Shown one piece after another: positions 1 through 64,000 of a DNA stretch of 64,000 nucleotides. The notes under the pieces were generated by a model, which was not told the origin of the DNA, searched no databases, and saw only the letters and a program-made list of their open reading frames with translations. Source of the stretch: Hamadaea flava (GTDB lineage: Bacteria > Actinomycetota > Actinomycetes > Mycobacteriales > Micromonosporaceae). Positions within the stretch are counted from its first letter, which is position 1; every line of letters begins with the position of its first letter. The position numbers and the translations under genes were made by a program. The stretch is taken from assembly GCF_024172085.1 (NCBI RefSeq), contig NZ_JAMZDZ010000001.1, forward strand, positions 372,001 through 436,000, given 5' to 3'.

Positions 1-776
1 GCTCCGGACTCCCCCTGCCCGAGGTCGTACGCCTCGCGCAGGAGACCGGCTGGCCCGGCGTCGAGGTGCGGGCGGCGGCCGACGAACCGATCCACATCGG
101 ACTATCGTACGCGGAGCGGGCGGCGGCCCGGGCGGAACTGGCAGGCGTCACCCCGCTCTGCGTCGCGAGCTACGTCAAGGTGGCCGCCGAGGGCGACGAC
201 GACGCCTGCGTCGCGGACGCGCTCGCCCACGCCGACCTCGCAAAGGACCTCGGCATCCCCGCCGTGAGAGTGTTCCCGGGCGCCGAGGCGCCCCGGACCG
301 GCCCGCTCAGCCCGGGTGCCGAAGCGCCGGGAGATGACGCCGATCAGCGGGCGGTCGCACGGTTGCGCACGATCGCCGACCGGCTGCCGGACGGCATACA
401 GATCTGGCTGGAGACGCACGACTCCCATCCTCGGGGCGTGGACGTCGCCCGGATCCTGGGTCAGGTCGGCGACGACCGGGTCCGGGCGATCTGGGACGTC
501 CTGCATCCGTGGCGGGTCGGCGAGCCGCTGACCGTGTCGCTGGCGGCGCTGCATCCGTACCTGGCTCATGTGCAGGTCAAGGACGTCCTCAGCGCCGCCG
601 AGCGCACTCCCCTGCCGCTCGGCCGGGGAACGGTTCCGCTGCGCGACGCACTGGAACTGCTCCGGCGTACGGCGTACCAAGGCTGGCTGAGCCTGGAATG
701 GGAGAGCAAGTGGCATCCCCAGGCCGGACCACTGCGGGAGGCCTTGATCGCGAGCCGGGCGTGGCTGGCATCATGA
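1..776 (+). CDS. Sugar isomerase/epimerase-type TIM-barrel protein, 5' end outside window
   Basis: The reading frame is open from base 3, leaving 257 visible residues; the true start lies upstream of the window. The protein looks like the xylose-isomerase-like TIM barrel (AP-endonuclease-2 / sugar phosphate isomerase superfamily). Expected metal-site stretches occur in order: ETHDSHPRG, WDVLHPWR, HVQVKD and LSLEWE, giving Glu, Asp, His and Glu ligands. Family members isomerise or epimerise keto sugars or inositol derivatives in the cytoplasm; the substrate cannot be read here. An in-frame GTG at 66 is not taken as the start because barrel-like sequence (EVVRLAQETGWPGVEVR) continues upstream of it. 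The stop lies 4 bases before the next gene. Confidence 0.8.
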   Translation, partial: SGLPLPEVVRLAQETGWPGVEVRAAADEPIHIGLSYAERAAARAELAGVTPLCVASYVKVAAEGDDDACVADALAHADLAKDLGIPAVRVFPGAEAPRTGPLSPGAEAPGDDADQRAVARLRTIADRLPDGIQIWLETHDSHPRGVDVARILGQVGDDRVRAIWDVLHPWRVGEPLTVSLAALHPYLAHVQVKDVLSAAERTPLPLGRGTVPLRDALELLRRTAYQGWLSLEWESKWHPQAGPLREALIASRAWLAS

Positions 777-780
777 TCGC

Positions 781-2001
781 GTGAGCGCCCCCTCCGCCAC
801 CCTGCGGTCGAAGACCTCCGACGAGACGTCCGCCGTCAGCACGATGGCCGGTAAGACGGCCGGTAAGAAGGTCACCCCGGCCGAGCTGTTCTGCGACCTG
901 GTCTTCGTCTTCGCGATCGTCCAGGTCTCGGCCCTGTTGCACCACGATCACACCTGGGCCGGGATCGGGCACGCCGCGGTGCTGTTCCTGCCGCTGTTCT
1001 GGGCCTGGTCGGCGATCTCGATCCACGCCAACCTCAACCCGATCGAGAACTCGGCCGACCGGATCACGATGTTCGTCGCGGCGCTGGGCGCGCTGTTCAT
1101 GGCGGTCTCGGTCCCGGACGCGTTCGGCGACCGGGGCATCATCTTCGGGGCCGCGTACCTGGTGCAGCGGGCCGCGTTGACGCTCCACGAGGCGATCACG
1201 CCCACCGATCGCCACCCAGGCCCGTTCTTCCTCGTCTTCTTCCAGATCAGCGGCCCGCTGATGTTCCTCGGCGGCTTCCTCGCCGGGAACGCCCGGCTGG
1301 CGGTGTGGATCCTGGCCATCGCGATCGACGTCGTCATGCCGCGCCTGATGCGGCGGCATCTGAGCCGGATGACCTTCGACCTGCCGCATCTCCTCGAACG
1401 ACACGGCCTGTTCCTGCTCATCGCGCTCGGCGAGTCCATCCTGTCGGTCGGCGCGACCGCGGTCACCCTCGACCGCCTCACCTCGCCGGTGATCGCCACG
1501 ATGATCAGCGGCTTCGCGCTCGCCTGCGGGCTGTGGTGGATCTACTTCGTCTTCGCGGGGGCGGCGCTGGAGGAACGGCTGCCGGTCGCGATCGCCCGGC
1601 TGCGGACCGACCAGCTCGGCCGCATGCTCGGCTTCAGCCATCTCTGGCTGGTCGCCGGGGTCATCGCCGTCGCGGTCGGCCTCGCCGAGGCCATCGCGCA
1701 TCCCGCGCACCATCTCGACCGCGGCATCGCCAGCCTGCTGTTCGGCGGCGTCGCGCTCTATCTCGCCACCTTCGGCTACACCACCTGGCGCATGTTCCGC
1801 CGGCTGCCGCTCGCACGGCTGGTCTCGGCCGCGCTCGTGCTCGGCATGCTGCCGTTCGCGACCGAGGTCCCGGCCGTGCTCGCGCTCCTCGACCTCGCCG
1901 TCGTGCTCATGCTCCTCGCCATCATCGAGTACGCCGTCAGGGCGTACCGGGACCGTAAAGCGCGTCAGCGGCACCCTGAACCGGAAGAGGCGACCACGTG
2001 A
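781..2001 (+). CDS. Low temperature requirement A (LtrA) family membrane protein
   Basis: 406 residues with a GTG start directly after the preceding gene. After a polar stretch of about 30 residues comes the family signature TPAELFCDLVFVFAIVQVSA, followed by about ten hydrophobic segments spread to residue 390 and a charged tail. LtrA was named from a Listeria cold-growth mutant; the biochemical role of the family is unknown, and it is an integral membrane protein. The stop overlaps the GTG of the downstream exporter by 4 bases, so the two are probably translationally coupled and may act in the same membrane function. Confidence 0.85.
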   Translation: MSAPSATLRSKTSDETSAVSTMAGKTAGKKVTPAELFCDLVFVFAIVQVSALLHHDHTWAGIGHAAVLFLPLFWAWSAISIHANLNPIENSADRITMFVAALGALFMAVSVPDAFGDRGIIFGAAYLVQRAALTLHEAITPTDRHPGPFFLVFFQISGPLMFLGGFLAGNARLAVWILAIAIDVVMPRLMRRHLSRMTFDLPHLLERHGLFLLIALGESILSVGATAVTLDRLTSPVIATMISGFALACGLWWIYFVFAGAALEERLPVAIARLRTDQLGRMLGFSHLWLVAGVIAVAVGLAEAIAHPAHHLDRGIASLLFGGVALYLATFGYTTWRMFRRLPLARLVSAALVLGMLPFATEVPAVLALLDLAVVLMLLAIIEYAVRAYRDRKARQRHPEPEEATT

Positions 2002-3230
2002 GCAGCAAGCTGGGCGGACGCGATTTCGCCCTGTTCTGGGCAGTGGAGACACTGTCGACGTTCGGCAGCTCGTTCTCCGTCATCGCGGTGCCGCTGATGG
2101 TGCTGCACGCGACCGGCTCGGTGACGCAGATGGGCCTGCTCACCGGCGCACTCGGGGTCGCCACCCTGGTCAGCGGCTTCTTCGCCGGTGTCGTCGCCGA
2201 CCGGTTCGACCGGCGCCGGCTGCTGATCATCTGCAACGTCGCACAGGCCGTGCTGTTCGGCATCATCCCGCTCGTCTGGCTGTTCGCCACCCCGATCTGG
2301 CTGCTCTACGTGGTGGTGCCGCTGACCGGCGCCTTCGCCATGCTGTTCCGGGTCACCTACGTGACCGTGGTCCCCCGCCTCGTCGACGCCGACCAACTGA
2401 CCCGGGCCAATGGGCGGCTCTCGGCCAGCTTCGCCGCGTCCCAGGTCATCGGGCCGATCCTGGCCGGCGTCGTGTCGGGGCAGTTCGGCCCGTCCGTCGC
2501 GATCGCCGTCGACGCGGCGACCTTCGTCCTGGCCTCGATCGGCCTGCTCTTCGTACGCCTCCGCCCGCCGGTCGCGGCCGATGAGCACGCGCTCCCCGCG
2601 AAGGTGTCGTTCTGGGCCGAGTTCAGCGCCGGCGCCCGCTTCCTCTGGCGGCACCCGGTGCTGCGCTCGATGCTCGTCCTGCTGACGATGATGATCTTCT
2701 TCTGGCAGGGGCTGGTCGACGTCGTCATCTTCTACCTCAAGCACGATCTCGGGCAGCCGGACCGCACGGTCGGCTACGTGATGGCGGTGGCCGCCCTGGG
2801 GACCGTCGCGGGAGCGCTCACCGTCGCCCGCGTACGCAAGGTGATCGGGTTCGGGGTGACCTGGATCGGCTCGACGATGCTGGCCGGGCTGTTCGTCGCG
2901 GCGATCGCGTTCACCCACTCCGTGCCCGGCGTCGCCGTCTTCACCACGCTCGCCTTCGCTTTCACTGCCGTCGGCGGCATCTGCTCGATGTCGCTGCGCC
3001 AGGAGATCACCCCGAGCGCGCTGCTGGGCCGGGTCACCTCGGCCTGGTGGACGATCCACTTCTCGCTCGGCCCGATCGGCGCGGCGGTGGTGACGGCCTC
3101 GGCCGAACGCTTCGGGGTCGGCCTCGTCATCGGCATCGCCGGGCTGGCGTACCTGCTGATCTCGGCGGTCGGCTTCCTCACGCCGATCCGGCAGCCGCAC
3201 CCGGAGCGCATGGTCGTCGACGCCGCCTGA
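1998..3230 (+). CDS. MFS transporter (MFS_3 / EntS-like exporter)
   Basis: 410 residues, about twelve hydrophobic segments. The loop after the second segment reads GVVADRFDRRRLLI, the MFS motif A variant (G-x3-D-R-x-G/D-R-R) typical of the enterobactin-exporter-like MFS_3 group. Such proteins export small molecules by proton antiport; the substrate is not evident. The GTG start overlaps the LtrA stop (GTGA). It is followed at 3233 by a GC-rich hairpin that probably ends this transcript. Confidence 0.85.
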   Translation: MSSKLGGRDFALFWAVETLSTFGSSFSVIAVPLMVLHATGSVTQMGLLTGALGVATLVSGFFAGVVADRFDRRRLLIICNVAQAVLFGIIPLVWLFATPIWLLYVVVPLTGAFAMLFRVTYVTVVPRLVDADQLTRANGRLSASFAASQVIGPILAGVVSGQFGPSVAIAVDAATFVLASIGLLFVRLRPPVAADEHALPAKVSFWAEFSAGARFLWRHPVLRSMLVLLTMMIFFWQGLVDVVIFYLKHDLGQPDRTVGYVMAVAALGTVAGALTVARVRKVIGFGVTWIGSTMLAGLFVAAIAFTHSVPGVAVFTTLAFAFTAVGGICSMSLRQEITPSALLGRVTSAWWTIHFSLGPIGAAVVTASAERFGVGLVIGIAGLAYLLISAVGFLTPIRQPHPERMVVDAA

Positions 3231-3232
3231 AG

Positions 3233-3250
3233 GGCCGTCCGGCGACGGCC
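3233..3250 (+). terminator. GC-rich hairpin after MFS gene
   Basis: Perfect 7-bp stem (GGCCGTC / GACGGCC) with a CGGC tetraloop, starting 2 bases after the MFS stop codon. No T-run follows, as is usual in high-GC actinomycetes. Termination is inferred from position only. Confidence 0.5.
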
Positions 3251-3342
3251 TGGGATGGCCGGGCCGGGTCGCCCGACACGGCCGCGTTCGGCATACTGAC
3301 GGGCGTCCCGCACCGGCCACTGTGTACACGGAGGATCGCCGG

Positions 3343-3795
3343 ATGACCGCCCCCGAACCCCCGGCCGCACTGCCGCCCGCTGTGCCGTCGCCGCCGCCTG
3401 CCGCACCCGCCCAGCCACCCGTGCAGTCCACACCGCCCGCTCAGGAGGTCGCGCTCACCACCGGGCGGCTGACGGAGGTGGCCCGGACGTCGAGCGACGC
3501 GTTCCGGCGTACGACGGCCAAGCACAACGTGCTGGCGATCGTGGCGCTGCTGACGGTCGCGTTGTCGGTGCTGACCTTCGGCATCCTCGCCCCCATCGGC
3601 GCGATCCTCGGGCACATCGCGTTGCGGCAGCTCAAGGGGCGTGAGCAGACCGGCCGGGGGATGGCGCGGGCGGCGGTGATCCTGGGCTGGACCTTCACCT
3701 TCTTCCTGCCCTGCCTTACCCTGTTCCTCGGGATGGGCACGATCCTCGCCTTGATCAAGACGGCAGCGGAGCTGATCGGCCTGTTCGCCGGTTGA
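3343..3795 (+). CDS. DUF4190-like small membrane protein
   Basis: 150 residues. Residues 1-35 are a Pro/Ala-rich cytoplasmic tail, then a charged stretch and two hydrophobic segments joined by the loop LGHIALRQLKGREQTGRGMARAAVILGW, split here as HIALRQLKGREQ and GRGMARAAVILGW; this is the usual DUF4190 signature. The function of the family is unknown. I use the ATG at 3343, which has GGAG 9 bases upstream, rather than the GTG at 3322. It stands alone between two hairpin- or promoter-bearing gaps. Confidence 0.75.
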   Translation: MTAPEPPAALPPAVPSPPPAAPAQPPVQSTPPAQEVALTTGRLTEVARTSSDAFRRTTAKHNVLAIVALLTVALSVLTFGILAPIGAILGHIALRQLKGREQTGRGMARAAVILGWTFTFFLPCLTLFLGMGTILALIKTAAELIGLFAG

Positions 3796-3884
3796 CAACG
3801 AGCTGTGCGGCTATTCCGCGTCATAGAGTGACGACCTTCACACTCCCGATGACGATCTTGTGATCGCCGGGCAGTCTTGCCTGC

Positions 3885-6122
3885 ATGGCAACCCCCGCTC
3901 ATAGTTCGGCCACCCCTCGAAAGCTCGTCCGCGCCGCCGTCGTCGCAGTGCTCGCCGGCGCCGTCGTCGCCGGTCTGGCCGTGCCCGCGAGCGCGCTGGC
4001 GGCCTGGGCGGTCAACCACGCGGGAGTCGCCTGGGACGACCTGCCCGACGCGTTGCAGAACCCGGCCCGGCAGGAGGCCAGCTACCTCTACGCCAGCGAC
4101 GGCAAGACGCTGCTCACCACCTTCTACGACCAGAACCGCCGGGACGTGAGCCTCGACGAGGTCGCGCCGGTCATGCGGCAGGCGGTCGTGGCCGCCGAGG
4201 ACTCCCGGTTCTACGAGCACGGCGGAGTGGACCTCAAGGGAATCCTGCGCGCGGTGGTGGCCAACGGCACGAGCGGCGAGGTCGAGCAGGGCGCGTCGAC
4301 GCTGACCATGCAGTACGTCCGGAACGTGCTGAAGAACGACCCGACACTGACCGACGAGGAGCGCGCGGCCGCCACCCAGGTGACCGCCGGGCGCAAGATC
4401 AACGAGGCCCGGTACGCGATCACGCTGGAGACCCGGCTGACCAAGGACCAGATCCTGGAGCGGTACCTCAACATCGCGTACTTCGGGCACGGGGCCTATG
4501 GCGTGTACGCCGCCGCTCACACCTACTTCTCCAAGGACCCGAGCAAGCTGACGCTGGACGAGGCGTCGCTGCTGGCCGGTCTGCTCCAGTCGCCGGAGTC
4601 CGACAATCCGATCGACGGCGACACCAGCCGGGCGCTGACCCGGCGCAGCTACGTCCTGCAGGCCATGGTCGGGCTGGGTGAGATCACCGCCGACCAGGCG
4701 AAGACGGCCACCGACGCCGAGCTGAAGCTGACCCCCGGAGCGTCGCCGAACGACTGCACCGCGGCCAAAACCTCGACCGGCTACTTCTGTGACTACTTCC
4801 GCAGCTGGTGGCAGTCGCAGGCGGCGTTCGGCGAGACCGCCGCCGACCGGCTGCAGGCGCTCAAGACCGGCGGTTACCGCATCATCACCTCGCTCGACGC
4901 CAAGGTCCAGGCGACCGCGCAGGCGCAGGTGCTGACCGTGTACGGCTACAGCAACAAGCGCGTCGCGCCGATGGCGGTCGTGCAGCCCGGCACGGGCAAG
5001 GTCCTCGCGCTGGCGGTGAACCGGCACTACAGCGCCGCGGCCGGGACCGGCAACACGATGAACCAGCTCGTCGCGGGCAACGGCACAAGCCTGCCCGGCT
5101 ACCAGGCCGGCTCGACGTTCAAGATGTTCACGATGCTGGCCGCGCTGGAGGCCGGCAAGGCGCTGGACACCGGCTACTACTCGCCGAACCGATACAAGTC
5201 CGATTACGCCGATTCCGGGCCGAACAGTTGTGACGGCTACTGGTGCCCGCAGAACGCCGCCGCCTCGATGGCCGGTTACCGGAACATGTGGACCGGCTTC
5301 GGCCGCTCGGTGAACACGTACTTCGTGCAGCTGGAGGAATCGGTCGGCGCGGACGCGGTCGTGGAGATGGCCGAGCGGCTGGGCATCAAGTTCCGGTCGA
5401 AGGAGAACCAGCAGAACGCGCAGGACGCGTCGAGCTGGGGCGCGTTCACCCTCGGCACCTCGCTGACGACGCCGCTGGACCTGGCCAACGCGTACGCCAC
5501 GGTCGCGGCCGAGGGCAAGTACTGCTCCCCGACCCCGATCTCGTCGATCACCGACGCGGACGGCAAGTCGGTCGCGGCCGGGCAGCCCGACTGCAAGCAG
5601 GCCATCAGCGCCGAGGTCGCCCGCGCGGCCACCGACGCCGCCCGGTGCCCGGTCGGTCAGCAGTCGGCGTACTACCGCTGCAACGGCGCGACCGCCGGTT
5701 CCGTGGCCAACATCGTCGGCGGCCGCGACGTCGCGGGCAAGACGGGCAGCTCCGACGGCAACGTCACCGAGTCGTTCGTCGCGTACACGCCGCAGATGGC
5801 CATCGCGTCGATCGCGGCCAACCCGAGCACCAGCAAGGACGCCGTCGGCTCCGCCGTGCAGCGGGACGTGATCCAGGCGGTCGCGCGTACGCTCAACACC
5901 TCGCTTAAGGGTGTGGCCGAGAAGAAGTTCACCGCGCCCAAGCTGACCAGCGCGTTCGCGTCGGGCCAGGAGCCGCGCGAGGAACCGAGCCCGACCCCGT
6001 CCGAGTCGTCGCGGAACAACGGCAACGACAACGGGAACGGCCGGCGCAACCGGAACACCACCCCGACGCCGTCCGCCACGACCGGCGGGCTCGGCGGGAT
6101 CTTGGGCGGGTGGGGCAACTGA
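3885..6122 (+). CDS. Bifunctional penicillin-binding protein (class A, GT51 plus transpeptidase)
   Basis: 745 residues. A short cytoplasmic tail and one membrane segment (about 14-42) anchor the protein. The glycosyltransferase-51 domain (about 65-245) carries AAEDSRFYEHGG with the catalytic Glu near 105, GASTLTMQYVRN and ERYLNIAYFGHGAYG. The transpeptidase domain has the active-site STFK at 410-413, an SVN triad in GRSVNTYF, and KTGS in VAGKTGSSD. The tail from about residue 690 is a disordered Pro/Ser/Asn/Gly stretch. It polymerises lipid II and crosslinks peptidoglycan on the outer face of the membrane. The 89-base upstream gap has no clear Shine-Dalgarno. Confidence 0.93.
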   Translation: MATPAHSSATPRKLVRAAVVAVLAGAVVAGLAVPASALAAWAVNHAGVAWDDLPDALQNPARQEASYLYASDGKTLLTTFYDQNRRDVSLDEVAPVMRQAVVAAEDSRFYEHGGVDLKGILRAVVANGTSGEVEQGASTLTMQYVRNVLKNDPTLTDEERAAATQVTAGRKINEARYAITLETRLTKDQILERYLNIAYFGHGAYGVYAAAHTYFSKDPSKLTLDEASLLAGLLQSPESDNPIDGDTSRALTRRSYVLQAMVGLGEITADQAKTATDAELKLTPGASPNDCTAAKTSTGYFCDYFRSWWQSQAAFGETAADRLQALKTGGYRIITSLDAKVQATAQAQVLTVYGYSNKRVAPMAVVQPGTGKVLALAVNRHYSAAAGTGNTMNQLVAGNGTSLPGYQAGSTFKMFTMLAALEAGKALDTGYYSPNRYKSDYADSGPNSCDGYWCPQNAAASMAGYRNMWTGFGRSVNTYFVQLEESVGADAVVEMAERLGIKFRSKENQQNAQDASSWGAFTLGTSLTTPLDLANAYATVAAEGKYCSPTPISSITDADGKSVAAGQPDCKQAISAEVARAATDAARCPVGQQSAYYRCNGATAGSVANIVGGRDVAGKTGSSDGNVTESFVAYTPQMAIASIAANPSTSKDAVGSAVQRDVIQAVARTLNTSLKGVAEKKFTAPKLTSAFASGQEPREEPSPTPSESSRNNGNDNGNGRRNRNTTPTPSATTGGLGGILGGWGN

Positions 6123-6147
6123 CGTCGGCCGGATGATCCTATAGGAT
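6119..6147 (+). promoter_or_regulatory. lutABC promoter with palindromic operator over the -10
   Basis: CTGACG (6119-6124), a 17-base spacer and TAGGAT (6142-6147) form a plausible primary-sigma promoter. The -10 is part of the perfect 12-bp palindrome ATCCTATAGGAT (6136-6147). The lutA GTG follows 8 bases later with no ribosome-binding site, so the mRNA is probably leaderless. In other bacteria lactate operons are controlled by GntR/FadR-type LldR or LutR; the cognate regulator is not encoded here, so its identity is inference. Confidence 0.6.
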
Positions 6148-6155
6148 TCTCCGGC

Positions 6156-6893
6156 GTGAGGGTCGCGCTGTTCGTCACGTGTCTGGCCGACGCCATGTTT
6201 CCCGACGTCGGCCGGGCGACGGTGGCGGTACTGGAACGGCTCGGAGTCGAGGTCGTCTTCCCGCCGGGGCAGACCTGCTGCGGGCAGATGCACGTCAACA
6301 CCGGTTACCAACGGCAGGCGGCCAAGCTCGTCCGCAATCACGTCGACGTCTTCGAGCCGTACGACTACGTCGTCGCGCCGTCAGGCTCCTGCGTCGGCTC
6401 GGTACGCCATCAGCACGCGATGGTCGCCCGCAACGCCGGCGACGCCGGGCTGGCCGACCGGGCGCAGTCCGTCGCGACCAGGACCTACGAGCTGTCGGAG
6501 TTCCTGATCGACGTGCTGGGCGTCGAGGACGTCGGGGCGGCGTACCCGCATCGGGTCACCTATCACCCGACCTGCCACAGCCTGCGCATGCTGCGGGTCG
6601 GCGACAAGCCGCTGCGCCTGCTCCGCCACGTACGCGGCCTGGACCTGGTCGAGCTGCCCGACGCCGACCAGTGCTGCGGCTTCGGCGGCACCTTCGCGGT
6701 CAAGAACGCCGACACCTCGACGGCGATGCTGGCCGACAAGATGCGCAGCGTGCTGTCGACCCGCGCGGAGGCCGTCTGCGCCGGCGACTCGTCCTGCCTG
6801 ATGCACATCGGCGGCGGCCTGTCGCGGCTGCGCACCGGCGTACGCCCGATCCACCTGGCCGAGATCCTCGCGAGCACCGGGAGCGCCGGATGA
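6156..6893 (+). CDS. lutA: Lactate utilization protein A, (Fe-S)-binding oxidoreductase subunit
   Basis: 245 residues with two CCG-type cysteine-rich (heterodisulfide-reductase C-terminal) motifs: TCCGQMHVN near residue 42 and HPTCHSL followed by QCCGFGGTFA, which ligate Fe-S clusters. With LutB and LutC it forms the cytoplasmic complex that oxidises L-lactate to pyruvate. First gene of lutABC; its stop overlaps the lutB ATG by 4 bases. The GTG start is supported by the leaderless promoter geometry at 6119-6147. Confidence 0.92.
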   Translation: MRVALFVTCLADAMFPDVGRATVAVLERLGVEVVFPPGQTCCGQMHVNTGYQRQAAKLVRNHVDVFEPYDYVVAPSGSCVGSVRHQHAMVARNAGDAGLADRAQSVATRTYELSEFLIDVLGVEDVGAAYPHRVTYHPTCHSLRMLRVGDKPLRLLRHVRGLDLVELPDADQCCGFGGTFAVKNADTSTAMLADKMRSVLSTRAEAVCAGDSSCLMHIGGGLSRLRTGVRPIHLAEILASTGSAG

Positions 6894-8317
6894 GCCAGAC
6901 CTTCCTCGGGATGCCGCACGCCCCGGCTGGAGTCGGCCACCTGCACGGCGATCGGCCGTTCCCCGACGCCGCCCGGGACGCCCTCGCGAACACCCAACTG
7001 CGGCGCAACCTCGGCCATGCGACCGCCACCATCCGCGCCAAGCGCGCCAGTGTCGTCGGCGAACTCGATGACTGGGAAGAACTTCGCCTAGCCGGTGAGG
7101 CGCTCAAGGCGTACACGATGGCACATCTGGACCGGCTCCTGCCGCAGCTGGAAGCGGCCGTGACCGCCCGCGGCGGGGTGGTGCACTGGGCGCGGGACGC
7201 GACCGAGGCGAATCAGATCGTGGTGGACCTGGTACGCGCGACCGGGACCGACGAGGTCGTGAAGGTCAAGTCGATGGCCACCGCGGAGATCGGCCTGAAC
7301 GAAGCCCTGGCCGCCGCCGGGATCGCCGCGGTCGAGACCGACCTGGCCGAACTGATCGTCCAGTTGGGACACGACGAGCCGAGTCACATCCTGGTTCCGG
7401 CGATCCATCGCAACCGGGCCGAGATCCGCGAGATCTTCCTCCGCGAGATGCCCGGCGTGGACCCGGAGCTGACCGACGAGCCCCGGCGGCTGGCCATGGC
7501 CGCGCGGGCCCATCTGCGGGCGAAGTTCCTCACCACGAAGGTCGCGATCTCGGGGGCGAACTTCGGCATCGCCGAGACCGGCACGATCACCGTCGTGGAG
7601 TCCGAAGGCAACGGCCGCATGTGCCTGACCCTGCCGGACACCCTGATCACGGTGATGGGCATCGAGAAGGTCGTGCCGACCTGGACCGACCTCGAAGTCT
7701 TCCTGCAACTGCTGCCGCGCTCGTCCACCGGCGAGCGGATGAACCCCTACACCTCCACCTGGACCGGGGTCACGCCCGGCGACGGGCCGCAGACGTTCCA
7801 CCTCGTGCTGGTCGACAATGGACGTACGGCGGTGCTGGCCGACCCGGCTGGGCGCTCGGCGTTGCACTGCATCCGCTGCTCGGCCTGCCTCAACGTGTGC
7901 CCGGTCTACGAGCGCGCGGGCGGCCACGCCTACGGCTCTGTCTATCCCGGCCCGATCGGCGCGGTGCTGACCCCGCAACTGACCGGCGCCGCCACCTCGC
8001 TCCCGTACGCCTCCAGCCTGTGCGGCGCGTGCTTCGACGCCTGCCCAGTCCGCATCGACATCCCCTCGATGCTGGTCCACCTTCGATCGACGCAGCCGCA
8101 CCCGGCCACCGAACGGGCGGCATTCGAGGCGGTCGCCTGGACGATGGCCTCGGCCGGCCGGTTCCGGCTCGGCGAACGCCTGCTGCGGCTCGGCCGGCTG
8201 ATCGCGCGCCGGGGACGCATCCGGCGGCTGCCACCGCCGCTGTCGGCGTGGACCGACACCCGCGACCTCCCCGCACCACCCCAACAGACCTTCCGCGACT
8301 GGTGGTCCGCCCGATGA
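6890..8317 (+). CDS. lutB: Lactate utilization protein B, iron-sulfur subunit
   Basis: 475 residues, the normal LutB length. An N-terminal LUD domain is followed by two ferredoxin-like cysteine motifs, CIRCSACLNVCPVYERAG and CGACFDACPVRID, for two 4Fe-4S clusters, and by a basic tail. Reaction: electron transfer during L-lactate oxidation in the LutABC complex. The start is the ATG overlapping the lutA stop (ATGA); longer upstream extensions in this frame run antiparallel to real LutA coding sequence and are ignored. lutC begins 10 bases after the stop. Confidence 0.93.
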   Translation: MSQTFLGMPHAPAGVGHLHGDRPFPDAARDALANTQLRRNLGHATATIRAKRASVVGELDDWEELRLAGEALKAYTMAHLDRLLPQLEAAVTARGGVVHWARDATEANQIVVDLVRATGTDEVVKVKSMATAEIGLNEALAAAGIAAVETDLAELIVQLGHDEPSHILVPAIHRNRAEIREIFLREMPGVDPELTDEPRRLAMAARAHLRAKFLTTKVAISGANFGIAETGTITVVESEGNGRMCLTLPDTLITVMGIEKVVPTWTDLEVFLQLLPRSSTGERMNPYTSTWTGVTPGDGPQTFHLVLVDNGRTAVLADPAGRSALHCIRCSACLNVCPVYERAGGHAYGSVYPGPIGAVLTPQLTGAATSLPYASSLCGACFDACPVRIDIPSMLVHLRSTQPHPATERAAFEAVAWTMASAGRFRLGERLLRLGRLIARRGRIRRLPPPLSAWTDTRDLPAPPQQTFRDWWSAR

Positions 8318-8327
8318 GGATTCCCGG

Positions 8328-8951
8328 ATGAGCGCCCGCGACGACATCCTCGCCCGCATCCACGCCGCCAACACCGGCATCGCCGCTCCCCCGGTTCCCC
8401 GGGACTATCGGCGTACCGGGACTCATGCGCCGGGCGATGCCGAGCTGTTGGAGCTGTTCACCGATCGGCTCGTCGACTACAAAGCCACCGTCGTGCCCTG
8501 CACTCCCGCCACGCTGGCCGCGACGCTCGCCGACATTTGTCGCGACTGGACGGTCGTCGTCCCCGCCGGCTCGGCTTCGTCCGTGCCGGGTGCGGTCGTG
8601 GACGACGGGCTCTCCTACGCCCAGCTCGACGCGCTCGACGCCGTCCTCACCGGCTGCGCCGCCGCCTGCGCCGAAACCGGCACCATCGCCCTCGACGCCG
8701 GCCCCGACCAGGGCCGCCGCGCCGTCACCCTGATCCCCGACCGGCACATCTGCGTCGTCCGCGCCGACCAGGTCGTGCACACCGTGCCCGAACTGCTGGC
8801 CCGGCTGGACCCGACCCGGCCGCTCACCTTCATCAGCGGCCCCTCGGCCACCAGCGACATCGAGCTGCATCGCGTCGAAGGCGTCCACGGGCCGCGTACG
8901 CTGATCGTCGTCCTCGTCACCCTCTCGGGCGGGCTCAGGCGGCGCGCTTGA
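8328..8951 (+). CDS. lutC: Lactate utilization protein C, LUD domain
   Basis: 207 residues, LUD (YkgG/LutC) family. Typical stretches are DWTVVVPAGSASSVPGA, TGCAAACAETGTIALDAG and PLTFISGPSATSDIELHRVEGVHGP. It completes the LutABC lactate oxidation complex. The last 17 bases overlap the 3' end of the converging hydrolase gene, so the two transcripts are antisense at their ends. Confidence 0.92.
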   Translation: MSARDDILARIHAANTGIAAPPVPRDYRRTGTHAPGDAELLELFTDRLVDYKATVVPCTPATLAATLADICRDWTVVVPAGSASSVPGAVVDDGLSYAQLDALDAVLTGCAAACAETGTIALDAGPDQGRRAVTLIPDRHICVVRADQVVHTVPELLARLDPTRPLTFISGPSATSDIELHRVEGVHGPRTLIVVLVTLSGGLRRRA

Positions 8952-9750
8952 GGATCTCGGCGGCGACCCGCTCGGGTACGGCGTCCGGGATCCAGTGGCT
9001 GACCTCGTCCAGCTCGACGAAGGCGTACTCGCCGGTCACGTGGTGGACGCAGGCTTCGGCGGCGGCACGCCCGATCGCGAGGTCGCCGTTGCTCCAGAGG
9101 AACGTCGTCGGTACCGCGACCGGCCCGAGCCGGCCGAAGTCGCCGTGTCCCATCGCGCGGTACCAGTTGAGGCCGCCGGTGAGCCGCTCCCGGTGCAGCA
9201 TCGGTGTCACGTAACGGTCGATGCGACCCTCCGGGCAGCCGAGGAACATCGCCCTGATCCGCAGCCCGTCGTCCTCGAGGAGGACGTCCTCGGCTTCCGG
9301 CGTACGAAAGAAGTCCATGTAGGACGATCGTTCCCGCTGGTCGTCGTCGTGGCGGATGGCGCGCCCGAACGCGGCCACGTGCGGCACCGACAAAGCGGTG
9401 AGGGTCCGGGTGCGCTCGGGATGGCGGGCCGCCAGGTACCAGCCGATCGCCGCGCCCCAATCGTGCCCGACGACGTGCGCCGCCCCGACCCCGAGCTTGT
9501 CAAGCACGGCCAGCGCGTCGGCGGCGATCTCACTGATCTGGTACGCCTCCACCGCCGCCGGCCGGGCACCCGGGGCGTACCCGCGTTGATCGAAGGCGAC
9601 CGTACGCAGGCCGGCGTCCCGAAGGGTCGGCGTGACGAGGTCCCACTCCCCTTTGTGCTGGGGGAACCCGTGGAGCAGCAGCACGACCGGACCGTCTTCC
9701 GGGCCGTCCACGTCGGCGTCGAAGGTCATTCCGCGTACGTCGAACTTCAC
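8935..9750 (-). CDS. Alpha/beta hydrolase, epoxide-hydrolase/haloalkane-dehalogenase-like
   Basis: 271 residues from a GTG overlapping the stop of the WD40 gene by 4 bases (GTGA). Features: oxyanion segment LLLHGFPQHKGEW, nucleophile elbow VVGHDWGAAIGW with Asp as nucleophile, SNGDLAIG for the acid and EVSHWIPD for the catalytic His. An Asp nucleophile in GHDWG is typical of epoxide hydrolases. It is the last gene of the operon 14891-8935; the coupling to the trypsin/NTPase/WD40 gene suggests joint function, either an extra effector or a passenger. This link is inference. Confidence 0.85.
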   Translation of the reverse strand: MKFDVRGMTFDADVDGPEDGPVVLLLHGFPQHKGEWDLVTPTLRDAGLRTVAFDQRGYAPGARPAAVEAYQISEIAADALAVLDKLGVGAAHVVGHDWGAAIGWYLAARHPERTRTLTALSVPHVAAFGRAIRHDDDQRERSSYMDFFRTPEAEDVLLEDDGLRIRAMFLGCPEGRIDRYVTPMLHRERLTGGLNWYRAMGHGDFGRLGPVAVPTTFLWSNGDLAIGRAAAEACVHHVTGEYAFVELDEVSHWIPDAVPERVAAEILKRAA

Positions 9751-12700
9751 GCGACGATCTCCCATCGGGTCAGGCCGAGCGCGGCCGAGATGCTGACGAG
9801 CGCCGAAGTGCCGGGGTCCGCCGCGATCGTCCGCAACGGCTCGGTCCGGGCGTACGCGAGCGGCCACCCGTCCGTCGTCCAGGTACGCACCCCGTCGTCG
9901 CCGGAGGTCACCAGCACGTCGCCGGACAGGGCGATCCCGGTGATCGGGCTCGGCGAGGTGGCGACGATCCGCTGACCGCCGGAACCCACATCCCAGCGCC
10001 GGATCTGCCCCGCCGCATCCCCGGAGTACGCGTACCCGCCGTCCAGGACGACCGCCCAGACCGGCTCCTCCCCCGGATGCACCCGGATCGGCTCAGCTCC
10101 CTCGCGCAGAATGCGTACGCTCCCCGACATGTGACCGGTGACGACGAGGCCGTCGTCGGCGACGGCGACCGCCGTGACCGAGTCACCCACCCGCGCCTGA
10201 GGGATGTTCTCCCACCAGCCGGAGCCGGGCGCGGACCGCCAGACCGATACGCCGCCCCGGCCGCCGCCCGCGGCGAGACGACCGCCGTCCGGCGAGGCGG
10301 CCAGCAACCGGCCGCCCTCGTGCCACAGCGCCGGGCCGGCGACTGTGCCGCTGCCGCCTGCTTCCGCCATTGGGGTCCCAGTGGCAGTCCGGAGGTCGGG
10401 GAAGATCACGCGGCCGTCGTCGAGCAGCGCCGCGATCCCGGAACGCGTGACGGCCACCCCGTGAATGGGCTGCCCCAAATCGACGGTCAGGTCACCCGGC
10501 CGGAGCTCGTCACCCGACCACAGCCCGTCACCCGACCAGATCTGGAGCCGACCGTCCTGTCGCGCGCCCACGACCAACCCGCCGGTCGGCCCGCCGCCCA
10601 ACTCGTCCCCGGTCGGCCGGTCCCCTGCTGATCTTGAATGGTTGGCGTCGCCAGGGCGACGATTTCTGTTCAAGGTCAACTCCGCCGCACCCACGCCGGA
10701 GCCCGCGCCGCCCGCGACAGCGGATCCGCCGCCAGAACCGGCAGCGCCGAAGCCCGCACCGGTGGATCCGCCAGCAGAGTCCAGGCTGGCGGAGCCGATC
10801 GCGACAGCGGTCCACGGAGCGTCACGAGCGGCGAGCCCATCCCCCGCAAGGTCCCAGACGTGCACCAGTTCCTCGGCGGCTGTCGACATGACCAGCGACC
10901 CGTCCGGGCTGACCGCGACGCAGCGTACCGGCTGCCGGTGCCGCCCGAGGACGCGCCCGGGCACGACATCGCCGTCCAAGGTCCGCACCGCCAGCGCCGA
11001 CGAAGCCGCCGCAGAAGCCGCCGCAGAAGCCGCCGCAGAAGCCGCCGCAGAAGCCGCGGCCGAGGAGGAGGAGGAGTCCAGGGGCCAAGCCATGACCTGC
11101 CCGTCCCCGCCACCGGAGAGCACCGAGCGGCCGTCCGGGGTCACGGTCACGCTCCACACCTGGCCCTCGTGCTGCCCGAGCGGCCGCCCCGACTGATCCG
11201 GCGCGACGGACGGATCTGACGGGCCGCCGAGCGGGAACGCGAAGACCTGCCCGATGTACGTGCCCACGATGACCGTGGACCCGTCGGGCGTGATCGTCAT
11301 CGCCTCGGCCCAGCGTTTGACCCGGCCGAGGACCCAGCCGGTGCCCGAGGCCGGCGCCCAGACGCGTACGGTGTCGTCTCGGCCGCCGCTGATCAGCAGG
11401 TTCCCATCCGGGCTGAACACCAGCGACCGGACTTGGTCGTCGTGCTCGCCGATCACGGTCGCCTGGCCGGTGGCGAGGTTCCAGAGGCGTACCTGGCCGT
11501 CCTGGCCGCCGGTGGCGATGCGGTCGCCGCTGGGGGCGTACGCGACGGCCCAGATGTGCCCGGCGCTGTTGATGAACGGCGGATCGTCCAGCGAGTAGCC
11601 GTCGGCGTCGAGCCGCCAGCGTCGCACCGTCTTGTCGGCGGCGCAGGTCGCCATCTCGTCGCCGTGCGGGCTCACGGAGAAGGCCCGGATCGCGCCGAAG
11701 TGGCGGCCGATGTCGACCGCTCGCCCGTCGTCGAGGTCCCAGCGGCGTACGCGGCCGTCGTCGTCGCCGGTGAGGACCTGGGCCGGCCCGAGGAACGCCG
11801 CTGCCCAGACCTGTCGGCTGCCCGAGTCCACGGTACGCGTCAAGGACCGGCTGGCGCGTCCGGTCGTCGACACCGCGACGATCGCCGGGGCCTGCCGGGC
11901 CGCGACCGCCGCCCATCGGGCCGCCGGGAGTCCGGTGTGGACAGCCGTCAGCCCGAGCTGTGCGGCCGGCCGGACCAGCGGGGCTCGCAGTGCGGGACTG
12001 GCGATCTCCAGCACTCGCGACGCCGACCGGACCTCCGCCGACGTGGCCGCCCCCGTACGCAGCATCGGCCGGACCGCGTCCACCCCGAGGACGTCGATCG
12101 CACTGGCCAGCCAGCCCGGGTCGGCCAGGAACCCGAGGTCACCCCCGGCGGCCATGACCGCCCAGGGCCGGTGTTCGAGCAGGTGCCGAGGGGTGTCTGC
12201 GGGCCAGCCCCGGGCCGCCCAGGAGTCCGCCCATGCCGCGACCTGCGCCGTGAACGGCGCGAGGCGTACCGGGCCGAAGACGGTGTCCCGGCAGGTGTCC
12301 AGCAGCGTCTGGTGGGCGAACCGCCAGCCGCCGGTGTCCTCCAGCACCCGCCCGAACCGCGCCCGCAGCAGCGCCTCCACGTCGAACGCCGAAACCTCCG
12401 CCGCCGGGCCCCCGAACGCCGAAACCCCCGCCGAACCCGCGAACCGCGAAGACGCCGAACCATCGAACCCCGATGGCGGCGCGGCCCCACTGGACGTGTC
12501 CAAGGGCGAGCTGAGAACGGACGCCAGCTCGTCGGCGGTCAACGGACCTGCCGCCGCGGTCAGCACGCCAAGAACTCCGCGCGTCGTAGCGTCCGCGGCC
12601 AGCTCGCGCAGATCGGACTCGGCCCGCTGCTCGACCCGCTGCGCCTCGACGACCTGGGTCAGCTCGGCCGGATACAGCGTCCACAGCGGATGGTCCGGGT

Positions 12701-13916
12701 GCACGTCGTCGGGCACCGGCGTCTTGCGCCCGGTCACCAGCACGTGCGTGAAGAACGGCGTACGCGACGGCAGCAGGGAGGCGACGCTTCGCTGCCCGGC
12801 GGGCCGGAGGTCTTCGTCGAGTCCGTCGACGATCAGCAGCAGATGGCGTTCGAGACGTTCCGCGCGGTCGGCTGCCCGGGTCCACAGGTCGGCGAACGCC
12901 GCCGCGTCCGGCTCGATAGGCGGGTCCTCACCGAGCAATGCGGCGAGCTGTCCCGTGACGGCCGCGAGGAACCGGTCCGCGCCGGCGTCGAGGGCGCGCC
13001 GCTGCAACAGGTACGCCACGCAGTCGACCCCGTCGGGCGGGCTCGCGGCCAGGTGGGCGGCCAGCGCAGTCTTCCCGGCCCAGGGCGATCCCACTACACG
13101 CCGATAGCCGGGCGAGCCGGTGGCGAAGGCGCGCAGCGCCGCGAGGTCGGCGGCCCGGTCCAGCAGGTCCGGCGTACGCCCCGCGACTTCGGCGATGACG
13201 GCTTGGTAGCCGGCCCGCCGCACGGTCGCGGGCAGACGGACGAGGGTGGCCGGGGTGCAGCCCAGTTCCCGCCACCACAGGCGGGCGTTGGGCAGCCGGT
13301 CGAGGTGCGTGATCGGGGTGGCGGTCAGCGCCGACTCCCCCGCTCGCGGCTGGTGCTCGGTGACGACGCCGAGCACGATCTCGTTCCCGGCCGGACCCGT
13401 CACGACCGCGCTGCCGGAGACGCCGGACCATTGGCTGCGCCCGAGCGCCTCCTGCTGCGGCGGGAGCGGCCGGGGCGTACTGGTCACCCGGAAGGTCAGC
13501 AGGTCGGCGACCCGCTGGTCGGCGGTCGGGATCTCGCCGTCGAGCTGCGCGGTGTCTCGCGTCGAACGTCCGTCCGCCGTCCGGCGTTCCTGAAAGTGCG
13601 GGTAGCCGATCGCCCGGCAGTCGCGGATCACCGCGGCGGCTTCCCGGTCGACCGAGCCGAACCGGAGCGGCCGCACGCCGGGCAGCGGCGTCGCCAGCTC
13701 CAGCAGCGCCAGGTCGGCGCGCTCGCCGCCCAGCAGCAGGACCAGCGCCGGATGCTCCACCTTGTCCACGCCGCGCACGGTGACGGCGCCGTCCGCGGTC
13801 ACGGTGTGCGCCGCGGTCAGCACGAGCCGGTCGGTCACGAGCAGGCCCGAGCCGCTGATCCAGCCGCCGGGACCTTCGCAGAGGACCTCGACGGCACGAT
13901 CGGCGTACCCGGTCAC
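9747..13916 (-). CDS. Trypsin-like protease / STAND-type P-loop NTPase / WD40 protein
   Basis: 1389 residues. Residues 1-215 form a chymotrypsin-fold protease with LTAAHTV (His37), RADLALLEL (Asp68) and SGVSGSAV (Ser167), and no signal peptide. Residues about 255-460 form a P-loop NTPase with Walker A GSPWAGKT (276-283) and Walker B LLLIVDGLDED (364-369), close to STAND/NACHT-like ATPases. From about 690 to the end I count roughly 14 WD40 blades (RRWDLDD, RLWNLAT, HVWDLAG, IRRWDVG and others), enough for two seven-blade propellers. Low-complexity Ser/Ala and Gly inserts interrupt the region. It follows the Trypco2 gene with a GTGA overlap. Predicted: the propellers sense, the NTPase switches, the protease cuts a cytoplasmic target. 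Known precedents are the trypsin-linked NTPase conflict systems of multicellular bacteria. Confidence 0.88.
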   Translation of the reverse strand: MTGYADRAVEVLCEGPGGWISGSGLLVTDRLVLTAAHTVTADGAVTVRGVDKVEHPALVLLLGGERADLALLELATPLPGVRPLRFGSVDREAAAVIRDCRAIGYPHFQERRTADGRSTRDTAQLDGEIPTADQRVADLLTFRVTSTPRPLPPQQEALGRSQWSGVSGSAVVTGPAGNEIVLGVVTEHQPRAGESALTATPITHLDRLPNARLWWRELGCTPATLVRLPATVRRAGYQAVIAEVAGRTPDLLDRAADLAALRAFATGSPGYRRVVGSPWAGKTALAAHLAASPPDGVDCVAYLLQRRALDAGADRFLAAVTGQLAALLGEDPPIEPDAAAFADLWTRAADRAERLERHLLLIVDGLDEDLRPAGQRSVASLLPSRTPFFTHVLVTGRKTPVPDDVHPDHPLWTLYPAELTQVVEAQRVEQRAESDLRELAADATTRGVLGVLTAAAGPLTADELASVLSSPLDTSSGAAPPSGFDGSASSRFAGSAGVSAFGGPAAEVSAFDVEALLRARFGRVLEDTGGWRFAHQTLLDTCRDTVFGPVRLAPFTAQVAAWADSWAARGWPADTPRHLLEHRPWAVMAAGGDLGFLADPGWLASAIDVLGVDAVRPMLRTGAATSAEVRSASRVLEIASPALRAPLVRPAAQLGLTAVHTGLPAARWAAVAARQAPAIVAVSTTGRASRSLTRTVDSGSRQVWAAAFLGPAQVLTGDDDGRVRRWDLDDGRAVDIGRHFGAIRAFSVSPHGDEMATCAADKTVRRWRLDADGYSLDDPPFINSAGHIWAVAYAPSGDRIATGGQDGQVRLWNLATGQATVIGEHDDQVRSLVFSPDGNLLISGGRDDTVRVWAPASGTGWVLGRVKRWAEAMTITPDGSTVIVGTYIGQVFAFPLGGPSDPSVAPDQSGRPLGQHEGQVWSVTVTPDGRSVLSGGGDGQVMAWPLDSSSSSAAASAAASAAASAAASAAASSALAVRTLDGDVVPGRVLGRHRQPVRCVAVSPDGSLVMSTAAEELVHVWDLAGDGLAARDAPWTAVAIGSASLDSAGGSTGAGFGAAGSGGGSAVAGGAGSGVGAAELTLNRNRRPGDANHSRSAGDRPTGDELGGGPTGGLVVGARQDGRLQIWSGDGLWSGDELRPGDLTVDLGQPIHGVAVTRSGIAALLDDGRVIFPDLRTATGTPMAEAGGSGTVAGPALWHEGGRLLAASPDGGRLAAGGGRGGVSVWRSAPGSGWWENIPQARVGDSVTAVAVADDGLVVTGHMSGSVRILREGAEPIRVHPGEEPVWAVVLDGGYAYSGDAAGQIRRWDVGSGGQRIVATSPSPITGIALSGDVLVTSGDDGVRTWTTDGWPLAYARTEPLRTIAADPGTSALVSISAALGLTRWEIVA
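11002..11061. repeat. 12-bp tandem repeat inside the WD40 region
   Basis: Four perfect copies and one partial copy of GAAGCCGCCGCA on the + strand, read on the - strand as repeated Ser-Ala-Ala-Ala. It lies in the loop after the sixth WD40 blade. Because the unit is 12 bp, copy-number change keeps the frame. Confidence 0.9.
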
Positions 13917-14218
13917 GCGGGTTTCTCCAGGCCACGTGAGCCCACCTTGATCGGGAGGCCGTCCGCGTCGACCGGCGGCTCCAGCACGATGGTCACCTTC
14001 TGCACCGACTCGCTCGCGACTCCGGCCTGCCCGCCCAGCTCCACCACCCAGAACCGCACCCCGCCCCGCGCCTCCGCGCTGCGGGTCACGCCCACCTGGA
14101 ACTCCAGCGTCACCTGGCCCACCGGGAACTGCACCGGCGCGTCCACCGCCTCCGCACTCGCCCGCGCGAGTTCCGCGCGCAAGGCCTGGACGACGTCGAC
14201 GAGCCCGATCTGCGACAT
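13913..14218 (-). CDS. Trypco2 (trypsin-co-occurring domain 2) protein
   Basis: 101 residues. The pattern IGLVDVVQALRAELARA, VGQVTLEFQVGVTR, GVRFWVVELGG and VQKVTIVLEP is what I recognise as Trypco2, a small beta-rich domain found next to trypsin-like proteases in predicted conflict systems. I take the ATG at 14218, which has GGAAGG 9 bases upstream; the ATG at 14227 directly abuts that site. The stop overlaps the start of the protease gene (GTGA), so the two proteins are probably made in step. Likely role: adaptor or regulator of the protease; this is inferred from family context, not shown. Confidence 0.8.
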   Translation of the reverse strand: MSQIGLVDVVQALRAELARASAEAVDAPVQFPVGQVTLEFQVGVTRSAEARGGVRFWVVELGGQAGVASESVQKVTIVLEPPVDADGLPIKVGSRGLEKPA

Positions 14219-14240
14219 GCGGACCATCCTTCCCGGCCGC

Positions 14241-14891
14241 TCAGACCATGCGCAAGACCGTGGTGTGCTTCAGGTCCGCGTCCTCCAGGTCCTCATTCAC
14301 CGGTACGCGGAAAGCAGCGACCTGCTCGAAGCCGGTGGTCGGGCGGTAAGCGCGTCCGGGGTCCCCGACCAGCACCAGCGCCCCGCGTTCGTGCTGCCGT
14401 CGCAGGAACCCGAGCATCGCGTTCGCCATGTCGCGGCTGTAGAAGACGTCCCCGGCCAGCACGACGTCGGCGTCCGGGACGGGCAGTTCGGGCGGCGTAC
14501 TCAGCAGATCGCCGAGCGCCCGGTCGACGGTCACCCCGTTCAGCTCCGCGTTGAGCGCGATCGCCGCGTCGGCGTACTCGTCGATCTCATTGGCGACGAC
14601 GCTGCGCGCGCCGGACCGCGCGGCCGCGATGGCGACGAGCCCGCCGCCGGCGGCCAGATCGAGGACGGACTTGCCGGCCACCAGCTCGGGATGGTCGAGG
14701 AGGTGGCGGGCGAGGCCCTGGCCGCCGGCCCAGGCGAAGGCCCAGAACGGCGGCGGGAGTCCCTTCCGCCCGGTGACCTGCTCCATCAGCTCCCACAGCG
14801 GGATGGCCTCGGTGGCCTGCCGGAGCTTCAGCTCGGGCAGGAACGGCAGCCCCAGCGGTTCGGTGTGGGCCCGGACGAAGTCGATCAGCAC
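14241..14891 (-). CDS. Class I SAM methyltransferase, ETFB-lysine/protein methyltransferase-like
   Basis: 216 residues. SAM-binding motif I is VLDLAAGGGLVAIAAA, the acidic residue after strand 2 is in VANEIDEYADAAI, and DVVLAGDVFYSRDMA resembles motif IV of the METTL20/ETFB lysine methyltransferase group. The GTG start at 14891 has TAGGGT 8 bases upstream and no Shine-Dalgarno, implying a leaderless mRNA. It is first in the operon that continues, after a 22-base gap, into Trypco2. Whether it modifies a component of the conflict system or merely shares the promoter is open. Confidence 0.8.
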   Translation of the reverse strand: MLIDFVRAHTEPLGLPFLPELKLRQATEAIPLWELMEQVTGRKGLPPPFWAFAWAGGQGLARHLLDHPELVAGKSVLDLAAGGGLVAIAAARSGARSVVANEIDEYADAAIALNAELNGVTVDRALGDLLSTPPELPVPDADVVLAGDVFYSRDMANAMLGFLRRQHERGALVLVGDPGRAYRPTTGFEQVAAFRVPVNEDLEDADLKHTTVLRMV

Positions 14892-14954
14892 GCCTGTAGA
14901 CCCTACCCATCGGGCTGATCCACTGGACGGCAGTCGGCCCGTACGCTGTCCGCC

Positions 14955-15482
14955 GTGACCTCCGTCGAACACATCCGGGACGCTGCCCGTGCCGATCAAT
15001 ACTGGGCGCTGGTGCCGCAGGGCCCCGGATTCTGGTCGCTGTGCCGCTTCGACGACACCACGGGATTCGTCGGCCCGCCGATGCACGTCTCCGGCGCCAT
15101 CGGCGTCCATCCCGGGGTGGCCGTCGCCTGGGCGCAGCGGATCACCGGGCTGCCGGGCTGGGTGCCGATGATGTCCCGGCCGGGTGTCCTGGTCGAGGAG
15201 GCGTACTCGCTGGTCCTGGAGATCGCCCACCAGCCGCGCACCGGGCGGCGGATCGTGTTGCGGGTGGAGGCCGACCCGCAGCGGCCGAGCGGCGCGTCCG
15301 TCGTGGTGCGCGAGCGCTGGGACGCGTCGGGCCTCTACAGCGAGGCACTGTCGGTTGTGGACCGCGCCGAGTTCGCGGACGAGGCGCAGATGCTCCAGCA
15401 GACCGCGGACGGGTTCGGGCTGGACCCGGCGCTGTGGACGGCGGTCCTGCCCGGCGTCGAGTGGGCGCACGGCCCGCTCTGA
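14955..15482 (+). CDS. Hypothetical protein, 175 residues
   Basis: I do not recognise a family. The sequence is soluble, rich in Trp and aromatic residues near the N-terminus (QYWALVPQGPGFWSLCRF), with an amphipathic beta-like middle (RRIVLRVEADP) and no signal peptide. Codon use matches its neighbours, so it is likely real. It diverges from the methyltransferase across only 63 bases. TACGCT ends 7 bases before its GTG start, fitting a leaderless promoter. The 3' side faces a long inverted repeat at 15571-15635. Confidence 0.7.
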   Translation: MTSVEHIRDAARADQYWALVPQGPGFWSLCRFDDTTGFVGPPMHVSGAIGVHPGVAVAWAQRITGLPGWVPMMSRPGVLVEEAYSLVLEIAHQPRTGRRIVLRVEADPQRPSGASVVVRERWDASGLYSEALSVVDRAEFADEAQMLQQTADGFGLDPALWTAVLPGVEWAHGPL

Positions 15483-15570
15483 GCGAGCCGCACCAAACCT
15501 GTCATGCCCGACACTGTCCTCATTTGACAGACAATCGGACTGGACTGCCACCCGGGGGTGCCGCAGGATG

Positions 15571-15635
15571 GGTGTCGGTGCGGCGACGCCATGTTCGACA
15601 CGGCTCGCACCCGACCGCGTCGCCGCACCGACACC
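15571..15635. terminator. 19-bp perfect inverted repeat between convergent genes
   Basis: Arms 15571-15589 and 15617-15635 are perfectly complementary (left arm GGTGTCGGTGCGGCGACGC) around a 27-base centre. It sits between the ends of the 14955 (+) and 15657 (-) genes, so a bidirectional terminator is the simplest reading. The loop is long for a terminator and no T-run is present, so a stable RNA or a DNA-level palindrome is also possible. Confidence 0.5.
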
Positions 15636-15656
15636 TCTGCACGTCAGCGCCCGGCT

Positions 15657-16151
15657 CTAGAGCGCGCCGGCCTCCTGGATCACGCCCACGACCGATTTGG
15701 CGATCTCGGGCATCCCGCCGTCGGCCGGGCAGTCCACGTAGGCCACGCTGATCGCGTCGACGCTGACCACGTAGGAGAAGGCGTCGCGGCACTGGGTCGG
15801 CTTCTGCGACCGCAGCGCCTCCTGGCCGAGCCGCTGGTCCGAGGTCAGCCCCAGCAGCTGATCCAGCCGGGCCGCCGTCAGCTTGCCCGTCTTGGTCGAC
15901 CCGTTCTTGGCCGTCTTCGTCCAGCTGCCGTCCGGGGTCACGGCGACCTTGTCACTCATTCCGGCGATTCCGCCGGCCCGGCGTACCTCGAGCGTGGTGA
16001 ACCGGGCGGCGAGGGTCGGCGCGGCCATGGTCGCCTCCGTCGAGGGCTGCTGGCCAGGGCTGTTGGCGCAGCCGGTCAGCAAAGCGAGGGCTACCGATAT
16101 GACACCTAGTGTCCATCGGCCGGACAAGGATGTCACATTCCCAGCATTCAC
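15657..16151 (-). CDS. Lipoprotein with emfourin-like (M4 protease inhibitor) domain
   Basis: 164 residues. The signal peptide ends in a lipobox (ALLTGC, Cys near 28). The mature part contains LEVRRAGGIAGMSDKVAV, a downstream LTAARLDQLLGL helix and FSYVVSVDAISVAYVDCP, matching the emfourin pattern R-x-G-G-x-A-G followed by a short helix and a final beta hairpin. Emfourins inhibit thermolysin-like (M4) proteases and are encoded beside them. The gene diverges from an M4 protease across a 72-base promoter region, which supports the assignment. A membrane-anchored inhibitor would guard the cell surface. Confidence 0.65.
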   Translation of the reverse strand: MNAGNVTSLSGRWTLGVISVALALLTGCANSPGQQPSTEATMAAPTLAARFTTLEVRRAGGIAGMSDKVAVTPDGSWTKTAKNGSTKTGKLTAARLDQLLGLTSDQRLGQEALRSQKPTQCRDAFSYVVSVDAISVAYVDCPADGGMPEIAKSVVGVIQEAGAL

Positions 16152-16223
16152 AATGTGTCTTCCTTCGATATATAAATCTCTCGGTGGCTACCGCCATCAT
16201 CACACTAAGTCGGGGAGGACTCA

Positions 16224-18821
16224 GTGAGAAGATCCATCGCGATCGCCGGCGCCGCCCTCTTGATGGGCGGCGTTTTGCTCGGCACCGCGCCCGCGGGTGC
16301 GGCTCCGGGCGGATCGGCGTCCGCCGTCGCACGCGCCGACCAGGCGCTCTCGGAGCATAGGGCGGCTGCTGCGGCATCCGCGTCCGACGCGTTCAGCTCG
16401 TATCGGACGATCACGGACGCGAACGGCGCCTCGCACGTGCGCTACACGCGTACCTACAACGGGCTGCGGGTATACGGCGGCGACATCGTCGTGCACACCA
16501 GCCCCACCGGCGCGTACGCCGGAACCTCGGTCGGTCTGGCCTCGCCGCTGTCCATCGGCACCACGGCGAAGACCACCTCGGCCCAGGCCAAGGCGGTCGC
16601 CCGGCAGAACTTCCGCGGCACCATCACCAGCGTCGGCAGCTCCGAGCTGTTCGTCGACGCCACCTCCGGCACCGGCAAGCTGGCCTGGGAGACCGTCGTC
16701 TCGGGCTGGGGGCCGGACAAGCAGACCCCGTCGAAGCTGCACGTGATCAGTGACGCGGTAACCGGCGCGTACCTGGGCTCGTTCGACGAGATCGAGACCG
16801 TCTCCGGCACGGGCAACAGCATCTTCTCGGGCACGGTCACCGTGGACACCACGCTGTCGGGCAGCACCTACTCGATGGTGGACCCGTCGCACGGCAACGG
16901 TCGCACCTGCGACCTGAACAACGGGACGTCCACCTGTACCACGTTCACCGACACGGACAACGTGTGGGGCAACGGGACGAACTCGAACCGGCAGTCGGCC
17001 GGCGTCGACGCACACTACGGCGCGGCGCTGACGTTCGACTACTACAAGAACGTCCACGGCCGGAACGGCATCTTCGGCAACGGCACCGGCGTGCCGTCCC
17101 GCGTGCACTACGGCAGCAACTACGTGAACGCGTTCTGGGACGGCGCCCAGATGACCTACGGCGACGGTTCGGGCAACGCGAACCCGCTCGTGGCGATCGA
17201 CGTCGCCGGCCACGAGATGTCGCACGGCGTCACGGAGAACGTGGTCTCCGGCGGCCTGACCTACTCGGGCGAGTCCGGCGGGCTCAACGAGTCCACCAGC
17301 GACATCTTCGGCACCGCGGTCGAGTTCTCGGCCAACAACACCTCCGACCCCGGTGACTACCTCATCGGCGAGGAGATCAACATCAACGGCGACGGCAGCC
17401 CGCTGCGCTGGATGTACAACCCGACCCTCGACGGCGCGTCGCACGGCTGCTGGTCGACCAGCACCAACAGCGTCGACGTGCACTACTCGTCCGGCGTCGG
17501 CAACCACTTCTTCTTCAACCTCGCCGAGGGCACCGGCGCGACGCAGTGGGGCACCAGCCCGGTCTGCGGCAGCGCTCCCGCCGTCGTCGGCATCGGCCGG
17601 ACCAAGGCCGAGAAGATCTGGTTCCGCGCGCTCGACGTCTACTTCACGTCGAACACCCGGTACGTGAACACCACCACGCCGGCCAACACCTCGCGGGCGT
17701 ACACGCTCAGCGCCGCCACCGACCTCTACGGTCTGTGCAGCGCCGAGTACAAGGCCGTCCAGGCGGCGTGGACCGCGGTCAACGTGGCCGGCTCCGACGC
17801 GTCCTGCCCGGCGGGCAACGACTTCTCGATCGCCGCCACGCCGGCGGCGGGCTCGGTCAACCCGGGTGGCTCGCTGACCAGCACGATCAGCACCACGCTC
17901 ACCAACGGCTCGGTCCAGACGATCAACCTGACCGCCACGGGCCTGCCGAGCGGGGCGACCGCCACGTTCAGCCCGACCTCGGTCACCACGGGCGGCTCGT
18001 CCACGCTGACCATCGCCACCGCGGCGAGCACTCCGGCCGGCACCTACCCCGTCACCGTGACAGGCACGGGCACCGGATCGACCCGCTCGACCTCCTACAT
18101 GCTGACGGTCAACGGCCCGCCCGGGTGCTCGCAGACCAACGCGACCGACGTGACGGTCCCGGACAACACCACGGTGGAGTCCCTGATCACGATCTCGGGT
18201 TGCGCCGGTAACGCCGGTGCCGGGTCCACCGTCGAGGTGCACATCGTGCACACCTACATCGGTGACCTCGTCGTGTCCCTCGTCGCCCCGGACGGCACCG
18301 TCTACACGCTGTCCAACCGGGCCGGCGGCTCGACCGACAACATCGACACCACCTACACCGTGAACCTGTCCAGCGAGGTCGCCAACGGAACCTGGCGGCT
18401 GCGCGTACAGGACGCCGCCAGCGCTGACACCGGCTACATCAACAGCTGGACGCTCAACCTGGCCGGGTCGACGCCACCCGCGTGCAGCGGCACCAACGGC
18501 ACTGACGTCACCATCCCCGACAACACCACGGTGAACAGTGCGATCACCATCGCCGGCTGCACCGGCAACGCCAGCTCGACCTCCACCGTCGAGGTGCACA
18601 TCGTGCACACCTACGTCGGTGACCTCGTGGTCTCGCTGGTCGCGCCGGACGGCTCGGTCTACGCCCTGCGCAACCGGACGGGCGGTTCGGCCGACAACAT
18701 CGACCAGACCTTCACCGTCAACCTGTCCACCGAGGTACGCAACGGCACCTGGAACCTGCGCGTCCAGGACGCCGCCAGCGCCGACACCGGCTACATCAAC
18801 AGCTGGACGCTCACGCTCTAG
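16224..18821 (+). CDS. Secreted M4 (thermolysin-like) metalloprotease with Ig-like and two P domains
   Basis: 865 residues; GTG start with GGGAGG 7 bases upstream. Signal peptide about 1-28, FTP-type propeptide to about 185, then the M4 catalytic domain with HEMSHGVTE (His330, Glu331, His334) and GGLNESTSDIFG (third zinc ligand Glu). A Ser/Thr-rich Ig-like domain (about 530-630) and two proprotein-convertase P domains (about 633-750 and 753-865) follow. The P domains are near-duplicates of each other (VEVHIVHTY and NINSW-type ends recur as GYINSWTL). Role: extracellular protein degradation. Partner: the divergent emfourin-like lipoprotein. Confidence 0.93.
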   Translation: MRRSIAIAGAALLMGGVLLGTAPAGAAPGGSASAVARADQALSEHRAAAAASASDAFSSYRTITDANGASHVRYTRTYNGLRVYGGDIVVHTSPTGAYAGTSVGLASPLSIGTTAKTTSAQAKAVARQNFRGTITSVGSSELFVDATSGTGKLAWETVVSGWGPDKQTPSKLHVISDAVTGAYLGSFDEIETVSGTGNSIFSGTVTVDTTLSGSTYSMVDPSHGNGRTCDLNNGTSTCTTFTDTDNVWGNGTNSNRQSAGVDAHYGAALTFDYYKNVHGRNGIFGNGTGVPSRVHYGSNYVNAFWDGAQMTYGDGSGNANPLVAIDVAGHEMSHGVTENVVSGGLTYSGESGGLNESTSDIFGTAVEFSANNTSDPGDYLIGEEININGDGSPLRWMYNPTLDGASHGCWSTSTNSVDVHYSSGVGNHFFFNLAEGTGATQWGTSPVCGSAPAVVGIGRTKAEKIWFRALDVYFTSNTRYVNTTTPANTSRAYTLSAATDLYGLCSAEYKAVQAAWTAVNVAGSDASCPAGNDFSIAATPAAGSVNPGGSLTSTISTTLTNGSVQTINLTATGLPSGATATFSPTSVTTGGSSTLTIATAASTPAGTYPVTVTGTGTGSTRSTSYMLTVNGPPGCSQTNATDVTVPDNTTVESLITISGCAGNAGAGSTVEVHIVHTYIGDLVVSLVAPDGTVYTLSNRAGGSTDNIDTTYTVNLSSEVANGTWRLRVQDAASADTGYINSWTLNLAGSTPPACSGTNGTDVTIPDNTTVNSAITIAGCTGNASSTSTVEVHIVHTYVGDLVVSLVAPDGSVYALRNRTGGSADNIDQTFTVNLSTEVRNGTWNLRVQDAASADTGYINSWTLTL

Positions 18822-18856
18822 CTGACGCTGTAACCAAGTGACACCGAAGTGACACC

Positions 18857-18891
18857 GAAGCGGCGTCGGTCCCCGTGACCGGCGCCGCTTC
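18857..18891 (+). terminator. Strong hairpin terminator after the M4 protease
   Basis: 15-bp stem (18857-18871 with 18877-18891) with one T-G wobble and a 5-base loop, 36 bases past the stop codon. It is preceded by an 11-bp tandem repeat GTGACACCGAA (18838-18859). No T-run. Confidence 0.7.
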
Positions 18892-19292
18892 CACGCCCGC
18901 AGCGCTCGCAACGGCGTACGGCGCACCCGTAGCTGGCCTGCGTGTCGACGTCGGCGAAGACCGCGACCGCCCGCGGGGCCTGGTCCTGACGCTGCGCCGC
19001 CAGGGCTCGTTCGCGCTGGCCCTGCCCGACTTTCCACGGGCAGATGAGCCGTTCCCTCGGCGCCGACCAGCTGCCAGAGCGCCGTGCGCCCTTGGTGCGC
19101 GATCTCTAGCCGGTTCGCAAGATCATGCGCCGAAGGTTTGCGTTCAGGGGGCGTTTCGCGCATACGGCTCGCGCACGATCACGAAATCGGGTGCGAAATC
19201 GCAGACGGCGGGCGCACTACGACATCTGTCTCTTGTGGACTTTCGGAATTGGATCGTGGCACATTTTCGTGACCTTGACCCCCTGGAAGGTG
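18892..19292. other. Long gap before the HNH gene, no clear gene
   Basis: About 400 bases between the M4 terminator and the LexA-like box. On the - strand, 19163 back to about 19030 reads as a peptide-like stretch (LANRLEIAHQGRTALWQLVG) with weaker codon bias; it could be a gene remnant but has no family match I recognise. Bases 19094-19123 form the left copy of the direct repeat bounding the HNH element. The 3' part (about 19170-19290) is less GC-rich than its surroundings, as expected of a promoter region. Confidence 0.4.
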
Positions 19293-19308
19293 TCGGACGA
19301 CTGTTCTA
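19293..19308. promoter_or_regulatory. LexA (SOS)-like box upstream of HNH gene
   Basis: TCGGACGACTGTTCTA matches the actinobacterial SOS box TCGAAC-RNNY-GTTCGA at 14 of 16 positions. It overlaps the candidate -10 TAACGT (19307-19312), which ends 7 bases before the GTG start, so LexA binding would block transcription. 13E12-family genes are known to carry SOS boxes in Mycobacterium tuberculosis. Confidence 0.65.
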
Positions 19309-19319
19309 ACGTTGACTCT

Positions 19320-20774
19320 GTGAACGGGGTGTTGGCGCAGGTCGAGGCGGATGTCGCCGAGCTGATCGCCGGTCCCCTGTGGACACTTTCGGACGCCGAG
19401 ATCACCGACGAAGTCCGCCGAGTCCACACCGCGATCCAAGCCTTGTCGGGCCGGTTCCTGGCGTTGATCGGCACCGCCGACAGCCGCGAGATCCCCCACA
19501 ACGCCGGTGCGACCGGCACCGCAAACTGGCTGACCTACCTCCTGGCCATGCGGCACAAGGATGCTGTCGGTTGGACGAAGCTGGCCAAGCTCTTGCCGGA
19601 GACGCCGGTGGTCGAGCAAGCATTGGCGGCCGGGCAAGTCACCGTCGACCAGGCGCGCGTCATCGCCAAAACGGTGCACGACCTGCCGTCGGCCGTCGGC
19701 GATGCGGGTAAGGCGAAAGCCGCTGACGTGTTGACGAAGCTTGCCGCCGACGACCGGCTGCGGCCGGAGACGCTGGAGAACCACCGGTCGCAGATCCTGG
19801 AACTGGTCGCACCCGAGATCGCCGAGGAGCGCCTGCGCCGCGATCTAGAACGCGCCGAACGGTCGGCCTACGACCGGCGCGACTTCACCCTCATCCCTTA
19901 CGGCGAAGGCGAATACCGGATCCGCGGTGTCTTCGATGCCGAGATGGCGGCGATCGTGCGGACCGCATTGGACCCGCTGTCCGGGCCACGCAAGCCCGCA
20001 CCAACCGCCGCCGCCAGGCTCGCCGGCGCTGCGGACGCAGCAGGCAGCTTCAGGATGGCAGCCTGTGCGGATGCGAGCTGCGCGGGTGCGGGTGCGAGCT
20101 GCGCGGGCGCGTGCGCGGATGCGAGCTGCGCGGGCGCGGGACGTGGTACTGAAGCGGCAGATGGCGGCCGCGTTGCGGCTCGGGTGCTGCCAGGGGAACC
20201 GGATCTGCGCTCGGCCGGCGCCCGCAGGGCTGATGCGCTGGTCGAGGTGTGCCAGCGGATCATCAATGCCGGTGAGCTGCCCGATAACGGCGGCGAGAAA
20301 CCGCACCTGACGATCACCCTGCCCTGGGATGCCCTCCAAGCCAAGGTCGGCGCAGGACTGCTCGACACCGGCGACCTACTCACCCCAGAAACCGTCCGAA
20401 GACTCGCCTGCGACGCGATGATCATCCCCGCAGTGCTCGGCGGCGACGGCCAAGTCCTCGACGTCGGCCGCGCCCGACGCCTCATCGACGGCCCACTCCG
20501 CCGCGCACTCGTACTGCGAGACAAGGGCTGCGCCTTCCCAGGCTGCGACCGGCCACCCCAGTGGTGCCACGGCCACCACATCCGATCATGGGCAGACGGC
20601 GGCGACACCTGCCTCGCCAACAGCGTTCTACTCTGCGGGTTCCACCATCGCGAAATCCACCACGGGCACTGGGAAGTCCGCATGCGACCGGACGGCTTCC
20701 CCGAATTCCTGCCACCCGCCTTCGTCGACCCGCAGCGGCGAGCAGTCCGCAACAGCCTCCACCGCAGATGCTGA
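19320..20774 (+). CDS. DUF222 / HNH endonuclease protein (13E12 repeat family)
   Basis: 484 residues from the GTG at 19320. Residues about 1-245 are the helical DUF222 domain (LVAPEIAEERLRRDLERAER, YRIRGVFDAEMAAIVRTALD). A Cys/Ala/Ser/Gly-rich low-complexity insert (about 247-285, repeated ASCAGA) follows, then the HNH domain with CAFPGCDRPPQWCHGHHI and NSVLLCGFHHREIHHG providing zinc-binding Cys pairs and the His-Asn-His site. Predicted nuclease, biological role unknown. The start is fixed by TAACGT 7 bases upstream and by alignment to the family; in-frame sequence back to 19125 is not coding-like. Confidence 0.85.
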   Translation: MNGVLAQVEADVAELIAGPLWTLSDAEITDEVRRVHTAIQALSGRFLALIGTADSREIPHNAGATGTANWLTYLLAMRHKDAVGWTKLAKLLPETPVVEQALAAGQVTVDQARVIAKTVHDLPSAVGDAGKAKAADVLTKLAADDRLRPETLENHRSQILELVAPEIAEERLRRDLERAERSAYDRRDFTLIPYGEGEYRIRGVFDAEMAAIVRTALDPLSGPRKPAPTAAARLAGAADAAGSFRMAACADASCAGAGASCAGACADASCAGAGRGTEAADGGRVAARVLPGEPDLRSAGARRADALVEVCQRIINAGELPDNGGEKPHLTITLPWDALQAKVGAGLLDTGDLLTPETVRRLACDAMIIPAVLGGDGQVLDVGRARRLIDGPLRRALVLRDKGCAFPGCDRPPQWCHGHHIRSWADGGDTCLANSVLLCGFHHREIHHGHWEVRMRPDGFPEFLPPAFVDPQRRAVRNSLHRRC

Positions 20775-20855
20775 GCGGCTCGACGTGTACGCCCGCGGTG
20801 CGCGTTTTCTAGCCGATTCGCAGATGGCGGGCACCGTCATGGACAGCGCAGCTGG

Positions 20856-21341
20856 TCAGATGCGGTGGTAGCTCCAGCCGACCATTTCGCCCTCGTGGTA
20901 CGGCATGACGCCGTGGAACTGGCGCGGATCGTCGTCCAGCACCATCGGCAGCCACTCGTGATCGCTCGCCCACATCGGGAGGCTGCGAATCGCGTCAAGG
21001 CCGACCCATTCGAGGGTGCCCTCGTCCGGCCCGTCGTGCAGTTCTCCGGTGTACGCGTCGACGCGGAAGACGAAGCCGAGCCAGTCCTCGCCCTGCTTGC
21101 CGAAGCCCGGCCACAGCACCGTGCCGCGCAGCGTCAACTCCTCGGCGATCAGGCCGGACTCCTCCTTGATCTCCCGGCGTACGCCGGTGACGACGTCCTC
21201 GGAGCGCTCGACCTTGCCGCCGAGCCCGACGTACTTGCCGAGGTGCAGGTCGCCGGGTCGCTTGTTCCGGTGCAGCATCAGCACCTGCCGCCGATCCGGG
21301 GAGAGCACGTACGCCAGGGTGGCCAGCACCGGAGTCACCAT
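20856..21341 (-). CDS. NUDIX hydrolase (MutT/8-oxo-dGTP-diphosphatase-like)
   Basis: 161 residues. The NUDIX box reads GLGGKVERSEDVVTGVRREIKEESG, given here as GKVERSED and REIKEESG, which is the canonical G-x5-E-x7-R-E-U-x-E-E-x-G-U. The start YVLSPDRRQVLMLHRNKRPG and end resemble MTH1/MutT-like sanitising enzymes that hydrolyse oxidised nucleotides. The ATG at 21341 has TAGGGT ending 7 bases upstream on the same strand and a weak CAGGA, so either leaderless or short-leader initiation. It diverges from the 21397 gene. Confidence 0.88.
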   Translation of the reverse strand: MVTPVLATLAYVLSPDRRQVLMLHRNKRPGDLHLGKYVGLGGKVERSEDVVTGVRREIKEESGLIAEELTLRGTVLWPGFGKQGEDWLGFVFRVDAYTGELHDGPDEGTLEWVGLDAIRSLPMWASDHEWLPMVLDDDPRQFHGVMPYHEGEMVGWSYHRI

Positions 21342-21396
21342 GTCCTGAACCCTATCGTCCGGCGGAATCGTCAGACCTACGCGGCACGATGGCGGG

Positions 21397-22020
21397 GTGC
21401 CGTTGCAGAACCGGGTCGATCCGACCGGAGACATCGTCCGCGATCCGGGGCGGGGGTTGTTCACCGGCAATCGCGGCTGCCTGCATGGGGCCGATCGGGA
21501 GTTGGGCGGGTCGCGGTGGCGGTCGAAACTCTGGATCTGCTGCGTGCTGGACTGGCGGGGCCGGCAACGTGACGTGATGCCGCCCGGTCGTTGGACGGCG
21601 TTGTTCTTCCTCGACGAGGCGACGGCGTTCGCCGCCGGGCATCGGCCTTGTGCGTACTGCCGGCGCCGGGATTTCCTGGCGTACGCCGAAGCCTGGCGTT
21701 GTGCGTACCAGTTGGGGGAAAGGCCGAGGGCGGCGGAGATGGACGCGCGCCTGCACGCTGAGCGGGTCGATCCGCGGAGTCGGCGGCAGCGCACGGGCCG
21801 CGCGTTGTTCGCGGACCTGCCGGACGGCGCGATGATCGGCCTGGGCGGGCCGGCGCTCAAGCTGGGCGGGCTGGCGTTGCCGTGGTCCTTCGCGGGCTAT
21901 GGCGAGCCGGTCGCGGCCGGCGGCGAGGTCGAGGTGCTGACGCCGCCGTCAACCGTGGCGGTGCTGGCGGCGGGCTATCGCCCGGTGCTGCATCCGACCG
22001 CGCTCAGGCGAGTCCCTTGA
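21397..22020 (+). CDS. Conserved hypothetical protein with CxxC motif
   Basis: 207 residues from a GTG. I recognise the N-terminal pattern MPLQNRVDPTGDI, GLFTGNRGCLH as an uncharacterised protein found widely in bacteria, but no function is known to me. The middle has HRPCAYCRRRDF, a possible zinc-binding or redox CxxC, and the C-terminal part is beta-rich (VLTPPSTVAVLAAGYRPVLHP). No signal peptide or membrane segment. It diverges from the NUDIX gene over 55 bases and its last 17 bases overlap the 3' end of the DUF1992 gene. Confidence 0.75.
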   Translation: MPLQNRVDPTGDIVRDPGRGLFTGNRGCLHGADRELGGSRWRSKLWICCVLDWRGRQRDVMPPGRWTALFFLDEATAFAAGHRPCAYCRRRDFLAYAEAWRCAYQLGERPRAAEMDARLHAERVDPRSRRQRTGRALFADLPDGAMIGLGGPALKLGGLALPWSFAGYGEPVAAGGEVEVLTPPSTVAVLAAGYRPVLHPTALRRVP

Positions 22021-22393
22021 TCCGCCGCCAGTCGCGGACGATCTCGTCGACGTCGATCCGGGCGATCACCACCGGCGGGCCGTCGACCAGGCCGCGGTTG
22101 GCCTGCTCGATGCGCTTGTTGAGGTCGGCGACCAGCTGCCGGACGGTCTGCTCGGAGTTCTTCTTGATCGCCTCGTCCAGGATGTCTTCGGCGGCCTTGC
22201 GGATCTTCAGCGAGGTCGGCGCGAGCCCGCCGAGGTTCTCGCGGGCCACCATGGACTTGAGCCACCAGTCTTCGTCGTAGTGCTCGCCGGCGCCCGGGAT
22301 GGGCTTGCCGCTGCCCGGCAGGTCGTCGAAGTCGCCCCGCTCCCGGGCCTCCCGGATCTGCCGGTCGATGTGCGATTCGTACGGGCTCCCCAT
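22004..22393 (-). CDS. DUF1992 (DnaJ-homologue subfamily C member 28-like) protein
   Basis: 129 residues. The signature IDRQIREARERGDFDDLPGSGKPI is split here as IDRQIREARERG and DFDDLPGSGKPI, followed by NLGGLAPTSLKIRKAAEDI; this is DUF1992. In eukaryotes the domain occurs in DNAJC28; the bacterial role is unknown. The ATG at 22393 has TATCGT 6 bases upstream with no Shine-Dalgarno, consistent with leaderless initiation. It converges with the 21397 gene and diverges from the RNA methyltransferase. Confidence 0.9.
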   Translation of the reverse strand: MGSPYESHIDRQIREARERGDFDDLPGSGKPIPGAGEHYDEDWWLKSMVARENLGGLAPTSLKIRKAAEDILDEAIKKNSEQTVRQLVADLNKRIEQANRGLVDGPPVVIARIDVDEIVRDWRRIKGLA

Positions 22394-22456
22394 GATCCGA
22401 CGATACCCGGCGAGACCCGGCGTGATCGTCGCAGGTCGGCGCGGGATGATGGGCGC

Positions 22457-23260
22457 GTGCCGGATCTGCGCATCACCAGTCGCAACGCTCGCTTCCAGCA
22501 GTGGTCGGCGTTGCTGACCAATCGCACCAAACGCCATCGGGCGGGTGAGTTCCTCGTTCAGGGCGTACGCCCGATCAGCCAGGCCATCGAGCACGGCTGG
22601 GCGGTGCGCGCCCTCCTCTACGACCTGGACGTGCAGCTCTCGCACTGGGCCGCCGACCTGCTCGACACCGTACGCGCGCCGGCCGTCGCGATGGCCCCGG
22701 AGTTGCTGGCGGAGCTGGGCGGCAAGGAGGAGGACGCGCCCGAGCTGATCGCCGTCGTGGCGCAGCGGCCGGACGACTTCCGGCGGATTCGGCCGGCGCC
22801 TGGCCGCCCGGCGGTCGTCTTCGACCGTCCCACCAGTCCGGGGAACATCGGGACGCTGATCCGGTCGGCCGACGCGTTCGGCGCGGCCGGGGTCATCGTG
22901 ACCGGGCACGCCGCCGACCCGTACGACCCCAAGGCGGTGCGGGCCAGCACCGGTTCGTTCTTCGCGGTGCCGGTCGTGCGGGCGCCCTCGCATCGCGAGG
23001 TCCTCGACTGGGCGGCGGCCGGCTCGCTCGCGGTGGCGGGGACCGACGAGACCGGCGACGTCGACGTGGCCGAGTACGGCTTCCAGCAGCCCACGCTGCT
23101 CGTCGTCGGCAACGAGACCGCCGGGATGAGCGCCGGCTGGCGGGAGGCGTGCGACACCGTCCTCAGCATTCCGATGATCGGCGCGGCCAGTTCGCTCAAC
23201 GCGGCCACCGCCGGTTCCATCGCCCTGTACGAGGCGGCCCGCGCCCGGTCTCGTTCTTGA
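22457..23260 (+). CDS. TrmH/SpoU-family RNA 2'-O-methyltransferase
   Basis: 267 residues from a GTG. The C-terminal SPOUT domain shows the three family motifs: PTSPGNIGTLIRSADAFG, LLVVGNETAGMS and IPMIGAASSLNAATAGSIALYE, which form the trefoil knot that binds SAM. The N-terminal region (RHRAGEFLVQGVRPISQAIE) is the RNA-binding L30e-like substrate domain. It methylates ribose in rRNA or tRNA; the site is not predictable. GATGAT lies 6 bases before the GTG, so leaderless initiation is possible. The stop touches the SOS-type promoter of the next gene. Confidence 0.9.
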   Translation: MPDLRITSRNARFQQWSALLTNRTKRHRAGEFLVQGVRPISQAIEHGWAVRALLYDLDVQLSHWAADLLDTVRAPAVAMAPELLAELGGKEEDAPELIAVVAQRPDDFRRIRPAPGRPAVVFDRPTSPGNIGTLIRSADAFGAAGVIVTGHAADPYDPKAVRASTGSFFAVPVVRAPSHREVLDWAAAGSLAVAGTDETGDVDVAEYGFQQPTLLVVGNETAGMSAGWREACDTVLSIPMIGAASSLNAATAGSIALYEAARARSRS

Positions 23261-23292
23261 CGTGTTCGAACGACTGTTCGATAATGGTGGGC
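23257..23292 (+). promoter_or_regulatory. SOS promoter: consensus -35/-10 with perfect LexA box
   Basis: TTGACG (23257-23262), a 17-base spacer and GATAAT (23280-23285) form a near-consensus promoter. TCGAACGACTGTTCGA (23266-23281) fits the actinobacterial LexA box TCGAAC-RNNY-GTTCGA at every position and fills the spacer. The ATG follows the -10 by 7 bases, so the transcript is probably leaderless. Repression by LexA and induction by DNA damage are strongly implied. Confidence 0.85.
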
Positions 23293-23532
23293 ATGGAGCT
23301 GGTGGAGCACTGGTGGAACGGCGGTGCCGACGCGCATCGCGAGGACGTCATCGTGCGGCGCGGCCCGGAGGGCACCCACGAGGTGGAGCTGCGGGTCGGC
23401 GCTCGGTCGATCAAACGGGAATACCGGACGCGCGACGAGGCGAAGATCATCTCCGACGGCCTGCGGGCGGTCGGCGTCTGGCTGGACCTGACCCGGTTGC
23501 GCTCGTTCGCCGGGCAGGCCGTGGCGCGGTGA
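23293..23532 (+). CDS. Small SOS-controlled hypothetical protein
   Basis: 79 residues, soluble, no family I recognise. It begins MELVEHWWNGGADAHRED and contains the amphipathic RRGPEGTHEVELRVGARSIKREY, which suggests a small beta sheet followed by a helix (RDEAKIISDGLRAVG). The ATG at 23293 is chosen from the promoter and LexA box just upstream; it gives a leaderless mRNA. The stop overlaps the NUDIX start by 4 bases (GTGA), so both are made from one DNA-damage-inducible message. A role in damage tolerance is inference. Confidence 0.75.
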   Translation: MELVEHWWNGGADAHREDVIVRRGPEGTHEVELRVGARSIKREYRTRDEAKIISDGLRAVGVWLDLTRLRSFAGQAVAR

Positions 23533-23990
23533 CCCAGCACGCCGGGGCCGAACGGGAGCCCGCGATCATCGCCGTCCACGCCGTGCTCCGGCGCGGCGAT
23601 CAGGTGCTGCTCGGGCTGCGGCAGGGTACCGGCTGGTCCGACGGCCACTGGCATCTCCCGTCCGGCCACGTCGAACGGGAGTCGTCGCTGGCGGCCCTCG
23701 TCCGGGAGACCTGGGAGGAGCTGGGCGTCATCGTCGACCCGGCCGCGACCCGGCTCGTGCACGTCCTGCACTTCTGGGGCGCGCCGAGCCGGCTCAACCT
23801 GTTCTTCGAGGTCGGCGCGTGGGACGGCGAGCCCGTCAACGCCGAGCCCGACAAGTGCGCGGCCGTCGGCTGGTTCGACCTCGACCGGCTCCCGCCGATG
23901 ACGGTCGCCTACGCGGCGCAAGGGCTGGCCCGTTACCGCCAGGGCATCGCGTACAGCGACTTCGGATTCGCCCCGGAACGAGTCCGCTAA
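23529..23990 (+). CDS. NUDIX hydrolase, second gene of SOS operon
   Basis: 153 residues, GTG start overlapping the upstream stop. The NUDIX box is GHVERESSLAALVRETWEELGV (seen as GHVERESS and RETWEELGV). The surrounding sequence, HAVLRRGDQVLLGLRQGTGW and HFWGAPSRLNLFFEV, is typical of dinucleoside or nucleotide-sanitising NUDIX enzymes. Position behind a LexA box suggests clearance of damaged or modified nucleotides during SOS. The substrate is not determined by sequence. Confidence 0.88.
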   Translation: MTQHAGAEREPAIIAVHAVLRRGDQVLLGLRQGTGWSDGHWHLPSGHVERESSLAALVRETWEELGVIVDPAATRLVHVLHFWGAPSRLNLFFEVGAWDGEPVNAEPDKCAAVGWFDLDRLPPMTVAYAAQGLARYRQGIAYSDFGFAPERVR

Positions 23991-24001
23991 GCTGCTCGCC
24001 C

Positions 24002-24817
24002 ATGACGGCGGCGACGATCTTCGACCAGCAGGAACGACGGCAATGGCGCGACCGCGCCGTGGCGTACGCGGACTCCTTCGCGCACCTGTGCGGGCACACC
24101 GCGCCGGCCTTGCTCGACGCGGTCGCCGTCCGGCCGGGCTCGCGCCTGCTCGACGTCGGCACCGGGACAGGCACCGTCGCCGCCCTGGCCGTCGAACGCG
24201 GAGCCGCCGTCACCGCCGCCGACGCGGAGCCGTCCATGGTCGCGTACGCCCGCGCTCGGGTGCCCGCAGCGCACATCGTCGAGGCGATCCTGCCCGAGCT
24301 GCCGTTCGACGACGGCGTCTTCGACGCGGTGGTGGCGAACTTCGTCCTCAATCATGTCGGCGATCCGCGTACCGCCGCCGCCGAGCTGCGGCGCGTCACC
24401 CGGCCCGGCGGCCGGGTCGCCGTCACGATCTGGCCCTATCCGCAGCCGCCGTTGCAGCGCCTGTGGGCCGACGCCGTCGAGGTCCCCGGCCTCGTCCGCC
24501 CGGCCGAACGGGTCGCGGTCGCCCCGGAACTGGACTTCGCGCGTACGCCGTCAGGACTGGCCCGGCTGCTGAGCGACGCCGGGCTCGGCGAGGTCGGATG
24601 CGACACCGTCACGTGGGAGCACGTCGCCGACGCCGAGGACTGGTGGAGCGGGCCGGCCAACGGGATCGCCTCGATCGGGCAGCTCGTCGTGGCGCAGACC
24701 CCCGAGGTGGTCGATCGCATCCACGCCCGCTATCTGGGGCTGGCGGAGGCGTACCGGCGGACCGATGGGTTGCTCGCCCTGCCGACGGCGGCCCTGCTCG
24801 CCTCCGGCACCGCCTGA
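24002..24817 (+). CDS. Class I SAM-dependent methyltransferase (Methyltransf_11)
   Basis: 271 residues. Motif I is LLDVGTGTGTVAA, the ribose-binding acid is in VTAADAEPSM, motif II is FDAVVANFVLNHVGDP and the post-motif LRRVTRPGGRVAVTIWP is standard for small-molecule methyltransferases of the UbiE/Methyltransf_11 type. Substrate unknown. The ATG at 24002 has TAAGCT ending 8 bases upstream and no Shine-Dalgarno. The 3' end runs into a 12-bp tandem repeat shared with the converging AsnC gene. Confidence 0.88.
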   Translation: MTAATIFDQQERRQWRDRAVAYADSFAHLCGHTAPALLDAVAVRPGSRLLDVGTGTGTVAALAVERGAAVTAADAEPSMVAYARARVPAAHIVEAILPELPFDDGVFDAVVANFVLNHVGDPRTAAAELRRVTRPGGRVAVTIWPYPQPPLQRLWADAVEVPGLVRPAERVAVAPELDFARTPSGLARLLSDAGLGEVGCDTVTWEHVADAEDWWSGPANGIASIGQLVVAQTPEVVDRIHARYLGLAEAYRRTDGLLALPTAALLASGTA

Positions 24818-24823
24818 CCAGCT

Positions 24824-24858
24824 CACGATCAGCCACACGATCAGCCACACGATCAGCC
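24824..24858. repeat. Three tandem 12-bp repeats between convergent genes
   Basis: CACGATCAGCCA occurs twice in full and once as 11 bases. The last copy contains the stop codon of the AsnC gene. No hairpin is formed; the array is probably slippage-derived. Confidence 0.85.
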
Positions 24859-25299
24859 GGGTGAGACCGGGCGTTCGAAGAAGCTCTCCAGCACCACGAT
24901 CGTCTGCGTACTGGTCACCCCGTCGACGGCGAACAGCCGCCGCAGTACGCCCTGCAGCTCCTCGGTCGTCCGCGTACGCACCTTGACCATGAGCGACGCG
25001 GAGCCCGCGACGACGTGCGCCTCCAGGATCTCCGGGATGGCGGCGAGCGCCTCCTTGGTGTCGCCCATCCAGGTGTTGCCGTCGACCATCACGTACGCGA
25101 GGACGCCGCGCCCGACGGCGGCCGGATCGACGTCGACAGTGGTCCGCCGGATGACCCCACGCTCGCGAAGCTTCCGGACCCGGTCGTGCGCCGCAGCGGC
25201 GGACAGCCCGACGGCCTGCCCGAGGGCGGCGTACGCCGAGGTCGCGTCCCGTTGCAGCGCATCGAGCAGGGCGCGGTCGACGTCATCCAGATCACTCAC
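24853..25299 (-). CDS. Lrp/AsnC-family transcriptional regulator
   Basis: 148 residues. The N-terminal winged helix (LDDVDRALLDALQRDATSAY, GLSAAAAHDRVRKLRERGVI) binds DNA and the C-terminal RAM domain (MVKVRTRTTEELQGVLRRL) binds an amino acid or related effector. I choose the GTG at 25299, 6 bases after TACGGT (leaderless); the adjacent GTG at 25302 would add one residue. It diverges from the SMP-30/gluconolactonase gene across about 70 bases, so it probably controls itself and that gene. Confidence 0.88.
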   Translation of the reverse strand: MSDLDDVDRALLDALQRDATSAYAALGQAVGLSAAAAHDRVRKLRERGVIRRTTVDVDPAAVGRGVLAYVMVDGNTWMGDTKEALAAIPEILEAHVVAGSASLMVKVRTRTTEELQGVLRRLFAVDGVTSTQTIVVLESFFERPVSPG

Positions 25300-25368
25300 C
25301 ACTTGACCGTACCAGATTCGGCGTGGATACGATTCGACTGAACGTCATACAGACAGGAGCAAGGAGCC

Positions 25369-26298
25369 ATGGACACGATCCCGGCCCAAACCATTCCAGC
25401 AGCGTTCCCGACGATCCCCGCACAGTTCGAGAAATTGGACGAACGGTTCCGCTGGCTCGACGGCGACTACGAGGTACGCCGCCTGTTCACCGGCGCCCGC
25501 AAGACGGAGGGCCCGGCGTACTTCCCCGCCGGGCGGTACCTCGTCTTCAGTGACATCCCCAACGACCGCCTCCTGCGGTACGACGAGACCACCGGAGCGG
25601 TCGGCGTCTTCCGCCCCACCTCCGGGTACGCCAACGGCAACACCGTCGACCGCGAGGGCCGCCTGATCACCTGCGAGCAGGGCAACCGCCGGGTGACCCG
25701 GACCGAGCACGACGGCACCGTCAGCGTGCTGGCCGATCGCTACCGAGGCAAGCGGCTCAACAGTCCCAACGACGTCGTCATCCGCGCCGACGGCTCGATC
25801 TGGTTCACCGACCCGAGCTACGGCATCGACTCCGACTACGAGGGCAACGCCGCCGAATCCGAACTGGACGGCTGCTTCGTCTTCCGGCTCGACCCGTCGG
25901 GTGAGCTGACAGTGGTCGCCGACGACTTCTGCCGCCCCAATGGCCTGGCCTTCTCCCCCGACGAGAAGCGGCTGTTCATCGCCGACACCCGGCAGGAGCC
26001 GAGCCACATCCGCGTCTTCGACGTAACCGACGACGGCCGGCTGACCGGCGGCGAGATCCACGCGACCTGCACCTTCGGGCGCTTCGACGGGCTGCGCCTG
26101 GACACCGAGGGCCGGATCTGGGCCGCCGCCTGGGACGGCGTGCACTGCTTCGCCCAGGACGGCGACCTCATCGGCAAGCTGGTGCTGCCGGAATCGGTGT
26201 CCAATCTGACCTTCGCCGGGCCGAAGCGCAACCTGCTCTACATCACCGCCGCCACGTCGCTGTACGCCCTCCGCGTCACCTTCAACGGCGCCCGCTGA
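25369..26298 (+). CDS. SMP-30/gluconolactonase/LRE-family lactonase
   Basis: 309 residues with AAGGAG 2 bases before the ATG. Six-blade propeller with family motifs KTEGPAYFPAGRYLVFSDI (metal Glu in EGP), NSPNDVVIRADGSIWFTDP (Asn/Asp), RPNGLAFSPDEKRLFIADT and RFDGLRLDTEGRIWAAAWDG. These enzymes hydrolyse sugar lactones with a divalent metal in the cytoplasm or periplasm; no signal peptide here. A possible promoter, TTGACC (25303) with TACGAT (25328), has a long 19-base spacer. Regulation by the divergent AsnC-type protein is likely. Confidence 0.9.
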   Translation: MDTIPAQTIPAAFPTIPAQFEKLDERFRWLDGDYEVRRLFTGARKTEGPAYFPAGRYLVFSDIPNDRLLRYDETTGAVGVFRPTSGYANGNTVDREGRLITCEQGNRRVTRTEHDGTVSVLADRYRGKRLNSPNDVVIRADGSIWFTDPSYGIDSDYEGNAAESELDGCFVFRLDPSGELTVVADDFCRPNGLAFSPDEKRLFIADTRQEPSHIRVFDVTDDGRLTGGEIHATCTFGRFDGLRLDTEGRIWAAAWDGVHCFAQDGDLIGKLVLPESVSNLTFAGPKRNLLYITAATSLYALRVTFNGAR

Positions 26299-26314
26299 CC
26301 TCCGGCGATTTCCA

Positions 26315-26356
26315 TTGGATCAGGGATCCAAGTCGAATCTTGGCCCAGGATTCGAC
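26315..26356 (+). terminator. Two hairpins after the SMP-30 gene
   Basis: Hairpin one: TTGGATC and GATCCAA (26315-26331) around AGG. Hairpin two: GTCGAATC and GATTCGAC (26332-26339, 26349-26356) around 9 bases. Both stems are perfect. They sit between the gene and the insertion sequence and likely end the transcript. Confidence 0.6.
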
Positions 26357-26514
26357 CCAGATCCCTGATCTCGTTCCATCCTGATTGCCGCAGGTGGAAC
26401 CGTGTTGCGTGATGGTGTGGGTGGGTGCTCAGCCAGCTCACCGGCTGTGGATCTTCGTGATGATCTTTAGTCGCCGATTCGTTAGCGGCACATGCGGCGT
26501 GGCGTCACTACACA

Positions 26515-26580
26515 AGGCGAGCCCTCGGCAGATTGCTGTGGTTTGTGAAGACAACACCAATCCGCGCCGAGGGCTCGCCT
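26515..26580 (+). promoter_or_regulatory. Inverted repeat around the transposase start
   Basis: Perfect 15-bp arms (26515-26529 and 26566-26580; left arm AGGCGAGCCCTCGGC) with a 36-base loop that contains the candidate GTG start at 26545. In RNA this would place the start inside a hairpin loop and the first codons in a stem, which could dampen translation of the transposase. Confidence 0.55.
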
Positions 26581-27387
26581 GCTGTCTACCAGGTCAAGCT
26601 GAACCTGTCGAGCGCCACCGTCACCGCCGTCGTCCGGGCGATCACCCTCTACCGCACCACGGTCGGATCCCGGTGGCGTAAGAAGACCGACTATCAGGCG
26701 GCGCTGATCGTGCTCGGGCACCTGCGCCACGACCAACGCCTGGCCGACCTGGGCGGTGGCAACGACGTGTCAGCGTCGACCGTGCGTCGCTGGGTCCAGC
26801 AGGTCATCACGATCCTGGCCGCCCGAGCACCCCGCCTGGACCGGGTCTTGCACCGCGCCGCACGCACCGGCGTCGAATATGTACTGCTCGACGCCACCCT
26901 CATCCGGTCCACCCGCCGACACGGCCCGGCCGGACGCAACACCTACAGCGGCAAACACCACGCCCACGGGCTGCAATTCACGGCCCTGGTCAGCCCCGCC
27001 GGGCACCTGCTATGGCTGTCCAAAGCCCGACCTGGACGCACCCACGACGCCACCGCCGCCCGCGCCGACCGGCTACCCGCCCAGCTCCAGCGCTCCGGCC
27101 TGGCCGCCATCGCCGACCTCGCCTACAGCGGCCTGGCCAAAGACGCCAACCACGACCCCGACCAGCCGATCATCATCACCGGCCGCCGGCCCCACCCCAA
27201 CCGGCCGCTGACCGCCACCGAAACCTTCACCAACCAGGTCATCAACGCCGAACGCGCCGCCAACGAGCACCCCTTCGGCTACCTGAAAAACTGGCGCATC
27301 CTGACCTGCCTGCGCATGCACCACCGCAACGCCACCAAACTCCTGCGAGCCCTGATGATCCTCACCCAGATCGAAAACCCACGATGA
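26545..27387 (+). CDS. IS5-family transposase (HTH_Tnp_4 plus DDE_Tnp_4)
   Basis: 280 residues from the GTG at 26545; a TTG at 26533 would add four. The N-terminal part is a helix-turn-helix (DYQAALIVLGHLRHDQRLADL, VSASTVRRWVQQ). The catalytic DDE triad is visible: VLLDATLIRSTR, AIADLAYSGLA and NAERAANEHPFGYLKNW. It cuts and joins DNA at the element ends. The reading frame is intact, so the element may be active. No clear Shine-Dalgarno is present, and a strong inverted repeat covers the start. Confidence 0.88.
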   Translation: MKTTPIRAEGSPAVYQVKLNLSSATVTAVVRAITLYRTTVGSRWRKKTDYQAALIVLGHLRHDQRLADLGGGNDVSASTVRRWVQQVITILAARAPRLDRVLHRAARTGVEYVLLDATLIRSTRRHGPAGRNTYSGKHHAHGLQFTALVSPAGHLLWLSKARPGRTHDATAARADRLPAQLQRSGLAAIADLAYSGLAKDANHDPDQPIIITGRRPHPNRPLTATETFTNQVINAERAANEHPFGYLKNWRILTCLRMHHRNATKLLRALMILTQIENPR

Positions 27388-27502
27388 ACCCACCCGGGCA
27401 AAAGATCTCCACAAAGATCATCGGGTGGCGAGCTGCCCCCACAGCCCACCACCCGAACCACGCAACACACAACCACCTGCAGCGTTCAGGATGAAACGAG
27501 AT

Positions 27503-30487
<2,985 letters not shown>

Positions 30488-30499
30488 GGTTTTCATAGC

Positions 30500-30560
30500 T
30501 GCAGATCAGGGATATCCATGGAATCTCCTCGAGTTTTTCCATGGATATCCCTGATCTGCA
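30500..30560. repeat. 24-bp perfect inverted repeat after the cellulase
   Basis: Arms 30500-30523 and 30537-30560 pair perfectly around a 13-base centre containing CTCGAG. The left arm starts TGCAGATCAGGGATATCC and ends CATGGAA. It begins 13 bases after the cellulase stop and could end transcription, though no T-run follows. The same GATCAGGGAT core recurs at 26319, 26360, 27500 and, altered, at 27578. Confidence 0.9.
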
Positions 30561-30635
30561 CCGGATCTACGGCGCCGAAGCGAGCGCTCCGAGCGCGGGG
30601 GCGGGACAATGGAGGCAGCCGACGAGGGAGGCGAC

Positions 30636-31001
30636 ATGGCCAACGAATGGAACGAGCTGGGCGAGAAGCTGGAAGGTCTCGGCCTGAAGCTGAAGTTGCA
30701 CCTGCAGCAGAGCGACACCGGTGACGTGCCCGACGCGCTGAACAAGATCGGGCACGCCGTGCAGGAGGTCTTCTCGGCCGCGGGCAACGCCGTCAAGGAC
30801 GACGCGGTCCGGGCCGACGTCAAGGAGGCCGGGCAGATGCTCGGCGACGCGCTCGCGAACACGTTCAACCGGGCGAGCAACGACATCCGCGACCGGTTCG
30901 GCAAGAAGCCCGGCGAGGCGGGTTCGGAGACGACCCCGGAGACCCCGGAGACTCCGCAGACTCCCGAGGCCAAGCCCGGCGACGGCCCAGCCCCGGAGTA
31001 G
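30636..31001 (+). CDS. Small acidic hypothetical protein with amphipathic helix
   Basis: 121 residues; AGGGAGG precedes the ATG by about 5 bases, which decides against the upstream ATG at 30609. Residues 1-90 look helical and amphipathic (EWNELGEKLEGLGLKLKLHL, VQEVFSAAGNAVKDDAVRAD), possibly a bundle or membrane-surface protein. Residues 93-121 are a Pro/Thr/Glu-rich tail with repeated ETPETPQTPE. No signal peptide. I do not recognise a characterised family. Confidence 0.7.
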   Translation: MANEWNELGEKLEGLGLKLKLHLQQSDTGDVPDALNKIGHAVQEVFSAAGNAVKDDAVRADVKEAGQMLGDALANTFNRASNDIRDRFGKKPGEAGSETTPETPETPQTPEAKPGDGPAPE

Positions 31002-31030
31002 AGCCCCGGAGTAGGCAAGCCTGGGCGGGT

Positions 31031-31795
31031 TCAGTCCAGGAAGGACAGGATGCGCCGCCAGGCGTCGGCGGAGGTCTGGCGGTGCTCCTGGTGGTGGAGG
31101 TCGAAGAAGCTGTGCGGGGCGTCCGGGTAGACGACCAGGTCGTGGGGCGTACCGGCGTCGGTGAGCGCCTGGCCGAAGCGGTCCACCGCCGCGGCGGGGA
31201 TGCCCGGGTCGGCCCCGCCGAACAAGCCCAGGATCGGCGTACGCAGGGACGCGGCGACCTGGTTCGGTCCCGGTGACCCGTTGATCTCGTCCAGCGCTCC
31301 GTAGAGCCCGATGACCCGGGAAAGCCCGTAGGACGGGTCGGCGGTCAGGAAGGCGAGCCGGCCGCCGAAGCAGAAGCCGAGCGCGGCGACCTCCGGATGC
31401 GCCGCAGTCCCGAGGGTTCGCAGGGCGGCGATTCCGGCCGCGATGTCGCCGTACAGGCCGGGCCGGCTGAGCGCCATGAGATGCGGCATGACCGTGGTGA
31501 GGTCGTCGAATCCGCCACGGGCCCGGTGATCGAGTCCGGCCGTACGCCCGAAGTAGTCGATGGCGAGCGCGGGGTGGCCCTGCTCGGCGAGGCGGATCGC
31601 CAGGCTCTCGTAGAAGCCGGAGAGTCCCCGGTTGTCGGGGAGGATGAGGACGGCCCGCCCGGTGACGTGGGCGGGGGTCGCCCGGTACGCGGCGAACGAA
31701 GCGCCGTCCACGCCGGTCAGAACGAGGTCTGCGGACTCGGCGGAGGTGACGGGATCGGAGTAGATCGGCGGCTGAGCGTCGTAGTCATGGCACAT
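31031..31795 (-). CDS. Dienelactone hydrolase family protein
   Basis: 254 residues from the ATG at 31795. Alpha/beta hydrolase of the DLH group: nucleophile elbow LGFCFGGRLAF with Cys as nucleophile, acid in LGLFGGADPGIP and His in YPDAPHSFFD, the Cys-Asp-His order typical of dienelactone hydrolases. It probably hydrolyses a lactone or ester in the cytoplasm. It diverges from the epimerase gene; TATTAT on its own strand (31825-31830) is a good -10 for a 5' leader of about 25 bases. Confidence 0.88.
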   Translation of the reverse strand: MCHDYDAQPPIYSDPVTSAESADLVLTGVDGASFAAYRATPAHVTGRAVLILPDNRGLSGFYESLAIRLAEQGHPALAIDYFGRTAGLDHRARGGFDDLTTVMPHLMALSRPGLYGDIAAGIAALRTLGTAAHPEVAALGFCFGGRLAFLTADPSYGLSRVIGLYGALDEINGSPGPNQVAASLRTPILGLFGGADPGIPAAAVDRFGQALTDAGTPHDLVVYPDAPHSFFDLHHQEHRQTSADAWRRILSFLD

Positions 31796-31860
31796 GCGGC
31801 CGACGGTAATTCCGCGATTGCCCCATAATACCACAAACACGATCTTGATTCCAGTACGCA

Positions 31861-31879
31861 GTGGACAGAAACCGTCCAC
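31861..31879. promoter_or_regulatory. Inverted repeat upstream of epimerase gene
   Basis: GTGGAC and GTCCAC separated by 7 bases, ending 9 bases before TAGGGT (31889-31894), the likely -10 of the leaderless epimerase gene. It would overlap the -35 region, so a repressor site is plausible. Confidence 0.45.
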
Positions 31880-31900
31880 CCAAAGTCGTAGGGTGTCGCC

Positions 31901-32569
31901 ATGAAGGTCATCGTCTTCGGCGCCACCGGCATGGTCGGCCAGGGCGTGCTGCGAGAGTGCCTGCTGGCCCCCGACGTCGACCAGGTCCTCACGGTCGGGC
32001 GGCGGGCCACCGCGCGCGGCCACACGAAGCTGCGCCAGGTCGAGGTGCCCGACCTGACCGATCTGTCGGCGATCGCGGACGAGCTGGGGACTTACGACGC
32101 CTGCTTCTTCTGCCTCGGCGTGTCCTCGGCCGGGATGAAGGAGGCCGACTATCGCCGGGTGACCTACGACTTGACGATGGCCGCCGCCCGCCCGATGGCC
32201 GAGCACAACCCTGACGCGACCTTCGTCTACGTCTCCGGCGCCGGCACCGACAGCACCGAGCGGGGGCGCACGATGTGGGCGCGGGTGAAGGGCAAGACCG
32301 AGAACGACCTGTTCGCCCTGCCGTTCCACGCGTATGCCCTGCGGCCGGGGTTCATCCGGCCGATGCACGGCGAGACCTCCCGGACCCGGCTCTACCGTGT
32401 CATGTACGCCATCGGCCGGCCGATCTTCGCGCTGGTGCCGCGGATCGCCCCGAACTCGGTCACCACGACCGAGAACATGGGCCGGGCGATGCTGACGCTG
32501 GCCCGGCACGGCTGGCCGGAGCAGATCCTCGACCCGCAGCAGATCAACGCGGCGGCCGGCCGAGGCTGA
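31901..32569 (+). CDS. NAD(P)-binding epimerase/reductase-like protein (atypical SDR)
   Basis: 222 residues. The Rossmann motif VIVFGATGMVGQGVLRECL is at the N-terminus (GxxGxxG). YVSGAGTD and a downstream Arg/Lys-rich WARVKGKTENDL segment resemble atypical SDR proteins such as the HTATIP2/oxidoreductase group. Catalytic Tyr-x3-Lys is not obvious, so it may be a non-canonical reductase or a binding protein. TAGGGT is 6 bases before the ATG, giving leaderless initiation. Ends before a hairpin at 32593. Confidence 0.82.
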   Translation: MKVIVFGATGMVGQGVLRECLLAPDVDQVLTVGRRATARGHTKLRQVEVPDLTDLSAIADELGTYDACFFCLGVSSAGMKEADYRRVTYDLTMAAARPMAEHNPDATFVYVSGAGTDSTERGRTMWARVKGKTENDLFALPFHAYALRPGFIRPMHGETSRTRLYRVMYAIGRPIFALVPRIAPNSVTTTENMGRAMLTLARHGWPEQILDPQQINAAAGRG

Positions 32570-32592
32570 CCAACCGGGGCGCACAGCGAAAC

Positions 32593-32620
32593 GCGGCCAC
32601 GAGAAGGCTCCCGTGGCCGC
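32593..32620. terminator. Hairpin between convergent genes
   Basis: Perfect 9-bp stem GCGGCCACG / CGTGGCCGC with a 10-base loop, 23 bases after the epimerase stop and 27 bases from the end of the converging lipoprotein gene. Likely bidirectional terminator. Confidence 0.65.
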
Positions 32621-32647
32621 GCCGCCGATATCAGTGCGGTGCCGGGG

Positions 32648-33253
32648 CTACGCCCGGTGCAGCTCCCACTTCACGTAGCCGCTGTCGAGCGTCGCGGTGT
32701 CGCCGGAGCACGTGTAGGCGAGGCTGTTCTTCGACAGGTCGAGGTTGCCGTCGAAGGCTTTCGTCGTCAGCGGCGTCTCGACGCCGTTCATCACCATGAC
32801 CGACTTCGTGGTCACCGTGCCGCCCGGCGCAGTGCCGGACAGCTTGCCGTTCTCGCCCGACCAGGTGGTGCTGGTCGAGCTGCCGTCGAAGGTCTGCTTC
32901 ATGGTGACGTCCTGACCCATCTGGGTCGTCTTGATGTCGATCTCGGCCTGGGTGAACTTGATCGTCATCTGGTCGGCGAAGGTCAGCGTGATCGTACCCT
33001 TGCCGCTGCCGGTCGAGCCGTTGCCGATGAGCGCGGCGGCGGCCTGGGCGAGCTTGGTGACGTCCACGTTCCAGGTGCCCTTGAGACAGTCGGCGCCGGT
33101 CGCACCGCCACCGCCGGTCGTCGGGCTCGCGGCCACGCTGGTCGCGGCGGATGCGCTGGGCGTACCGCTCGCGCTGGGCGTGTCGGAGCCGCAGCCGGCG
33201 AGAGCGAACAGGGATGCGGCCAGCAGGCCGAGCAATGGCGCCTTGGGGGTCAT
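32648..33253 (-). CDS. Lipoprotein, lipocalin-like hypothetical
   Basis: 201 residues from the ATG at 33253; the in-frame upstream stretch is not signal-peptide-like. Signal peptide MTPKAPLLGLLAASLFALAG followed by the lipobox Cys (LAGC). A Ser/Thr/Ala linker precedes a beta-rich domain beginning CLKGTWNVDVTKLAQAAAAL and with repeated strands (GKGTITLTFADQMTIKFT, TTSTTWSGENG-type), which looks like a small beta barrel. Anchored outside the membrane; function unknown. Confidence 0.75.
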   Translation of the reverse strand: MTPKAPLLGLLAASLFALAGCGSDTPSASGTPSASAATSVAASPTTGGGGATGADCLKGTWNVDVTKLAQAAAALIGNGSTGSGKGTITLTFADQMTIKFTQAEIDIKTTQMGQDVTMKQTFDGSSTSTTWSGENGKLSGTAPGGTVTTKSVMVMNGVETPLTTKAFDGNLDLSKNSLAYTCSGDTATLDSGYVKWELHRA

Positions 33254-33302
33254 GGCGACATGGTGGTCAAGGCCCGCGCCCGGTTCAACGCCGCGTCGGC
33301 TT

Positions 33303-34334
33303 TCAGACATCCAGCACGGCGTCGGCCACCGCGGCCATGTGCCGGGCGCCGTCGTGGCCCGGCACCAGCAGATCCGACGTGTACGCGAAGACGACCGAAC
33401 GGTCCGGGTCGGCCCACCCGATGCAGCAGTTGCTGCCGTTGTGCCCGAAGGCGGCGGGGCTGAGCCGGCCCATCGGCCGGGCCAGGCCGTCGGCTCGGCC
33501 TGCCTCGGTCCCGCCGAGCTGGAATCCGTTGCCCCAGCGCATGGGAAGCTTCACGACGCGGTCGACCTCGCCGTCGGACGACGGCGTCACGGCGGCCGCG
33601 ATCGTCGCCGGGCGGACGACGCGTACGCCGTCGAGTTCGCCGTCGTTCAACATCATCCGGTAGAACCGGGCCAGATCCCGGGCGGTCGTGGAGACCCCGG
33701 CGGCGGGGACGACGGCTTGGCGTACGGTTCGGCGGTTGAAGAAGGCGGCGCTCGCCCGGCCCAGCGCGCCCCGGCTTCGGATCGGCACGTGCCGGGACCA
33801 CGCCTCGTCCGGCAGCCCGAGGTAGGTGTCGCGCATCCCGAGCGGCTGGAACAGCCATCGGTCCAGGTAGCCGCCGACGGGTTCGCCGGTCACTCGGCGG
33901 ATCAGCTCGCCGAGGATGAACCCGTAGCTGACCACCTGGTACGCCGGCCCGTCGCCGGCCGGCCACTTCGGACGGGCCCGCTCGATCGCGCGGACCGACC
34001 GGTCCCAGTCCGCCATGCCGAGCCCGTCGAGCAGTACGCCCCGGGCGGCGTACAGGCCCGAGCGGTGTTGCAGGACGTGCTGGATCGTGATGCCGTCCTT
34101 GCCGTTCGCCGCGAACTCGGGCCAGTAGCGGGCCACGGGTTCGGTCAGGACGAGGTCGCCGCGCTCGGCCAGGCCGTGCACGGCCAGCGCCGTAAACGGC
34201 TTGCCCGCCGAGAACGTCCAGAACAGGTTCTCCGGCGTTCCGCCGACCGCCTCGTCGAGCAGGAGCCGGTCGCCGCGCCAGACCACCAGCTGGGCGGCTC
34301 CGCCCCGGGCTCGCATCAGATCGACGGCGTGCAC
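33303..34334 (-). CDS. Serine hydrolase, class C beta-lactamase / esterase family
   Basis: 343 residues. The active-site S-x-x-K is SAGK in FWTFSAGKPFTAL, the Tyr motif is VSYGFILGELI in place of Y-x-N, and the third motif is FGHNGSN for the HxG box. QHRSGLY is the usual beta-lactamase-related segment. No signal peptide, so a cytoplasmic esterase or D-aminopeptidase-like role is more likely than drug resistance. It follows the LPG-synthase-like gene by 9 bases in the same direction. Confidence 0.87.
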   Translation of the reverse strand: MHAVDLMRARGGAAQLVVWRGDRLLLDEAVGGTPENLFWTFSAGKPFTALAVHGLAERGDLVLTEPVARYWPEFAANGKDGITIQHVLQHRSGLYAARGVLLDGLGMADWDRSVRAIERARPKWPAGDGPAYQVVSYGFILGELIRRVTGEPVGGYLDRWLFQPLGMRDTYLGLPDEAWSRHVPIRSRGALGRASAAFFNRRTVRQAVVPAAGVSTTARDLARFYRMMLNDGELDGVRVVRPATIAAAVTPSSDGEVDRVVKLPMRWGNGFQLGGTEAGRADGLARPMGRLSPAAFGHNGSNCCIGWADPDRSVVFAYTSDLLVPGHDGARHMAAVADAVLDV

Positions 34335-34343
34335 GGCGTGACT

Positions 34344-35372
34344 CTAGCTCGCGGGCGTCGTCGACTGGGTGCGCCGCCACCAGAAGAACGCCGCCATGCC
34401 GAGCGGGATCGGCAGCAGCCAGACGAAGATGCGGAAGATCAGGCTGGCCGCGACCAGCTGGGCGTTCAGCTCGTCCGACTGCAGGCCCAGCACTCCGATC
34501 AGGATCAGCTCGGTCACACCCAGGTTCCCCGGCGTCAGCGGGACGAGGGACGCGATCGTGCCCAGGGCGTACGCGTAGAGCACCACCGACGGCGTGAGCA
34601 CGTCGCGCCCCAGACCGACCGCTCGCAACGAGGCGAGCAGTACGCCGTAACTGGCACCGGTCGCGGCGATCTGCGTCGCGACCACGAGCGGCGCGTTCTG
34701 GCGTACGCCGATCATGAGGTGCTCCCGCGTACGCAGGATGCGTACCGCGACACCTCGGGGCGCTGGACGCCGCAGCCTGTGGGCGAGCGCGGCAGCCACC
34801 GATTGGAGCCGGTACGCGAACCGGTGCGCGTAGTCCTCCCGCCGCAGCAACAGCCACGGTACGCCCACCAACAGCACCAACGCGGTGACGCCGAGCGCGA
34901 AGAACAGCGGCGTGTGCTCGTCGCCCCGGCCGGTGATCAGCACGGCCGAGGTGCCCACCACAGGCAGCAGCAGCATCGTCAGGTAGCGGCCGATGCCGGA
35001 CAGCGCGACGGCGGTCGTGGTGCGGTCGGTCGAGAAGCCCCACGAGCGGCACATGGCGTATCGGGCGGCCAGGTCGGCCCCGGTCGGGAACAGTGCGGTG
35101 AGGAAGTTGCCGACGAGCCCGGTCTGGGTACCGCGCCACCAGCTGAGGCCCGGCAGCGCGGCGACCGCGGACCAGCCGTTCAGCGCGAGCACGACCAGGC
35201 CCAGCGCGAGCAGGACGACGACCTCGCCGGCCGACAGGCTGCGTAGCGTCTGCCAGATCTCGGCGTAGCCGGCGACCCGGGGCACCACCCAGCCGAAGAC
35301 GATCACCATCGCCACGACACCGATCAGCCAGACGATTCGCTCTCTCCGGCGGGATCGGCTCACAACGATCAT
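34344..35372 (-). CDS. Lysylphosphatidylglycerol-synthase-type (UPF0104) membrane protein
   Basis: 342 residues with about eight hydrophobic segments. Family features: NFLTALFPTGADLAARYAMCRS (the polar flippase-like segment) and YALGTIASLVPLTPGNLGVTELILIGVL. It corresponds to the membrane domain of MprF/LPG synthases without the aminoacyl-transferase domain, so it is more likely a lipid flippase or a glycolipid-related transporter. Probably co-transcribed with the downstream serine hydrolase. Confidence 0.85.
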   Translation of the reverse strand: MIVVSRSRRRERIVWLIGVVAMVIVFGWVVPRVAGYAEIWQTLRSLSAGEVVVLLALGLVVLALNGWSAVAALPGLSWWRGTQTGLVGNFLTALFPTGADLAARYAMCRSWGFSTDRTTTAVALSGIGRYLTMLLLPVVGTSAVLITGRGDEHTPLFFALGVTALVLLVGVPWLLLRREDYAHRFAYRLQSVAAALAHRLRRPAPRGVAVRILRTREHLMIGVRQNAPLVVATQIAATGASYGVLLASLRAVGLGRDVLTPSVVLYAYALGTIASLVPLTPGNLGVTELILIGVLGLQSDELNAQLVAASLIFRIFVWLLPIPLGMAAFFWWRRTQSTTPAS

Positions 35373-35398
35373 GCTAGGCCGGTCGGCGGACTCCTCGC

Positions 35399-35448
35399 GG
35401 CTTATCGGCCTGCCCGTGGCTTATCGGACTGCCCGTGGCTTATCGGAC
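35399..35448. repeat. 19-bp tandem repeat at the 3' end of alkB-like gene
   Basis: GGCTTATCGG-C/A-CTGCCCGT occurs twice in full and a third time for 12 bases; the third copy contains the TAA stop of the AlkB-like gene (read on the - strand). Each copy therefore repeats the stop codon context. Confidence 0.85.
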
Positions 35449-36069
35449 GCCGCGCGGGCGGAACTGGATGCTGATCCGCGGTCCGGCCGGCTTGGCCGTC
35501 TTCAGGATCGCGTGCTCCCAGGTTCGCTGGCAGCTGCCGCCCATCACGATCAGATCGCCGTGCCCCTGCTCGAAGCGCTGGACGTCGCCGCCGCCGGTCG
35601 GGCGCAAGGCGAGCGCCCGGGGATCGCCGACCGACACGATCGCGACCATCGTGTCGTGGGTCGCCCCGCGTCCGATGCGGTCGCCGTGCCAGGCCACGCT
35701 GTCCTGGCCGTCCCGGTAGTAGCAGAGCCCGGCCGTGCGGAACGGTTCGCCCAGTTCTTCGGCGTAGTACGCGTTCAGCGCCGTCTTCACGGTGTCCAGC
35801 GACGGATCGGGCAGTTCCTCGTCCTCGTCGTAGAAGCAGAGCAGGCGGGGAACGTCGACGACGCGCTCGTACATCTGGCGGCGTTCGGCCTTCCACGGCA
35901 CCTGGTCGCGCAGGCGTAGGAACAGCTCGTCCGCACCGGTCAGCCAGCCCGGCCGCAGGTCGATCCAGGCGCCCCGGCTCAGCTCGACGCGCTGCACCGT
36001 CCCGGCCAGCGGGCCGGGCGTGATCTCGTCGCCGAGATCGAACAGCGAGCCCTGAAACGCACCGGTCAT
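35440..36069 (-). CDS. alkB: AlkB-like 2-oxoglutarate/Fe(II) dioxygenase
   Basis: 209 residues, AlkB length. The jelly roll carries WHGDRIG (His-x-Asp iron ligands), WEHAIL (second His) and RISIQFRPR (Arg pair for 2-oxoglutarate), plus the nucleotide-recognition lid region PRLLCFYDEDEELP and YYRDGQDSVAWH. It repairs 1-methyladenine and 3-methylcytosine by oxidative demethylation. The ATG at 36069 has TATGCT 6 bases upstream, with a weak GCGAGG also present. No SOS or Ada box was seen near it. The preceding LysR gene is in the same orientation. Confidence 0.9.
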   Translation of the reverse strand: MTGAFQGSLFDLGDEITPGPLAGTVQRVELSRGAWIDLRPGWLTGADELFLRLRDQVPWKAERRQMYERVVDVPRLLCFYDEDEELPDPSLDTVKTALNAYYAEELGEPFRTAGLCYYRDGQDSVAWHGDRIGRGATHDTMVAIVSVGDPRALALRPTGGGDVQRFEQGHGDLIVMGGSCQRTWEHAILKTAKPAGPRISIQFRPRGVR

Positions 36070-36134
36070 CCTCGCAGCATACGCCGCCGTTCGCACAGGT
36101 GTACCAGCACCGTCGGCGAACCGGGCGGGGAGGA

Positions 36135-37085
36135 TCACACTTCTCGGCCGTGCCGGGCCAACCAGCGCAGGTACTCGGGCCGACGCGCCGCATAAGCCCG
36201 GTACGCCTCCCGCGCCAACTGCACGAGGTCGTCGAACCGCTCGGCCAGCGGCCCGTCCCGGCGGCAGATCACCAGGTGACGTAGCGTGATCGGGCTCCCG
36301 GCCAACGGGCGTACGACGACGCCGTCGCCAGCTGGGAAGACCGCCTGACACGGGCTGACCGCCCGGCGGGTCGCCACCATCTCCCGGATCGGCACCGCGT
36401 CGGAGATCGTGTAGAGCACCCGGGGCGTGAACCCGGCCTGTTCGCAGGCCAGATGCCAGCAGTCCGGCCAGCCCGCCCCGTCGACCGGCGTCATCGCCAT
36501 CGGCTCGGCGGCGAGGTCGGCCAGCTCCACCTCGTCGCGCTCGGCGTACGGGTGGCCTTCCCAGAGCGCCACGAACACCGGCTCCCGGACGATCACGTCC
36601 CAGAGCAGATTCGGCGGCGGGCGCAGCTCGAACCCCGGATAGTCCACTGTGGCTGCTGCATCGAGCCGGTCGGCCAGCAGCAGCTCCCACAGCAGCCGCG
36701 GGGAATACTCGGCGTGGAGGCGCACCTCGGCGGCGGGCAGCCGGGCGCCGAGCCGGTCCGCCAGCCCGACCGACACCGGTCCGGCGAGCCCACCGAGCCG
36801 GATCGGCTCCGACTCCCGCCGAGTCTGGTACGCCGCCCCACGCCGCAGGTCGTCCATCGCCATCAGCATCGACCTCGCCCGGACCAGCACGTATTGGCCG
36901 AGCGGCGTGGGCCGCGCGCCCTGGCGACCCCGGACGAAGACCTGCCCGCCGAGTTCGCGTTCCACCCGCTGGAGCAGCGCCGTCAACGCGGGCTGCGAAA
37001 CCCCCAGAGCAGCCGCGGCCTTCGTGATGCTGCCGGTGTCGGCGATCACGCAGACGGCGCGGAGATGGCGCAGCTCCAGTTCCAT
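36135..37085 (-). CDS. LysR-family transcriptional regulator
   Basis: 316 residues. The N-terminal winged helix MELELRHLRAVCVIADTGSI and AAAALGVSQPALTALLQRVERELG is classical; the rest is the periplasmic-binding-like effector domain. TAGCAT ends 7 bases before the ATG, a leaderless start. The 137-base gap to the divergent M64 peptidase gene holds an ATTGCCGCAAT palindrome and repeated GGCATTG words, likely binding sites. The regulated gene is unknown; the M64 gene is a candidate. Confidence 0.88.
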   Translation of the reverse strand: MELELRHLRAVCVIADTGSITKAAAALGVSQPALTALLQRVERELGGQVFVRGRQGARPTPLGQYVLVRARSMLMAMDDLRRGAAYQTRRESEPIRLGGLAGPVSVGLADRLGARLPAAEVRLHAEYSPRLLWELLLADRLDAAATVDYPGFELRPPPNLLWDVIVREPVFVALWEGHPYAERDEVELADLAAEPMAMTPVDGAGWPDCWHLACEQAGFTPRVLYTISDAVPIREMVATRRAVSPCQAVFPAGDGVVVRPLAGSPITLRHLVICRRDGPLAERFDDLVQLAREAYRAYAARRPEYLRWLARHGREV

Positions 37086-37110
37086 AACGCCGATGCTATG
37101 GCCACTCGCG

Positions 37111-37121
37111 ATTGCCGCAAT
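37111..37121. promoter_or_regulatory. Palindrome in the LysR/M64 intergenic region
   Basis: ATTGC-C-GCAAT, perfect arms, 26 bases upstream of the LysR start, with two GGCATTG words (read on the - strand) just beyond it. Fits the inverted, A/T-ended form of a LysR site. Confidence 0.45.
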
Positions 37122-37222
37122 GCCTCCATCAATGCCGATATTTGGATGACTCAGATTCGCCGCCGCTCCTCGGGTCGCACCCCCGTCCGAGGCGCGGCGC
37201 ACCCTCGCGAAGGAGGCATCCG

Positions 37223-38242
37223 TTGCGTCCATCCATCCGGCTGGCCGCCCTGGCGGCGCTCGTCGTGGCCGCCGCTTTCGCCGGGCCGGTCCCGGCGTCG
37301 GCCGCTCCCACCGGAACCCAGTGGCTGGAGGCGTTCGCCGAGGACGGCGGCATCACCCAGATCGCCGTCCCATCCGCGAAGTCCACCGCGAAGTCCACCG
37401 CGGAGACGGCCGCCAAGAGCACCGCGGCGGCGGTCACCGCGACCGTCACCCCGTTGCAGCAGACCGGCAGCACGGGCACCCGGTTCGACCTGGTCTTCGT
37501 CGGCGACGGCTACACCGCGTCCGAGATGGCCCTCTATCACCAGCACGTGGCGGAGAAGTGGGCGACCCTCACGACTCTGGCGCCCTACAGCACCTACAAG
37601 AACTACTTCAACGTCTGGATGGTCGACGTCGTCTCCGCACAGTCCGGTGTGGACAACGATCCGACCCAGGGCATCAGCAAGAACACCGCGCTGGGCATGT
37701 ACTTCTGGTGTTCCGGCACCGAACGCCTGCTGTGCCTCGACGAGTCCGCCGCCCGGTCGTACGCCGCCAACGCGCCGGCGGTCGACATGATCGTCGCCGT
37801 CGGCAACAGCACGAAGTACGGCGGCGCGGGTTACTCCACGGTGGCCACCGCGTCGGGCGGCAACGCCCAGTCCGGCCTCATCGTCCAGCACGAGCTGGGC
37901 CACTCGATCGGCGGCCTCGCCGACGAGTACGACACGCCCTACAACCGCTACTCCGGTGCCGAGCCCACCGAGCCCAACGTCACCAAGTACACCGCGGCTC
38001 AGCTCGCCTCCGGCAACCGCAAGTGGTACGCGCTGCTGGGCCAGGCCACCCCGGACGGCGGCGTGATCGGCGCCTACGAAGGCGCCCGCTACTACAAGTA
38101 CGGGCTCTACCGGCCGTCGCAGAACTCCGTCATGCGTTCGCTCGGCCAGCAGTTCAACACGATCGGGCTGAACGTGATGACGCAGAAGCTCCTCGCCAAG
38201 ATCCAGCTGACGACCGTGACCGGCATCGTCCCGGCCGACTGA
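37223..38242 (+). CDS. Secreted M64-family (IgA-peptidase-like) metallopeptidase
   Basis: 339 residues from a TTG with AAGGAGG 6 bases upstream, which decides the start. Signal peptide about 1-25, then a Lys/Ser/Thr/Ala low-complexity stretch (about 47-70). The peptidase core has FDLVFVGDGYTASEM, VDMIVAVGNSTKYGG and the zinc motif HELGHSIGGLADEYD (HExxHxxGxxxD). These secreted zinc peptidases degrade extracellular protein. Followed by a strong terminator at 38292. Divergent from the LysR gene. Confidence 0.9.
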   Translation: MRPSIRLAALAALVVAAAFAGPVPASAAPTGTQWLEAFAEDGGITQIAVPSAKSTAKSTAETAAKSTAAAVTATVTPLQQTGSTGTRFDLVFVGDGYTASEMALYHQHVAEKWATLTTLAPYSTYKNYFNVWMVDVVSAQSGVDNDPTQGISKNTALGMYFWCSGTERLLCLDESAARSYAANAPAVDMIVAVGNSTKYGGAGYSTVATASGGNAQSGLIVQHELGHSIGGLADEYDTPYNRYSGAEPTEPNVTKYTAAQLASGNRKWYALLGQATPDGGVIGAYEGARYYKYGLYRPSQNSVMRSLGQQFNTIGLNVMTQKLLAKIQLTTVTGIVPAD

Positions 38243-38291
38243 CCCGACACGACCGACCCGTACGGCTGACCCGCAGTGTTCGGCCCGGAAA

Positions 38292-38325
38292 ACGCCGGAG
38301 CGACAAGATCGTGTCGCTCCGGCGT
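38292..38325 (+). terminator. Hairpin terminator after M64 gene
   Basis: Perfect 14-bp stem (ACGCCGGAGCGACA / TGTCGCTCCGGCGT) with a 6-base AGATCG loop, starting 49 bases after the stop codon. Confidence 0.75.
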
Positions 38326-38355
38326 CATGTGGTTACTTATGGTTATTGTGCGGTG

Positions 38356-38916
38356 ATGACCGGTTCCGCCCTTCTCCGGCCGCTTCTGTTCGTCGCCGTC
38401 GTCCTGATGGGCGTCCTGCTGCATCCCGCCGGGGCACACGCCGACGACCGAGCGAAGCTGACCGACGCCGAAGCCCGAGCCCGTTTGAAGGCCGCCGGAA
38501 TCACCTGGTGGTCCAGCAGCGACTGCACCAATCGGCTGCGCGCCGACTGCACCTCGTTCGACCAGATCCGGCGTACGACGATCGCGGGGGTGGTGACCCT
38601 CCGCAAGTCGAGCACGTGCCCGATCATGGTGACCGGTGGGACCGAAACGGGCCACGGCGCCGGCACCTACACGCACTGGAACGGCTGGAAGGTCGACATC
38701 GCGCTCAACGACTGCGTCAACAAGTATGTGCGCAGCTGGTTCCACGACGTCGGCACGATCAGCGGCTGGGGTCATCAGTACCGGGCGCCCTCCGGCAACC
38801 TCTACACCAACGAGGGCAACCACTGGGACATCCTGTACTACACGTGCGGCGGCTGCGATCCCGAACCCGTCCCGCCCAGACCTGCCGTCGCACCGGACCG
38901 GTCGGCGGCGGGCTGA
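38356..38916 (+). CDS. Small secreted M15-like (DD-peptidase fold) protein
   Basis: 186 residues. Signal peptide about 1-29 (LLFVAVVLMGVLLHPAGAHA). Mature domain has TCPIMVTGGTETGHGAGTY, then THWNGWKVDIAL, which fits the H-x6-D zinc ligand pair of peptidase M15, and HWDILYY near the end as the likely third ligand. Six Cys suggest disulfides. A peptidoglycan- or peptide-cleaving role is suggested; the catalytic Glu is uncertain. TATTGT ends 6 bases before the ATG. Confidence 0.6.
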   Translation: MTGSALLRPLLFVAVVLMGVLLHPAGAHADDRAKLTDAEARARLKAAGITWWSSSDCTNRLRADCTSFDQIRRTTIAGVVTLRKSSTCPIMVTGGTETGHGAGTYTHWNGWKVDIALNDCVNKYVRSWFHDVGTISGWGHQYRAPSGNLYTNEGNHWDILYYTCGGCDPEPVPPRPAVAPDRSAAG

Positions 38917-38932
38917 GCGAGCCGAGTCCGCG

Positions 38933-39646
38933 TCAGTGGATGGTCGGGCGGGCCAGCGCGATCTGGTAGTTGTAGCGGTCGCCGCGATAGGTCGACACCG
39001 CTCGTTCCACCGGCCGGTCGCGCTGGTCGAACGCGGTCCGCTCGACGAGCAGCGCCGGGCTGAACGCCGGCACCGCCAGCAGTTCGGCGGTGGCCTGGTC
39101 GAGGACGGTCGCGCGAATGGTCTGCTCCGCCCGCACCAAGGTGATCCGGTAGCGCTCCCGGAGCACTTCGTAGAGCGAGCCGCCGAGCGGTTCGTCGAGC
39201 AGTCCCGGCACGACCGATCCCGTCAGGTAGGTGTGCTCCAGGCACATCGGCTCCCCGTCGGCGGTGCGTACGCGCTCGATGTGCACCACCGACGCGGACG
39301 GCGACAGGCCCAGGGCGAAACCGATGTCGGCACCGGCCGGCACGTCCTCGGCGATCCGGAGCCGTGAGCCGGGCAGGAGTCCTCGGCTGCGCATGTCGTC
39401 GCTGAACGATGTGAGCTCGATGCTCTTGGTGATCGCGGGCGGGGCGACGAAGGTGCCCGCGCCCTGCACCCGGTAGACCCGCCGCTCCCGTTCCAGTCGC
39501 TCCAGCGCCTGCCGGACCGTCATGCGGCTGACCGCGAACTCCTCGGCGAGGTCGCGCTCGGTGGGCAGCCGGTCGTGCGGGCCAAGCTCATGGTCGATCA
39601 GCCGGCCGAGGTGGTTCTGCAGCAGCTCTCGCTTCGTCCGCGCCAT
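38933..39646 (-). CDS. GntR/HutC-family regulator, DasR-like
   Basis: 237 residues from the ATG at 39646 (GGGGAG 6 bases upstream). N-terminal wHTH: LPTERDLAEEFAVSRMTVRQALERL; C-terminal UTRA domain with EPMCLEHTYLTG, VERAVSTYRGDRYNYQ. This is the arrangement of DasR/NagR-type regulators, which bind amino-sugar phosphates. Three dre-like sites lie upstream (39689-39717 and 39781-39796), and the -10 TATCAT (39723-39728) places one at the transcription start, so autoregulation is likely. Confidence 0.87.
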   Translation of the reverse strand: MARTKRELLQNHLGRLIDHELGPHDRLPTERDLAEEFAVSRMTVRQALERLERERRVYRVQGAGTFVAPPAITKSIELTSFSDDMRSRGLLPGSRLRIAEDVPAGADIGFALGLSPSASVVHIERVRTADGEPMCLEHTYLTGSVVPGLLDEPLGGSLYEVLRERYRITLVRAEQTIRATVLDQATAELLAVPAFSPALLVERTAFDQRDRPVERAVSTYRGDRYNYQIALARPTIH

Positions 39647-39688
39647 GCCACTCCCCGTGCCCGTGTCCCACCCCACGCCGAGGCAGCC

Positions 39689-39717
39689 GATTGGTCTGAA
39701 TCGATTGGTCTGAACCA
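39689..39717. promoter_or_regulatory. Two direct dre-like sites upstream of GntR gene
   Basis: GATTGGTCTGAA-T/C-C occurs twice in tandem (39689-39702 and 39703-39716). The second extends to the palindrome TGGT-CTGA-ACCA (39706-39717). Both resemble the DasR site ACTGGTCTAGACCACT (about 11 of 16). The GntR -10 lies immediately upstream. Confidence 0.65.
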
Positions 39718-39780
39718 GCACGATGATACGACGCCGCCTGCGGAAAGACGATGCCTGGAGCAGACTCTCGATACGGCACA

Positions 39781-39796
39781 ATTGGACTAGACCAAA
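39781..39796. promoter_or_regulatory. dre-like site upstream of the nhaA leader
   Basis: ATTGGACTAGACCAAA matches the DasR consensus at 12 of 16 positions, including the central CTAGACCA. It ends 4 bases before the structured nhaA leader, so it may act on nhaA as well as on the GntR gene. Confidence 0.6.
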
Positions 39797-39799
39797 GCG

Positions 39800-39950
39800 C
39801 CCGACCGTGAGCTGTCTGGGCCCGGCAGTGGTCGTAGCGGGCGCGGCCCGCGCAGCCCGTGCGGCACGGACCTGACGGTCGGGTTATTCCTCACCGTGGG
39901 ATCGGTCTCCATCCCGCATCCCACGCTGATCTTTGTGCCTACGATCAGCG
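39800..39950 (+). ncRNA. Structured 5' leader of nhaA, candidate riboswitch
   Basis: A 9-bp closing stem (CCCGACCGT 39800-39808 with ACGGTCGGG 39875-39883) encloses three hairpins: 39812-39828 (5 bp), 39837-39851 (6 bp, GCGGGC/GCCCGC) and 39857-39869 (5 bp, CCGTG/CACGG), forming a four-way junction. Downstream are two hairpins that share bases at 39924-39925 and cannot both form: CGTGGGAT/ATCCCACG (39895-39902, 39918-39925) and CGCTGATC/GATCAGCG (39924-39931, 39943-39950). This is the layout of an aptamer plus expression platform. nhaA-I and nhaA-II RNAs are known to lie upstream of nhaA and sense lithium; whether this is one of them needs a covariance search. Confidence 0.6.
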
Positions 39951-39974
39951 CGGGAGGCTCGCGAAGGAGAACCG

Positions 39975-41849
39975 ATGGTCAACGGAACGGCGCTGCGGAC
40001 GGCGTGGACGCGGAACATGGACACGCCGCTACGACGGTTCCTGCGTACGGCGACCGGCGGGGCGGCCATCCTCCTCGGCGCGACCGTGGTGGCCCTCCTC
40101 TGGGCGAACATCAGCCTGTCCTCGTACGAACAGGTGTGGGAGACCGAGTTCTCGCTCCACCTGGGACGGTGGGGCATCGAGCTGACCCTGCGCGAGTGGA
40201 TCAACTCCGGCCTGATGACCTTCTTCTTCTTCGTCGTGGGCCTGGAGGCACGGCGCGAGTTCGACCTCGGCGAGCTGCGCGAAAGACGCCGGTTCGCGCT
40301 CCCCTTGGCGGCCGGCACGGCCGGCATCCTCGTGCCGATCGGGATCTACCTGCTGATCAACGCGGGCTCGGCCTCCGCGCACGGCTGGGGCGCGGCGATG
40401 TCGACCGACACCGCGCTGGCCCTCGGGATGCTGGCGCTGGTCGGCCCCCGGTTCCCGGACCGGCTGCGCGCCTTCCTGCTCACCGTGACCGTCGTCGACG
40501 ACCTGCTCGCCCTGGTGGTCATCGCGCTGTTCTACACCGGCGGCGTCTCGCTGGGGCCGCTGCTGCTCGGCGTACTGTTCCTGCTGCTCGTCCTGGCCGC
40601 CCGGATCGCCCGCATCCGGATCGGCGCCGTGTACGTCGTGCTCAGCGTGGCCGCCTGGCTGGCCGTGTTCGGCTCCGGCGTCGACCCGATCGTGGTCGGT
40701 CTCGTCGCCGGTCTGGTCACGTACGCGTACCCGGCGCCGCGCAGCGAGCTGGAGAAGGCCACCGACCTGTTCCGCACCTTCCGCGAAGAGCCGACCGCCG
40801 AACTGGAACGGGAGGCCCGCGCGGGCCTGCGGCTGGCGGTCTCCCCCAACGAACGTCTCCAGGCGCTCTACCTGCCCTGGACGAGCTACCTGATCGTGCC
40901 GTTGTTCGCGTTGGCCAACGCCGGGATCAAGATCGACGGAGAGTTCCTCGGCCGGGCCGTCACCTCGCCGATCACGCTGGGCATCGCGGCCGGATTCGTG
41001 ATCGGCAAGCCGATCGGCATCATCGGCGGCTCCTGGCTGGTGACCCGGCTATCCAAGGGACGGCTGCGGCCGCCGGTCGGCTGGGCCGCCGTCGGCGGAG
41101 CCGGGACGATCGCCGGCATCGGCTTCACCGTCTCTCTGCTGGTCGCCACCCTGGCGTTCACGGGCGACCAGCTGGAGGAGGCGAAGCTCGGCGTACTGGT
41201 CGCGGGGTTGCTGGCCTCGGCGGTCACCTGGATCGTCTTCCGCGTCGTGACGATGCTGTCTCCCCTGCGCCGGGCACGGGCGCTGGCCGACGGCGCGGAG
41301 TCCATCGTGGACCTCGCGGTCGAGGTGGACCACGAACGAGACCACATCCGCGGCCCGGCCGACGCGCGGATCACCATCGTGGAGTACGGCGACTTCGAGT
41401 GCCCCCACTGCGGGCGGGCCGAACAGATCATGCGCGAACTGTTGTCCGGCCGGACCGAGATCGCGTACGTGTGGCGGCACCTGCCGCTGACCGACGTGCA
41501 CCCGCACGCGCAGCTCGCCGCGGAGGCCGCCGAGGCCGCCGCCGAGCAGGGCGCGTTCTGGGAGATGCACGACGTGCTGCTCGATCACCAGGGCGATCTC
41601 GACCTGACCGACCTCGTCCGCTACGCCGACCAGCTGAGCCTGGACACGGATCGGTTCGAGGAGGATCTGCGTACGCGGGAGGGAGCCGCCCGGATCGCCG
41701 AGGACGTCGACTCGGCCGACCTCAGCGGGGTCGCCGGGACGCCGACGTTCTTCGTGAACGGGCGCCGGCACCACGGCGCGTACGACATCGACTCGTTGAA
41801 GGCGGCCGTGCACGCAGCGAAGACTCGGGCCGTCATTCTCAACGTTTAG
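39975..41849 (+). CDS. nhaA: NhaA-type Na+/H+ antiporter fused to a DsbA-like thioredoxin domain
   Basis: 624 residues; ATG with AAGGAGA 4 bases upstream. Residues about 20-400 are an NhaA antiporter with roughly eleven segments and the ion-site stretch TVVDDLLALVVIALF (the paired Asp). Residues about 440-624 are a DsbA/thioredoxin fold with ITIVEYGDFECPHCGRAEQIM (active-site CPHC) and GVAGTPTFFVNGR (cis-Pro loop). The membrane antiporter exports Na+ or Li+ in exchange for protons; the fused domain would face whichever side its tail lies on. A structured leader precedes the gene. Confidence 0.92.
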   Translation: MVNGTALRTAWTRNMDTPLRRFLRTATGGAAILLGATVVALLWANISLSSYEQVWETEFSLHLGRWGIELTLREWINSGLMTFFFFVVGLEARREFDLGELRERRRFALPLAAGTAGILVPIGIYLLINAGSASAHGWGAAMSTDTALALGMLALVGPRFPDRLRAFLLTVTVVDDLLALVVIALFYTGGVSLGPLLLGVLFLLLVLAARIARIRIGAVYVVLSVAAWLAVFGSGVDPIVVGLVAGLVTYAYPAPRSELEKATDLFRTFREEPTAELEREARAGLRLAVSPNERLQALYLPWTSYLIVPLFALANAGIKIDGEFLGRAVTSPITLGIAAGFVIGKPIGIIGGSWLVTRLSKGRLRPPVGWAAVGGAGTIAGIGFTVSLLVATLAFTGDQLEEAKLGVLVAGLLASAVTWIVFRVVTMLSPLRRARALADGAESIVDLAVEVDHERDHIRGPADARITIVEYGDFECPHCGRAEQIMRELLSGRTEIAYVWRHLPLTDVHPHAQLAAEAAEAAAEQGAFWEMHDVLLDHQGDLDLTDLVRYADQLSLDTDRFEEDLRTREGAARIAEDVDSADLSGVAGTPTFFVNGRRHHGAYDIDSLKAAVHAAKTRAVILNV

Positions 41850-41935
41850 GGGATGTGCTCGCGGGGGTAGTTCCCGCGCCGTGCCTAACGCCGCTGTCCA
41901 GATGATGGTTGTTACGACCCGCTATACCCGTTATC

Positions 41936-42637
41936 TCATTTCCGGTTCGGTTCGGCCGGTATCCTCCAGCGCCAGTTCGCCTCGACGGCCGTCGGGGGCG
42001 GGCCGGGCAGCTCGGGAATCGCCTCCTTCGACGCGTCCGACCCCTCCGCACGCCGGAGACCGGCGAGAATGACGGCGAGATACCGCCGGCGCAGTTCCTT
42101 GGTGCGCACCGCGTCCGGTACGCGGATCGCCGCGCACGCCTCCAGCACGAAACCCAGGTCGGTGACGCCGACGCCCGGCCGCAACGCCGGCTGGGCGTCG
42201 GTCACCAAGCGGGCCGCCAGTTCACCCGACCGGCGGGCTGCCTGCGCCATCTCCTCCGTGGGCGTGAACGTGCCCGCGAGATGCACGGTGAGCGAGTGGA
42301 CGTCCGCGTCGACCACGTTTCCCAGGAACGCTTCCAGCGCTTGCCAACCCGCGTCCGGTTGCGATGCCGATGGCGCTTGCGACTGTGCTTTCGACTGCGC
42401 GAGCGCGTGCTCGGCTTCGGCGTTGTAACGCAGCAATCCGTCGTGGCACAACCGGCGCAGCATGTCCTCTTTGCCGGGGAATCGGCGGTACAGCGCGCTC
42501 ATGCCGACGCCGGCACGATCCGCGACCGCCGCCACCGGCGCCTTCGGGTCGGCCAGGAACACCTCGCGCGCGGCTTCCAGGATGGCCTCGTCGTTGCGGG
42601 CGGCTTGGGCTCGGCGGCCGGAGAGTCCTTGTGTCAC
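41936..42637 (-). CDS. TetR-family transcriptional regulator
   Basis: 233 residues from the GTG at 42637; TAAGCT ends 7 bases upstream. The DNA-binding domain is AILEAAREVFLADPKAPVAAVADRAGVGMSALYRRFPGKEDMLRR, seen here as ILEAAREVF and AGVGMSALYRRFPGKED; the C-terminal part is a variable ligand domain. A palindrome CCGGAA-N7-TTCCGG fills the promoter spacer, so it is probably autorepressed. The regulated target may be its own operon; downstream of it (to the left) lies the converging nhaA gene. Confidence 0.87.
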   Translation of the reverse strand: MTQGLSGRRAQAARNDEAILEAAREVFLADPKAPVAAVADRAGVGMSALYRRFPGKEDMLRRLCHDGLLRYNAEAEHALAQSKAQSQAPSASQPDAGWQALEAFLGNVVDADVHSLTVHLAGTFTPTEEMAQAARRSGELAARLVTDAQPALRPGVGVTDLGFVLEACAAIRVPDAVRTKELRRRYLAVILAGLRRAEGSDASKEAIPELPGPPPTAVEANWRWRIPAEPNRK

Positions 42638-42644
42638 ACCGGAC

Positions 42645-42673
42645 AGCTTACCGGAACGGACCATTCCGGTCTA
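42645..42673 (-). promoter_or_regulatory. TetR promoter with operator in the spacer
   Basis: On the - strand TAGACC (42668-42673), a 17-base spacer and TAAGCT (42645-42650). CCGGAA (42651-42656) and TTCCGG (42664-42669) around 7 bases occupy the spacer. Confidence 0.6.
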
Positions 42674-43076
42674 CTGTGGCCCGTCCGATCTTCAGCACCT
42701 CGCGGGGAACGTCGGAGCGCCGCGAGCGTACGGGGAACCGCGTGAGATTCACCTCACAAGGCGTCATTCAACCGTTCGGCGGAGCGCGTCTGGGTTGCGA
42801 AGACCCACAACGGATGGGCAGACTGTCTGCCTGCCCGGCGTACGACTCAGGCGGTTTCGATTGGCGGATTGGACCCGTAACCTCAGTCGGCCCACAGTCG
42901 GTTAAGTCGTGGCAGGCCGGGAGACCGGCACGGCGCGCGGGATGCGGGCGGGAGACCAGCCGCCGCGGCCAGGGGCACCGTCCGCACCCCCGCGTCGTGC
43001 ACAGACGGGACGCGCAGACGGACTGCCCGGGACCGGACAGCCCGCCGACACGGGTCAAGCAGCCGGCCGTAACGGG
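42674..43076. other. 403-base gap, no clear gene
   Basis: No convincing ORF on either strand. It contains hairpin-forming words: GTGAG/CTCAC (42742-42757), TGGGT/ACCCA (42791-42807) and GGCAGAC-T-GTCTGCC (42817-42831), the last a perfect 7-bp palindrome. These may be regulator sites for the TetR-divergent side or part of an unknown RNA; no further support. Confidence 0.4.
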
Positions 43077-43934
43077 TCAGCGGTCGTGTTTGTGGACCAC
43101 ACCGATCGCGCCGGAACCATGCTGCGTCAACGCCCGGCTCACCGAACCGAGCAACGCGCCGGTGAATCCGCCCCGGCCGCGACAGCCCACGACGGTCAGC
43201 CCAGCTTCCCGCGACGCCTCGATCATCGTGTCCTCGACGCTCTTACTGGTGACGATGCGCTTGTCCACCGGGATTCCGGCGACCTCAGCCGCCGCGCTGT
43301 TCAGCGCCTCGTCGAGGGCGGCGTCCTCGTCGCCCTCGGCTCGCGCCTGCACCAGCACGAGCGAGGTCCGGCGCAGTTGGGCCTCTTCGGCCGCGAACCG
43401 CAGCGCCGCTTGGGATTCGGCCGATCCGTCGATGCCGACGAGCACCGGACCGGCGTCGGGATCGGGGTCGAATCCTTCCCCGTCGTCCCCGGTACTGACG
43501 GGGCGTACGACGACGACCGGGCCCTGCGCGTGCGCGGCGACCTGGCTGGAGACCGAGCCGAGCAGCAGTTGCTCGAAGCCGCCGACGCCCCGGCTGCCGA
43601 CGACGGTCACCGCCGCCGTGCGGGACAGCTCGATCAACGCCGCGGCCGGTCCGCCCGGCACCTGGCGCGCGGTGACGTCGGTCAACTCCGGGTGTGCGTC
43701 CCGCAGCCCGTCACCGATGTGGGCGATCATCCGGTCGAGGTCTTCGCGTACCTGATCGTCGGCGAGCAGCCCGGGATCCATCCCGCCCATCGGGGGGTAC
43801 GCATACACGGCCGGCTGGTACGCCAGCACGCAGTCGAGGGTGGTCTGGCGGCGTACGGCGAGACGGGCGGCGTAGCGGGCGGCGGCGAGGCTGGAGGGTG
43901 AGCCGTCGACTCCGACGACAACTGGAGCGATCAT
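43077..43934 (-). CDS. Universal stress protein with two Usp domains
   Basis: 285 residues, two tandem Usp folds. Each has the ATP-binding G-x2-G-x9-G-S/T pattern: VVGSRGVGGFEQLLLGSVSSQ in the first and VVGCRGRGGFTGALLGSVSRA in the second. The first begins VVVGVDGSPSSLAAARYAARLAV and the second VLVGIDGSAESQAALRFAAEEA. Usp proteins are induced by hypoxia, starvation or stress and bind ATP in the cytoplasm. Divergent from the DUF1918 gene across 59 bases, a pairing often seen in actinomycetes. Confidence 0.93.
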   Translation of the reverse strand: MIAPVVVGVDGSPSSLAAARYAARLAVRRQTTLDCVLAYQPAVYAYPPMGGMDPGLLADDQVREDLDRMIAHIGDGLRDAHPELTDVTARQVPGGPAAALIELSRTAAVTVVGSRGVGGFEQLLLGSVSSQVAAHAQGPVVVVRPVSTGDDGEGFDPDPDAGPVLVGIDGSAESQAALRFAAEEAQLRRTSLVLVQARAEGDEDAALDEALNSAAAEVAGIPVDKRIVTSKSVEDTMIEASREAGLTVVGCRGRGGFTGALLGSVSRALTQHGSGAIGVVHKHDR

Positions 43935-43993
43935 GTGCCACGTTTCCCCCGTACGCCCGGCGGCGAAACAGCGGCCGGACTTATGGTGAGGGT

Positions 43994-44194
43994 ATGAAGG
44001 CGAAGGTCGGCGATCGCTTGATCATGGAAGGCGCCCACGTCGGCGAGGCCCGGCGGGTCGGCGTCGTCATGGAGGTTCGCCACGAAGACGGTACGCCGCC
44101 GTACCTCGTGCGGTGGGAGGACGACCACGAGGGGCTGGTGTTCCCAGGCCCCGACTCACACATCGAGGAACCCGGGAACAGTAGACAGCGCTAG
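43994..44194 (+). CDS. DUF1918 protein
   Basis: 66 residues, DUF1918: the start MKAKVGDRLIMEGAHVGEARR and the core PPYLVRWEDDHEGLVFPGPD are the family pattern, a small SH3-like beta barrel common beside stress genes in actinobacteria. Function unknown. TATGGT ends 6 bases before the ATG and GAGGG overlaps it, so either leaderless or Shine-Dalgarno initiation is possible. Confidence 0.88.
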   Translation: MKAKVGDRLIMEGAHVGEARRVGVVMEVRHEDGTPPYLVRWEDDHEGLVFPGPDSHIEEPGNSRQR

Positions 44195-44203
44195 TCCCAG
44201 GGC

Positions 44204-45835
44204 CTAGTCCTGGCGCAGGGCGGCGGCGAGCTGCCCCAACCCGAGCGAGCCGAGATCGAGCGCTCGCCGGTGGAACTCACGCGACGGCAGACCTGACGCG
44301 GCGCGCGCGTCCAGCCAGACGCGCTCGCCCGCCTTGTAGGCCAACGCCTGTGCCGGTCGGCCGAGGTAGCGCGCGAGTTCCGCGGACGCGTACCCGCCTT
44401 GCTGGCAACGGTTCGCCAGCATGTCGTAGGCGGCGTCGGCGGTCCACCGGCGGCCCTCGCGATCGGGCAGCTCCAGGTGCAGTCCGATGTCGATCACCAC
44501 GCGGGCGGCCCGAAGCAGCTGCGCGAACAGGTGACCCAGCCGCGCGCCGGGCTGCGTGTAGAAGCCAAGCTCGTCCATCAGGCGCTCGGCGTACAGCGCC
44601 CAGCCCTCCTGTCCGGCCGACAGCCCGCCGAGCAGATTCAGCCGCTGCCCCAACGGGTTGCGCCAGGACTCGTACCCGATCTGCAGATGATGTCCGGGCA
44701 CGCCCTCGTGGTAGACGGTCGTGTAGGCGTACCAGGTCGCGAACTCGGTGTCGCCCTCCGGCAGCTGCCACCACACGCGGCCCGGCCGCGTCAGGTCGGC
44801 GGACGGCCCGATGTACATCGTCCCGGCCGACGTCGTGACCCTGGACTCGATGCGCCGCAACGGCTCGGGGATGTCGAAATGCGTACCGTCCAACTCGGAC
44901 ACCGTGCGTTCGAGCACGCCCTGCAGCCAGTCCGCGAACTCCGCGGGGCTGCCGATCATGCCCGGCGACCCCGGCCCGTCGAGGTGGTCGAGCACCTCGC
45001 CCAGCCCGGCCCCCGGCAGGATCACGGCGGCCTCCGCACGCAGCTGCGCCTCGATCGCCTCCACCTCGTCCCAGCCCCACGCGTACAGCTCGGCCAGGTC
45101 GGGTCGCACGCCCAGGAACTTGCGCAGCCAGATCGCATACCGGTCCGGGCCGAAGCCCTCGCTCGGGTTCGCCTTCGGCTTCAGGTCCGTGCTCAACCAG
45201 CTCGCCAGCCGCTGGTACGCCGTCACCGCGTCCGTGGCCGCCACGTTGAGCGCGGCCTGCTGCGGTCCTCCGGCGTACGCCGCGGCGAGCTGCTCGGTGT
45301 CGGCGATCCAGCCGTCGCAGCGCACCACGACGAGGTCGATCTGCCGGGCGGCGGCGACCTGGCCCCGGTCCGCCGCGAGGGCGAGGCTCTCGGCGTACCC
45401 GGCCAGGGCCCGGGGCACGTCGGCGAGCCGTTCGGCGACCAGCGCCCAGCCCGCTTCCCGATCGGCCGCGTCGGCGTCGCCCGCCGGGACCGCCGCGTCG
45501 ATCGCCTGCCGGATCATCTGGAGCGGCCCGGTCGCGGCGGCGTGCAGTTCGCGCAGATCCTCGCCGCTGTCGTGGAACTCGATCAGCGACTCCAGCCGCT
45601 CACCGAGATGGTCGAGCAACCGGCGGTCGCGCTCGGACTCGGCCGCCAGCGCGCCGATCTTCCGCAACCCCGCCGCCGCGAAGTCGGCCCGCGCCTGGTG
45701 GCCGGCCGGGCTGTAGTCGGTCAGCCGCTCGGGCTCCTTCGCCCCGGCCTCCACGACGGCGCTGGTCGGATCGAGGACCGCGTACGCGGCCAGCAGCTCG
45801 TCGGCGAACCGATCCGCCTGATCCGCGGCCGCCAT
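44204..45835 (-). CDS. DUF885 family peptidase-like protein
   Basis: 543 residues from the ATG that overlaps the upstream stop by 1 base (TGATG). The family zinc motif HEGVPGHHLQIGYE is present (HExxxHH variant) with YTTVYHEGVPGH and downstream WALYAERLMDELGF. DUF885 proteins are related to M32/M2-like metallopeptidases and some act as aminopeptidases or tryptic-peptide hydrolases; the substrate here is unknown. It follows the D-amino-acid lyase as second gene of a two-gene operon. Confidence 0.87.
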   Translation of the reverse strand: MAAADQADRFADELLAAYAVLDPTSAVVEAGAKEPERLTDYSPAGHQARADFAAAGLRKIGALAAESERDRRLLDHLGERLESLIEFHDSGEDLRELHAAATGPLQMIRQAIDAAVPAGDADAADREAGWALVAERLADVPRALAGYAESLALAADRGQVAAARQIDLVVVRCDGWIADTEQLAAAYAGGPQQAALNVAATDAVTAYQRLASWLSTDLKPKANPSEGFGPDRYAIWLRKFLGVRPDLAELYAWGWDEVEAIEAQLRAEAAVILPGAGLGEVLDHLDGPGSPGMIGSPAEFADWLQGVLERTVSELDGTHFDIPEPLRRIESRVTTSAGTMYIGPSADLTRPGRVWWQLPEGDTEFATWYAYTTVYHEGVPGHHLQIGYESWRNPLGQRLNLLGGLSAGQEGWALYAERLMDELGFYTQPGARLGHLFAQLLRAARVVIDIGLHLELPDREGRRWTADAAYDMLANRCQQGGYASAELARYLGRPAQALAYKAGERVWLDARAASGLPSREFHRRALDLGSLGLGQLAAALRQD

Positions 45836-47097
45836 CAGAAGTACGTCCGCAGCAGCTCGGAGACGGTGTAGTCGTCCTCGACGACCGGGATCACCGACCA
45901 TTTGTCGAACGCGGTGCACGGGTGCGAGATGCCCAGGCAGACCAGGTCGCCGACGGCGACCGCCCCCTCGTCGCGTACCAGGAGGTGCCCATGGTGATCG
46001 TTGAGCCGCAGGACTTCGAGCCCGTCCGCGGGCTCGACCCGCCCGTCGGCTATGCCACTGCCGACCGGCTCTCCGTCCTCACGCCCGGCTCGAGCGTTCG
46101 AGCCGGCCCTGCGGACCCGCAGCGGGACCGGCAGGCCCTCGTCGTAGGGGGCCTCGCGCTTGCCCATGCCGAGGAGCGCGAGCCCGGGTTCGGGCGTGGC
46201 GAGCACCTGCGCCCAGATCTCCAGGGCGGCGTCGAGCGCCCCTTCCCCCGGTACGCGCAGGAACGGCGTCTTGTGCCGGTAGGTCCCGTCGTCGTGGGAG
46301 ATGTACGCGCCGCTGCGCAGCACGAGCCGGATCTGCCGCCCGTCGAGCCACTGCCCGCCGAGGGTAGCCGTGACCAGGTCGAAGTACGCGCTGCCGCCGG
46401 CCGTCACGATCGGGTCGGCGGGAAGCAGATGGGCGATCGCCTTGGTCGCCGAGACGAGGCTGTCCAGAAAGGACTGTGCTGCTTCCGGCGTCGCCAGCAG
46501 TCCTTCGAACGAGGAGATCCCGACGAGGTCGAGGGTCGGCGCGTCGTGCACGGCCTGAGCGACGGCGACCGCCTCGGCATCGGTCCGGCACCCGGTACGC
46601 CCGCCCGCGTAACCCCATTCGAGCAGCACCCGGAAGTGGCCACCCGCGGCGGTCAGCCGTTCGACGGTCGCGACCGAGTCGGCGTAGACGAGGATCTCCG
46701 TATCCTGCTGCGATCCCAGCCACCGCAGCGCCGTCGGGTCGACGACCACGTTGGCGAGCAGCACCCGCGGTACGCCGAGCGCCGCGCACGCGAGCGCCTG
46801 ATTGGGCGTGGCGACGGTGATCGCCCACGCGCCCGCGTCCAGCTGCGCCTGGAACAGCGACGGCGCCATGGTCGTCTTGCCGTGCGGAGCGAACAGCGCG
46901 CCGTGCCGCTCGCAGTAGTCCGCGAGGGTCCGCACGTTGTGGTCGATCGCCGTACGCCGCGCGACCATCACCGGCCAGGTGAACGCCCCGCCGAAAAGGT
47001 TGTGCCGGGCGGCGGCGAACTCGGTGAGCGTCACCGGCGGACCGGGCTGCCATACGCCCTTCGCCCGCCAGTCCAGATACTCCTCGGGGATCTTCAT
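45835..47097 (-). CDS. Alanine-racemase-fold D-amino-acid lyase (D-threonine aldolase / D-serine deaminase-like)
   Basis: 420 residues. The PLP lysine is in FAPHGKTTMAPSLF at the end of strand one of the alanine-racemase barrel. The C-terminal metal site HPCTAFDKWSVIP (His and Cys) is the zinc site of D-serine dehydratase and D-threonine aldolase proteins. Reaction: cleavage or deamination of a D-beta-hydroxy amino acid. First gene of the operon with the DUF885 gene; diverges from the 47207 gene over about 110 bases. Confidence 0.88.
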   Translation of the reverse strand: MKIPEEYLDWRAKGVWQPGPPVTLTEFAAARHNLFGGAFTWPVMVARRTAIDHNVRTLADYCERHGALFAPHGKTTMAPSLFQAQLDAGAWAITVATPNQALACAALGVPRVLLANVVVDPTALRWLGSQQDTEILVYADSVATVERLTAAGGHFRVLLEWGYAGGRTGCRTDAEAVAVAQAVHDAPTLDLVGISSFEGLLATPEAAQSFLDSLVSATKAIAHLLPADPIVTAGGSAYFDLVTATLGGQWLDGRQIRLVLRSGAYISHDDGTYRHKTPFLRVPGEGALDAALEIWAQVLATPEPGLALLGMGKREAPYDEGLPVPLRVRRAGSNARAGREDGEPVGSGIADGRVEPADGLEVLRLNDHHGHLLVRDEGAVAVGDLVCLGISHPCTAFDKWSVIPVVEDDYTVSELLRTYF

Positions 47098-47194
47098 CCC
47101 CGCATTCTGTCGCCTTCCACCTTGATCGAAATCGCCGACCCGCCGTTCGCCGTAGGCGTACGCCGGACCGTCGACGGCGACCGAGCAACGGTGT

Positions 47195-47212
47195 AATCAT
47201 GTAAGCATGATT
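47195..47212. promoter_or_regulatory. Inverted repeat over the start codon of the 47207 gene
   Basis: AATCATG-TAAG-CATGATT, perfect 7-bp arms, with the gene's ATG inside the right arm. It also reads as tandem GTAATCAT and GTAAGCAT (47193-47208). A repressor bound here would block both a TGTAAT -10 (47192-47197) and translation. Confidence 0.65.
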
Positions 47213-47749
47213 CGAGTAGTAAGTCGCGCCGAACAACCACCGCCGGCCGACGACGCCCCGGCCTGGATCACCGGCCTGCTGCCGGACGACTGGTTCACCG
47301 GACCGGCGGAGATCGTCATCGACCGCGACGAGATCCTCATCGTCGGCACCCTCGCCGAGCCCGCCCACGCGGCGGACGCGTCCGAGGCCGACCGGGCCGC
47401 CGCCGAGCGGGGCCGCATCGCCGCGTACCGGGAGGAGACCCGCGAGCGGCGGATCCGGTTCGCCCGGCAGATCGAGCACAAGTACCAGCGCAAGGCCGCC
47501 TGGGGCGTGGTCTGCGGCGGCACCCGCGAACTGTTCACCACCCTGTCGGCTCCGGTGATGACCCGGCTGCGCCAGCCCGACCGGCAGGTCCTCGACACGC
47601 TCGTGGACGCCGGGGTGGCCCGCTCCCGGTCTGAGGCGCTGGCCTGGTGCGTACGCCTCGTCGGCCAGCATGCCGACCAATGGCTCGCCGAACTGCGCGA
47701 CGCCATGACGGCGGTGGACGACCTCCGTAAGCGGGGACCGGCCCTCTAG
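47207..47749 (+). CDS. Hypothetical protein with ribbon-helix-helix-like C-terminus
   Basis: 180 residues. Residues 1-60 have a Pro/Asp-rich start and a short strand-like region (GPAEIVIDRDEILIVGTL); residues 65-110 are a charged helix with RRIRFARQIEHKYQRKAAWGV. The end, QVLDTLVDAGVARSRSEALAWCVRLVGQHADQWL, resembles an RHH DNA-binding dimer motif (R-S-R-S-E-A-L). No family I recognise. The ATG lies in a palindrome, suggesting autoregulation through that motif; this is inference. Confidence 0.7.
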   Translation: MIRVVSRAEQPPPADDAPAWITGLLPDDWFTGPAEIVIDRDEILIVGTLAEPAHAADASEADRAAAERGRIAAYREETRERRIRFARQIEHKYQRKAAWGVVCGGTRELFTTLSAPVMTRLRQPDRQVLDTLVDAGVARSRSEALAWCVRLVGQHADQWLAELRDAMTAVDDLRKRGPAL

Positions 47750-47758
47750 GCTGACTCC

Positions 47759-48157
47759 GTGAAGATCGCGACCGGGACGCTGCACCACGTCGAACTCTGG
47801 GTGCCCGACCTCGAGCGGGCGGTCGCCGGCTGGGGCTGGCTGCTGACCGAGCTGGGTTACGAGCAGTTCCAGGACTGGCCGGGCGGGCGCAGCTGGCGGC
47901 TCGGCCCGACGTACCTCGTGGTGGAGCAGAGCCCGGCGCTGGCCGCCGGTGAGCACGATCGGCTCCGGCCCGGCCTGAACCACCTGGCCTTCACCGTGGT
48001 CGGACGCGACCGTGTCGATCAGCTCGTCGCGGCCGCGCCCGAGCACGGCTGGTCGCTGATGTTCGCCGACCGCCACCCGTACGCCGGCGGCCCCGAGCAC
48101 TACGCGGCGTATCTGGAGAATGTGGACGGTTACGAGGTCGAACTAGTCGCTGACTAA
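47759..48157 (+). CDS. VOC-family (glyoxalase/dioxygenase fold) protein
   Basis: 132 residues, one VOC module pair. The metal-site pattern is visible: LHHVELWVPDLERAVAGWGW (first His), WRLGPTYLVVEQSP and NHLAFTV (second His), YLENVDGYEVELV (Glu). Such proteins act as lyases, isomerases or binding proteins. Substrate unknown. The GTG start follows the previous gene by 9 bases. The last 15 bases overlap the 3' end of the converging DUF402 gene. Confidence 0.85.
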   Translation: MKIATGTLHHVELWVPDLERAVAGWGWLLTELGYEQFQDWPGGRSWRLGPTYLVVEQSPALAAGEHDRLRPGLNHLAFTVVGRDRVDQLVAAAPEHGWSLMFADRHPYAGGPEHYAAYLENVDGYEVELVAD

Positions 48158-48649
48158 CTCCAGATACGGCAGGTGAGCGCCGCCGAACGGGCCACGCCGT
48201 TCGGCGACCGCGCGCATCAGCCACTCGGCAGCGGCGGACGCGTTGGCGATCACGTCCGCCGGGTAGGCGTACTTCACCTGGTGCTCGGCGAACTCGTCCG
48301 CGTCGTCGAGCAGCACCCGCCCGTCCCTCATGCGGAGCACGTCGAGGTCGAGGTCGACCATGGTCACCTCGCGGGCGTGCGGCCACACCGCCGGGGTGGC
48401 GATGTCGCAATAGATCTCGTTGCGCGCTCCCTGTGCGTAGAACGCCGCCGTCCACCAGGCGTTGTGCGGGATCAGGAGCACGTGCGCCCACTCCGCCTCG
48501 GTCACCAGGTCGTCATGTCCCTTGCGCACCACGGTCCCCTTGGTCGCGCCGAGCCAGATGCCGTGCTCGTCCTCGCCGAGACGGCGCGCCATCTGATGCC
48601 AGTGCAGGGAACCGTCGTACTTCGTGTATGCCAGCCAGACCTCCGCCAT
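48143..48649 (-). CDS. DUF402 domain protein
   Basis: 168 residues, DUF402 family: KYDGSLHWHQMARRL, NAWWTAAFYAQGARNEIYCDI and TMVDLDLDVLRMRDGRVLLDDADEF. DUF402 proteins are small beta-barrel proteins; some hydrolyse phosphate esters of nucleoside diphosphates, but no activity is assigned here. TAGCTT ends 6 bases before the ATG, suggesting a leaderless message. Converges with the VOC gene. Confidence 0.88.
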   Translation of the reverse strand: MAEVWLAYTKYDGSLHWHQMARRLGEDEHGIWLGATKGTVVRKGHDDLVTEAEWAHVLLIPHNAWWTAAFYAQGARNEIYCDIATPAVWPHAREVTMVDLDLDVLRMRDGRVLLDDADEFAEHQVKYAYPADVIANASAAAEWLMRAVAERRGPFGGAHLPYLELVSD

Positions 48650-48721
48650 GACGTGAAGCTAGCTGTCCTCCGCCCGCCTTGTCGTGCCCTTATCGCGCGT
48701 GTCTCACCGATCCGGCACGCT

Positions 48722-49519
48722 TCACCGCTCGGCTTGCCGCGCTCGTAGGACATCGGCGGTGAACGGATCGGCCGGGAAGAAGGACTCGATCGCCAGCTCC
48801 GCCACGGTCACGTCGGCCGGGATGCCGAAGGTGGCGATCGTGCTGAAGAACGTCAGCTCGCCGAGCGGCGTACGCAGCCGCAGCGGCGTCACCACGTCGC
48901 CCGACCCGGGCGACTCCACCTCCGGCTCCGGATCGTCGCACGGGTACGCCTTCAGCTCCTCGTACAGCTCCAGCAGTTCGGGGTCGCCCGCGACGGCAGC
49001 CTGCCGCCGCAACCGGGTGAGCAGGTGCGCCCGCCATTCGCCGAAGTTGACGATGTGCGGGGCCAGCCCGTCCGGGTGCAGCCCGGCGCGCAGGATGTTG
49101 GCCGGCGGTTCGAGCAGCCACGGGGCCACCACCGCGGTCATGAGGTCGATCGCGGCGTTGGCGTCGAGCATGCGCCAGAACCGGTCGGTCACCACCGCCG
49201 GATACGGCTCGTGACCGGTCAGCACCTGGCGTACCGCCTGCCACACACCGGCCATCCGGGGCGAGGTCACCTCGCTCTCCGTGTACGCCGGGGCGTACCC
49301 GCCGGCCAGCAGCAGCCGGTTGCGCTCACGCAGCGGCACGTCGAGGTTCTCCGCGAGGCGCAGCAGCATCGGCCGGCTCGGCCTGGCCCGGCCGGTCTCG
49401 AGGAAGCTGAGATGCCGGGCGGAGACCTCGGCGAGCCCGGCGAGGTCGAGCTGGCTGAGCCGGCGGTGGGACCGCCAGTGCCGCAGCAGTTCACCCACCG
49501 TGGGCGAAGACGCCGTCAT
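48722..49519 (-). CDS. XRE-family regulator with MmyB-type ligand domain
   Basis: 265 residues. The Cro/C1 HTH is LLRHWRSHRRLSQLDLAGLAEVSARHLSFLETGRARPSRPMLLRLA, given here as RLSQLDLAGLAEVSARHLSF and ETGRARPS. The C-terminal part (VTDRFWRMLDANAAIDLM, TPLRLRTPLGELTFFSTI, FFPADPFTADVLRA) is the MmyB-like sensor domain of actinobacterial regulators. It diverges from the GH15 gene; tandem TTCGCCGA words (49565-49580) in between are candidate sites. Confidence 0.88.
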   Translation of the reverse strand: MTASSPTVGELLRHWRSHRRLSQLDLAGLAEVSARHLSFLETGRARPSRPMLLRLAENLDVPLRERNRLLLAGGYAPAYTESEVTSPRMAGVWQAVRQVLTGHEPYPAVVTDRFWRMLDANAAIDLMTAVVAPWLLEPPANILRAGLHPDGLAPHIVNFGEWRAHLLTRLRRQAAVAGDPELLELYEELKAYPCDDPEPEVESPGSGDVVTPLRLRTPLGELTFFSTIATFGIPADVTVAELAIESFFPADPFTADVLRARQAER

Positions 49520-49613
49520 GATCACTCCACTTCTTCGCACCAATCTGGGCCAGTCTGCCCCTGCTTCGCCGATTCGCCGAACAGGGCCGCGCCAGCCGGG
49601 CGATGCTGAACAC

Positions 49614-51503
49614 ATGACGATGCCCATCGGCGCCGCCCAGGGCCCGGCCATCCATGAGCACGGCCTGATCGGAGATCTGCAGACCGCCGCGTTGATCGAC
49701 ACCAACGGAACGGTCGACTGGTTCTGCGCGCCGCGGTTCGACGGGCCGAGCATGTTCGCCGCCCTCCTGGACCCCGAACGCGGTGGGCACCTGCGCGTGG
49801 CGCCGGAGGGCGTCGAGTACGTGACCCGGCAGCTCTACCTCCCCGGTACGCCGATCCTCATCACGCGCTTCCTCAGCGAAGCCGGCGTCGGCGAGGTCAT
49901 GGACTTCATGCCGATCGCCGAGGGCCACGGGAAGATCGCGACCGACAAGCACCGGCTGGTGCGGATGATCAGCGTCGTCCGGGGCAAGATGCGTTTCCGG
50001 TTCGACTGCGAACCGCGGTTCGACTACGGCCGCGCCCGGACCGAGGTCGACTTCAGCCCGGACGGAGCCGTGTTCCGGGGTGCGGGGATGACGGTCAACA
50101 TCAACCCCTCGCGCAAGGATCGCGTACTGATCAAGCCAGGGGACCTGCAACGCACGGAGCACGGGCTGACCGCCTTCGCCGACCTGGTCGCCGGCGACGT
50201 CGGCGGCATGATCCTGGAGACGATGCCGGACGGGCCGCCCCGCGTCGTCCCGCCGGGGGAGATCCTGACCCTCTTCGAGCAGACCCGGGACTTCTGGCGG
50301 TCCTGGATCGGCCGCTCGCAGTACCGCGGCCGATGGCGCGAGATGGTCGAGCGGTCGGCGATGACGCTCAAACTCATGACGTACGCCCCGACCGGCGCCC
50401 TCGTCGCGGCGCCCACGGCCGGGCTGCCGGAGCAGATCGGCGGTGAACGCAACTGGGACTACCGGTTCACCTGGATCCGGGACGCCTCGTTCTCCGTGTA
50501 CGCCTTGCTGGGCCTCGGCTTCACCGACGAAGCGACGCAGTACCTGGGCTGGCTCAACGACCGGGTGAAGGAGTCGAAGAACGGCCAGCCGCTGCAGATC
50601 ATGTACCGGGTGGACGGTTCGCCCGACCTCGACGAGGAAGTCCTCGACCACCTGTCCGGCTACCGGGACTCGCGCCCGGTACGCATCGGCAACGGCGCGG
50701 CGAGTCAGCTCCAGCTCGACATCTTCGGCGAGGCGATGGACTCGCTGTATCTGGCCGACAGCCACGGGATCATCATCGGCAACGCGGGCTGGAAGAACGT
50801 CCGCGGTCTCGTCGACTGGCTGTGCGACAACTGGGACCAGCCGGACGAGGGCATCTGGGAGACCCGGGGCGGCCGGCAGGACTTCACCTACGGCCGGCTG
50901 ATGTCCTGGGTGGCCTTCGACCGGGCGGTACGCCTGGCCCGTGCCAAGGGCCGCCCGGCCGACCTGGAGCGGTGGACCCAGCAGCGCGACGCGATCTACG
51001 AGCAGATCATGGAGCGCGGCTTCCATCCCAAGCGGGAGGCGTTCGTCCAGCACTACGACACCGACGTGCTCGACGCCTCCCTGCTGTACATGCCGTTGGT
51101 CGGCTTCGTCGCGCCCAGCGATCCGCTGTGGCAGTCGACGCTGCGCGCGATGGACAGCGAGCTGGTCTCCGACAGCCTCGTGTATCGCTACGACCCGGCG
51201 GCCTCGCCGGACGGTCTGCGCGGCGCCGAGGGCACGTTCACCATCTGCTCGTTCTGGTACGTCGACGCGCTGGCGCGCTCGGGCCGGCTCGAGGAGGCCC
51301 GGCTCACCTTCGAGAAGATGCTCACCTACAGCAACCACCTGGGGCTGTACTCGGAGGAGATCGCCCCGACCGGCGAGCAGATCGGCAACTTCCCGCAGGC
51401 GTTCAGCCACCTGTCGCTGATCAGCGCCGCGATGAACCTCGACTTCCAGCTCGACCACGGCGCGGGTTGGGTCGAGCCGGTGCTGAGCCATGCGAGCCGA
51501 TAG
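49614..51503 (+). CDS. Glycoside hydrolase family 15 (glucoamylase/trehalase-like)
   Basis: 629 residues from the ATG at 49614; GATGCT ends 6 bases upstream. N-terminal domain (IHEHGLIGDLQTAALIDTNGTVDWFCAPRFDGPS, quoted in parts as GLIGDLQTAALIDTNGTVDW) is the GH15-associated beta-sandwich. The barrel has RNWDYRFTWIRDASFSVYAL, catalytic acid in GIWETRGG and base in YSEEIAPTGEQIGNF. It releases glucose from an alpha-linked oligosaccharide, possibly trehalose. No signal peptide, so cytoplasmic. Its 3' end overlaps the MFS gene by 14 bases. Confidence 0.9.
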   Translation: MTMPIGAAQGPAIHEHGLIGDLQTAALIDTNGTVDWFCAPRFDGPSMFAALLDPERGGHLRVAPEGVEYVTRQLYLPGTPILITRFLSEAGVGEVMDFMPIAEGHGKIATDKHRLVRMISVVRGKMRFRFDCEPRFDYGRARTEVDFSPDGAVFRGAGMTVNINPSRKDRVLIKPGDLQRTEHGLTAFADLVAGDVGGMILETMPDGPPRVVPPGEILTLFEQTRDFWRSWIGRSQYRGRWREMVERSAMTLKLMTYAPTGALVAAPTAGLPEQIGGERNWDYRFTWIRDASFSVYALLGLGFTDEATQYLGWLNDRVKESKNGQPLQIMYRVDGSPDLDEEVLDHLSGYRDSRPVRIGNGAASQLQLDIFGEAMDSLYLADSHGIIIGNAGWKNVRGLVDWLCDNWDQPDEGIWETRGGRQDFTYGRLMSWVAFDRAVRLARAKGRPADLERWTQQRDAIYEQIMERGFHPKREAFVQHYDTDVLDASLLYMPLVGFVAPSDPLWQSTLRAMDSELVSDSLVYRYDPAASPDGLRGAEGTFTICSFWYVDALARSGRLEEARLTFEKMLTYSNHLGLYSEEIAPTGEQIGNFPQAFSHLSLISAAMNLDFQLDHGAGWVEPVLSHASR

Positions 51504-52959
51504 CCGCGCGCTCGTTCCGTTGGCCCTGGCGCAGTTCATCTGCAGCTTCGCCGGCTCCAACATGAACGTGATGATCAGCGACATCAGCCACGACCTGAAC
51601 ACGACCGTCGCCGGGGTGCAGCTGTCCATCACGCTGTTCCTCCTGGTCATGGCGGCGTTGATGATTCCGGGCGGGAAGCTGACGGACAAGTTCGGGCGTA
51701 AGCGCCTGTTCCAGCTGGGCCTGATCGTCTACGGCGTCGGCGCGCTGGCCTGCGCGGTCGCGCCCGGGTTGGGCGTACTGGTGCTGGGGAACTCCATTTT
51801 GGAGGGTGTCGGGACGGCGCTGCTCATCCCGCCGGTCTACATCCTGGCCACGTTGTACTTCACCGACCTGACCTCGCGCGCACGGGCGTTCGGCATGATC
51901 AGCGCCATGGCCGGGGTCGGCGCGGCCGCCGGTCCGCTCATCGGCGGGCTCATCACGTCCGCGATCAGCTGGCGGGCCGCGTTCGTGTTCCAGGCGCTGG
52001 TCATCGTCGTGATCGTGGTCCTGGGCCGCCGGCTCACCGACCCGCTGCCGGCCCAGCCCGACCGCGAGTTCGACGTCCGCGGCACGGTCCTGTCCGCCGT
52101 GGGACTCATCCTGATCGTCTCGGGCATCCTGCTGGCCAGCAAGAAAGCCTGGCTCATGCTGCTGATGATCGCCGCCGGCATCGTCGTGCTCTGGTTCTTC
52201 TTCCGGCATGTACGCACAACGGAGGCGGCGGGCAAGGAGCCACTGCTGTCGATGCGGTTGTTCGGCAGCCGCGTCGCCAACCTCGGCATGGTCACCCAGA
52301 ACCTCCAGTGGCTCGTCCTGATGGGCACCTCGTTCGTGGTCGCCGCGTTCCTCCAGGTGGTCCGCGGCTACAACGCCATCCAGACCGGCCTGATCTTCAC
52401 CGCCGCTACGGTCGGCATCCTCGGCACCTCCCTGCTGGCCGAGCGCCTGGCGAAACGGTGGCCGCAGCGTACGCTCATCGAGACCGGCTTCTTCGTGACC
52501 GTCGTCGGGGTCTGCGCCCTGCTGCTGATCGTGGCCTGGTCCACCGGCGGTGCGCTCGCACTCCTGCCGGGCCTGTTCATCATCGGCGTCGGCATCGGGC
52601 TGATGATCACGCCGTCGGTGAACATCGTGCAGTCGGCGTTCGGCGAGAAGCTGCAGGGCGAGATCTCCGGACTGTCCCGCAGCGTGTCGAACCTGGGATC
52701 CTCGCTGGGCACCGCCGTCGCCGGAACGGTCATCGTCGCCGGGATCACCCGCACCCCGGAGCGTTCGTACGCCCTGGCGATGCTCGTGCTCGCGATCGCG
52801 GCGCTCGGCGGCCTGCTCATCGCCGAACGCCTGCCGAAGGCACAGCCGTCAGGCGGCCCCGCTGCCGACGGCACCACTGCGGACGGCGGCGCGGACGCGA
52901 CGCAGACCGAGGTACTGGAGATCGATGAACAGCAGAACGGGAAGCGCCTGGAGGGCTGA
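51490..52959 (+). CDS. MFS transporter, 14-helix DHA2-type drug exporter
   Basis: 489 residues with about 14 hydrophobic segments. Motif A is GKLTDKFGRKRLFQLGL; motif C-like VGVGAAAGPLIGGLI; the end is a cytoplasmic Gly/Thr/Glu-rich tail of about 40 residues. The EmrB/QacA type exports drugs or lipophilic compounds by proton antiport. It starts 14 bases inside the GH15 gene. Its last 111 bases are antisense to the 3' end of the 52849 gene, an unusually long convergent overlap. Confidence 0.88.
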   Translation: MRADSRALVPLALAQFICSFAGSNMNVMISDISHDLNTTVAGVQLSITLFLLVMAALMIPGGKLTDKFGRKRLFQLGLIVYGVGALACAVAPGLGVLVLGNSILEGVGTALLIPPVYILATLYFTDLTSRARAFGMISAMAGVGAAAGPLIGGLITSAISWRAAFVFQALVIVVIVVLGRRLTDPLPAQPDREFDVRGTVLSAVGLILIVSGILLASKKAWLMLLMIAAGIVVLWFFFRHVRTTEAAGKEPLLSMRLFGSRVANLGMVTQNLQWLVLMGTSFVVAAFLQVVRGYNAIQTGLIFTAATVGILGTSLLAERLAKRWPQRTLIETGFFVTVVGVCALLLIVAWSTGGALALLPGLFIIGVGIGLMITPSVNIVQSAFGEKLQGEISGLSRSVSNLGSSLGTAVAGTVIVAGITRTPERSYALAMLVLAIAALGGLLIAERLPKAQPSGGPAADGTTADGGADATQTEVLEIDEQQNGKRLEG

Positions 52960-53286
52960 GAGCGCGACACCCCACCCGGTCAGCTCGAACGCGCCGCCGA
53001 ACGCGACCGCCAGGCTGGCCGCGATCCACCCGACGTTGAGCACGATCACGGTCCACGCCCCGGCCGGGGAGATGTCCCGCTGAGCCGCCAGCACCGTCAG
53101 CCCGGTCGCCCAGACGAACAGGAACACGCCCACCCCGAGGGCGAACGCGGTCGGCGTACCGAGCCACTCGTCGAGCTTGCCGCTCAGGGCGAGGATGACG
53201 ACGCCGAGCCCGGCCGAGGCCCCGGCGTCCAGCCGCAACGCGAAACGCAGAAGATTCATGCGCCTACTGTCGCCGCCGGAGGTCAT
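52849..53286 (-). CDS. Small four-helix membrane protein
   Basis: 145 residues with four hydrophobic segments (GASAGLGVVILALSG, ALGVGVFLFVWATGLTVLA, AWTVIVLNVGWIAASLAVA, WGVALSALQALPVLLFI) and short polar ends; no family I recognise beyond actinomycete hypothetical membrane proteins. The ATG at 53286 lies 8 bases after a 17-bp palindrome and 7 bases after GGTAAT; an ATG at 53259 is the alternative. The 3' end overlaps the MFS gene on the other strand by 111 bases. Confidence 0.7.
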   Translation of the reverse strand: MTSGGDSRRMNLLRFALRLDAGASAGLGVVILALSGKLDEWLGTPTAFALGVGVFLFVWATGLTVLAAQRDISPAGAWTVIVLNVGWIAASLAVAFGGAFELTGWGVALSALQALPVLLFIDLQYLGLRRVRAAVRSGAVGSGAA

Positions 53287-53293
53287 GACGTCG

Positions 53294-53310
53294 ATTACCT
53301 GCCAGGTAAT
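53294..53310. promoter_or_regulatory. 17-bp palindrome upstream of membrane protein gene
   Basis: ATTACCTG-C-CAGGTAAT, perfect arms, 8 bases upstream of the 53286 start codon. It overlaps the likely -10 region, so a repressor operator is the simplest reading. Confidence 0.65.
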
Positions 53311-53325
53311 GGGCTCAGTATGCGC

Positions 53326-54384
53326 TCAGGACTCGGTGAGGACCATCTCGGAGGAGCCGGGCAGCGTGGTGACGTAGTCCGCCCCCATCAGTTGTGACGG
53401 TGTCCGGGCGCCGCTTTCGGCGTATCCCTCGGATAGGAGCCGGACCACCACAGGCAGCGACGCGGAGACGGTGAGGTCGTAGCCGTTGGCGGTGGTGATC
53501 CGGGCGACGCGGCGCTCGCCGGGCGCGGTCACCTCGCCCCACACGTGCATCGGCCGCTTGGCGCGGGTCTCGGGCGACGGGCCGGGACGGCTGCCCGCCC
53601 GGTTCTGCAGCACGCGCTGGACCGCGCCGAGTCTGAGGACCGGCCGCGCGATCTCGGTGAGCCGCAGGCCGCGGATCTGGCTGCGGGAGGTGGGCAGATA
53701 GACCTCGATGTCGGGGATGCCGGTCGTGCGGTACGCGCTGGCGACGTCGCCCCACGGGATGGCGACCGCGAGCTTCTCCCCCACTCCGAAGTCGACGGTG
53801 CGGGTCAGGCTGCCCATCGGGATCCGGGCGAGACGGCCGTTCCGGCGCACGCGTGTGCCGCCGACCGCACCCTCCACAGTGGTCTTCGCGGTGCCGGGCG
53901 ACAACGCCGACCGCGTATCGAACCCGAGCCGCAGATGCGTCGCGCCGGGCAGCGCGGCGGCCAGCGTCGCGGCCACACAGTCGGTCGGCACGACGTCGAA
54001 GCCGACCGCCGGGCAGATCACGATCCCGGCCCGCTGCGCCTTCTCGTCCAGCGAGTACGCGCGCTCCAGGACGTCGATCTCGCCGGTGATGTCGAGATAG
54101 TGCGTCCCCGTACGCAGGCACGCGGCGAGCATCGGCGCGGCGGTCTGCGAGAACGGGCCGGCACAGTGCAACACGACCGCGACGTCGCGCAGGCCCTCGT
54201 CGAGCCGGGCCGCGTCGGAGAGCGGGAACGCGCGCGCGTCGAGACCCAGCTCCGCCGCGAGCGGAATCAGCCGCGCCTCGTCTCGGCCCGCCAGGATCGG
54301 GGTCAGCCCGCGTACGACGGCTTCCCGGGCGATCAGCTCACCGGTGTAGCCGTACGCGCCGTAGATCATCCACTCGCTCGCCAC
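53326..54384 (-). CDS. Saccharopine-dehydrogenase-like / trans-acting enoyl-reductase-type protein
   Basis: 352 residues. The NAD(P) Rossmann motif is WMIYGAYGYTGELIAREAV (GxxGxxG); DVAVVLHCAGPFSQTAAP and THYLDITGEIDV are the saccharopine-dehydrogenase family signature. In mycobacteria similar proteins act as trans enoyl reductases in lipid synthesis; in others the substrate is unknown. GTG at 54384; an ATG at 54369 is an alternative. Upstream lies a 9-bp inverted repeat CCCACTCCC/GGGAGTGGG (54397-54449). Confidence 0.83.
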   Translation of the reverse strand: MASEWMIYGAYGYTGELIAREAVVRGLTPILAGRDEARLIPLAAELGLDARAFPLSDAARLDEGLRDVAVVLHCAGPFSQTAAPMLAACLRTGTHYLDITGEIDVLERAYSLDEKAQRAGIVICPAVGFDVVPTDCVAATLAAALPGATHLRLGFDTRSALSPGTAKTTVEGAVGGTRVRRNGRLARIPMGSLTRTVDFGVGEKLAVAIPWGDVASAYRTTGIPDIEVYLPTSRSQIRGLRLTEIARPVLRLGAVQRVLQNRAGSRPGPSPETRAKRPMHVWGEVTAPGERRVARITTANGYDLTVSASLPVVVRLLSEGYAESGARTPSQLMGADYVTTLPGSSEMVLTES

Positions 54385-54466
54385 CCTCGCTCCCCTCCCA
54401 CTCCCCGCTCGCTCCCTTGACGGACTGATCGGCAGCGTACGGGAGTGGGGGTCGGCAGGCGAGCGC

Positions 54467-55225
54467 TCAGGGCTGGCGGCGGGCCACGGTCAGCACCTGG
54501 GTCGGGGAGTTCCAGGCGGCCGTGGTGAGCGGCTGCGGCTGCACCCGGGCCGGAGCGAGCAGGGTCAGCGCGTGCTGGGCCCGCTCGCCGGCGGCGTTGG
54601 CCTCCCGGCGCAGGCTGCGAGCCTGGTCGGCGGCGGCGACATACGCCTCCCACGCGTTGCGTTCGCGCAAGGTGACCGACCGGTACGCCGATTCGCTGGC
54701 TTGGCGTACCACCCGGCTCAGCTGGCGCTCCTGGTCGGCGAGCGGGCGTCGCGGATCCCAGCCGTCGCGTCCGGCGACCGCGTCGCCGAGGGCCAGCGGG
54801 GAAACCTGCCCGCGCAGGGCCGCCTCGGTGACGATCCGGCGCAGGTGGCGTACCCGGCCGGACAGGTCTTCGTCCTGCTCCGTCTCGGTTTCGACGGCGG
54901 CGGCCAAGGTCAGCCGGCGCCAGCGTTCGTCGGCCGCGTCGTACGCCTGACCGGCCTGTTCCAGCTCCGCCTGGGCGGTGTGCCACAGCTCACGGAGCCG
55001 GGTTTCCCGCGCGCCGGCGCGGTCGGCCGCGACGGTCACCTCTCCGGCGTACCGGGTGGATTCGACGGCCAGCGTGGACAGGCGCTCTCGCCGCAGGACC
55101 GTCGCCGTACGCAGCCGGGCGGCGTCACGCGTCCACCGCCGAACCCCCGGGACGATCAGCCAGCCGGTGGCGTAGACGGCGAAGAGGACCAGCAAAAACC
55201 ACAAAGCTGCGACGTTCGGTACCAC
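54467..55225 (-). CDS. Membrane-anchored coiled-coil hypothetical protein
   Basis: 252 residues. One membrane segment near the N-terminus (ALWFLLVLFAVYATGWLIVP) and then a mainly helical, heptad-like body rich in Arg, Glu and Ala (RLSTLAVESTRYAGEVTVAA, LRELWHTAQAELEQAGQAYD), ending in a short Pro tail. No family recognised. TAGGTT ends 6 bases before the GTG. The GNAT gene follows on the same strand upstream. Confidence 0.7.
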   Translation of the reverse strand: MVPNVAALWFLLVLFAVYATGWLIVPGVRRWTRDAARLRTATVLRRERLSTLAVESTRYAGEVTVAADRAGARETRLRELWHTAQAELEQAGQAYDAADERWRRLTLAAAVETETEQDEDLSGRVRHLRRIVTEAALRGQVSPLALGDAVAGRDGWDPRRPLADQERQLSRVVRQASESAYRSVTLRERNAWEAYVAAADQARSLRREANAAGERAQHALTLLAPARVQPQPLTTAAWNSPTQVLTVARRQP

Positions 55226-55300
55226 GCGAATAACCTACAGCTTTTGCCGATAATCCGCATCAGATCCGACAAGTCCGATCATCCACTCTGGACACTGCGG

Positions 55301-55834
55301 TTACCTCAAGGGCTTGATGAGCAGCTCGAACTCCAAGTCGTCGCGCTTGGGCAGACCGAACCGTTCGTCGCCGTACGGAAACGGCGTCGTCTTGCCCGTC
55401 CGCGTGTAACCGCGCCGGGCGTACCAGGCGATCAGTTCGTCGCGGACGGAGATCACGGTCATGCGCATCTCGCGTACGCCGAAAGCCGTGACGGCGACGC
55501 GTTCCGCCTCGGCGATGACGGCCTTGCCGACGCCGCCGCCCTGGAGACCCGGGCGGACCGCGAACATCCCGAAGTACGCGTAGTCGCCCCGATTCTCGAC
55601 GTGGCAGCAGGCCACCAGATCGTCCGGCCGATCCGGGTCGGCGGCGACCAGCACCCGGCTGTCGGCGTCCTCGAGGAGGCCGGCGACCTCCTCGGCGTCG
55701 GTCCGCTGGCCGTCGAGGAAGTCCGCCTCGGTCGTCCACCCCGCTCGGCTGGCCTCCCCCCGGTACGCCGACTCCACCAGGGCGACGAGGTTCGGCACAT
55801 CGGACTCGGCGGCGAACCGGAAGGAAAGATCCAT
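55301..55834 (-). CDS. GNAT N-acetyltransferase
   Basis: 177 residues. GNAT fold with acetyl-CoA motif A VRPGLQGGGVGKAVIAEAE (Q/R-x-x-G-x-G/A) and motif B MRMTVISVRDELIAWYARRGY. N-terminal strand DLSFRFAAESDVPNLVALVESAYRG is typical. Substrate unknown; likely a small molecule or protein N-terminus. TATGCT ends 6 bases before the ATG (leaderless), and the gene lies between the coiled-coil gene and the iron-transport ATPase. Confidence 0.87.
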   Translation of the reverse strand: MDLSFRFAAESDVPNLVALVESAYRGEASRAGWTTEADFLDGQRTDAEEVAGLLEDADSRVLVAADPDRPDDLVACCHVENRGDYAYFGMFAVRPGLQGGGVGKAVIAEAERVAVTAFGVREMRMTVISVRDELIAWYARRGYTRTGKTTPFPYGDERFGLPKRDDLEFELLIKPLR

Positions 55835-55859
55835 CCGCCCAGCATAGGCGGAGGGCGGA

Positions 55860-56654
55860 CTAGACCGGCACGGCTCGGCGGGCGGCCGGGATCACCAGCG
55901 GCGCCCCGGTTTCGGGGCACTCGACGATCCGGCACGGCAGCCCGAAGACCTCCTCGATGAGCTCGGCGGTGACGATCTTAGACGGCTTGCCCTCGGCCAC
56001 GATCCGGCCGTCGCGCATCGCGATCAGGTGCGTGGCGTACCGGGCGGCCTGGTTGAGGTCGTGCAGCACCGCGACGAGCGTGTGCCCCTGCTCCTCGTGC
56101 AGTCGCGCGCACAGGTCGAGCACGTCGAGCTGATGGGCGATGTCCAGGAAGGTCGTCGGCTCGTCGAGCAGCAGCAGCGGAGTCTGCTGCGCGAGCGCCA
56201 TGGCGATCCAGACACGCTGCCGCTGGCCGCCGGACAGCTCGTCGACGAACGCGGTGGCGAGGTCGGCCACGCCGGTGGCGACCATCGACTGCTGGACGAT
56301 CTCCTCGTCGTGCGCCGACCATTGGCGCAGCAATCCCTGGTGTGGGTAGCGGCCCCGGGCGACGAGGTCGGCGACGGTGATCCCGTCGGGCGCGATGGAC
56401 GTCTGCGGGAGCAGGCCGAGCGTACGCGCGACCGCCTTGGCCGGCAGCCCTCGGATGTCCTTGCCGTCCAACAGGACGCTGCCCGCCTGGGGCCGTAGTG
56501 TACGGGCCAACGCCTTGAGCAAGGTGGACTTGCCGCAGGCGTTCGGGCCGACGATGACGGTGAACGAGCCGTCCGGTATCTCGACGCCGAGATCCTCGGC
56601 GACGACGCGCCGTTCGTACGCGAGCCTCAGGCCGGTCGCGGCGAGCCGCGTCAT
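55860..56654 (-). CDS. Siderophore ABC transporter ATP-binding protein (FepC/FhuC-like)
   Basis: 264 residues; ATG with AGGAGG 6 bases upstream. Walker A GPNACGKSTLLKALA, signature LSGGQRQRVWIAMAL, Walker B LLLLDEPTTFLD and the H-loop AVLHDLNQAARYA are all intact. It drives ferric-siderophore uptake across the cytoplasmic membrane with the two permeases, and is the last gene of the three-gene operon that starts beside the iron box. The start overlaps the permease stop (ATGA). Confidence 0.93.
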   Translation of the reverse strand: MTRLAATGLRLAYERRVVAEDLGVEIPDGSFTVIVGPNACGKSTLLKALARTLRPQAGSVLLDGKDIRGLPAKAVARTLGLLPQTSIAPDGITVADLVARGRYPHQGLLRQWSAHDEEIVQQSMVATGVADLATAFVDELSGGQRQRVWIAMALAQQTPLLLLDEPTTFLDIAHQLDVLDLCARLHEEQGHTLVAVLHDLNQAARYATHLIAMRDGRIVAEGKPSKIVTAELIEEVFGLPCRIVECPETGAPLVIPAARRAVPV

Positions 56655-57688
56655 GAACGTCCTCCTAAAGACGAGCGGCGGCGTGCCGCGAGCAGCCAGA
56701 CCAGGTACGCCCCGCCGAGGATGCCGGTGAGCACCCCGACCGGCAGATCGCGGCCCGGCACCAGCCGTTGGGCGGCGAGGTCGGCCGCGGTCATCAGGGC
56801 CGCCCCGACCAGGACCGAGGACAGCAGGTTGGGGCCGGGGTCGCCGGTGATCCGCCGGGCGACCTGCGGCGCGGTCAGCGCGACGAACGACACCGGTCCC
56901 GCCGCGGCAGCCGCCGCCGAGCAGAGCAGGACCGCCGCCGCCAGCAGCGACACCCGCACCGGCGTGACGCGTACGCCGAGCGCCAGCGCCTGGTCGTCGC
57001 CGAGCGCCAACGCCGACAGCGGCCGGGACAGTCCGAACAGGACGATCGGGACCACGACGGCCAGCACCGCCAGCAGGGGCAGTGCGTCCTCCCAGCCCCG
57101 GCCGTCGAGGCTGCCGGTCAGCCACAGCATCGCCCGCGACGCGTCGGTGATCTCCGCCCGGGTGAACAGATAGCCGTTGACGCCGGTCAGGACCGCGGCC
57201 ACGCCGATGCCCACGAGCACCAGGTGATTGCCGTGCGAACCGTGCCGGACGGCGAGCAGATAGATCGCGGCGCCGGTGACGATTCCACCCACGAGCGCTC
57301 CGGCCGCCAGGGTGAGGCTGCCACCGCCGGTGACCACGATCGCCACGAGCGCGCCGGCCGCCGAGCCCTGGGTGAAGCCGAGCACGTCGGGGCTGCCGAG
57401 CGGGTTGCGGGTCAACGCCTGGAAGATCGCGCCCGCCAACGCCAGCGCGGCTCCGGCGAGCAACGCCGTCACGACGCGAGGGGCGCGCAACTCCTGGACG
57501 ATGTACGCGTCGGCGGGCGTACCGGAGCCGAGGACCGCCTTGAGGGCGGCGTCCGGGCTGAGCGGATAGTCGCCGGTGCTCAGCAGAAGCAGTGCGCAGC
57601 CCAGGGCCACGGCGAGGACGGCGAGTCCCGCCACGACGGACCGGGGACGGAGTCTGACGGAGACGGTCGCGGCACGCAGGACGGTCAT
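56651..57688 (-). CDS. Siderophore ABC transporter permease (FecCD family), second
   Basis: 345 residues, ten or so hydrophobic segments. FecCD signatures: GAALALAGAIFQALTRNPLGSPDVLGFTQGSAAGAL is represented by ALAGAIFQALTRNPLGSPD and LGFTQGSAAGAL, and FVALTAPQVARRITGD. It forms the membrane channel with the upstream permease and takes ferric siderophore from the lipoprotein SBP. Its start overlaps the upstream permease stop by 4 bases. Confidence 0.93.
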   Translation of the reverse strand: MTVLRAATVSVRLRPRSVVAGLAVLAVALGCALLLLSTGDYPLSPDAALKAVLGSGTPADAYIVQELRAPRVVTALLAGAALALAGAIFQALTRNPLGSPDVLGFTQGSAAGALVAIVVTGGGSLTLAAGALVGGIVTGAAIYLLAVRHGSHGNHLVLVGIGVAAVLTGVNGYLFTRAEITDASRAMLWLTGSLDGRGWEDALPLLAVLAVVVPIVLFGLSRPLSALALGDDQALALGVRVTPVRVSLLAAAVLLCSAAAAAAGPVSFVALTAPQVARRITGDPGPNLLSSVLVGAALMTAADLAAQRLVPGRDLPVGVLTGILGGAYLVWLLAARRRSSLGGRS

Positions 57689-58680
57689 ACCGCCACCGCC
57701 CGAGTGCGGCGTACGGCCCAGACGAAGAAGGCGCCACCGGCGACGGCGGTGACGATGCCCACCTGCACCTCACCGGGCCGGGCGAGCACGCGGCCGAGCA
57801 CGTCCGCGCCGAGCAGCACGACCGGGGCGACGAACGCGCTGACCACCAGCAGCCAGCGCATGTCGGGTCCGGTGAGCGGCCGGACCAGGTGCGGCACCAG
57901 CAGGCCCACGAAGACGATCGGCCCGCACGCGGCGGTGGCCGCTCCACAGAGCAACGTGATCGCGACGATGCTGCCGGCTCGGACGACGGCCGGGCGGGCG
58001 CCCAGCGCGCGGGCGGATTCGTCGCCGAGCGCCAGCGCGTTCAGCGGCCGGGCCAGCACGGCGACCGCGATCAGCCCGACGGCGATGAACGGTGCGATGA
58101 ACAGGGTGGCCGATGCGCCGGTCGCCGCCAGCGAGCCGACCGTCCAGAAACGCATGGCGTCCAGCGACGCGGTGTCGAGCAACTGCACCGCCGACACGTA
58201 CGCGTACAGCACGGCGTTGACGGCGGCTCCGGCCAGCGCCAGGCGCCCCGGCGTGGCCGTACGCCCACCGCCGACGGCCCACACGAGCACCGAGACCGCG
58301 GCCGCGCCGAGGAACGCGAACCATACGTAACCGCTGAGCGACCCGATCCCGAGCACGCTGATCCCGGTGACCACGGCGGCCGAGGCCCCGGCGTTGATGC
58401 CGAGCAGGCCCGGATCGGCCAGCGGATTGCGGGTCAGCGCCTGCATGACGCCGCCGGCCAGGCCAAGCGCCGCGCCGACTTCGAGACCGAGCAGCGTACG
58501 CGGCAGGCGCATCTCGCGTACCACTGTGTAGGCGGGGGCTTGCGGGTCGACGAGGCCGGACCAGACCTCGGCGAGCGACATCGGTTTGGCGCCCACCGCG
58601 AGGCTGAGCGCGGCCGTGACGACCAGCAGGGCCACGGACCCCAGCAGGACGGCGGGCCGACGGGGAGGTCGGGAGAGCAC
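57685..58680 (-). CDS. Siderophore ABC transporter permease (FecCD family), first
   Basis: 331 residues, FecCD fold: AALGLAGGVMQALTRNPLADPG, LLGINAGASAAVVTG and IVFVGLLVPHLVRPLTGPD. First gene of the - strand operon; its GTG lies about 60 bases from the DtxR-type box that it shares with the divergent substrate-binding-protein gene. Low iron is expected to induce it. Confidence 0.93.
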   Translation of the reverse strand: MLSRPPRRPAVLLGSVALLVVTAALSLAVGAKPMSLAEVWSGLVDPQAPAYTVVREMRLPRTLLGLEVGAALGLAGGVMQALTRNPLADPGLLGINAGASAAVVTGISVLGIGSLSGYVWFAFLGAAAVSVLVWAVGGGRTATPGRLALAGAAVNAVLYAYVSAVQLLDTASLDAMRFWTVGSLAATGASATLFIAPFIAVGLIAVAVLARPLNALALGDESARALGARPAVVRAGSIVAITLLCGAATAACGPIVFVGLLVPHLVRPLTGPDMRWLLVVSAFVAPVVLLGADVLGRVLARPGEVQVGIVTAVAGGAFFVWAVRRTRAVAV

Positions 58681-58740
58681 GGGGGATATCTCCGGAAATG
58701 TGACACGCCCGGCGGGCGGGCTTCACTTGACAACGCTGAC

Positions 58741-58759
58741 TCAGGTAAGGCTAGCCTAA
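58741..58759. promoter_or_regulatory. DtxR/IdeR-type iron box between divergent siderophore operons
   Basis: TCAGGTAAGGCTAGCCTAA matches the 19-bp DtxR/IdeR/DmdR box TTAGGTWAGSCTWACCTWA at 17 of 19 positions. TTGACA (58727-58732) lies on the + side. One Fe2+-loaded repressor could shut both the transporter operon and the SBP/des operon. Confidence 0.88.
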
Positions 58760-58831
58760 CCACAGCTGAGGCGGAAGCCCGGCCCCCCGCGATCCCCGTC
58801 GCGGGCTCAACCCCATCGCAGGAGTAGAACG

Positions 58832-59842
58832 ATGACGCACACCTTCAGCCGCCGCGGCCTGCTTTCGGCCGCCGGAGCCCTCGGACTGGCCGCCCTGACC
58901 AGCGCCTGCGGCTCCGACGACAAGCCCAGCTCGACGGCGAGCACGGGCGGGGCCTGGTCGTTCACCGACGACCGCGGCACGAAGGCGTCCGCTCCGAGCC
59001 GACCGCAGAAGGTCGTCGCCTTCATCGGCTCCGCCGCCGCCCTCTACGACTTCGGCGTCAGCGACCAGATCGTCGGCGTCTTCGGCCCGACCAAGACCGC
59101 CGACGGCAAGGCCGACGTCCAGGCCGGCGACTTCCCCATCGACAAGGCCGAGATCCTCGGCAACGTCTGGGGCGAGTTCAACGTGGAGAAATACGCCGCG
59201 CTGCGGCCCGAGGTCCTGATCACCAACATCTACGAGAAGGACACCCTCTGGTACGTCCCGGACGAGAGCAAGGACAAGATCCTCCCGCTCGCGCCCTCGG
59301 TCGGCCTCAACGCCGCGCGCACCCCGCTCAACAAGATCATCGAGCGGTACGCCGACCTGGCGGGCTCGCTCGGAGCGGATCTGACCGCAGCGAAGGTGAC
59401 CGACGCGAAGACCCGATTCGAGGCGGCGGCGAAGAAGCTGGGCGAGGTGGGCAAGTCCAGCGGCCTCAAGGTGCTCGCCTGCTCGGCCGCGGCCGACCTG
59501 TTCTACGCGTCCAACCCCGGCATGAACAGCGACATCATGTACTTCAAGGAGCTGGGCGTCGAGATCATCGTCCCGGACAAGCTCGACGACCTCGGCTACT
59601 TCGAGAGCCTGAGCTGGGAGAACGCCGGCAAGTACGCCGCCGACGTGCTGCTGCTCGACAACCGCAGCTCCACCTTGCAGCCCAAGGACCTCACCGGCAA
59701 GCCGACCTGGAACCAGCTGCCCGCCGTCAAGGCCGGGCAGATCGTCGGCTGGAACAGCGAACCCCGCTTCTCGTACGCCGGCAGCGCGGGCGTCCTGGAA
59801 GAACTCGCCAACGCCCTGACCTCGGCGAAGAAGGTCAGCTGA
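58832..59842 (+). CDS. Ferric-siderophore substrate-binding lipoprotein
   Basis: 336 residues; AGGAG 7 bases before the ATG. A Tat-like twin Arg (SRRGLLSAAG) and a lipobox (LTSAC, Cys about 27) make a lipoprotein anchored outside the membrane. The body is the FepB/BtuF-type fold (VVAFIGSAAALYDFG, GEFNVEKYAALRPEVLI, LLLDNRSSTL). It captures ferric hydroxamate and delivers it to the divergent permeases. Followed by desA after a 4-base gap. Confidence 0.92.
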   Translation: MTHTFSRRGLLSAAGALGLAALTSACGSDDKPSSTASTGGAWSFTDDRGTKASAPSRPQKVVAFIGSAAALYDFGVSDQIVGVFGPTKTADGKADVQAGDFPIDKAEILGNVWGEFNVEKYAALRPEVLITNIYEKDTLWYVPDESKDKILPLAPSVGLNAARTPLNKIIERYADLAGSLGADLTAAKVTDAKTRFEAAAKKLGEVGKSSGLKVLACSAAADLFYASNPGMNSDIMYFKELGVEIIVPDKLDDLGYFESLSWENAGKYAADVLLLDNRSSTLQPKDLTGKPTWNQLPAVKAGQIVGWNSEPRFSYAGSAGVLEELANALTSAKKVS

Positions 59843-59846
59843 TCTC

Positions 59847-61310
59847 ATGCAGGCCCTGTCGCACCTGCTCGACGCCGCCGGAGCCGACCGGTACCGGCTG
59901 GCGGTCGCGGACGGCGCGCAGCGAGTCGCCCGGCGGATCACCGCCGCCGGGCGGCCGTTCACCGGGATCTCCCCCGCCCGGCTCGCCGCCGACATCGACA
60001 CGATCGACCTGGACCACCCACTCGGCGACACCACCGCCGCCCTCGACGAACTGGACCGCGTCTACCTCCGCGACGCCGTCTACTTCCACCACCCCCGCTA
60101 CCTCGCCCACCTCAACTGCCCGGTCGTCGTGCCGGCGCTGCTCGGCGAGACCGTGCTGTCGGCCATCAACTCCTCCCTCGACACCTGGGACCAGAGCGCC
60201 GGCGGCACCCTCATCGAACGCCGCCTGATCGACTGGACCACCCGGCGCATCGGCCTCGGCCCGCTCGCCGACGGCGTCTTCACCAGCGGCGGCACACAGT
60301 CCAACGTGCACGCCCTGATGCTCGCCCGCGACGAGGCGCTGGACCGCTTCGCCTGCTCAGCAGGCGATCTGCGCATCTTCGCCTCCGAGTACGCGCACTT
60401 CAGCGTCACCAAGGCCGCCAAGCTCCTCGGGCTGGCCGAAGACGCGGTGATCTCCGTACCGGGGACGGCCGACCGGCGGATGTCACCCGAGGCGCTGCGC
60501 CGGTCGCTCGCGGCGTGCCGCGAAGCCGGGCTCGTCCCGATGGCGGTCGTCGCCACCGCGGGCACCACCGACTTCGGCAGCGTCGACCCGCTCCCCCAAC
60601 TCGCCGACCTGTGCCGGCGTACCGGGGTGTGGTTGCACGTGGACGCCGCCTATGGCTGCGGACTGCTCGTCTCCCGCCGGCGGCGGCTTCTCGACGGGAT
60701 CGAACGCGCCGACTCCGTCACCGTCGACTACCACAAGTCCTTCTTCCAGCCCGTCAGCAGCAGCGCGATCCTCGTACGCGACCGCGCCGTCCTGCGGCAC
60801 GCGACCTACCATGCGGACTACCTCAACCCGAAGCGGGCCGCCGAGGAACAGCTCCCGAACCAGGTGGACAAGAGCCCGCAGACGACCCGTCGGTTCGACG
60901 CGCTCAAGCTGTGGCTGACCCTGCGCATCATGGGCCCGGACGCGGTCGGCTCGCTCTTCGACGCCGTCGTCGACCTGGCCGACGCCGGCTGGCGACTGCT
61001 CGACGGCGATCCGCGGTTCGAGGTCCTCGTCCGCCCCCAGCTGAGCACCCTCGTGTTCCGCTACCTCCCATCGTCCGATATGGACGCCGAAGAGGCGGAC
61101 GCCGCGAACCTGTACGCCCGCAAGGCGATCGCCGAGTCGGGCGAGGCGATGGTCGCCGGCACCGTCGTCGACGGCCGCCACTACCTGAAGCTCACCCTGC
61201 TCAACCCGCGCACCACCGTCGACGACATCGGCACGGTCCTCGACCTCCTCGCCCACCACGCCGAGACCTACGCCAACACCTCCGTCGGGAGCAGCCTTGT
61301 CGCAGCCTGA
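59847..61310 (+). CDS. desA: PLP-dependent lysine decarboxylase, DesA type
   Basis: 487 residues, group II PLP decarboxylase. The PLP lysine lies in [33 protein letters not shown] is the phosphate-binding region and [14 protein letters not shown] holds the PLP Asp. In desferrioxamine synthesis DesA converts lysine to cadaverine. The position before desB, desC and desD fixes this role over other diamine decarboxylases. Its end overlaps the desB start region by 14 bases. Confidence 0.9.
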
Positions 61311-62613
61311 GCCGGACGACTCCCGAATAAGCGACTCCCGGATTCACGACTTCGTCGCCGTCGGCCTCGGCCCGTTCAATCTGGGCCTGGCCTGCCTCGC
61401 CGAACCGCTCGACCTCGACGGCGTCTTCCTGGAGAGCAAGCCGGACTTCGACTGGCACCCGGGCATGCTCCTGCCGGGCAGCACCCTCCAGACGCCGTTC
61501 CTCGCCGACCTGGTCAGCCTGGCCGACCCGACCTCGCCGTACTCGTTCCTGAACTACCTCAAGCAGAGCGGGCGGCTGTACTCGTTCTACATCCGCGAGA
61601 GCTTCTTCCCGCTGCGCCGCGAATACGCCGACTACTGCCGGTGGGCCGCCCACCGACTGCGCTCGATCCGCTTCGGGCAGCACGTGCGGTCGGTGTCTGC
61701 CGACAGCGGTGTCTACACCGTGCGGACCGCGACCGGCGACACGTTCCGGGGACGGCGGCTCGTGCTGGGCATCGGCACCGTCCCGCACCTGCCGCCCGCG
61801 GTGACCGGCGTACCTGGTGTCGTGCACAGCTCGGCGTACCTGGGACAACGGGACGCGGTACGCGCCAAGGAGAGCATCACCGTCGTCGGCAGCGGGCAGA
61901 GCGCGGCCGAGATCTACCACGACCTGCTCACCAGCCGCGGCGAGGGCGGCCGCGACTACGACCTGACCTGGATCACCCGCTCGCCCCGGTTCTTCCCGCT
62001 GGAGTACACCAAGCTCACGCTGGAGATGACCTCCCCCGAGTACGCCGACTACTTCCACGCGCTGCCGATGGGCGTACGCGACTCGCTGAACGTAGCGCAG
62101 AAACAGCTCTACAAGGGCATCAACGCCGACCTGATCAACGCCATCTTCGATCAGCTCTACCAGCAGCAGGCAGCTCCGTCCGGTCGCGGCGCGCGTACGC
62201 GCCTGATGACGAACACCGCATTGCGTAGAGCGTCCTATGACGCTAGCCAGGACGCTTACACCCTGGATCTGCGGCACGAGGAACAGGGCGTCGACTTCGA
62301 GCAGCGTACGCAGGCGCTGGTGCTCGCCACCGGCTACCGGCAGCCGACGCCGGAGTTCCTCGGCCCGATCGAGGACCTGCTCGCCCACGATGCGGTAGGA
62401 CGGCTGGCGGTCGGCCGCACCTATCGAGTCGACAATGGACAATCCGGCGCGGTGTACGTCCAGAACGGCGAACTGCACACGCACGGCTTCGTCGCTCCGG
62501 ATCTCGGCATGGGGGCGTACCGGAACTCGTGCATCCTGCGGGACATGCTCGGGCGGGAGGCGTACCCGGTCGAGAAGGCCATCGCCTTCCAGGAGTTCGG
62601 AGCGCCCGCGTGA
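61297..62613 (+). CDS. desB: Lysine/cadaverine N-hydroxylase, DesB type (IucD/SidA family)
   Basis: 438 residues from a TTG start inside the desA 3' end. FAD motif [20 protein letters not shown] motif [15 protein letters not shown] and the [12 protein letters not shown] end are the lysine/ornithine N-monooxygenase pattern. It N-hydroxylates cadaverine with NADPH and O2. TTG is accepted because the FAD motif begins 20 residues later and no better in-frame start exists downstream. The desC GTG overlaps its stop (GTGA). Confidence 0.92.
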
Positions 62614-63158
62614 GCGTCGACAGCGCCTTCGAGATCCGTTACGTCGACGCGGTGGCCGACGCCGGGCTGCTCCACGGCTGGGTCACCCACCCCAAGGCCG
62701 CGTTCTGGATGATGCAGCAGGCGTCACTGGGCGAAGTCGCGGCAGAGTACGCCGCGATCGCCGCCCGGCCCGGCCACGACGCGCTGATCGGCTCCCGGGA
62801 CGGGCAGCCGGTGTTCCTGATGGAACGCTACGACCCCCGCCACGAACTGTCCGGGGTGTACGCCGTCCAACCCGGCGACGTGGGAATGCACTTCCTCGTC
62901 GCCCCGGCGGAAACGCCGATCCCAGGTTTCACCCGCGCTGTCATCCTCGCCGTGCTCGACCTGCTCTTCGCCGATCCGCTCACCCACCGGGTCGTCGTCG
63001 AACCCGACGCGCGCAACACCGCCGTGCACGCGCTCAACGCGTACGCCGGCTTCGAGGTGGCCGGAAAGGTCCGCCTGCCGCACAAGGAAGCCCTGCTGAG
63101 CTTCTGCGCCCGCTCGGCGTTCGAGCACGCCCAGCGAAGGAGTCGTCATGTCCACTGA
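62610..63158 (+). CDS. desC: Hydroxamate acyltransferase, DesC type (IucB-like GNAT)
   Basis: 182 residues, IucB/DesC GNAT family: [23 protein letters not shown] is visible as VTHPKAAFW and [11 protein letters not shown], with [22 protein letters not shown] and [23 protein letters not shown] as acetyl-CoA/siderophore motifs. It acylates N-hydroxycadaverine with succinyl- or acetyl-CoA to form the hydroxamate. Start overlaps the desB stop by 4 bases; its own stop lies inside desD. Confidence 0.92.
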
Positions 63159-64000
63159 GGTGTCCACTGAGGTGTCCACTGTGTTGTCCGCTGCGTCGTC
63201 CGCCGAGTCGTCCGCTGGGCCGCCGACCAAGCACCTCCGGCCCGAGCTGTGGGCCAAGGCCAACCGGCACCTGGCGGCCAAGGCGCTCGCCGAGTTCGCC
63301 CACGAGCGGCTGCTCACGCCGATCCCCCACGGCGACGAATCCACCGACCGGTTCAGCGACCGGTTCACGGTGCGGGCGAACGACACCGAGTACCGGTTCA
63401 CCGCGCGGCTGTTCGCGCTCGACCACTGGCAGATCGATCCGGACTCGGTGACCCGGGTCCGCGAGGGCGCACAGCTCCCGGTGGACGCCGTCGACCTCAT
63501 CCTGGACCTGCGCGACACGCTCGGGCTCTCCCCGGCCGTCCTGCCCGTCTATCTGGAGGAGATCACCAGCACGCTCGCCGGGCTCGCGTACAAGTTCGAT
63601 CGACCGCCGGCCGACCTCAGCAGCGCGGGCTTCCAGGCGATCGAGACCGGCATGACCGAGGGCCACCCCTGCTTCGTCGCCAACAACGGCCGCCTGGGCT
63701 ACAGCATCAGCGACTTCCACGAGTACGCCCCGGAGGCGGCGCACCCGATCCGGCTGACCTGGATCGCCGTACACCGGTCGGTCTCGACCTTCACGTCGTG
63801 TTCCGACGTCGGCTACGACACCCTGATCAGCGGCGAACTCGATGCGTCCACTCTGGAGCGACTGACCGCGTCCCTCGATGAACCCGGCGACTACCACCTG
63901 ATGCCGGTGCACCCGTGGCAGTGGCGCAACCGGATCGCCGTCACCTTCGCCGGCGAGGTCGCGCAGGGCCGGATCGTCCACCTCGGCGACGGCGACGACC
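63148..64000 (+). CDS. desD: NIS synthetase, DesD type (IucA/IucC family), 3' end outside window
   Basis: About 284 residues are visible and the frame is open to the window edge. ATG with GAAGGAG 5 bases upstream, overlapping the desC stop by 11 bases. N-terminal tail is repetitive ([11 protein letters not shown]). The IucA/IucC domain begins near residue 35: EGHPCFVANNGRLGYS is the ATP/substrate motif and HLMPVHPWQW is the family signature. DesD condenses hydroxamate units into desferrioxamine. The rest of the gene lies to the right. Confidence 0.9.
   Translation, partial: MSTEVSTEVSTVLSAASSAESSAGPPTKHLRPELWAKANRHLAAKALAEFAHERLLTPIPHGDESTDRFSDRFTVRANDTEYRFTARLFALDHWQIDPDSVTRVREGAQLPVDAVDLILDLRDTLGLSPAVLPVYLEEITSTLAGLAYKFDRPPADLSSAGFQAIETGMTEGHPCFVANNGRLGYSISDFHEYAPEAAHPIRLTWIAVHRSVSTFTSCSDVGYDTLISGELDASTLERLTASLDEPGDYHLMPVHPWQWRNRIAVTFAGEVAQGRIVHLGDGDD

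Follow-up and report, generated by a model that had tools for sequence, protein, structure and literature searches.

A Trypco2 and trypsin-STAND-WD40 gene pair as a probable insertion into a methyltransferase-hydrolase operon of Hamadaea flava

The stretch of DNA analyzed here (64,000 nucleotides, hereafter called the window) covers 372 to 436 kb of the 8.86-Mb single-contig chromosome of Hamadaea flava. It includes four genes so closely packed on one strand that a first-pass annotation had read them as a single conflict system, which raises the question of whether the four act together or owe their order to some other event. The layout was confirmed by a sequence check: all four genes lie on the minus strand at the coordinates first given, the Trypco2 and protease genes and likewise the protease and hydrolase genes overlap by exactly four bases (GTGA), and exactly 22 bases separate the methyltransferase gene from Trypco2. 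The four genes are as follows.

14241..14891, minus strand: class I SAM methyltransferase (Pfam PrmA/Methyltransf_16; adjoins the hydrolase gene without an insert in two other genomes, G002 and G003); upstream gene of the host operon, outside the proposed inserted unit.
13913..14218, minus strand: Trypco2 protein of 101 amino acids (PF19631); first gene of the proposed inserted unit.
9747..13916, minus strand: trypsin-STAND NTPase-WD40 protein of 1389 amino acids (Pfam, PADLOC, and alignment); second gene of the proposed inserted unit.
8935..9750, minus strand: alpha/beta hydrolase (Pfam Abhydrolase_1 and empty-site synteny); downstream gene of the host operon, outside the proposed inserted unit.

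The protease gene most likely starts at GTG 13916. Trypco2 most likely starts at ATG 14218, and the other in-frame ATG (14227) abuts the ribosome-binding site. The hydrolase gene may start at GTG 9750 or at an in-frame ATG (9765) five codons upstream, and its GHDWG sequence, as judged by eye, is an Asp nucleophile motif.

Domains of the protease-NTPase protein

Pfam returned the families that had been predicted for the two central genes, namely PF19631 for Trypco2 (E = 7e-27) and Trypsin_2 (E = 1e-10) and WD40 (E = 2e-42) for the large protein, which is divided into the following parts.

13287..13916, minus strand: trypsin-like protease domain, residues 1-210 (Trypsin_2 over its cut-off; His37, Asp68, and Ser167; HtrA/Do structures by profile).
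12507..13169, minus strand: STAND-type NTPase, residues about 250-470 (invariant PWxGK and DGLDED; PADLOC STAND_TPR).
9750..11846, minus strand: WD40 propeller region, residues 691-1389, about 14 blades (WD40 match and blade ends).

The protease assignment has several lines of support. The Trypsin_2 match scores 42.5 bits against a cut-off of 27.6, the Pfam Trypsin family is also matched over its cut-off (E = 1e-5), and a profile of the whole protein picks out HtrA/Do proteases of known structure, with a best E of 1e-8 for residues 15-106. The catalytic triad of His37, Asp68, and Ser167 lies at the positions originally proposed and is invariant in an alignment of the window protein with 19 relatives. 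The P-loop (PWxGK) and the Walker B motif (DGLDED) are invariant in the same alignment. The NTPase is real, as had been claimed, and is matched by the PADLOC STAND_TPR profile (E = 7e-46); its scores for named Pfam clades fall under the cut-offs (NACHT, 20.8 bits against 26.7; AAA_16, 32.0 against 32.6). The estimate of about 14 blades also stands, with blade ends counted by eye in residues 691-1389 and a crude pattern that likewise gives 14, partly from different hits. The reading at the protein level, in which Trypco2 accompanies a fusion of trypsin, NTPase, and WD40 parts with an intact active site, therefore holds.

Two further observations concern this protein. An Ala/Ser-rich low-complexity repeat (AAAS) lies inside the propeller region at residues 948-973 (window positions 10998-11075). 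We also considered a trypsin-type specificity for Arg or Lys, with the C-terminal Arg of Trypco2 serving as a product-like plug, and set it aside because Ser161, rather than Asp, occupies the place six residues before Ser167, which we take as the naive equivalent of position 189.

Empty sites and the origin of the four-gene order

The genome of a second member of the genus (G002) carries, in order, an M4 peptidase gene, two small genes, the methyltransferase and hydrolase genes, LutC, LutA, and a PBP gene, which is the gene order of the window minus the two central genes. The flanking DNA of the two genomes is 88% identical over 4681 alignment columns on one side and 86% identical over 5991 columns on the other, and a search of the G002 genome gave neither a Trypco2 nor a trypsin-STAND match. 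In Hamadaea tsunoensis (G003), the methyltransferase and hydrolase genes adjoin on contig C4, and a Trypco2-protease pair resides on contig C20, between NeuB-type and DinB-type genes. The adjacency of the two enzyme genes in these genomes indicates that a two-gene unit was inserted between two unrelated genes of housekeeping type. Specifically, Trypco2 and the trypsin-STAND-WD40 gene would have entered a pre-existing methyltransferase-hydrolase operon in an ancestor of the window genome and its sister, the metagenome-assembled genome G001. We consider this insertion very probable.

The same empty sites lead us to reject the proposal that all four genes constitute one conflict system, wherein the two enzymes would be accessories of a protease switch, and we leave that proposal next to no probability. 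The single strand, the four-base overlaps, the 22-base gap, and the retention of the order in G001 speak for it, as does the fact that alpha/beta hydrolases accompany VMAP systems, albeit of the caspase type rather than the trypsin type (excerpts of PMC7159879). Beyond the empty sites, the distribution of the enzymes also argues against it. Among 121 genomes of the family, the methyltransferase is present in 92 and the hydrolase in 69 (both in 64), and no Trypco2 match was obtained in 61 of the methyltransferase genomes and 44 of the hydrolase genomes. The two genes lie less than 6 kb apart only in the four genomes of this genus, as judged by eye among the matches listed. Neither enzyme is adjacent in 18 other loci with the two-gene unit, nor in the other 68 trypsin-STAND loci found among the best 80 of 301 relatives. 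Within those best 80 of 301, the methyltransferase occurs only at L146, which belongs to G001, and relatives of the hydrolase occur there and at two further loci, L196 (2.8 kb upstream of Trypco2) and L199 (a locus without trypsin). Among the loci examined, the window and G001 (L124, the same record as L146) are the only ones to hold all four genes together. The methyltransferase and hydrolase would play no part in the switch discussed below, and this locus illustrates that tight gene overlap, from which shared function is usually deduced, can stem from a single insertion that re-uses a start site.

An absence of the unit from G002 could also reflect loss. Under this reading, the genus would have had the four-gene order earlier, followed by precise loss of the unit from G002 and perhaps from G003. 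A tree of the unit is compatible with this history, in that a single genus clade survives an AU test (p-AU 0.325). However, one or two exact losses would be needed, each restoring the order of ribosome-binding site, ATG, and hydrolase start, and G003 would additionally have to hold a copy at another place. Moreover, the units of G003 and Catellatospora are located outside the methyltransferase-hydrolase operon, and the empty genomes fall outside the filled pair by methyltransferase identity to the window (95% for G001, 88% for G002, and 74% for G003). Precise loss is very unlikely on these grounds, and insertion remains the preferred history. Horizontal transfer between Hamadaea and Catellatospora, as might be read from the shape of the tree, was not retained, given the outcome of the same AU test.

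The two ends of the unit can be located as follows.

14227..14234, minus strand: ribosome-binding site GGGAAGGA, the same as that of the hydrolase gene in the empty site; the left junction would lie between this site and the ATG.
9747..9750, minus strand: right junction GTGA, where the protease stop codon overlaps the hydrolase start codon.

In the empty sites, a stop codon, the ribosome-binding site, an ATG, and the hydrolase gene follow one another, and in the window the same stop codon and ribosome-binding site now precede the ATG of Trypco2. The hydrolase start codon is ATG in the empty sites and a GTG within the protease stop in the window. The sequence before the Trypco2 ATG is GGCAAGAT in loci that hold only the unit (G003, G132, and G128), and the host carries GGGAAGGAT. 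Because a stretch is shared by the host and these loci, the left crossover is placed between that stretch and the ATG, with no exact base assigned. About 60 upstream bases that are common to G132 and G128 are missing from the window, which suggests that the unit probably exchanged its own promoter for that of the host operon. Such an insertion would have kept the operon readable, with Trypco2 behind the old ribosome-binding site of the hydrolase gene and the hydrolase now starting in the GTGA overlap with the protease stop.

Other genomes are consistent with a mobile unit. Between G132 and G128, the unit is 95.6% identical over 4031 bp, and the flanks compared (3 to 7 kb) have no stretch in common by blastn at E ≤ 1e-10. 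At the same threshold, G079 and G060 share 4394 bp at 91.7% and a 126-bp piece (82.5%) slightly further upstream, and no other flank. Near-identical copies are thus found in differing contexts whose flanking DNA matches barely or not at all, and it seems that the two genes move together as one block. No mobility gene was seen inside the unit, and a Mutator-family transposase accounts for 3 of 95 neighbor proteins of its loci. For the Catellatospora copy in G132, no clean empty site was found, its flanks having only partial matches in other genomes. The window genome also carries a second Trypco2-trypsin-STAND copy (L129, G000 1.962-1.978 Mb), about 36% identical, for which a Mutator-family transposase is the next upstream gene called.

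The Trypco2 partner and the exchange of terminal domains

To examine the association of Trypco2 with the protease, we used the best 80 of 301 relatives from a scan of GTDB species genomes with a trypsin-STAND profile, 69 with a trypsin domain and 11 without. The assignment of the window protein to Trypco2 is secure (93.9 bits against a curated cut-off of 24.2). Trypco2 lies directly upstream in 59 of the 69 trypsin-STAND loci, is placed elsewhere in the locus in four, and is missing from six. Spacing from the end of the Trypco2 match to the start of the trypsin match in the 59 loci ranges from -13 to +202 bases. No Trypco2 match adjoins any of the 11 trypsin-less relatives, in flanks of up to 8 kb that are shorter at contig ends. 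Within the Micromonosporaceae, 21 of 26 full-length trypsin-STAND matches have Trypco2 no more than 400 bases upstream. The first-pass annotation had made its system reading depend on homologues of the NTPase gene occurring with Trypco2 and the hydrolase; they keep the former and lack the latter, which counts half against that reading, and the trypsin domain, its other point, has sequence support. Trypco2 is a dedicated partner of the trypsin domain, tied to that domain itself and not to the NTPase that carries it, and would serve it as a regulator, adaptor, or substrate, a role that the compact two-gene unit allows to be tested directly. In three Pseudonocardia loci (L201, L202, and L213), Trypco2 is found about 4.4-4.5 kb downstream of the start of the trypsin domain rather than upstream.

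An AlphaFold model of Trypco2 built from 78 sequences (pLDDT 78, against 61 from 29 sequences) has one helix and three main strands. A Foldseek search of the PDB with this model returned no match at E ≤ 0.001, and a profile search gave a single match with E = 0.8. The last residue is basic in 47 of 78 aligned Trypco2 sequences (44 Arg and 3 Lys, against a background of 11% for the two residues), and 36 of the 78 end in Glu-Arg. For 51 of the 59 loci, an Arg or Lys ending was counted by distance to the trypsin match, and it occurs in 24 of 33 at 12 bases or fewer, 8 of 10 at 13-40 bases, and 4 of 8 beyond 40 bases. The Glu-Arg ending may be a property of the protein itself or a by-product of a ribosome-binding site that serves the gene downstream.

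Relatives of the NTPase carry other parts at both ends. Among 10 N-termini of trypsin-less relatives, one combines SEFIR/TIR with NNH1 (L188), one has NNH1 (L173), one has an HTH that barely exceeds the Pfam cut-off (L225), and one has a second NTPase, NB-ARC-like, that narrowly misses it (L221); the best match among the other six is E = 0.047. The N-terminus of the trypsin-less relative L222 (L222:7137-8099), for which the Pfam scan gave no match, resembles Cap4/DUF4297-type nucleases by eye. At the opposite end, 17 C-termini of trypsin proteins outside the group of the window include WD40 in two (L150 of Kribbella and L152 of Actinopolymorpha), TPR in three (one under the cut-off), another weak family in one, and nothing in 11. 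In a midpoint-rooted tree, the group of the window and L150-L152 form one side of a 100/100 branch, and no WD40 was found in the 9 of 18 rows scanned on the other side. From tree position and C-terminal scans together, WD40 seems to be characteristic of a single clade. This exchange of N- and C-termini on one NTPase is as would be expected for swappable effectors and sensors.

The unit has been under purifying selection since the window genome and G001 split. The dN/dS values for this pair are 0.117 for trypsin, 0.100 for STAND, 0.338 for the middle region, and 0.238 for WD40, and 0.152 for Trypco2, 0.130 for the methyltransferase, 0.205 for the hydrolase, and 0.097 for the next gene. The rate for the propeller is thus roughly double that of the catalytic domains, which can be simple drift too. 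The sister protease gene of G001 (L124:3004-7008) is interrupted in the propeller by a single in-frame stop (codon 1253), and so this copy may be decaying or the metagenome-assembled genome may contain an error.

A proposed switch and its known relatives

Given this architecture, we propose that the propeller would sense a trigger, whereupon the STAND NTPase, as in its family, would exchange nucleotide and oligomerize. Oligomerization would activate the N-terminal trypsin domains, whose active site is intact in sequence, and the activated protease would cut a host or invader protein, probably leading to cell death or growth arrest. We lean toward regarding the unit as such an NLR-like, immune-type protease switch, and a role in conflict or defense is suggested by analogy with related systems. 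Counting against this explanation are the six trypsin-STAND loci without Trypco2, the missing PDB match for the modeled fold of Trypco2, the chance of simple drift in the propeller, the in-frame stop in G001, and the neighborhood count given below. Taken as a whole, insertion of a unit that is an NLR-type switch is the best explanation for this locus, and a fairly likely one.

STAND switches can also be regulatory, for which AfsR/MalT-type regulators are the model, and the trypsin domain might then cut a host regulator in regulation or development rather than in immunity. The neighborhood fits this alternative, as PADLOC matches at E ≤ 1e-15 number at most 4 among 95 neighbors of the 18 loci, and control regions of the family, where 34 PADLOC families are seen, yield no fewer than 4 matching proteins out of 94 (the count for the most frequent family alone), and there is no enrichment. 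The HTH of the trypsin-less relative L225 points the same way. The patchy presence, varied locations, and block movement of the unit suit conflict genes better, as does the SEFIR/TIR domain of L188, with none of these being decisive. We judge a regulatory switch to be unlikely, if far from negligible. A more elaborate version of the immune switch is decidedly less probable still. In this version, a stand-alone mobile unit would use Trypco2 as the substrate or plug of the protease, swap its WD40 sensor for repeats of other kinds and vice versa, and need no mobility genes to spread, inserting where a ribosome-binding site meets a start codon in a host operon and borrowing the host promoter. The point behind the substrate or plug idea is the Glu-Arg or other basic last residue of many Trypco2 copies. 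We return, then, to the simpler immune-type switch in comparing the unit with known systems.

Trypco2 is mentioned by Kaur et al. 2020 (PMC7159879) and also appears in PMC10907252, and excerpts of the former place Trypco1 and Trypco2 with trypsin-VMAP in MoxR-vWA ternary systems. The partner in the window is different, being a WD40-bearing STAND NTPase whose motifs are intact. No MoxR, vWA, or VMAP was found in seven window flank proteins or 10 immediate neighbors of five related loci, and for wider neighbors the families listed are 25 of 99. Among the titles and opening lines of abstracts available, we recognized none that describes a Trypco2 and trypsin-STAND unit, an architecture that supplements may list.

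Three other known systems offer parallels, as judged from excerpts of the papers cited. The nuclease-protease pairs of Avs1, Hachiman, and Lamassu (Tuck et al. 2025, PMC12799240) are likewise small operons wherein a separate gene lies upstream of a trypsin domain fused to a defense enzyme, which for Avs1 is a STAND NTPase. In Avs1-type AVAST systems, the upstream gene encodes an MBL-type nuclease, whereas the genes upstream in the window encode Trypco2, a protein of about 100 amino acids for which no enzyme family was found, and the methyltransferase; the PADLOC Avs1b match is weak (E = 0.0012). In CARD-NLR systems such as LypABC (PMC13236601), trypsin-like peptidases work with an NLR-type repeat ATPase to give lysis. 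There, the NLR-like LypB and the trypsin proteins LypA and LypC are distinct polypeptides, whereas the window protein combines the two parts; the Pfam matches listed for the four window proteins include neither a CARD nor an endonuclease. Trypsin-like domains are required for activation or lysis in both of these groups (PMC12799240 and PMC13236601), and trypsin is listed among the effectors of other STAND proteins (PMC8195603). Finally, the STAND_TPR ATPase of PADLOC, a Streptomyces protein with Xre-HTH and TPR parts, belongs by profile to the same NTPase family, with trypsin replacing the HTH and WD40 replacing the TPR in the window protein. The two-gene unit is built like NLR-type sensors, and by analogy it may work as they do.
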